A stretch of 24,934 bases of DNA, from contig JAILZY010000051.1 in NCBI GenBank assembly GCA_023512255.1, forward strand, positions 1 to 24,934. Reading direction: 5' to 3'. The notes beneath the pieces were generated by a model that saw only the letters and a program-made list of their open reading frames with translations, did not search any database and was not told where the DNA came from. Shown here in pieces: positions 1 through 24,934 of this stretch. Position 1 is the first letter of the stretch. Every line of letters begins with the position of its first letter. Origin of the DNA: a bacterium. Lineage in GTDB: Bacteria; SZUA-182; DTGQ01. The translations under genes were made by a program, and so were the position numbers.

Positions 1-96
1 ATTGTCTTTTACCTCAATACCCTTCCCCTGCAGCTTATCTACTTCTCCTAATTTTAAATATGGGGAACATCTGCGAGAGGACCAATTAACTTGCAA
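1..96 (-). CDS. possible partial coding sequence, unknown function
   Basis: On the minus strand, a stop-free frame runs from a TTG at 96-94 to the window edge, giving 32 codons. It reads like protein: it starts MQVNWSSRRCSPYL and continues with a charged stretch including GEVDKLQGKGIEVKD. An in-frame TAA lies 8 codons upstream of the TTG, so the gene, if real, begins here and continues beyond the window. No Shine-Dalgarno sequence is visible before the TTG and I do not recognise the family. Positions 60-75 recur in inverted orientation near the right edge of the window (24857-24872), so this could instead be part of a dispersed repeat or a mobile-element remnant. Confidence 0.25.
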   Translation of the reverse strand, partial: MQVNWSSRRCSPYLKLGEVDKLQGKGIEVKDN

Positions 97-238
97 TTTA
101 TAAATTAGTGTGAGTTAATTATTAGGCGCAGGTTCAGTTTAATTGTAACCTCTACACTATTAATTATTAATATTTCAAATACTTACCCAAAAGTACAAAA
201 GTATAGGTTTAATTATAACCTTCTGATTTTGTATTTTA

Positions 239-247
239 TGATATAAT
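239..247 (+). promoter_or_regulatory. extended -10 promoter of the restriction-modification operon
   Basis: TGATATAAT at 239-247 matches the extended -10 consensus TGnTATAAT exactly. There is no good -35 hexamer at 16-18 bp upstream, as is usual for extended -10 promoters. Transcription would begin near 254, giving a leader of about 40 nt before the ATG at 293. Two related AT-rich motifs precede it, GTTTAATTGTAACC near 134 and GTTTAATTATAACC near 207. They could be operators, which is inference. Confidence 0.55.
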
Positions 248-292
248 AGCAATAAGTATAGTGTGTTAATACAGTGTGGTAAAACGATTATT

Positions 293-955
293 ATGACAGC
301 ATCGCAAATAAAATCTAAGCACCGAGTTATTCACTATGGCGAGGTATTAACGCCAAAGCATATCGTCAAGGCCATGCTTGATCTAGTCAAGGCGGAATGC
401 GAGCGAATAGAGTCACGATTTTTAGAGCCAGCCTGTGGAACAGGGAATTTCCTCATAGAGGTTCTGGAACGCAAATTAAGGGTTGTAGAAAACCGCTACA
501 GTAAAAGTCAACTGGAATACGAGCGTTATGCGATTCTTGCTCTCTCTTCAATTTATGGAATTGATATTCTTGCAGATAACGTCGAAGAATGCCGCCAGCA
601 GCTTTTTGAGCTCTTTGATGCAGCTTACAGCCGACTCTTTAAGACTAAAGCCAAAAAGCAGTGTCGCCAAGCGGCACGCTACATCCTGAGGCGCAATATC
701 GTTCATGGCGATGCAATTTCGCTGAAAACCGTAGGCGAGAATCCCCGACCGATCATTTTTTCTGAGTGGTCCCTGGTGAATGGCGGTCTTCTTATTAAAC
801 GCCGCGACTTTGCCTTCTATGAACTGGTGAACTGTAGTGAGACGCGAAAGCTACCGATTTTATCAGACCTTGGCGAGGAGGCGTTTATTCCAGAGCCGAT
901 TAAAGACTACCCGCCTGTGGATTTTCTTGAGGTGCCCAATGCCTACAATGACTAG
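293..955 (+). CDS. N6-adenine DNA methylase-like subunit (small)
   Basis: This 220-aa protein resembles the N-terminal, S-adenosylmethionine-binding part of N6-adenine DNA methylases. It contains [10 protein letters not shown] (about 16-25), the cofactor-binding motif [12 protein letters not shown] (44-54) and NIVHGDA (135-141). I see no NPPY/DPPY catalytic tetrapeptide, so it probably does not methylate alone and works with the next gene product, which has one. The ATG at 293 is preferred over an upstream GTG at 263 because the family-like sequence begins soon after it and the promoter lies at 239-247. Its 3' end overlaps the start of the next gene by 17 bp, indicating an operon with translational coupling. 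Length is short compared with stand-alone methylases. The identity of the fold is confident; the division of labour is inference. Confidence 0.75.
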
Positions 956-2129
956 CTATAACCCTGATGTCCTATCTTGTCTGGCTAATCTCTCTAGTGA
1001 TGAGATTTTCACCCCACCGCAGCTTGCTAACCAGATACTGGACCTCTTGCCGCAAGGCTTGTGGAGTGATCCTGAAGCCCGCTTTCTTGATCCGGCTTGC
1101 AAGTCAGGCGTTTTTCTGCGCGAGATTGCCAGGCGTCTTGATAATGGTCTTGAGGCAAAGATTCCCGACCGGCAGGAGCGCATCAACCACATCATGAAAA
1201 ACCAGCTCTTCGGCATCGCTATTACGGAGCTGACCGGAATGCTCTCCCGGCGCTCCCTTTACTGCTCCAAGACCGCTAACGGCAAGTATTCGGTCTGCAC
1301 TGTTTTTGATGCCCCACAGGGTAACCTCCGCTTCCAGCGCATTGAGCATAACTGGCGAAAAGGCCGATGTTTGTTCTGTGGGGCGAATGAGAAAAATTAC
1401 GCCCGAGGCAAAGAGCTGGAGACCCACGCCTATGAGTTTATCCACACTGAAAACCCGGAGGAGATATTCAATATGAAATTCGATGTTATTATCGGCAATC
1501 CGCCATATCAGTTGAGCGACGGGGGATATGGTGAAAGTGCGCGCCCTATCTATCATTTGTTTGTTGGGCAGGCAAAGAAATTGAACCCGCGCTACTTAAC
1601 AATGATTATTCCCGCCCGATGGTTTGCAGGAGGCAAGGGACTAGATGAATTCCGTGATTGTATGCTCCATGACTACCGTATTTCTCACCTCATTGACTAT
1701 CCTGTTGCTTCTGATGTCTTCCCTGGCATCAAGATCATTGGAGGTGTTTGTTTTTTCTTGTGGGAACGCGACTACAAGGGGCCGTGTAAAGTAACGACAA
1801 ATATGAATAATTGTACAGACACCATGACGCGGCCACTTGACGAATTTGAGATGTTTGTTCGTTTTAATAAGGCGATTTCTATAATCAAGAAAGTGGCACA
1901 AAAGAATTACCCACGAATGAGTGATCAAGTATCTAGCAGGAAGCCATTCGGCCTTCCGACGACCAGCCGCCCTACTGGGAAGGGGAATATTCGGTTATAT
2001 GCAACAAAGACTGTTGGCCTAATAGAGCGATCTTGTATTCCAACTGGGGTGGAACTGATTGATAAATGGAAAGTTCTTATTCCCAAAGGATACGGCGAGG
2101 GGGGGAAAGTAGAGAGTATCCTAGAATGA
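939..2129 (+). CDS. Eco57I-like N6-adenine DNA methylase, interrupted by frameshift
   Basis: The 396-aa product carries [12 protein letters not shown] (23-34), a motif I variant [10 protein letters not shown] (51-60) and the catalytic motif [13 protein letters not shown] (181-191). This places it in the N6-adenine methylases of restriction-modification systems. Cysteines at 109, 120, 144 and 147 (C-x10-C and C-x2-C) could form a zinc site between motifs. The ATG at 939 is chosen because GAGG at 929-932 sits 6 bp upstream; the frame is open further upstream but there only overlaps the first gene. The reading frame ends early at a TGA (2127-2129). The expected family C-terminus continues in another frame from about 2105 to 2452, so the gene has lost one G, or needs a -1 shift, at the G run 2099-2105. 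Whether an active methylase is made is uncertain. Confidence 0.75.
2099..2105 (+). other. frameshift site: run of seven G in the methylase gene
   Basis: Upstream of this run the methylase is read in one frame; downstream the conserved C-terminus is in the -1 frame. Re-reading one G, or adding one G, joins the two without a stop codon. This could be a genuine indel, a phase-variable or slippery tract, or a homopolymer sequencing or assembly error. Confidence 0.7.
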
Positions 2130-2452
2130 TCATCGGCAAGCCAATTGTGGCGGCTCCTCCTAGTGCTTGCACAGAAACATATATCGTCGCTGGATGCTAT
2201 GATAGACAGGACTACGCCAAGAACTTAGCGCAATATATTAAGACTAAATTCTTCCGCTTCATGGTAGGGCTGCTAAAAAACACTCAAGACACGACAAAAG
2301 ATCGTTTTGCCTTTGTCCCACTGCTTCCTATGACAAAGAAATGGACGGACGAGAAACTATACGCGCATTTCGGCTTAACCCAGGACGAGATCGCCTTTAT
2401 CGAAAAGATGATTCGCCCGATGGATGCTGACATGGAGTCCCCAAATGGCTAA
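2126..2452 (+). CDS. C-terminal fragment of the Eco57I-like methylase
   Basis: This is the detached C-terminal part of the preceding methylase (108 aa from ATG 2126). It begins [11 protein letters not shown] and includes CTETYIVAG, an FFRFMVGL segment, and the terminal [17 protein letters not shown] and [14 protein letters not shown]. This pattern is typical of the target-recognition and C-terminal end of these methylases. The ATG at 2126 overlaps the upstream TGA (2127-2129) in an ATGA arrangement, so termination-reinitiation could produce the fragment as a separate polypeptide. The frame itself is open from before the G run, which favours a frameshifted single gene. The stop at 2450-2452 overlaps the start of the helicase gene. 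Being a piece of the methylase is clear; separate translation is inference. Confidence 0.6.
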
Positions 2453-4943
2453 CAACTTTTTCCCACCCCGCCCAAAGGTTCAGCCGAAAATCTACGCCTA
2501 CGAGGACACCAACCCGCAGTATGCGAGCCTGCTCAAGATAGGCTACACCACGAAGGATGTCCGCCAGCGTGTAGGGGAGCAGTACCCAACGCTTAGGCCG
2601 GGCCAGCTGCCCTACCGCATCGTGCTTGAAGAGCCGGCCATGTGCCGCGACGGCACAGGCTTTACCGACCGCGATGTGCATCGGATGCTTCGGCTCAATG
2701 GTATACGCAACGAAGGCGGCGAATGGTTCCGCTGCACGGTCGAGCAGCTCAAGGCGGCTATTAACGCCGTTCGGGAAGGGCAGCTTTTTGAAGAACAGCG
2801 CTCGCTCAATTTCAGGATGCGGCCGGAGCAAGAGGCTGCGGTCGAAAAAACGCTTGCTTATTTTAAGAGATGGCCCTGCGACGTGGGGGATAAGCCGCCG
2901 CATTTTTTGTGGAACTGCAAGATGCGCTTTGGCAAGACCTTTGCTGCCTATCAACTGGCCAAACGGATGGGGTGGAAGAAGATTCTCGTCCTGACTTTCA
3001 AGCCAGCGGTGCAGAGCGCCTGGGAAGAAGATTTAAGATGCCATGTAGATTTTCAGGGCTGGCAGTTCATCAAGCCCGGCGGTCTTACTTATGAACAGGC
3101 AGATAAAACGAAGCCCATTGTCTGCTTTGGTTCGTTTCAGGATTATCTCGGACGAAACCCAAACACTGGCGGCCTCAAGACAAAGAATGAGTGGGTGCAC
3201 GCCACGCACTGGGATTGCGTGATTTTCGATGAGTACCACTATGGCGCTTGGCGGCAGAAGGCCAAAGATCTGTTTGAGGCAGAAGATGAGCTGGAGCGGA
3301 AAGCAGCCGAAGGCGAGGACATTGATTACTTCGATGAAGATATACTTCCCATAACATCAGACCATTACCTATATCTTTCCGGCACGCCGTTTCGAGCCAT
3401 AGCCACGGGCGAGTTTATCGAAGAGCAGATTTACAACTGGACCTATCTGGACGAACAAAAAGCAAAAGCAGACTGGCCAGGGCCTGACGACAACCCCTAT
3501 GCCGCCTTGCCGCGCATGGTGCTTTTGACTTACCAGATGCCAGACGCTATCCGGGAGGTGGCCATGGGGGGTGAGTTCAATGAGTTTGATCTGAATGTCT
3601 TCTTCTCAGCAGAGGGTGTCGGCGACAAGGCAAGGTTTAAATATGAAGAGGAGGTGCAAAAGTGGCTAGACCTCATTCGGGGAGCAGATCTTCCGACCAG
3701 CATTGACAACCTCAAACTCGGTGCCCAAAAGCCACCGCTTCCATTTTCTGATGTGCGGCTTTTGAGTTTGCTTTCACATACCTTGTGGTTTTTGCCTAGC
3801 GTTGCCTCCTGCTACGCCATGCGGAATCTTTTAGCCAAGAAGCAAAACCGCTTTTATCACGACTACAAAGTCATTGTCGCCGCGGGCAGCGCCGCAGGGA
3901 TCGGCGTTGCCGCCTTGCTGCCGGTGCTGGAGGCGATGGGCGATCCGCTTAAGACTAAAACCATCACCCTAACTTGCGGTAAGCTGACCACAGGGGTTAC
4001 GGTCCGGCCTTGGACGGGCATTTTTATGCTGCGTAACTCCTCCAGCCCTGAGACATACTTTCAAGCCGCTTTTCGAGTGCAGAATCCGTGGACGATAAAA
4101 AATCCTGACGGCACTTCTCCTAACCAGGAATTAATTATTAAAGAAGAGTGCTACGTTTTTGACTTTGCCCCAAATCGCGCCTTGCGGCAGATCGCAGACT
4201 ATAGCTGCCGACTGAACGTCAATGAAGATGATCCTGAAAAGAAGGTTGAGGAATTCATCCGCTTTCTGCCGGTGCTGGCCTATGACGGAAGCTCCATGAA
4301 GCAGATAGACGCCGCCGGTGTTCTGGACATGGCCATGAGCGGCACCACGGCCACACTGCTGGCGAGACGATGGGAAAGCGCCCTGCTGGTGAATGTGGAC
4401 AATGACACCCTGCGGCGGCTGATAAATAATGAGCAGGCCATGAAGGCTCTGATGAGCATCGAGGGGTTTAGGAATCTTAACCAGGATATCGAAACCATTA
4501 TCAATAAATCTGAAGCTGTGAAAAAGGCCAAAAAAGAGGCAAACGACAGAGAGCTTTCCCCAGGGGAGAAAAAACAACTGACGGAAGAGGAGAGGGAATA
4601 CAAAAATCTTAGAAAGAAGATTCAAGAAAAACTTATTAAGTTTGCCACCCGAATACCTATCTTCATGTATCTAACGGATTATCGAGAGATGACTCTAAAA
4701 GATGTGATCACACAATTGGAACCGAGCTTGTTTAAAAAGGTAACCGGGCTGACGAAGGAAGACTTTGAGCTACTGGTTAGCCTCGGCGTTTTCAACAGCG
4801 CTCTTATGAACGATGCGGTGTATAAGTTCAAAAGATACGAGGACCCAAGCCTCGTTTATACAGGTATCAACAGGCATGAGGGAGAGGATATCGGCCTCTA
4901 CGATACGGTTTTGCGCCGATCGGACTATAATCTTTTGAGCTGA
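2445..4943 (+). CDS. GIY-YIG (T5orf172-type) nuclease fused to superfamily 2 helicase
   Basis: This 832-aa protein has two modules. Residues about 15-100 look like a GIY-YIG nuclease of the T5orf172/MUG113 type: KIYAYED, LLKIGYT (29-35), R40, H79 and GEWF (92-95), the last carrying the likely metal-binding glutamate. Residues about 120-560 are an SF2 helicase: Walker A-like CKMRFGKTF (158-166), motif II DEYH (262-265), LSGTPFRA (311-318), GKLTTGVTV (512-520) and YFQAAFRVQNPW (538-549). The remainder is helical and charged, possibly for partner contact. It is probably the ATP-driven cleavage subunit partnering the two methylase-like proteins, so the operon is a restriction-modification system in which GIY-YIG replaces the usual PD-(D/E)XK nuclease. 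ATG 2445 is chosen over 2424 because GGAG at 2434-2437 lies 7 bp upstream; it overlaps the preceding stop. All key helicase residues are intact. Confidence 0.85.
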   Translation: MANNFFPPRPKVQPKIYAYEDTNPQYASLLKIGYTTKDVRQRVGEQYPTLRPGQLPYRIVLEEPAMCRDGTGFTDRDVHRMLRLNGIRNEGGEWFRCTVEQLKAAINAVREGQLFEEQRSLNFRMRPEQEAAVEKTLAYFKRWPCDVGDKPPHFLWNCKMRFGKTFAAYQLAKRMGWKKILVLTFKPAVQSAWEEDLRCHVDFQGWQFIKPGGLTYEQADKTKPIVCFGSFQDYLGRNPNTGGLKTKNEWVHATHWDCVIFDEYHYGAWRQKAKDLFEAEDELERKAAEGEDIDYFDEDILPITSDHYLYLSGTPFRAIATGEFIEEQIYNWTYLDEQKAKADWPGPDDNPYAALPRMVLLTYQMPDAIREVAMGGEFNEFDLNVFFSAEGVGDKARFKYEEEVQKWLDLIRGADLPTSIDNLKLGAQKPPLPFSDVRLLSLLSHTLWFLPSVASCYAMRNLLAKKQNRFYHDYKVIVAAGSAAGIGVAALLPVLEAMGDPLKTKTITLTCGKLTTGVTVRPWTGIFMLRNSSSPETYFQAAFRVQNPWTIKNPDGTSPNQELIIKEECYVFDFAPNRALRQIADYSCRLNVNEDDPEKKVEEFIRFLPVLAYDGSSMKQIDAAGVLDMAMSGTTATLLARRWESALLVNVDNDTLRRLINNEQAMKALMSIEGFRNLNQDIETIINKSEAVKKAKKEANDRELSPGEKKQLTEEEREYKNLRKKIQEKLIKFATRIPIFMYLTDYREMTLKDVITQLEPSLFKKVTGLTKEDFELLVSLGVFNSALMNDAVYKFKRYEDPSLVYTGINRHEGEDIGLYDTVLRRSDYNLLS

Positions 4944-4983
4944 AATTTTACACATAACTTTCACCTTGTACTTGTATTTGAAA

Positions 4984-5232
4984 TTGGAGAATTATGATAG
5001 CACCATAAGTATAAGGCTGCCAGAGTCAATCCATACAAGGATTAAGGTATTGGCCAAGCGGGAGAATATCTCTATCAATCAACTTATTACTACTGCTTTG
5101 GCTAAAAAGTTATCAGCCCTTGATACTGAAGAATACCTTAAGGGAAGGGCAAAGTTAGGAGATCGCTCCAAGTTTGAGAAGGCTCTTTCTAAAGTAGCTG
5201 ATATTGAACCGGATGAATGTGACAGACTGTGA
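4984..5232 (+). CDS. HicB-like ribbon-helix-helix antitoxin/regulator (orphan)
   Basis: The roughly 82-aa protein has STISIRLPESIHTRIKVLAK followed by REN, ISINQLITTALAKKLSAL and a C-terminal DRSKFEKALSKVADIEPDE. This is the pattern of short ribbon-helix-helix proteins annotated as HicB-family antitoxins: a DNA-binding strand, then two helices for dimerisation. No HicA-like or other toxin gene is adjacent, so it is an orphan, possibly acting as a DNA-binding regulator. The start is uncertain. The only ATG, at 4994, has GGAG 5 bp upstream but lies in another frame and reaches a stop after four codons. In-frame starts are TTG codons (4966, 4972, 4978, 4984) without clear ribosome-binding sites. 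Since the ATG has the right spacing, a one-base indel may have disconnected the start from the frame. Confidence 0.6.
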   Translation: MENYDSTISIRLPESIHTRIKVLAKRENISINQLITTALAKKLSALDTEEYLKGRAKLGDRSKFEKALSKVADIEPDECDRL

Positions 5233-5239
5233 TTCCTGA

Positions 5240-5309
5240 CCAGTGAGCGCCATATGTCGGCCAGTGAGCACCGTATGTCGGAGAGAACATGCTGTCGGAG
5301 AGAACATGC
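5240..5309 (+). repeat. nested short tandem repeats, possible insertion-sequence end
   Basis: Two adjacent 21-bp units, CCAGTGAGCGCCATATGTCGG (5240-5260) and a copy differing at two bases (5261-5281), are followed by two perfect 17-bp units TGTCGGAGAGAACATGC (5276-5292 and 5293-5309). Tandem short repeats of this kind occur at the termini of IS21-like and some other insertion sequences as transposase-binding sites. No transposase remains, so this is only a possible relic. Confidence 0.5.
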
Positions 5310-5407
5310 TCTGTGAATTTTATTAAGGCCAGACACTTAAAAAAAGAGAGTCAAAAAGCAATACTGGCTGCAAGATCTCGAAAAAATCTTGACACTACCA
5401 AGAAACG

Positions 5408-5445
5408 ATAGCAAAGACAAAAGACCATAGCAAAGACAAAAGGCC
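5408..5445 (+). repeat. 19-bp tandem duplication
   Basis: ATAGCAAAGACAAAAGACC occurs at 5408-5426 and again at 5427-5445 with one mismatch, just beyond the 3' end of mqnD. A second small duplication follows: AAAGTACTACCA at 5470-5480 and AAAGTATTACCA at about 5481-5492, the latter reaching the mqnD stop. This looks like slippage-type repetition, and no function is apparent. Confidence 0.6.
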
Positions 5446-5486
5446 AAAAGAAAAAAAGCATTACCCACAAAGTACTACCAAAAGTA

Positions 5487-6329
5487 TTACCAGAAAAGGG
5501 TATCATCTGCTGAGGATGGTGGAATCAGTCCTCTGGCTTCGGCTTTAGTCAGGAGAAGGCGGATGGCTTCTTCTCCTACTTGGCCAATATCCAGGGTATA
5601 CTCATTGACATAGAGAGCGATGTGACTTAAGATGACCTCATCTTCCATCTCCTGGGCATGGTGCCGGATGTAGTCTTTTGCTTCCTCAAGATGCGCCTTA
5701 GCATAGTGGATGCTTTGGCGGATTCCCTCTTCGATCTTGCGGGCAATTTGGGGGCCTAATGCCCGGCGAGCCATGATTCCTCCGAGGGGGAGCGGAAACC
5801 CGCCGCTTTCCTTTTCCCAGAAATCACCAAGGTCAAGGACCTTCCGAAGCCCGAAGTGCTGATAGGTAAAGCGGCTCTCGTGAATGATTAGCCCTGCATC
5901 TGCTTCACCTTGCTGGATGGCCCGAAGAATCTGATTAAAGGGAAGTATAATGATATTGCTGACCCTTGGCTCATAGAGCCGCAACAGGAGGAAGGCGGTG
6001 GTGAGTTCTCCAGGTATGGCGATGCGCTGTCTGGTCAGGTCTAGGCTCACCCCCTCTTCGTCCCGCGTTACCAGCAGCGGGCCGCAGCCCTTGCCCATAG
6101 CTGCACCTGAGCGAAGGAGGGCATAGCGGTTTCGCAAATATCCGAAGGCGTGGTATGAGACCTTGCTGATGTCCGGCTTCTCCTGATGGGCCATACGGTT
6201 TAGGGTTTCAATATCCTCAAGCTGCTCTCGCAGGGTTATCCCTGTTAGGGGAACCTTTCCATGAACCAGACCGTAAAAGATAAAGGTGTCATTCGGGCAG
6301 GGAGAGTAGCCGACAGATAGATCAAGCAT
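5487..6329 (-). CDS. mqnD: 1,4-dihydroxy-6-naphthoate synthase
   Basis: The 280-aa enzyme converts cyclic dehypoxanthinyl futalosine into 1,4-dihydroxy-6-naphthoate in the futalosine route to menaquinone, in the cytoplasm. The periplasmic-binding-protein-like fold of MqnD is recognisable from GYSPCPNDTFIFYGL (7-21), DISKVSYHAFGYL (53-65) and the GLIIHESRFTYQ segment (147-158), in which H150 corresponds to the conserved histidine of the family; GGFPLPLGGIMARR (176-189) follows. Length is normal for the family. The start is ATG 6329 (MLDLSVGYSP); the frame is open upstream but there only overlaps mqnB. The two genes overlap by 8 bp, so they are co-transcribed and likely translationally coupled. 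mqnA and mqnC must lie elsewhere. Confidence 0.93.
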   Translation of the reverse strand: MLDLSVGYSPCPNDTFIFYGLVHGKVPLTGITLREQLEDIETLNRMAHQEKPDISKVSYHAFGYLRNRYALLRSGAAMGKGCGPLLVTRDEEGVSLDLTRQRIAIPGELTTAFLLLRLYEPRVSNIIILPFNQILRAIQQGEADAGLIIHESRFTYQHFGLRKVLDLGDFWEKESGGFPLPLGGIMARRALGPQIARKIEEGIRQSIHYAKAHLEEAKDYIRHHAQEMEDEVILSHIALYVNEYTLDIGQVGEEAIRLLLTKAEARGLIPPSSADDTLFW

Positions 6330-7044
6330 TGGTCTCTTCCCACCGGACAGCCAGATTAAGAGCCGCCTGCTGGCTGATGTGAGCGGCTGCGGCCAGATCC
6401 CACTCTTTTCGATTCCGCTCTTTGACCAGATTGCTGATCCCCCGTATTTCCAAGAATGGGACTTCATACAAAGTGCATAACTGAGCTACGGCTGCTCCCT
6501 CCATATTTTCGCAGATACCATGAAAGCGCTGCTCCATCTCCTCGGCCTTCTGCTGGGTGCCGCTGACTTCGGAAATGGTGATGAAAGGGCCGACTTTGGG
6601 ATTGAATTTTTGCAGGATAGTAAGGCCACGGTTCAAAACAGCCTGATCTATATCAAAGGAATTGTAATAGGTACGATCCCCTTTGCGCAAGAGAGGAAGA
6701 TTCAGAAAATGGGTCGATCTCCACCCTTGAGGGGTGATCACGCCCTCTTCGCCAAAAATCTCCTGGTTGGCTATAGCTAGGTCGCCAGGCTGCAAGCCTG
6801 AGCCGCGATAGGCTCCGCCACAGCCAGTGAGAAGCAGGAGTGAGGGGTAGAATTTCTCAAGAAGCAAAGTAGTGCCGTGAGCCGCATTGGTTTTCCCGAT
6901 GCCCAGGTGGAAAACCAGCACCTTTACTCCCTGAAGGCAGCCCTGCAGGGCAGTGAATTTACCCAGGGGAATATGTCGTAGGTGAGTCAATTGGCTGCAA
7001 ATCCAGGCTGTTTCAAAGGGCATAGACGCGGTGAGTACAATCAC
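6322..7044 (-). CDS. mqnB: futalosine hydrolase
   Basis: The 240-aa enzyme belongs to the MTA/SAH nucleosidase-like phosphorylase fold and splits futalosine to dehypoxanthinyl futalosine plus hypoxanthine, the step before MqnC/MqnD in menaquinone synthesis. Recognisable features are HLGIGKTNAA (46-55), TGCGGAYRGSGLQPGDLAIA (73-92), CENMEGAA (178-185) binding the ribose, and RGISN (201-205) with WD (215-216) carrying the purine-binding aspartate. A GTG at 7044 (MIVLTASMPF) is chosen because GGAGG at 7057-7053 is 8 bp upstream; a GTG at 7062 would add six residues. The gene is first in a two-gene operon with mqnD, expressed from the promoter at 7106-7134. The pairing with mqnD separates this call from a general nucleosidase. 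Confidence 0.9.
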   Translation of the reverse strand: MIVLTASMPFETAWICSQLTHLRHIPLGKFTALQGCLQGVKVLVFHLGIGKTNAAHGTTLLLEKFYPSLLLLTGCGGAYRGSGLQPGDLAIANQEIFGEEGVITPQGWRSTHFLNLPLLRKGDRTYYNSFDIDQAVLNRGLTILQKFNPKVGPFITISEVSGTQQKAEEMEQRFHGICENMEGAAVAQLCTLYEVPFLEIRGISNLVKERNRKEWDLAAAAHISQQAALNLAVRWEETNA

Positions 7045-7105
7045 AATTAAAACCTCCACCACAATAAGCTGGGGATGTAAAGTCAGGCGTAGACCTGTGT
7101 TCTTT

Positions 7106-7134
7106 TTTATACTCTATTCGTTTCTTTTTTTCAA
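7106..7134 (-). promoter_or_regulatory. sigma-70-type promoter for mqnB-mqnD
   Basis: Read on the minus strand, TTGAAA (7134-7129) and TATAAA (7111-7106) are separated by exactly 17 bp. Each matches five of six consensus bases. Transcription would begin near 7099, about 55 nt before the GTG start of mqnB. Confidence 0.65.
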
Positions 7135-7200
7135 GTGTATATTCTAGCCAGAAATCTGAGATAGGTAATTTTCAAAGCCGGTGCCAGACAGCGATTTGTC

Positions 7201-7248
7201 TATTTATTATTTATTATTTATTATTTATTATTTATTATTTATTATTTA
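7201..7248 (+). repeat. heptanucleotide tandem repeat TATTTAT, about 7 copies
   Basis: Nearly seven perfect copies of TATTTAT fill 7201-7248, within the 374-bp gap (7045-7418) between the divergent mqnB and histidine kinase genes. The rest of the gap holds the mqnB promoter and an AT-rich stretch with no other structure that I can support. Such a tract is prone to copy-number change and could alter local DNA bending or promoter spacing. Confidence 0.9.
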
Positions 7249-7418
7249 ATTTTTACATATTTTTATAACATATTGAAATTATTTTAATTATAGTTTGTAT
7301 AAGGCTTTATATTATGCTATCCTGTAAGATTAGTAGGATGATTGTGATAGGTGAAGCTTTATAGCTGATTGATAAGTTAAGGTTTATAAGTTTATAAGAT
7401 GTAAGGAACAGATAAATT

Positions 7419-9704
7419 ATGAGTTTTCTGACCCTGGTTAATGTGTTCAGTTTTCTGGCACATACATTTTTGGCGATTTTTGTGTTGGTAAAAAATCCGA
7501 AAGCCTCGCTCAACAGGGTAGGTGCGGCCCTAATCGGCTGTTTCGCTATCTGGAGTTTCGGGGCGATGTTCATGTGCAATCACTATATTCCCAAGAAGAT
7601 AGCCTGGCTACTTTTAGATATTATTTTCTTTGGCTCGGCCTGGTTCATGGGGCTTACTTTCAGGTTTTACCTTATTTTTACTGAAAGGAAAGAGTTGCTG
7701 GAAAAGAAGACATTCTGGATGCTTAGTCTTTGTTTTCCCATGCTTTTCATTTATCTTCAATGGAGGCAGCGAGCCATAATCGCCGATGTGATTGAGGTAA
7801 GTTATGGATGGACCCTGCTCTGGGCACGTTCAAGCTGGGCCTATATCTATGAATTTTATTATTTTTTGTCGATCACAGTCGCCCTTTATCTCCTGGTTGA
7901 TTTTTTGAGAAAAACAAAATCGCCGATCAAAAGAAAACATACCCTAGTGGTTATGACCGCCAAAAGTATCACCTTTATTTCAGGAACAACAACCGATATC
8001 CTGCTTCCGCACCTGCTCAATATTCATAGTGTTCCGGTTATGGGGAATGTTTTTGCCCTCGTCTGGATAGCTGGACTGGTCTATGCGATTGTCAAATATA
8101 AACTTTTTACCGTCAACCTGGCTACAGCAGCGGAAAATATTATTTCCACCATGACCGACTGCCTCATTCTCCTTGATCCGCAAGGGAGAGTGCAGCGGGC
8201 CAATGAGGCCTGTCGCCAGATGCTGGGATATAGCGAGCATCAGCTCAAGGGGAAGCCGCTGAATATCCTTCTTTCCCCGGAGCAGGCGGAAAATACCTAT
8301 CTTGGGGAAACGATGAGCGGAAAGAATCTCTCTAATTTTTACCTGACGCTCAGAGCAGAGGATGGAAAGCAGGTTCCGGTCAGCCTCTCTACGGCTGTTC
8401 TCTTCGATGAAGAGGGCGGAAGAGCCGGAACTGTCTGGATAGCCCGCGATATCACCGAGCGCAAGCAGGCAGAGGAGGAGAAGGCTAAGATTCAGGCTCA
8501 ACTTCTTCAGTCTCAAAAAATGGAAGCTATCGGCCTTTTGGCTGGCGGTGTGGCTCATGATTTCAATAACTTGCTGACCACTATTCAGGGATATATCAGC
8601 CTAGCTCTGATGAATATCCCTGATACTGATCCCATTGCTCTGGACCTAAATCAGGCCAGGCAGGCGGCTGGTCGGGCTGCAAATCTTACCCGCCAGCTGC
8701 TTCTCTTCAGCCGTAAGCAGCCAATGGAGCCAGCTCCTGTTGATCTTAACTATCTGATTGATAATCTGGTTAAAATGCTCCACCGTCTCCTCGGTGAGGA
8801 CATCACCATTACTACTGAGCTTGAACCAGATCTTTGGTTAATCTGGGCTGATGAGGGAACGATCGAGCAGGTAATCATGAACCTGGCAGTCAATGCCAGG
8901 GATGCCATGCCAAAAGGGGGCAAGCTGACCATCAGCACAGGAAACGTAACCTTGGATGAAGAGGCTGCTCGATGCCTTTCTGAGGCCCGGCCGGGGAAAT
9001 TTGTCTTTCTTCGGATTGCAGATACTGGATACGGCATGGATAAAAAGACTATGGAGCGAATCTTTGAACCCTTTTTCACCACCAAGGAGATCGGAAAGGG
9101 GACCGGCCTTGGTCTTTCAGTGGTCTACGGCATTGTCAAGCAACATGATGGGTGGATAAACGTTTCCAGCAGCCCAGACAAAGGATCGGTATTTACGGTT
9201 TATCTGCCAGCCATGAGCTTATTGGCTGAATGTAAGCGGCGAGAGGAGATTTCCTTGCAAAGTCTTAAGGGCAGGAATGAGCGGATTTTGATGGTCGAGG
9301 ATGAGGATGCGGTTCGCACCCCGACCGTCAGGATACTCATCGAGAACAACTACCGGGTGAGCGAAGCTTCAAGCGGGCAGGAGGCGCTGGAGACCTTTAG
9401 CCTAGAGGGCGGAGGGTTTGATCTAGCATTAATTGATGTGGTGCTTCCCGATCAAACCGGCCTTGAGCTGGCTGAGCAGCTTCTGATACGTCAGCCTGAG
9501 CTTAAGATTCTTATGACCAGCGGATATACTGATCATAAGTCACAGTGGCCGGCTATCCAAAAGAGGGGATTTGGGTTCATTCAGAAGCCTTATGCCTTGG
9601 ATGATCTGCTCTTGAAGGTGCGACAAATACTGGAGACAGGAAAGGTTAAAGAAGGGGAAAACCCTTTTGAAAAAGGGTTTTCCCCTTCTAAACCCCTTTC
9701 CTAA
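7419..9704 (+). CDS. hybrid sensor histidine kinase (7TM-PAS-HisKA-HATPase-REC)
   Basis: The 761-aa membrane sensor kinase has seven or so hydrophobic segments over residues 1-230 (His-kinase N-terminal 7TM type). A PAS domain (about 235-350) ends in ARDITERKQAEE. Then come the phospho-acceptor helix AGGVAHDFNNLL (H380), the N box NLAVNARDAM (N488, N492), G1 DTGYGM (535-540) and G2 GTGLGLS (561-567). A C-terminal receiver domain has acidic residues at 628-630, phospho-acceptor D673 and K723. All catalytic residues are present, so it should autophosphorylate and pass phosphate to its own receiver. No output regulator lies beside it. An imperfect Shine-Dalgarno (AAGGAA) precedes ATG 7419. The last 17 residues (745-761, from EGENPFEKG) are encoded by the inverted-repeat element at 9651-9780, so the original C-terminus has been replaced or extended. 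Signal and partners are unknown. Confidence 0.92.
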   Translation: MSFLTLVNVFSFLAHTFLAIFVLVKNPKASLNRVGAALIGCFAIWSFGAMFMCNHYIPKKIAWLLLDIIFFGSAWFMGLTFRFYLIFTERKELLEKKTFWMLSLCFPMLFIYLQWRQRAIIADVIEVSYGWTLLWARSSWAYIYEFYYFLSITVALYLLVDFLRKTKSPIKRKHTLVVMTAKSITFISGTTTDILLPHLLNIHSVPVMGNVFALVWIAGLVYAIVKYKLFTVNLATAAENIISTMTDCLILLDPQGRVQRANEACRQMLGYSEHQLKGKPLNILLSPEQAENTYLGETMSGKNLSNFYLTLRAEDGKQVPVSLSTAVLFDEEGGRAGTVWIARDITERKQAEEEKAKIQAQLLQSQKMEAIGLLAGGVAHDFNNLLTTIQGYISLALMNIPDTDPIALDLNQARQAAGRAANLTRQLLLFSRKQPMEPAPVDLNYLIDNLVKMLHRLLGEDITITTELEPDLWLIWADEGTIEQVIMNLAVNARDAMPKGGKLTISTGNVTLDEEAARCLSEARPGKFVFLRIADTGYGMDKKTMERIFEPFFTTKEIGKGTGLGLSVVYGIVKQHDGWINVSSSPDKGSVFTVYLPAMSLLAECKRREEISLQSLKGRNERILMVEDEDAVRTPTVRILIENNYRVSEASSGQEALETFSLEGGGFDLALIDVVLPDQTGLELAEQLLIRQPELKILMTSGYTDHKSQWPAIQKRGFGFIQKPYALDDLLLKVRQILETGKVKEGENPFEKGFSPSKPLS

Positions 9705-9780
9705 AACTTTAATATTAAGATATTAAAGTTTTAGGAGGATGGTTTGGAAGGAACCCTTTTTCAAAAGGGTTCCTTCCAAA
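9651..9780 (+). repeat. triple-hairpin palindromic element, copy A
   Basis: Three consecutive perfect inverted repeats occur. Hairpin 1 is 9651-9688, two 18-bp arms (GAAGGGGAAAACCCTTTT and its complement) around GA. Hairpin 2 is 9700-9735, 15-bp arms (CCTAAAACTTTAATA) with a 6-nt loop. Hairpin 3 is 9743-9780, 18-bp arms (TTTGGAAGGAACCCTTTT) around TC. Hairpins 1 and 3 share the core AACCCTTTT. A related copy in inverted orientation lies at 22079-22238, which shows that this is a dispersed element. It begins inside the kinase gene and provides its stop codon. It may terminate or protect the kinase transcript. Confidence 0.9.
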
Positions 9781-9914
9781 AATCAGTGTCAGGGGTGGGT
9801 ATTTCCTCTTTTCAAGAGTGGGAAGAGATGTTATTATACTTTTGGGGCTGGCGAAAAAAGAAATAACCTCAATTAACTTCATGATGAACCACTTACTTGA
9901 GGAAAGGGGATAGT

Positions 9915-10829
9915 ATGAGTCTTTTAGTTGTTGGATCTGTTGCTCTGGACACGATTGAGACACCGTTTGGGAAAACGCAGGAAGCGTTGGGGGGATCAGC
10001 CATTTATTTTTCCTGTGCGGCCAGCTATTTCACCGATGTTTCCTTGGTGGCTGTGGTTGGTGAGGATTTTCCCCAAGAACATATTGATCTGCTGGAGAGG
10101 CGGGGCATAGATACCTCTGGACTGGTCAAAACCAGTGGCCATACCTTTCGCTGGGTGGGAAGGTATGGATTTGACCTCAATGAGGCTGAAACGATCAATA
10201 CCTATCTCAATGTATTTGAGCAGTTTCGGCCAACCCTGACCGAGCGGCACAGGGAGAAGGAGTTTATCTTCTTGGCTAACATTGACCCTGATCTTCAAAA
10301 GTCAGTGTTGCACCAGATCGAGCGGCCCCGGTTTGCCGCCTCGGATACCATGAATTTTTGGATTGAGCGCAAAAATGATTCCCTGAAATCTCTCCTAAAA
10401 AGCATTGATGTCCTGGTTATCAATGAGGCTGAGGCTAGGCAGCTTGCCGGGGAAGCCAATATTTTTAGGGCAGCACGGGCAATTCTATCTTTCGGGCCAA
10501 AGTCTTTGATTATCAAGCGAGGGGAATATGGCTCCTTGACCTTCCACAACCATTCGGTTTTCGTCGCCCCAGCCTATCCCCTGGAAACCGTTTTTGACCC
10601 TACCGGTGCCGGTGACAGCTTTGCTGGTGGGCTGATGGGCTTTTTGGCCAAAACCAGGAATTTTGACACCGAGAACATCAAACGGGCGGTCATCTTCGGC
10701 AGTGTCATGGCCTCCTTTGCTGTGGAAACGTTCAGCCTGGAGCGGCTAGCTAATCTTGATGAGGGAGAAATTTTTCAGCGTTACCGGAAGTTGCGGGAAA
10801 TTACCAATTTTGAGGATTTTGAGGATTAA
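9915..10829 (+). CDS. PfkB-family carbohydrate/nucleoside kinase
   Basis: The 304-aa protein is a ribokinase-like (PfkB) sugar kinase. The N-terminal VVGSVALDTIETPFGK and GGSAIYFSCAASYF segments (26-39) match substrate-binding parts of the fold. DPTGAGDSFAGGLMGFLA (228-245) is the PfkB signature 2, with the anion hole GAGD and catalytic base D234. VINEAEARQLAG (168-179) is also typical. The substrate cannot be read from sequence; it resembles PfkB proteins often annotated only as sugar kinase. ATG 9915 is preferred over TTG 9897 because AGGAAAGGGG lies just upstream. Its TAA overlaps the next gene's ATG (TAATG), so it is coupled to the tRNA nucleotidyltransferase gene, the start of a four-gene run. 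Confidence 0.85.
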   Translation: MSLLVVGSVALDTIETPFGKTQEALGGSAIYFSCAASYFTDVSLVAVVGEDFPQEHIDLLERRGIDTSGLVKTSGHTFRWVGRYGFDLNEAETINTYLNVFEQFRPTLTERHREKEFIFLANIDPDLQKSVLHQIERPRFAASDTMNFWIERKNDSLKSLLKSIDVLVINEAEARQLAGEANIFRAARAILSFGPKSLIIKRGEYGSLTFHNHSVFVAPAYPLETVFDPTGAGDSFAGGLMGFLAKTRNFDTENIKRAVIFGSVMASFAVETFSLERLANLDEGEIFQRYRKLREITNFEDFED

Positions 10830-13498
10830 TGCAGGTTATTACTACCCATATCAACTCGGATTTCGATTCCCTGGCCTCCATGGTCGCGGCTCAGAAGCTC
10901 TATCCCGAAGCCAAGCTGGTCTTTCCGGGCTCGATGGAGATGAATGTTCGGCTGTTCTTGAAAATGCCTGTGGTGCAGATTCCGCATTTGAAAACCAGGG
11001 ATATTCGCCTGGAGGAGATCGACCTTCTCATCCTGGTTGATACCAGGCTGGCTGACCGAATTGGAGAGTTTGCCAAGATTGTGGGCCGCCCTGGCCTGAA
11101 AATCCATATCTATGATCATCACCCTAGTCAGGAGGGAGATATCCGGGGAGAGGTCGAGGTAGTCAAAGCCTATGGTTCAACCACGACCATCTTTGTGGAT
11201 ATATTGCGCCAGCAGGGGATTCGGCTCTCTCCACAAGAGGCCACCCTGCTGGCCCTTGGTATTTATGAGGATACTGGTTTTTTGACCTTTGCTTCAACCA
11301 CTGAGGAAGATATTCTGGCTGTGGCTTATCTGCGCTCCTGCGGTGCGGACTTGACCGTAATATCTGATCTGATTGATCGAGACCTTACCCAGGAGCAGAT
11401 TTCCCTCCTAAATACCCTTCTCCAGTCGATAGAAAGATACCTGATCAGCGGCACTGAAGTGGTCATAGCCTCAGCTTCTATAGAGCATTATGTAGGAGAT
11501 ATAGCTATTTTGGCCCATAAGATCCGAGACCTTGAAAATGTGGATGTTCTATTTGTCTTGGTCCAAACGGATAATCGGGTCTATATGGTAGCCCGCAGTA
11601 GAATTGCCGGGGTGGATGTCGGCGATCTTACTCGTGCCTTTGGAGGCGGCGGACATCACTATGCAGCTTCAGCTACTATTCGGGACCAGACCCTGGTTCA
11701 GGTTAAAGAAACTCTAATCGGCCTGCTCCATCAGCGGGTCAGGCCGGCCATAGTTGCCCGCGATATCATGAGCTCGCCGGTCAAAACCGTTTCTGAAACC
11801 ATGACCATTCAGCAGGGGAGGCAGGCTTTTGACCGATACAATGTCGGCACACTGCCGGTCTTGAATCAGGCGGGAGATTTGGTTGGTCTGATTAGTGATC
11901 AGACCATCAACAAGGCTATCAGGCACGGCATGGAAAAATCAATGATTCGGGAATTCATGCAGACCGATTTTCTCACGGCCTGTGAGGAAACCGGAATCGA
12001 TCAGATTCGCGAGTATATGATCGAGGGCAATCAGCGGTTTATTCCGGTTATGCAACATGGGCATCTGGTTGGAGCCATTACCAAGAGCGATCTTCTGCGG
12101 GCCATGCACGATCATCTGCTGCATCTTACGACCATTAACCACCAGCTTCATTCTCCAGCCAGCGAGCATCCTCATCCTAGAAATTTAAGCCGTCTCCTTA
12201 GAGAGCAACTTCCCCAGAGGATTTTATCTATTTTGCAAACTGCGGGGCAGGCTGCTGATGAGCTTGGAGTTTCGGCCTATGTGGTTGGGGGATTCGTGCG
12301 GGATCTGCTTTTGCGGGTTAGCAATTTTGATATTGACCTGGTGATCGAAGGGAACGGGATTCTCTTTGCCGAGTATCTGGCCAATATGGTGCATGGTCGG
12401 CTGAGGGCTCATCAGCGGTTTGGGACAGCAGTAGTTATTTTCCCCGATGGATTTAAAATTGATGTGGCTACAGCCAGAATCGAGTATTACGAGCGTCCGG
12501 TAGCTCTGCCCAATGTCGAGCTCAGCTCTCTCAAACACGATCTATATCGTCGGGATTTCACCATCAATACCCTGGCCATTCAGTTGAACAGGGAGAAGTT
12601 CGGCTACCTGATCGATTTTTTCGGCGGACAAAAAGACCTGAAGGAGAAAAAAATTCAGGTCCTGCACAGCCTAAGCTTTATCGAGGATCCAACGAGAATC
12701 TTTCGGGCCATCAGGTTTGAGCAGCGATATGGATTCAAAATAGGGAAAAATACCTTAGGGTTGCTGACCTCGACCATTAAGAGGGACCTTTTGACCAGGC
12801 TCAAAGGGTATCGGCTGTTTACCGAGCTTTGTCTTATTCTGCAAGAGGAGGAGCCGATACGGGCGGTTATCAGGATGGAAGAGCTGAATGTTTTGAAATT
12901 TATCCATCCTCAGATTCGAGTCGATGAGCATATTCGGCGGCTCTTCAATGAAATCAAGAGGGTTTCTGACTGGTATCAGCTTCTCTACCTTGAGCCTGCG
13001 GTGAAAACCTGGCTGCTGTACTTTGTTGGTCTGGCCGATCAGTTGACGGTGGCGGAATTTACCGATATGTGCCGAAAACTTGAAGTGAGCCAAAAGTATT
13101 ATCCGCTCATCCTGCGAGTCAAGATCAAGCATCAGAGTGTAGTGAGAAATCTTTTGGCTCTTTCCCAGCCCAAGCCAAGCCAGATATATCAACTGCTGAG
13201 CCCTTTTAGCCTTGAAGTGCTTCTCTACGCTATGGCTAAGAGCCCGGCTGAGGAGGTAAAGAAGATGATTTCCCTCTATCTGAGAAGTCTGCGCTCAACT
13301 AAGGTTTCCCTGACTGGCCGGGACTTGCAATCATTGGGCTATCAGCCAGGTCCTACTTTTAAGAAAATCCTGGATAATCTTCTTCAAGCAAAACTGGATG
13401 GCGAGGTAAAGACCAGGCAGGATGAAATAGCCTATGTGAAGCAATGCTTCCCGGATCAAACTTCTGACAACAAAACAGGCCATAAGGCTGGATCATAA
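10829..13498 (+). CDS. DHH-CBS-poly(A) polymerase family tRNA nucleotidyltransferase (A-adding or CCA-adding)
   Basis: The 889-aa multidomain enzyme completes tRNA 3' ends. Residues 1-300 form a DHH/DHHA1 phosphoesterase-like unit: THINSDFDSLAS with D11 and D13, VDTR (70-73), DHH (96-98) and GGGGHHYAA (272-280). Two CBS domains follow (about 310-365 and 372-428). The nucleotidyltransferase head begins near 460: YVVGGFVRDLLL (484-495), catalytic FDIDLV (D501, D503), RRDFTIN (574-580) and the EDPTRIFRAIRFEQR motif (619-633) near the base-selecting helix. A helical C-terminus ends the protein. This long architecture is known from bacteria that split the task between CC-adding and A-adding enzymes, so A-addition is the likelier role, though CCA-addition cannot be excluded. 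DHH and nucleotidyltransferase catalytic residues are intact. The start overlaps the pfkB-type gene stop. Confidence 0.9.
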   Translation: MQVITTHINSDFDSLASMVAAQKLYPEAKLVFPGSMEMNVRLFLKMPVVQIPHLKTRDIRLEEIDLLILVDTRLADRIGEFAKIVGRPGLKIHIYDHHPSQEGDIRGEVEVVKAYGSTTTIFVDILRQQGIRLSPQEATLLALGIYEDTGFLTFASTTEEDILAVAYLRSCGADLTVISDLIDRDLTQEQISLLNTLLQSIERYLISGTEVVIASASIEHYVGDIAILAHKIRDLENVDVLFVLVQTDNRVYMVARSRIAGVDVGDLTRAFGGGGHHYAASATIRDQTLVQVKETLIGLLHQRVRPAIVARDIMSSPVKTVSETMTIQQGRQAFDRYNVGTLPVLNQAGDLVGLISDQTINKAIRHGMEKSMIREFMQTDFLTACEETGIDQIREYMIEGNQRFIPVMQHGHLVGAITKSDLLRAMHDHLLHLTTINHQLHSPASEHPHPRNLSRLLREQLPQRILSILQTAGQAADELGVSAYVVGGFVRDLLLRVSNFDIDLVIEGNGILFAEYLANMVHGRLRAHQRFGTAVVIFPDGFKIDVATARIEYYERPVALPNVELSSLKHDLYRRDFTINTLAIQLNREKFGYLIDFFGGQKDLKEKKIQVLHSLSFIEDPTRIFRAIRFEQRYGFKIGKNTLGLLTSTIKRDLLTRLKGYRLFTELCLILQEEEPIRAVIRMEELNVLKFIHPQIRVDEHIRRLFNEIKRVSDWYQLLYLEPAVKTWLLYFVGLADQLTVAEFTDMCRKLEVSQKYYPLILRVKIKHQSVVRNLLALSQPKPSQIYQLLSPFSLEVLLYAMAKSPAEEVKKMISLYLRSLRSTKVSLTGRDLQSLGYQPGPTFKKILDNLLQAKLDGEVKTRQDEIAYVKQCFPDQTSDNKTGHKAGS

Positions 13499-13566
13499 CT
13501 TACGTCTATAGAGTGTCAACATCATGTTATACCTGGTTGCAGGTAGGGAATCTTACGGAAAAATTT

Positions 13567-14265
13567 ATGGAAACTGCGGCTTATTTTATAAAAATTATCA
13601 GTATTTCGGCTATACCGATCCTGCTGGCTATTATTTTACATGAAATCAGTCATGGATGGATGGCTAACCGTCTGGGGGATCCTACGGCCAAACATGCAGG
13701 GCGGCTGACCTTGAATCCGATCCCTCATATCGATATCTTCGGAACCATCATCCTTCCGACCCTTTTAATATTTACCCAGTCGGGCATTGTCTTTGGCTAC
13801 GCCAAACCAGTGCCGATCAATCCGTACAATTTGAAGGAGCCAAAAAAAGATATGATCTTGATAGCTGGAGCAGGTCCCCTGGCGAACCTTATTCTGGCTG
13901 TCTTAAGTGCTCTGGTGCTGCGTACGCTCAGCTTGTTTGATCCATCCATCCTCTACTCTTCGATGGTGCGCAGGTTAAACCTGGGGCATTCGATCCTCTA
14001 CCCCTTGGCCCTTATGTGCACGAAGAGTATCCAGATCAATGTGGTTTTAGGCCTATTCAACCTTATTCCTATTCCTCCGGCCGATGGGGGAAGGATTGTG
14101 GCTGGACTTCTGCCTCAAAGGCAAGCTGAAATTTATAATAAAATCGAGCCCTTCGGCATGATTATTCTTTTTACCATTATTTTTTTCGATGATCAGCTTG
14201 GGATTTTATCGAGAACGCTCTATCCTATGATCAGCATTCTGACCCGGCTGCTCATCTGGATATGA
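13567..14265 (+). CDS. site-2 protease family (M50B) integral membrane metalloprotease
   Basis: The 232-aa multi-pass membrane protein has the zinc-binding HEISH (25-29: H25, E26, H29) in its first hydrophobic segment and the second-metal-ligand motif NLIPIPPADGG (165-175, D173), with GAGPLANLILA (101-111) between. These are diagnostic of site-2 proteases, which cut substrates within the membrane. The lack of a PDZ domain and the short length place it in the minimal group common in bacteria beside scpA. Substrate is unknown. ATG 13567 is selected (GGAAA about 8 bp upstream) over a GTG at 13513. The stop overlaps the scpA start in ATGA. Confidence 0.88.
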   Translation: METAAYFIKIISISAIPILLAIILHEISHGWMANRLGDPTAKHAGRLTLNPIPHIDIFGTIILPTLLIFTQSGIVFGYAKPVPINPYNLKEPKKDMILIAGAGPLANLILAVLSALVLRTLSLFDPSILYSSMVRRLNLGHSILYPLALMCTKSIQINVVLGLFNLIPIPPADGGRIVAGLLPQRQAEIYNKIEPFGMIILFTIIFFDDQLGILSRTLYPMISILTRLLIWI

Positions 14266-15122
14266 ATCTATCCCCGGAGTGTTGGAGAAAAACCGTCTTG
14301 AATATGCCAAGTAGGGGAGGAAAGGAGAGGGAAAATCACATTCCCGGCGCATCATTATCATTATCATTGCCCAGGAGTGAGTATCGGGTAGTTTTGGATA
14401 TCTTTGAAGGGCCAATGGATGTCCTTATGCATCTTATAAGAAAAGAAAAGATAAATATTTACGATATTCCCATTGCCAAGATTACTGATCAGTACCTGGC
14501 TTTTCTCGAAACCATGACTACCTTGAACCTAGATATTACCAGTGAGTTTTTGGTCATGGCTGCTACCCTGATTTACCTAAAGTCGCAGACTCTGCTGAGC
14601 CCAAAAGAGCCCCATGAGGAGGAGGAGTTTGAGGAGCGAAAAAAAGAGCTGGTTGATCGGCTGGTAGAATATCAGCAATATAAAGAGGCGGCTGAATATC
14701 TCTTGCATTTGGCTAATGAGCACAGCAGAATTTTCCCGCGTCCACCTCTTTTAGATCAGCCGGATTCACTGCCTGGTGGTGATCTATTTATCCCCGGTGA
14801 GGTAGGGATATTTGACCTTGTTTTGGCCTTTCGGAATGTTCTTCAGGCTCATCAACAGACACAGGAGCCTTCTATCCCGCTCAAGATCGACACGATCGAT
14901 ATCAAGGACAAGATAGAGCAGATTCTGGTATTCCTTCAGCTTTATCGGAGTGCACACTTTGAGGAACTCCTTGAGGGAAGATATGAAAGGTACAATATGG
15001 TGGTTACCTTTTTGGCTCTCCTTGAAATGGCCAGAACAGGCATTATCCACCTGCAACAGCTTACGCCATTTGGAAAAATATTGATCTCGATCACTCCTGG
15101 GGATATGAAATATCTTGCATGA
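14262..15122 (+). CDS. scpA: segregation and condensation protein A
   Basis: ScpA is the kleisin of the bacterial SMC-ScpAB condensin and helps to separate chromosomes. The 286-aa protein has the N-terminal SMC-neck-binding region YRVVLDIFEGPMDVLMHLIR (41-60), the IYDIPIAKITDQYL segment and LVMAATLIYLKSQTLL (97-112). An acidic linker follows, and a C-terminal winged-helix with FLALLEMARTG and LTPFGKILI binds the SMC head. It begins with ATG 14262 overlapping the protease stop (ATGA), which adds about 40 residues before the usual family start; an internal ATG at 14304 is possible. scpB, which often follows, is absent: the next gene is an unrelated secreted protein. Confidence 0.9.
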   Translation: MNLSPECWRKTVLNMPSRGGKERENHIPGASLSLSLPRSEYRVVLDIFEGPMDVLMHLIRKEKINIYDIPIAKITDQYLAFLETMTTLNLDITSEFLVMAATLIYLKSQTLLSPKEPHEEEEFEERKKELVDRLVEYQQYKEAAEYLLHLANEHSRIFPRPPLLDQPDSLPGGDLFIPGEVGIFDLVLAFRNVLQAHQQTQEPSIPLKIDTIDIKDKIEQILVFLQLYRSAHFEELLEGRYERYNMVVTFLALLEMARTGIIHLQQLTPFGKILISITPGDMKYLA

Positions 15123-15233
15123 TAAGTATTTTTTTTCACAGGGAGAGGATGTAGTCAACTCTCATCTGCTAAATTTTTCACTGACTATTAATTTATATAA
15201 TAACTGATCATAATTTATATAATCGCTGCTTCC

Positions 15234-15277
15234 TTAGCTGAAGCTAACTCTTGCCGCATCTTTTGGGGACGCGGCAA
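15234..15277 (+). other. two adjacent hairpins in the leader of the secreted protein gene
   Basis: TTAGCT-GA-AGCTAA (15234-15247) is a perfect 6-bp hairpin. It is followed by TTGCCGC (15251-15257) pairing with GCGGCAA (15271-15277) across a 13-nt loop. They lie 59 bp before the ATG at 15336. They could form a weak terminator for the scpA run or a leader structure; no T-run follows, and no known riboswitch core was matched. Confidence 0.4.
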
Positions 15278-15335
15278 AGATATTGCATAGTTAAAGTGTG
15301 GTAGTTTATCTTTATGGATGGAGGCGCAGCAAATC

Positions 15336-16709
15336 ATGGGAAAAAAACGGACGGAGTTTTTGAAAGTTATTAGTAATCATCCGATCTTTGTATTTTTGGT
15401 GGTTATTTGTAGTTTGGTTTTATTCTCTGGAAAAGGGACAGCTCAGTTTTTCCCCTTGCCTTTTGGCGGTCCTGCTGTGTTCGGAGGGGCCCCTCCTTTT
15501 GGTGTGGGAATTGGCGGCTTTGCCCCTCTAGGGATCGGAGCCGGCGGCTTTGCCCCGATGCTTGGATTTCCTTCCTTTCCCGTGATGAGCGATCCCTTTG
15601 CCCTGATATTAGGGCCAGCTTATCCTGCTTCTGGCTTTGGCTGGCAGCAGCCGCCTGTCCAGCCAACACTTATGCAGCCTTCGGGCATGTTCGGAGCGAT
15701 AGCCCCTATCCAAGGGCCATCTTCACCATCCATACAACCTCCCTTTGGCTCACCCTATGGATCTTATGGAGCCACTATGCCAGCCGGCTCCTATGGAGTC
15801 GCTATGCCGCCAACCGGCTTATATGCTCTGCCGACAAATATGCTAAATTATGGATCAAGCCCGTATGTTGCTCAATCATATGGTGCGTATGCTCCCCAGT
15901 ATAGCACTGCCTCATATCCCCAGTACGGCACCGTCCCATCTGGTGGAGCTTTAATGCCCACCATGCCGGCAAGCTATGGACAGCCTCTGCCAAGCTACGG
16001 ACAGCTTTTCGGAATAACAGTGCCGACAAGCGCACCGGCAGGGTATCTGCCAGCCAGCATAATGCCGACCACTCCAGCAGGCCTCTATCCCCTAGATCCT
16101 CGATATGCTCAAGGGTATAATCCTTATCAGCAACTATCCACTCCTTATCAACAGCCGATATCTAATCCTTATACTCCTTATGGAGGGACATTGTATCCGA
16201 CCACCAATTCTCAGACCTCGGGAAGCTCTGGCTCTAGCTATAGTCAGCAGCAGACGAGCAGCTCAGGCAGCGGTGCCTCTATTCAGGATCTGCCCAATCT
16301 GAGCGCTCTGTGGCAGGGCTCATACACTATCTATGATCCCAATAGCACGAGTTTGAAGGTCTTGAGCGAAGGATTTGTAACCCTAGGGTTGACCCAGAAA
16401 AAGAATGATTATCAGATCAGCGGCTATATGACCGTGACTGGTTGGGAGATAGTGAATGAAAACCAGAGAGGAAGGGTTTTGGCTACGGTCAATTACGCTG
16501 ATAGTGCAAGGATTGATTTTATTAACGTTATTGTCAGATTTTATCCAGAGCTCAAGAACGATGAAGAACCAAAGAGCGACAGTCTACAGTATATTTGGGT
16601 CTTCAGTGGATCAATAAGTAACAATACGCTTCAGGGCAGTCTTAATATTAGCGGACCTAATGGTTATTCAAAAGCCGGAACTATTAATCTAGCTAAAAAG
16701 CAGATCTAG
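15336..16709 (+). CDS. secreted Pro/Gly/Tyr/Ser-rich protein with beta-rich C-terminal domain
   Basis: I do not recognise a family. The 457-aa protein opens with a signal peptide (MGKKRTEFLK, hydrophobic core IFVFLVVICSLVLF, likely cut near GTA/QFF). Residues about 35-310 are low complexity: repeated FAPLGIG-like turns, then Tyr, Pro, Gln, Gly and Ser with many SYG, YGA and PY pieces, ending in a Ser/Gln linker. The last roughly 135 residues (from LWQGSYTIYDP) have alternating polar and hydrophobic residues, suggesting a beta-sandwich or barrel that could bind or anchor. GGAGG at 15320-15324 is 11 bp before ATG 15336; the ATG at 15318 lacks a ribosome-binding site. With the next gene it forms a pair of secreted low-complexity proteins, perhaps surface or matrix material. 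Function is unknown. Confidence 0.7.
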   Translation: MGKKRTEFLKVISNHPIFVFLVVICSLVLFSGKGTAQFFPLPFGGPAVFGGAPPFGVGIGGFAPLGIGAGGFAPMLGFPSFPVMSDPFALILGPAYPASGFGWQQPPVQPTLMQPSGMFGAIAPIQGPSSPSIQPPFGSPYGSYGATMPAGSYGVAMPPTGLYALPTNMLNYGSSPYVAQSYGAYAPQYSTASYPQYGTVPSGGALMPTMPASYGQPLPSYGQLFGITVPTSAPAGYLPASIMPTTPAGLYPLDPRYAQGYNPYQQLSTPYQQPISNPYTPYGGTLYPTTNSQTSGSSGSSYSQQQTSSSGSGASIQDLPNLSALWQGSYTIYDPNSTSLKVLSEGFVTLGLTQKKNDYQISGYMTVTGWEIVNENQRGRVLATVNYADSARIDFINVIVRFYPELKNDEEPKSDSLQYIWVFSGSISNNTLQGSLNISGPNGYSKAGTINLAKKQI

Positions 16710-16734
16710 CTACAGCTAAAAAGCAGATTTAGCT
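16691..16734 (+). repeat. 21-bp near-perfect direct repeat across a stop codon
   Basis: Copies at 16691-16711 and 16714-16734 (AGCTAAAAAGCAGAT, then C or T, then TAGCT) differ at one base. The first copy contains the final codons and stop of the secreted protein gene, so its 3' end has been duplicated. Further on, CCCCCTT (16825-16831) can pair with AAGGGGG (16848-16854); this may be a transcript-end hairpin, although no T-run follows. Confidence 0.55.
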
Positions 16735-16931
16735 GCTACCCGAGATGTGAATATTTAACAAGGGTACATAAGGTATAACTGAACAAGCATCTGTTTCGTC
16801 TGATATAAGCAAAGTGTAAGTTTTCCCCCTTCTATAAGGACCTTTAAAAGGGGGTGATGGAGCTTAGAGTAAATTTTTTGGGGTTAGTGAGGTAATTTAT
16901 TAAAAACAGAAAGGAGAAAGGTGTGTAACTT

Positions 16932-17951
16932 ATGAAAAGTCGATGGTTTTTGAGAGTTTGGATGTTTGGTTTTGTCTGTATTGCTGCCTCCTGCCTGATC
17001 TGCTCTCTGGCCTTTGGCCAATTCAGTCAGGATGTTTCAGTTAGTTGGGGGAATCTATTCAGCAATTACAGTCTTGATTCAAGCCTTTATCTTAGTCCAC
17101 TTCTCCAATCATCATCCTATTCCTCAACGCTGACTAATCCATTTGCCACGGTTTCTAATGAGTACTCATCCTACCAAGATATTTTATCAACATCCTTTAA
17201 TCAGTCTACCAGTTATCAGAATATCTTTGGTTTTGGTTACTCAGGGGGCTCTAGCTTCTATTCCGATCCCTTTTATACCTCAGCCGGTGGATACTCAACT
17301 ATAATGGCTCCAGGATCATTATATTCGAGCGAATATAATACTTCCCAAAGTCTTCTTGGGGGAAGTAGCCACTATGAAACCAGCCTGATACTGCCCTGGA
17401 CCACGTATTCTTCCGATATAACGAGCAGCTATGGAATAAATGCCTGGCCTTATGGCGCAACCTTTTCTGGATCTTCCATAGCTGTGGGAACGCCCACGGT
17501 GTTTAGCGGCTTTCCGACCGGATTCAATCGGGCCAGTGAAGGGGTAGCCAATTTAGTGGCTTATGCGCCGATTTCGGCTCAAATGGACCTAGCCCTTGGG
17601 GCCAAGCCGATGTATACGGCTGAGGGTATGCCCTTCCATGCCACAGCCAGCTATTTCAATCCCTATAATGCCTCAAATTACTACTTTGCACCCGGGGTTA
17701 AGACCTCATCAGTCGGGACCATCCCAGGCGGGATCGTTGGCTCATCGTCGGTAGTTACTGGGGCAGGATATGTAGCTGGGACTACTATAGGTGGTGGTAT
17801 TGTAGGCGGTGGATTAGGTGGTGGTATTGTAGGCGGTGGTGGATTAGTAGGTGGCGGTGTAGGGTTAGGGAGCGTAGGTGGAACAGGAAGCCCTGCTGCT
17901 GGTGGTTTTTCAGCCGCAGGTTTTTCAGCTGTAGTCTCTCCTGTACCATAA
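16932..17951 (+). CDS. secreted Ser/Tyr-rich protein with Gly-rich C-terminal repeats
   Basis: No family is recognised. The 339-aa protein starts with a signal peptide (MKSRWFLRVW, core MFGFVCIAASCLICSLAFG, likely cut before QFSQD). Residues about 30-160 are dominated by Ser, Tyr, Asn, Thr and Phe with many SSY and YSS pieces. The middle (about 170-270) is of ordinary composition. The tail from about 275 is Gly/Val-rich (GGGIVGGG). AGGAG precedes ATG 16932 at a rather long spacing, with GGTG closer. It shares with the upstream gene secretion, aromatic-polar low complexity and the residues QF just after the predicted cleavage site, so the two probably act together outside the cytoplasm, for instance in a surface layer, filament or matrix. 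This is inference. The sequence resembles material with repetitive structural roles rather than an enzyme. Confidence 0.7.
   Translation: MKSRWFLRVWMFGFVCIAASCLICSLAFGQFSQDVSVSWGNLFSNYSLDSSLYLSPLLQSSSYSSTLTNPFATVSNEYSSYQDILSTSFNQSTSYQNIFGFGYSGGSSFYSDPFYTSAGGYSTIMAPGSLYSSEYNTSQSLLGGSSHYETSLILPWTTYSSDITSSYGINAWPYGATFSGSSIAVGTPTVFSGFPTGFNRASEGVANLVAYAPISAQMDLALGAKPMYTAEGMPFHATASYFNPYNASNYYFAPGVKTSSVGTIPGGIVGSSSVVTGAGYVAGTTIGGGIVGGGLGGGIVGGGGLVGGGVGLGSVGGTGSPAAGGFSAAGFSAVVSPVP
17790..17843 (+). repeat. 27-bp tandem repeat in the Gly-rich coding tail
   Basis: Two copies (17790-17816 and 17817-17843), identical over about 24 bases, encode GGGIVGGG-type segments in frame. Since 27 is a multiple of three, copy-number change would alter tail length without breaking the frame. 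Confidence 0.7.
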
Positions 17952-17988
17952 AACTGCTTTTGTTTGTATAAGTTATTTTATCTTAAAT

Positions 17989-18012
17989 GCCCCCGCCACC
18001 CCAAGCGGGGGC
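17989..18012. terminator. GC-rich hairpin between convergent genes
   Basis: GCCCCCGC (17989-17996) pairs perfectly with GCGGGGGC (18005-18012) over an 8-nt loop. It lies 38 bp after the plus-strand secreted protein gene and 33 bp beyond the end of the minus-strand antiporter gene. Neither side has a strong T-run, so termination in both directions is plausible but not certain. Confidence 0.55.
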
Positions 18013-18044
18013 GAAATTGTACATATACTCCCCTTTCCCCACAC

Positions 18045-20033
18045 TTACTCCCCATTGATCAGCCACAATTCAACCATGATAAAAGAGATGAATTTATCCA
18101 CCACAGCGAGTGCTTTTCTCACCGGCTCGAGCGTGGAAAGCAGAAAACTATAACCCTTCTGATACCAATAGCCAGCGGAAAGTTTTTGAGGAATAGACAG
18201 ATCAAAGAGATGAATGCCGTAGTCAAACATGAAATAGATCGAGGTTCCAATAATTACTACCCCAACGTTTTGAATATTATGGATGACCTCTGGACTCAGC
18301 CAAGAGTATGTTTTGGGATCATAGAGGAGAGGGAGGGTTGACTTCAAGCTCCCGGCCAGGGCATGGCTGTTGTAGATGAGGTGATAGGCATGAGAGCCAG
18401 GGTTTAGACCAAAGAGAGCCAGAGTTGGGCCGATAAGATATTCAAGCAGCAGATTAGGCCAGATACCCACCAGGATGATCACTCCCCCAAGCGAAGCAAG
18501 GGCGATCCTCATAGCCCAGGTTTCTTTATATAGCGGGGGGGATTTGGGCAGAGATTCAGCTCGGGATGAAGGCAGGAAAACGGCGATGAACATCTTGAGG
18601 ATATAGCACAAGGTACCTGAGGCAGTAATCAGAAAGATAAATTCGGCTAACCTTAACCAGGGATCTGGTTGGTGGATAGGAGAAAAGTGGACAGAGTGCT
18701 CATAGGCTTCCACAATGGCGTGGTGGAGCATGGTTTTGCTGGCAAAACCGCCAAAGCCAGGAAAGCCGGCGATACTGAAAGCCGCGATCAGGTAAATAAC
18801 GGCGGTCATTGGCAGGTGTTTCCATAATCCGCCAAGTTTATCCATCTGAAGCTGTCGGGTAGAGAAGTAAACTACTCCGATAGCCAAAAACAGGGTAGAT
18901 TTGAATAAGGCATGGTTGATTACATGATATAGGCTTCCGGCCAGCCCCATAGCTCCTTCGCCCCCAAGATAGAGAGCGCATCCAATGCCCAGAATAATAT
19001 ATCCCATTTGGCTGACTGTGGAGTAGGCCAGGACACGTTTGCAATTTTTATCCACTAGTGCCTTTAGCATCCCACCGAACATGGTTATTACTCCGGCAAA
19101 GATTAGAATATAACCCAACACAGCCATCAGATATTCAGCTTCAGCCCCAGCAGTGGCCGGATTAAACAGGGTATAGAGGCTTCTAATTATGCCGTAGATT
19201 CCAACCTTGACAATCAGCCCTGAAAGGATGGCGCTGGCTGGTGTTGGGGCGATTGGATGAGCAAGGGGCAGCCAGACATGGAGGAAAAAAATACCTGCCT
19301 TGATCCCAAAGCCAATAATAAAGCCAGCAGTGATGAGATATTTCAGCGAGGTCGGAATACGGCTGCTCACCAGCCCTGAGAGCGGCTCAATAGCGGTTGT
19401 GCCAGTGTAGGAGTAGAGAATCATGATCGATCCCAGGATCAGGAGGCCGCCGATAATGCTCATTAGGATATAGAAATGGCCAGCGAGCATAGCTTCAGAA
19501 GACTCCTCGTGAACGACCAGAACATAGGAAAATAGGGTCATGAGCTCAAAAAAGATAAACAGAGAAAAAAGGTCTTTAGTTAAAAAAACAGCCATGTTGG
19601 CCCCAAAGGTAAGGAGCATGAAGATAAAGAACCTGCCTTGAGCATGCTCATGAGCCATGTAGCTAGTGGCAAAAATGGTGGAGGCGGTCCAGACACAGGC
19701 GGTAATGAGGGCGAATAAGAATCCCAAACTATCAAGGCCAAGGGAAAGTTTTACCCCTAAGATGGATGGCAGCTCATATAGGATCCCCTGATACCATCCT
19801 CCCCCAATACTTATCCCCTGTACCGTTACCTGATAGAGTGAGATGAGCAGGGCCAGAGTGGTCAGAGAAGTGAGCACGGCTAGGATATTTCTTATCTTAT
19901 AGTTTTTTTGGCCAAGCAGCAGGGTAAGAAGAGCCCCAATAAAGGGAACCAGCAAAATGATTGCGGCCATCGCTGCCTTTGGACTCACGGCTAGGGTTAA
20001 AATCTGGATGGTTGATGATGATACAGTGGCCAT
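18045..20033 (-). CDS. proton-conducting antiporter subunit (NuoL/HyfB/MrpD-like, large)
   Basis: The 662-aa polytopic membrane protein belongs to the proton-translocating antiporter superfamily shared by complex I, Mrp antiporters and membrane hydrogenases. The core carries TM5 glutamate in FFELMTLFSYVLV (E163), TM7 lysine in GIKAGIFFLHVWLP (K245) followed by AHPIAPTPASAILSG, K276 in TM8, RVLAYSTVSQMGYI and NHALFKSTLF. It is longer than MrpD-type proteins, with a C-terminal extension containing VVIIGTSIYFMFDYGIHL and an amphipathic end (LEPVRKALAVVDKF). This looks like a NuoL/HyfB type C-terminus that stops before the last membrane helix. ATG 20033 is chosen because GAGGGAG lies about 9 bp before it; the ATG at 20054 directly abuts the upstream stop. 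Third gene of the operon. Which cation is exchanged cannot be read from sequence. Confidence 0.85.
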   Translation of the reverse strand: MATVSSSTIQILTLAVSPKAAMAAIILLVPFIGALLTLLLGQKNYKIRNILAVLTSLTTLALLISLYQVTVQGISIGGGWYQGILYELPSILGVKLSLGLDSLGFLFALITACVWTASTIFATSYMAHEHAQGRFFIFMLLTFGANMAVFLTKDLFSLFIFFELMTLFSYVLVVHEESSEAMLAGHFYILMSIIGGLLILGSIMILYSYTGTTAIEPLSGLVSSRIPTSLKYLITAGFIIGFGIKAGIFFLHVWLPLAHPIAPTPASAILSGLIVKVGIYGIIRSLYTLFNPATAGAEAEYLMAVLGYILIFAGVITMFGGMLKALVDKNCKRVLAYSTVSQMGYIILGIGCALYLGGEGAMGLAGSLYHVINHALFKSTLFLAIGVVYFSTRQLQMDKLGGLWKHLPMTAVIYLIAAFSIAGFPGFGGFASKTMLHHAIVEAYEHSVHFSPIHQPDPWLRLAEFIFLITASGTLCYILKMFIAVFLPSSRAESLPKSPPLYKETWAMRIALASLGGVIILVGIWPNLLLEYLIGPTLALFGLNPGSHAYHLIYNSHALAGSLKSTLPLLYDPKTYSWLSPEVIHNIQNVGVVIIGTSIYFMFDYGIHLFDLSIPQKLSAGYWYQKGYSFLLSTLEPVRKALAVVDKFISFIMVELWLINGE

Positions 20034-20054
20034 GATTCTTTCTCCCTCAATCAT

Positions 20055-21596
20055 TTATAGGTGAATATAGGAGCCGGCCACTAGCCTGGCCAGTCCCAGG
20101 GGGAATTCAGGAAATATAGCAAAAAGGATAATTCCTACTGCCAAAATTAGCATCGGAAGCAGCATATTCCAGCCAGGGTCGATGGTTCTGCTGGCTTTTT
20201 TAGGCAAATGACCATGATGTAACCTATCAGGTGGACTATCCTCCCCACCCTCGTCCTCGTTGTGGCCAAACCAGCCATTGATTACTATTGGTCCAAAGTA
20301 AATCACGTTCAGGATGCTGCTTAGGATAAGGCTCCCGATAATGATTAGCGAGCTTGTCGAGCTGATAATTTTACTTTGGGCCGAGCTGAGAGCACCAAGA
20401 GCGAGAAACCATTTGCTGGTAAAACCGACAAAGGGTGGAAAGCCGATGATCGAGCAGACGGCAATGGTAAAGATCAGCATGGTTAGGGGCATCTTCCGGC
20501 TGATTCCTTTCATGTCCTTGATGTTTTTTATCCCTGTCTGATAGGCAATAGCTCCAGCAACCATAAACAGTACTCCCTTCATCATGGCATGATTGAAGAT
20601 ATGGAGAACACTGCCCATCAGCCCCTCTTTTGACAGGAGCGTAGCCCCAAGAATCACGTAGCCAATCTGAGCAATGGAAGAGTAAGCCAGCAGTCTTTTC
20701 AACTCGGTCTGGGCCAGGGCAGCGATTGATCCTAAAATCATGGTGATCACCGCCACGACCAGGATGATATAGTTAAAGGAGTGGCCCATAACCATGGCCG
20801 GGCCGTAGATCGCGTAGATAGTTCTGATAATTCCATATGCTCCAGCCTTGATCATCACGGCTGACAGAAGAACGCTAGCTGGAGTCGGAGCTATTGGATG
20901 TGCCTCGGGCAGCCAGACATGAACGGGAAACATGCCAGCCTTGACTGCAAATCCAAAGATATATGCCCAGAAGATCCAGGTAAAATAGGGGCTTTCATGA
21001 ATCAAAGACAAGCCACTTCCTGACAGGTCCAGGCTGTGCGTCTCAAGGTAGGTCATGATAATTGCTCCCAGGAGAATCAGCCCACCGATTATTCCCATGA
21101 AGAGATATTTGGCCCCGGCCTGCATGGCCCTAGGGCTTTCCTCATGAATGACTAGAAAATATGACAGGATACTCATAATTTCAAAGAAGATATACAGGCT
21201 GAAGAGATTTCCGCTCACTACCATGCCCAGCATACCAAACAGGGAAAAAAGCGAAAAAATATGAAAACGGCTCTGATCGTGCTCTTTCTTCATGTATTCG
21301 ATCGAGTACCATGAGGCCACAAACCATAGGAAAGCAATGACTACAAGCATAAGATAGCCCATAGCATCAAGGTAGATGGAGAAAGTAGTTGGCAACCCTA
21401 TATCTATCTGATATTTCATGGCTTGTGCCTGGTTGATGTAGGGGTAGATCAAGGAGGCGATGGCCAAAATCAGACCACAGGTCGCAGTAGTGATTATACC
21501 CCCATAGTGATCTGAGTGTTTTTTTCCAAGAATAATCAAGGCTGCTACGCCGATAAGGGGTAAGGCAAGAATAAAGATTATCTGCTGAGCAATCAT
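20055..21596 (-). CDS. proton-conducting antiporter subunit (MrpD/NuoN-like)
   Basis: The 513-aa polytopic membrane protein of about 14 helices has the same fold as its neighbour. Key residues are E139 in FFEIMSILSYFLV, K219 in AVKAGMFPVHVWLPEAHPIA, K250 in VMIKAGAYGIIR, KRLLAYSSIAQIGY (300-313), and K340 in NHAMMKGVLF. All the charged residues of the proton path are kept, so it should be active. Length fits MrpD/MrpA-core or NuoM/NuoN-like subunits. GGAGG lies 5 bp before ATG 21596. It is followed without a gap by the larger subunit gene. No MrpB, C, E, F or G, no nuo catalytic subunits and no hydrogenase genes are near, so the partner complex is unknown. Naming it mrpD would go beyond the evidence. 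Confidence 0.85.
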   Translation of the reverse strand: MIAQQIIFILALPLIGVAALIILGKKHSDHYGGIITTATCGLILAIASLIYPYINQAQAMKYQIDIGLPTTFSIYLDAMGYLMLVVIAFLWFVASWYSIEYMKKEHDQSRFHIFSLFSLFGMLGMVVSGNLFSLYIFFEIMSILSYFLVIHEESPRAMQAGAKYLFMGIIGGLILLGAIIMTYLETHSLDLSGSGLSLIHESPYFTWIFWAYIFGFAVKAGMFPVHVWLPEAHPIAPTPASVLLSAVMIKAGAYGIIRTIYAIYGPAMVMGHSFNYIILVVAVITMILGSIAALAQTELKRLLAYSSIAQIGYVILGATLLSKEGLMGSVLHIFNHAMMKGVLFMVAGAIAYQTGIKNIKDMKGISRKMPLTMLIFTIAVCSIIGFPPFVGFTSKWFLALGALSSAQSKIISSTSSLIIIGSLILSSILNVIYFGPIVINGWFGHNEDEGGEDSPPDRLHHGHLPKKASRTIDPGWNMLLPMLILAVGIILFAIFPEFPLGLARLVAGSYIHL

Positions 21597-21742
21597 CTTT
21601 CCTCCACGCTTTTATTTCTCTCTCTAGCCTCGTCAGTTTCGTCATGCTGGGGAAAAATGACGGAGGGGAAATTTAAGGAAATTTAAGATACGGATGAAAA
21701 ATTTTTAATAGGCTTTTGAGATCCAGAGCTTGTAATTGTTTT

Positions 21743-21967
21743 CTAGGGCTTGGCTATCCATAGATTCATCAGGATAAAAAGAATGATAGCCGAAAAAATA
21801 ATAAACACATAGGTCCTCCAGTATCCTGTATGGAGTGATCTGGCTGCCTTGTGGCTGAGCAGGCCAAAGGTTGATCCTATGCCCAGGATGGCACGATTTA
21901 AGGATTCTTCAAACTGATAGACAACTGTAGCCGCATCTTTTATGGTGAGCGGACTTTTCCCTTCCAT
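21743..21967 (-). CDS. small one-TM protein resembling a detached antiporter C-terminus
   Basis: The 74-aa protein has a soluble N-terminal half with the helix VVYQFEESLNRAILGIGSTF, then LLSHKAARSLHTGYWRTYVF leading into one membrane segment (IIFSAIILFILMNLW). The GY-R-YV pattern before a final hydrophobic helix resembles the very end of NuoL/HyfB-type subunits (often LQTGY..xY). The large subunit encoded two genes downstream appears to lack that final helix, so this may complement it as a separate polypeptide. The start is ATG 21967, with GGGAGG 7 bp upstream; ATG 21988 has none. It is first in the operon, after the promoter at 22041-22070, with 146 bp before the next gene. Homology is judged by eye and is uncertain. 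Confidence 0.6.
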   Translation of the reverse strand: MEGKSPLTIKDAATVVYQFEESLNRAILGIGSTFGLLSHKAARSLHTGYWRTYVFIIFSAIILFILMNLWIAKP

Positions 21968-22040
21968 AGGTGTCCTCCCAAATAACATTACCCTGCCGGT
22001 TAAAAATTAATTAGTAAAACGCTGTTTTAAAGCTTTTTAC

Positions 22041-22070
22041 ATTATGTCATGATTGATTCTATACTGTCAA
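22041..22070 (-). promoter_or_regulatory. sigma-70-type promoter of the antiporter operon
   Basis: On the minus strand TTGACA (22070-22065, perfect -35) is followed after 18 bp by CATAAT (22046-22041, five of six). The start would be near 22034, about 67 nt before the ATG at 21967. The triple-hairpin element copy B ends 8 bp upstream of the -35. Confidence 0.65.
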
Positions 22071-22078
22071 GCCCGATT

Positions 22079-22238
22079 TTGGAAGGAACCCTTTTGAAAT
22101 TGGAAGGAACCCTTTTGAAAAAGGGTTCCTTCCAAACCATCCTCCTAAAACTTTAACATAATTTTAATATAATTATATTAAAGTTTTGGGAAAGGGGTGG
22201 GAGGGGAAAACCCTTTTTCAAAAGGGTCTTCCCCTCCT
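22079..22238 (-). repeat. triple-hairpin palindromic element, copy B
   Basis: This is the inverted counterpart of the element at 9651-9780. The hairpin at 22100-22135 has perfect 17-bp arms TTGGAAGGAACCCTTTT around GA. A central hairpin at about 22143-22190 uses CCTAAAACTTTAA and TTAAAGTTTTGGG. A hairpin at 22201-22236 has arms starting GAGGGGAAAACCC with one mismatch. The half-arm TTGGAAGGAACCCTTTTGAAA is duplicated in tandem (22079-22099 and 22100-22120). The element begins about 14 bp past the stop of the UDP-sugar dehydrogenase gene. Relative to that gene its order of hairpins is the same as copy A relative to the kinase gene. Confidence 0.88.
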
Positions 22239-22251
22239 CTTAATGACATTC

Positions 22252-23556
22252 TTATGCTTTGACCACTTTTGGGTCATTTAACGGGACGCCGATAGCGTTT
22301 CTGGTATCGATAATCAGATTGGCTCTGGAATACAGCCACTGGTAATCATAGTCAGAATGATTGGTTATGATGACTACGGCATCATAGGCTGAAATTGTCT
22401 GCTCGGTGAGCGGAACGGATTTCATGCTCAGTGAATGATGCCTCATTTTGGGAAGTTGAGGGATATAAGGATCGTTATAATCGACCATAGCTCCCCTGCT
22501 TTGGTAAAGCTCGATTATCTTGAAGGATGGAGATTCTCTCGGATCATCCACATCTTTCTTGTAGGCGATCCCTAACACCAGAATTCGGGCTCCTCTCATG
22601 CTTTTGCCTCGTTCATTTAAAGCATCCATAGTCTTTTGGACCACATAGTAGGGCATGGAGGTATTTACCTCTCCAGCCAATTCGATAAACCTAGTACTGA
22701 AGTCATATTCGCGTGCCTTCCAGGTTAGATAAAAGGGATCAATCGGTATACAGTGCCCTCCAAGACCGGGGCCAGGATAAAAGGGAGTATAGCCAAAGGG
22801 CTTGGTGGCTGCAGCCTGGATGACCTCCCAGACATCAATGCCCATTCGATCAAACAGCATTTTCATCTCGTTAACCAGGGCAATATTCACCGCTCGAAAG
22901 ATATTCTCAAGCAGCTTGGTAGCCTCGGCTACCCGAGTTGAGGAAACCGCAACCGTTCTCTCAACGATACAACCATACAAGGCAAGGGCAACCTCAAGAC
23001 ACTGGGGACTATAGCCTCCCACAACCTTGGGGATGGTTCTGGTTGAGTATTGGGCATTATTCGGATCCTCCCGCTCGGGCGAAAAAGCCAGATAAAAGTC
23101 ATACCCAGCCCGAAGGTCTGTCTCTTCCAGAATCGCCCTCATGTCTTCATCCGTAGTACCCGGATAGGTGGTACTTTCTAAAACGATCAACTGCCCCTTT
23201 CTCAGGTACTTGGCAACGGTTCTGGTCGTTCCGAAAACAAAGGACATATCAGGCTCACGATTGACATTGAGAGGCGTCGGAACGCAGATAATGATCGCAT
23301 CCTGTTCGGAGAGCCTCGAAAAATCAGATGTGGCCTGAAATCCTCCTCCGCGCATCATTTCTTTGATCATCTCTGAAGGGATATGCTTGATGTAGCTCCT
23401 TCCAGACATTAGCGCATCTACCTTAGCCTGATCCACATCAAATCCGGTTACTCGAAAACCACCTCGACGAAATTCTCTCACCAATGGCAGTCCTACATAA
23501 CCAAGGCCAATAACCCCTATCTGCGCTGTCCGGTTTTTAATCTTTTCAAGAAGCAT
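22252..23556 (-). CDS. UDP-N-acetyl-hexosamine 6-dehydrogenase (nucleotide sugar dehydrogenase)
   Basis: The 434-aa enzyme of the UDP-glucose/GDP-mannose dehydrogenase superfamily oxidises the C6 hydroxyl of a UDP-sugar to a carboxylate using NAD. The Rossmann motif GVIGLGYVGLPL (14-25), ESTTYPGTT (127-135), K214 in EATKLLENIFRAVNIALVNE and the catalytic cysteine C269 in GPGLGGHCIPIDP are all present. The GHCIPIDPFYL form and overall pattern fit the WbpA/WecC group acting on UDP-GlcNAc or UDP-ManNAc rather than UDP-glucose; the exact substrate is inference. GGGGG lies 6-7 bp before ATG 23556. It lies 178 bp downstream of the UbiA-family gene on the same strand, and both suit a capsule, O-antigen or exopolysaccharide locus. 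Confidence 0.88.
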   Translation of the reverse strand: MLLEKIKNRTAQIGVIGLGYVGLPLVREFRRGGFRVTGFDVDQAKVDALMSGRSYIKHIPSEMIKEMMRGGGFQATSDFSRLSEQDAIIICVPTPLNVNREPDMSFVFGTTRTVAKYLRKGQLIVLESTTYPGTTDEDMRAILEETDLRAGYDFYLAFSPEREDPNNAQYSTRTIPKVVGGYSPQCLEVALALYGCIVERTVAVSSTRVAEATKLLENIFRAVNIALVNEMKMLFDRMGIDVWEVIQAAATKPFGYTPFYPGPGLGGHCIPIDPFYLTWKAREYDFSTRFIELAGEVNTSMPYYVVQKTMDALNERGKSMRGARILVLGIAYKKDVDDPRESPSFKIIELYQSRGAMVDYNDPYIPQLPKMRHHSLSMKSVPLTEQTISAYDAVVIITNHSDYDYQWLYSRANLIIDTRNAIGVPLNDPKVVKA

Positions 23557-23734
23557 ATTGTACCCCCTCTAGTGTTAGTAATTTTGTCCGTGATAGCTAT
23601 GATAAATTAAAAAGGAAAATAGGTCTATGCTTTCGCACTTTTTCTCCGAACCCTTGATTTTGCTGGATTTGCTATTAGAGGTAACTTTCAAGGATTTCAA
23701 GGCGTTAAGAAATTTCTGCAAAAGTGTAGATAGG

Positions 23735-24649
23735 TTAAAAGTATAAAATCAGAATCACTACTAAGCCATAAATTAAGATATTTACTAACAAAGGCTTGTC
23801 CATAACCAGAAGCTCCTCAGGCCTTCCGCCTTCTTTCTTCTGATGGACTAAATAAAGATACCGAAATATTCCATAAAGAACAAAGGGTACCGTGTAAATC
23901 AAGCGGGTAGTATGAAACTTTTGCACTGTCTCGGGAGCGACCGTATATAAGGCATAGGCCACGACCGTAGCTGAGGTTACCACAGCAATCATCTGATCTA
24001 GCAGATAGGGACTGTATTCCTTCAGGGCTTTGCGGTGATTGCTGGCTTCATTTTTCAAAAATACCAGCTCATGTCTTCTCTTGCTTAAGGCCAGGAAGAG
24101 AGAAAGCAACATGGTGCAAATCAAAAGCCATGAGGATATGGGAACATGAATAACTTCGGCTCCAGCTACGACCCGAAGTACAAACCCGCAGGCAATAGAA
24201 AATACATCTAAGATAACCGCCTGTTTCAATATATAAGAATAGACGATTTGAAGTAGAAAATAAGATAGAGCGATCAAGAAAAACCGCCTGCCCAAAATCC
24301 AGGCCAGTAAAAATCCTCCCAGGCCGATCGCGGTCGCTCCGGCCACAGCCGTGAATTGTCCAAGCTTGCCAGAGGCTATTGGCCTTTGACCTTTTAAGGG
24401 ATGCTTGCGGTCTGATTCCTTATCGAGTAGATCGTTGAAAATATAAACGCACCCTGAAAAGATGCAAAAAAGAAAAAAAGCAGCTATCACCCTAATGAGC
24501 ATATGCCAGCGAAAGATGTTATATGAAAAGATTATAGCTGCAAAAATTACAATATTTTTGATCCATTGATAAGGACGCATGCTCAAGATAAGGTATTTGA
24601 TTTGAGAGCATCTTCCTGTATCTATTTTATTAATTATACGATCATTCAT
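23735..24649 (-). CDS. UbiA-family decaprenyl-phosphate phosphoribosyltransferase-like protein
   Basis: The 304-aa integral membrane prenyltransferase-fold protein has about nine hydrophobic segments. The first Asp-rich motif is NDLLDKESDRKHPLKGQRPI (72-91), where NDxxDxxxDxxHPxKxxRPI is characteristic of the 5-phosphoribosyl-polyprenyl-phosphate synthase branch (DPPR synthase, mycobacterial Rv3806c type). MRPYQWIKN (24-32), D148 in VILDVFSIACGFVLRVVAGA, and SKRRHEL also match that branch. It would transfer phosphoribose from PRPP to polyprenyl phosphate, giving a lipid-linked pentose for cell-surface glycans. Such homologues are also common in Gram-negative polysaccharide loci. ATG 24649 has no clear ribosome-binding site; ATG 24580 at MRPYQW is an alternative. 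The 285 bp upstream to the window edge are AT-rich, hold no gene that I can see, and include the 16-bp repeat at 24857-24872. Confidence 0.85.
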   Translation of the reverse strand: MNDRIINKIDTGRCSQIKYLILSMRPYQWIKNIVIFAAIIFSYNIFRWHMLIRVIAAFFLFCIFSGCVYIFNDLLDKESDRKHPLKGQRPIASGKLGQFTAVAGATAIGLGGFLLAWILGRRFFLIALSYFLLQIVYSYILKQAVILDVFSIACGFVLRVVAGAEVIHVPISSWLLICTMLLSLFLALSKRRHELVFLKNEASNHRKALKEYSPYLLDQMIAVVTSATVVAYALYTVAPETVQKFHTTRLIYTVPFVLYGIFRYLYLVHQKKEGGRPEELLVMDKPLLVNILIYGLVVILILYF

Positions 24650-24934
24650 ATCGTAATGATTCGGGGTATTAGCCGAATAATAATAAGATTTATAAATATA
24701 GTATAAAAAAATTGATTATTAACTAATTAGCAAAAGATAAGTTAATCGTTTCATTTTTAGACAATGGGAAATAAAAATTTTAACTTTACAAACATTGTTC
24801 TAATGAGCTATAATCTTAAATGCTTTTGCCGAAAAAATCAATCAAAACGAGTAATCCGCAGATGTTCCCCATGTTGAAAAAATAATGTTGAAAATATAAA
24901 GGGGAGGAGAGAAAATAAAGAGAGAAGAAAGTTA

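Follow-up and report, generated by a model that had tools for sequence, protein, structure and literature searches.

The window, by which we mean the whole stretch of 24,934 nucleotides that was analysed, carries two copies of a short palindromic element: copy A at 9650-9780 on the forward strand and copy B at 22099-22238 on the reverse strand. Two copies on opposite strands with three stems each had been claimed in the preliminary description, and checking both copies base by base, together with folding, confirmed this. In both copies the left hairpin GGGGAAAACCC..GGGTTTTCCCC is followed by the AT-rich central stem and then by the right hairpin GGAAGGAACCC..GGGTTCCTTCC. The parts of each copy are listed in Table 1. 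Folding energies of the copies were found to be 9.6-11 standard deviations below those of dinucleotide shuffles (z of -11 as DNA, and of -10.4 and -9.6 as RNA), and none of 200 shuffles was equally stable. Elsewhere in the window, positions 263-4943 contain N6-methylase-like ORFs and, after them, a large T5orf172/ResIII helicase ORF, which together are probably a restriction-modification locus. A near-perfect direct repeat AGCTAAAAAGCAGATCTAGCT of 21-23 bp is present at 16691-16734, at the end of an ORF of 463 amino acids.

Table 1. Positions of the two element copies, their parts and the overlapping gene in the window.
Feature	Position	Strand
PAS/histidine kinase/response regulator ORF; last 18 codons and stop inside copy A	7419..9704	+
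Copy A hairpin 1 (left-module hairpin), AGAAGGGGAAAACCC..GGGTTTTCCCCTTCT	9650..9689	+
Copy A left-module lead, reverse complement of the tag TTAAAGTTTTAGGAAAGGGGTTT	9690..9715	+
Copy A central-stem apex (dimer junction); self-complementary, varies among copies	9716..9719	+
Copy A right-module lead ATATTAAAGTTTTAGGAGGATGG	9720..9742	+
Copy A hairpin 3 (right-module hairpin), TTTGGAAGGAACCC..GGGTTCCTTCCAAA	9743..9780	+
Copy B additional direct half-arm (hairpin 3 outer arm repeated over 21 nt)	22079..22099	-
Copy B hairpin 3	22100..22135	-
Copy B central stem: two leads and enlarged apex	22136..22199	-
Copy B hairpin 1	22200..22237	-

The two copies differ in their relation to the neighbouring gene. 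Copy B begins 14 nt past the stop codon of a UDP-sugar dehydrogenase gene, as expected from the earlier claim that each copy begins close to a stop codon or directly at one. The claim does not hold for copy A, where the kinase ORF reads in frame through hairpin 1, gains 18 codons and ends in ..EGENPFEKGFSPSKPLS before its stop.

Analysis of the copies revealed a module of about 58 nt, consisting of a lead TTAAAGTTTTAGGA-(GG/AA)-..GGTTT followed by a perfect hairpin of 14-18 bp with the core CCCTTTTTCAAAAGGG. The element is made of two such modules placed head to head with their leads innermost. All three hairpins described earlier are present; the central one is not an independent unit and results from pairing of the two leads. 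When the reverse complement of the left half of copy A was compared with its right half, 53 of 54 aligned bases were identical, including the asymmetric core. The same comparison gave 46/56 in a more distant genome of the same class (G007), 45/55 in Nitrospinota and 41/58 in R. callidus, all far above shuffles. In most copies GGTTT stands 5' of the right hairpin, and the counterpart in the left module varies (GGTGAT, GGTTAC and others). Four complete copies contain a non-palindromic centre of about 50 nt. Loci L078, L087, L089, L096 and L097 represent a subfamily with a longer non-palindromic centre CTTTTAATAACnnAACC..GGGAATATGACTA.., which may be an older form.

In the 3.83 Mb host genome the core AACCCTTTTnnAAAAGGGTT occurs 117 times, compared with none for the reversed control, and BLAST with copy A returned dozens of matches with 89-95% identity across nearly the full length. 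A covariance model based on 28 copies found 57 strong places, and the model combined with locus reading gave 56 full copies and one truncated by a contig end, near-identical and 125-165 bp in length. The proposal that the element belongs to a dispersed MITE- or REP-like family is borne out by these many copies, the genome-wide covariance-model count being 56-57 strong full-length copies. Among the loci read, at least 34 half copies were also identified (22 left and 12 right); copy and half-copy counts are lower bounds because weaker matches were read in part. Half copies break near the dimer junction or the central apex and are no more diverged than complete copies, seven of eight scored hairpins being identical to the consensus in this small sample of eight singlet hairpins. 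The DNA flanking the copies is unique, half-arm repeats excepted. An additional direct half-arm was found beside the hairpins on the left in 6/56 and on the right in 11/56 complete copies, and in 14/22 left halves, with a spacing of 14-23 nt (mostly 17-21). At loci L098 and L195 at least two successive half-arms, about 15-20 nt apart, lie to the left of hairpin 1 and resemble iterated protein-binding sites. A search for excision scars revealed one scar-like join of half hairpin 1 to half hairpin 3 in the genome. A longer element with a gene between two ends was considered for one pair of halves (C65, about 4 kb) and rejected, since the pair encloses ordinary genes.

The host genome is a MAG from a sparsely sampled class. 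No family match was found in the genome of the same genus (G001), in two genomes of the same family (G002 and G003) or in G004 and G005. At the copy A locus of G001 the neighbouring PfkB is 93% identical and the element is absent; the kinase orthologue ends normally, with GDKVKV and a stop where copy A extends the window kinase. A precise empty site could not be read there because the intergenic DNA is too diverged. Three more distant genomes of the same class (G006, G007 and G008) and a Nitrospinota MAG (G040, CSMAG_3060) carry the identical dimer plan in diverged sequence, and inspection showed that the former three have an additional inverted repeat, about 30-45 nt long, on the outside. When 84,980 species were scanned for the pattern, 12 stretches came up, and 9 of these are real modules by eye: three in the Nitrospinota MAG and six in Bacillota (Ruminococcus sp. 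FC2018, R. callidus, an Oscillospiraceae and a Clostridia MAG). The three remaining stretches, from Treponema and Parcubacteria, were judged by eye not to be modules. With a general model, 11 of 386 sampled genomes gave matches at E 1e-6, several of them weak, the E-values being rough. Common descent across phyla is likely, though the sequence compared is short. Phages, plasmids and viral contigs gave no family match, and a text search for element sequences in published texts returned nothing relevant.

Near-identical copies, many in number, at unrelated sites and missing from close relatives suggest that the family is probably a non-autonomous REPIN-like mobile element, its mobility being deduced from copy identity and absence in relatives. 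Intergenic placement with neither orientation bias nor target-site duplication, breakage of halves at the junction of the dimer and stem covariation belong to the same evidence. Speaking against this reading, half copies are not more diverged, GC skew reveals no strand bias, no precise empty site could be read in G001 and no candidate mobiliser was found.

REP and REPIN sequences are the best-known tiny mobile palindromes of bacteria; repeats of the GTAG type are linked to a single type of transposase, and RAYT tyrosine transposases move REPINs. Analysis of the own genome (a MAG, 96.6% complete) revealed one weak PF01797 match, inside a DNA-methylase-like ORF, with no modules within 1.5 kb. 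Carriers G008 and G040 have no PF01797 match, and element-free G001 has six. No modules were present within about 1.5 kb of the examined Y1 matches of G006 and G007, where positive controls were detected. Mobilisation by RAYT was rejected, as no module-linked Y1 gene was found among the matches examined in the own genome, G006 and G007, and G008 and G040 have no Y1. At L130:1330-2943 (G000:C83:30598-30852) a Y1/REP-type transposase domain occurs in frame within a DNA methyltransferase-like ORF. Apart from common paralogues, the genes next to the copies belong to no recurring family. A matching transposase, which the preliminary description had suggested looking for, was not found: no module-linked RAYT was detected and, among the loci read, no IS and no autonomous or ORF-bearing version with matching termini.

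These results also bear on the possibility of a classical MITE, that is, an internal-deletion derivative of a DDE-transposase IS whose terminal inverted repeats are incidentally palindromic. The family shares with bacterial MITEs its small size, its many repeated and non-coding copies, inverted symmetry and abrupt boundaries, and the centre of about 50 nt in four complete copies could be a remnant. However, no target-site duplication was found at the copies, no related IS or ORF-containing version appeared among the loci read, the neighbouring gene families do not recur, and conservation is highest in hairpins and leads instead of simple termini. A MITE origin is unlikely on this evidence.

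REPINs are REP doublets that form hairpins (PMC3116915). In common with them (PMC3116915), the family consists of extragenic inverted doublets of palindromic modules with a variable spacer, occurs in tens of copies per genome, has no coding capacity, and has more doublets than singlets (here 56 vs 34). It differs from REPINs in that no RAYT gene is tied to the modules, a lead of about 20 nt takes the place of the tetranucleotide tag, the central spacer is itself a conserved stem, and singlets, unlike REP singlets, are not more decayed (small sample). GTAG REPs are defined by a GTAG tetranucleotide directly 5' of the hairpin (PMC3733652, PMC8266576); this tag is absent directly before the hairpins of family copies, and CGTC is absent from either end. 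Stems of 14-18 bp are longer than those of GTAG (5-13 bp) and CGTC (8-9 bp) REPs, with which the family shares short palindromes and frequent head-to-head dimers and, in the case of CGTC REPs, the lack of a dedicated transposase (PMC3733652). Rickettsial palindromic elements, classed as CGTC REPs (PMC3733652), can likewise extend a host ORF in frame, as seen for copy A at the C-terminus of the kinase, but the present family has no CGTC end, and its copies are found intergenically or at the ends of genes instead of inside them. The family works like a REPIN with its own lead sequence; membership of the REPs is not claimed, because the tag is absent, the stems are longer, RAYT linkage fails and halves are not more decayed.

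Placement was scored for 54 copies, with genes called by simple ORF length. Copies between tandem genes are divided 16 vs 15 by orientation, 13 copies lie between divergent genes and 10 between convergent genes. The median distance to a stop codon is about 9 nt, with longer distances to start codons, which agrees with the tendency toward gene 3' ends suggested earlier. Some ORFs terminate within a copy, and no complete copy is inside an ORF. This placement fits neutral intergenic insertion in which harmful insertions are lost. The earlier suggestion that insertion at gene ends was selected for orientation was not upheld: the orientation shared by copies A and B is due to chance, because tandem copies divide 16:15 and divergent genes offer no gene end to the 13 copies between them. 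No strand preference by GC skew was found (31/56), which with 5 kb flanks is a weak test, and this result does not support insertion into lagging-strand single-stranded DNA.

Comparative analysis of 52 aligned copies revealed that 96.7% of stem cells are paired and that two-sided changes number 22, compared with 7.7 in shuffles. Although the central-stem apex occurs as 45 distinct sequences among 56 copies, its two halves pair (consecutive pairs 210 vs 175 +/- 7). At the base of hairpin 1, the bases just outside it agree with the inner spacer in 48/56 copies, against 35 expected and with 0/5000 shuffles reaching this; such shuffle counts overstate the significance of covariation because related copies share history. 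Template switching can produce covariation in DNA (PMC8794818), and covariation was therefore not taken as proof of RNA. Stem mismatches on the + strand comprise 18 G-U and 14 A-C; selection on one-strand RNA would favour one type, and the near-equal frequencies give no sign of it. The Rfam gathering score was reached by no match in the whole window, and the best match of four carrier loci scored 56 bits vs a cut-off of 150.

The highly stable hairpins near stop codons could point to an mRNA 3' end or a bidirectional terminator or stabiliser kept by selection, in line with the transcript-end function proposed in the preliminary description. We consider this very unlikely, since 13 of the 54 copies lie between divergent genes, G-U and A-C mismatches are about equally frequent, the congener genome lacks the family, and copies occur without a T-tract terminator, with no terminator-like site (GC-rich hairpin and T tract) at either window copy. 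Also very unlikely is that replication template switching and recombination mainly spread and perfected the palindromes without a dedicated enzyme: such switching is documented (PMC8794818, PMC7202029) and would suit the two-sided stem changes, the basal pairs covarying with the flank, the half-arm direct repeats and the halves breaking at hairpin apices, but it is local and alone does not explain how over 50 unrelated loci came to carry an intact dimer of 125 bp.

For a non-autonomous REPIN-like mobile element, the dimer would be the spreading unit, either as a folded single strand or as a cruciform, and a trans-acting recombinase other than a linked RAYT would recognise lead and hairpin. Arm-to-arm template switching would keep the stems perfect and leave half-arm duplications, and any role at transcript ends would be secondary. 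More tentatively, the family may represent a third, previously undescribed superfamily of REPIN-like dimers, in which a AAAGTTTTnGGA..GGnTTT lead replaces GTAG/CGTC, with members in several phyla and a non-RAYT enzyme; we put this at somewhat less than an even chance. That unrelated phyla, cultured Ruminococcus among them, have the same dimer logic with another tag and no RAYT makes it possible to test for a second mobilising enzyme. Stem covariation with no sign of RNA selection is also a caution for covariation-based RNA discovery.

Besides this family, a repeat TATGGGGAACATCTGCG / CGCAGATGTTCCCCAT is present in inverted orientation at the contig ends (52-75 and 24857-24880) and recurs beside copies L069, L095, L204 and L206. 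This repeat is possibly another dispersed family or an IS end at an assembly break.
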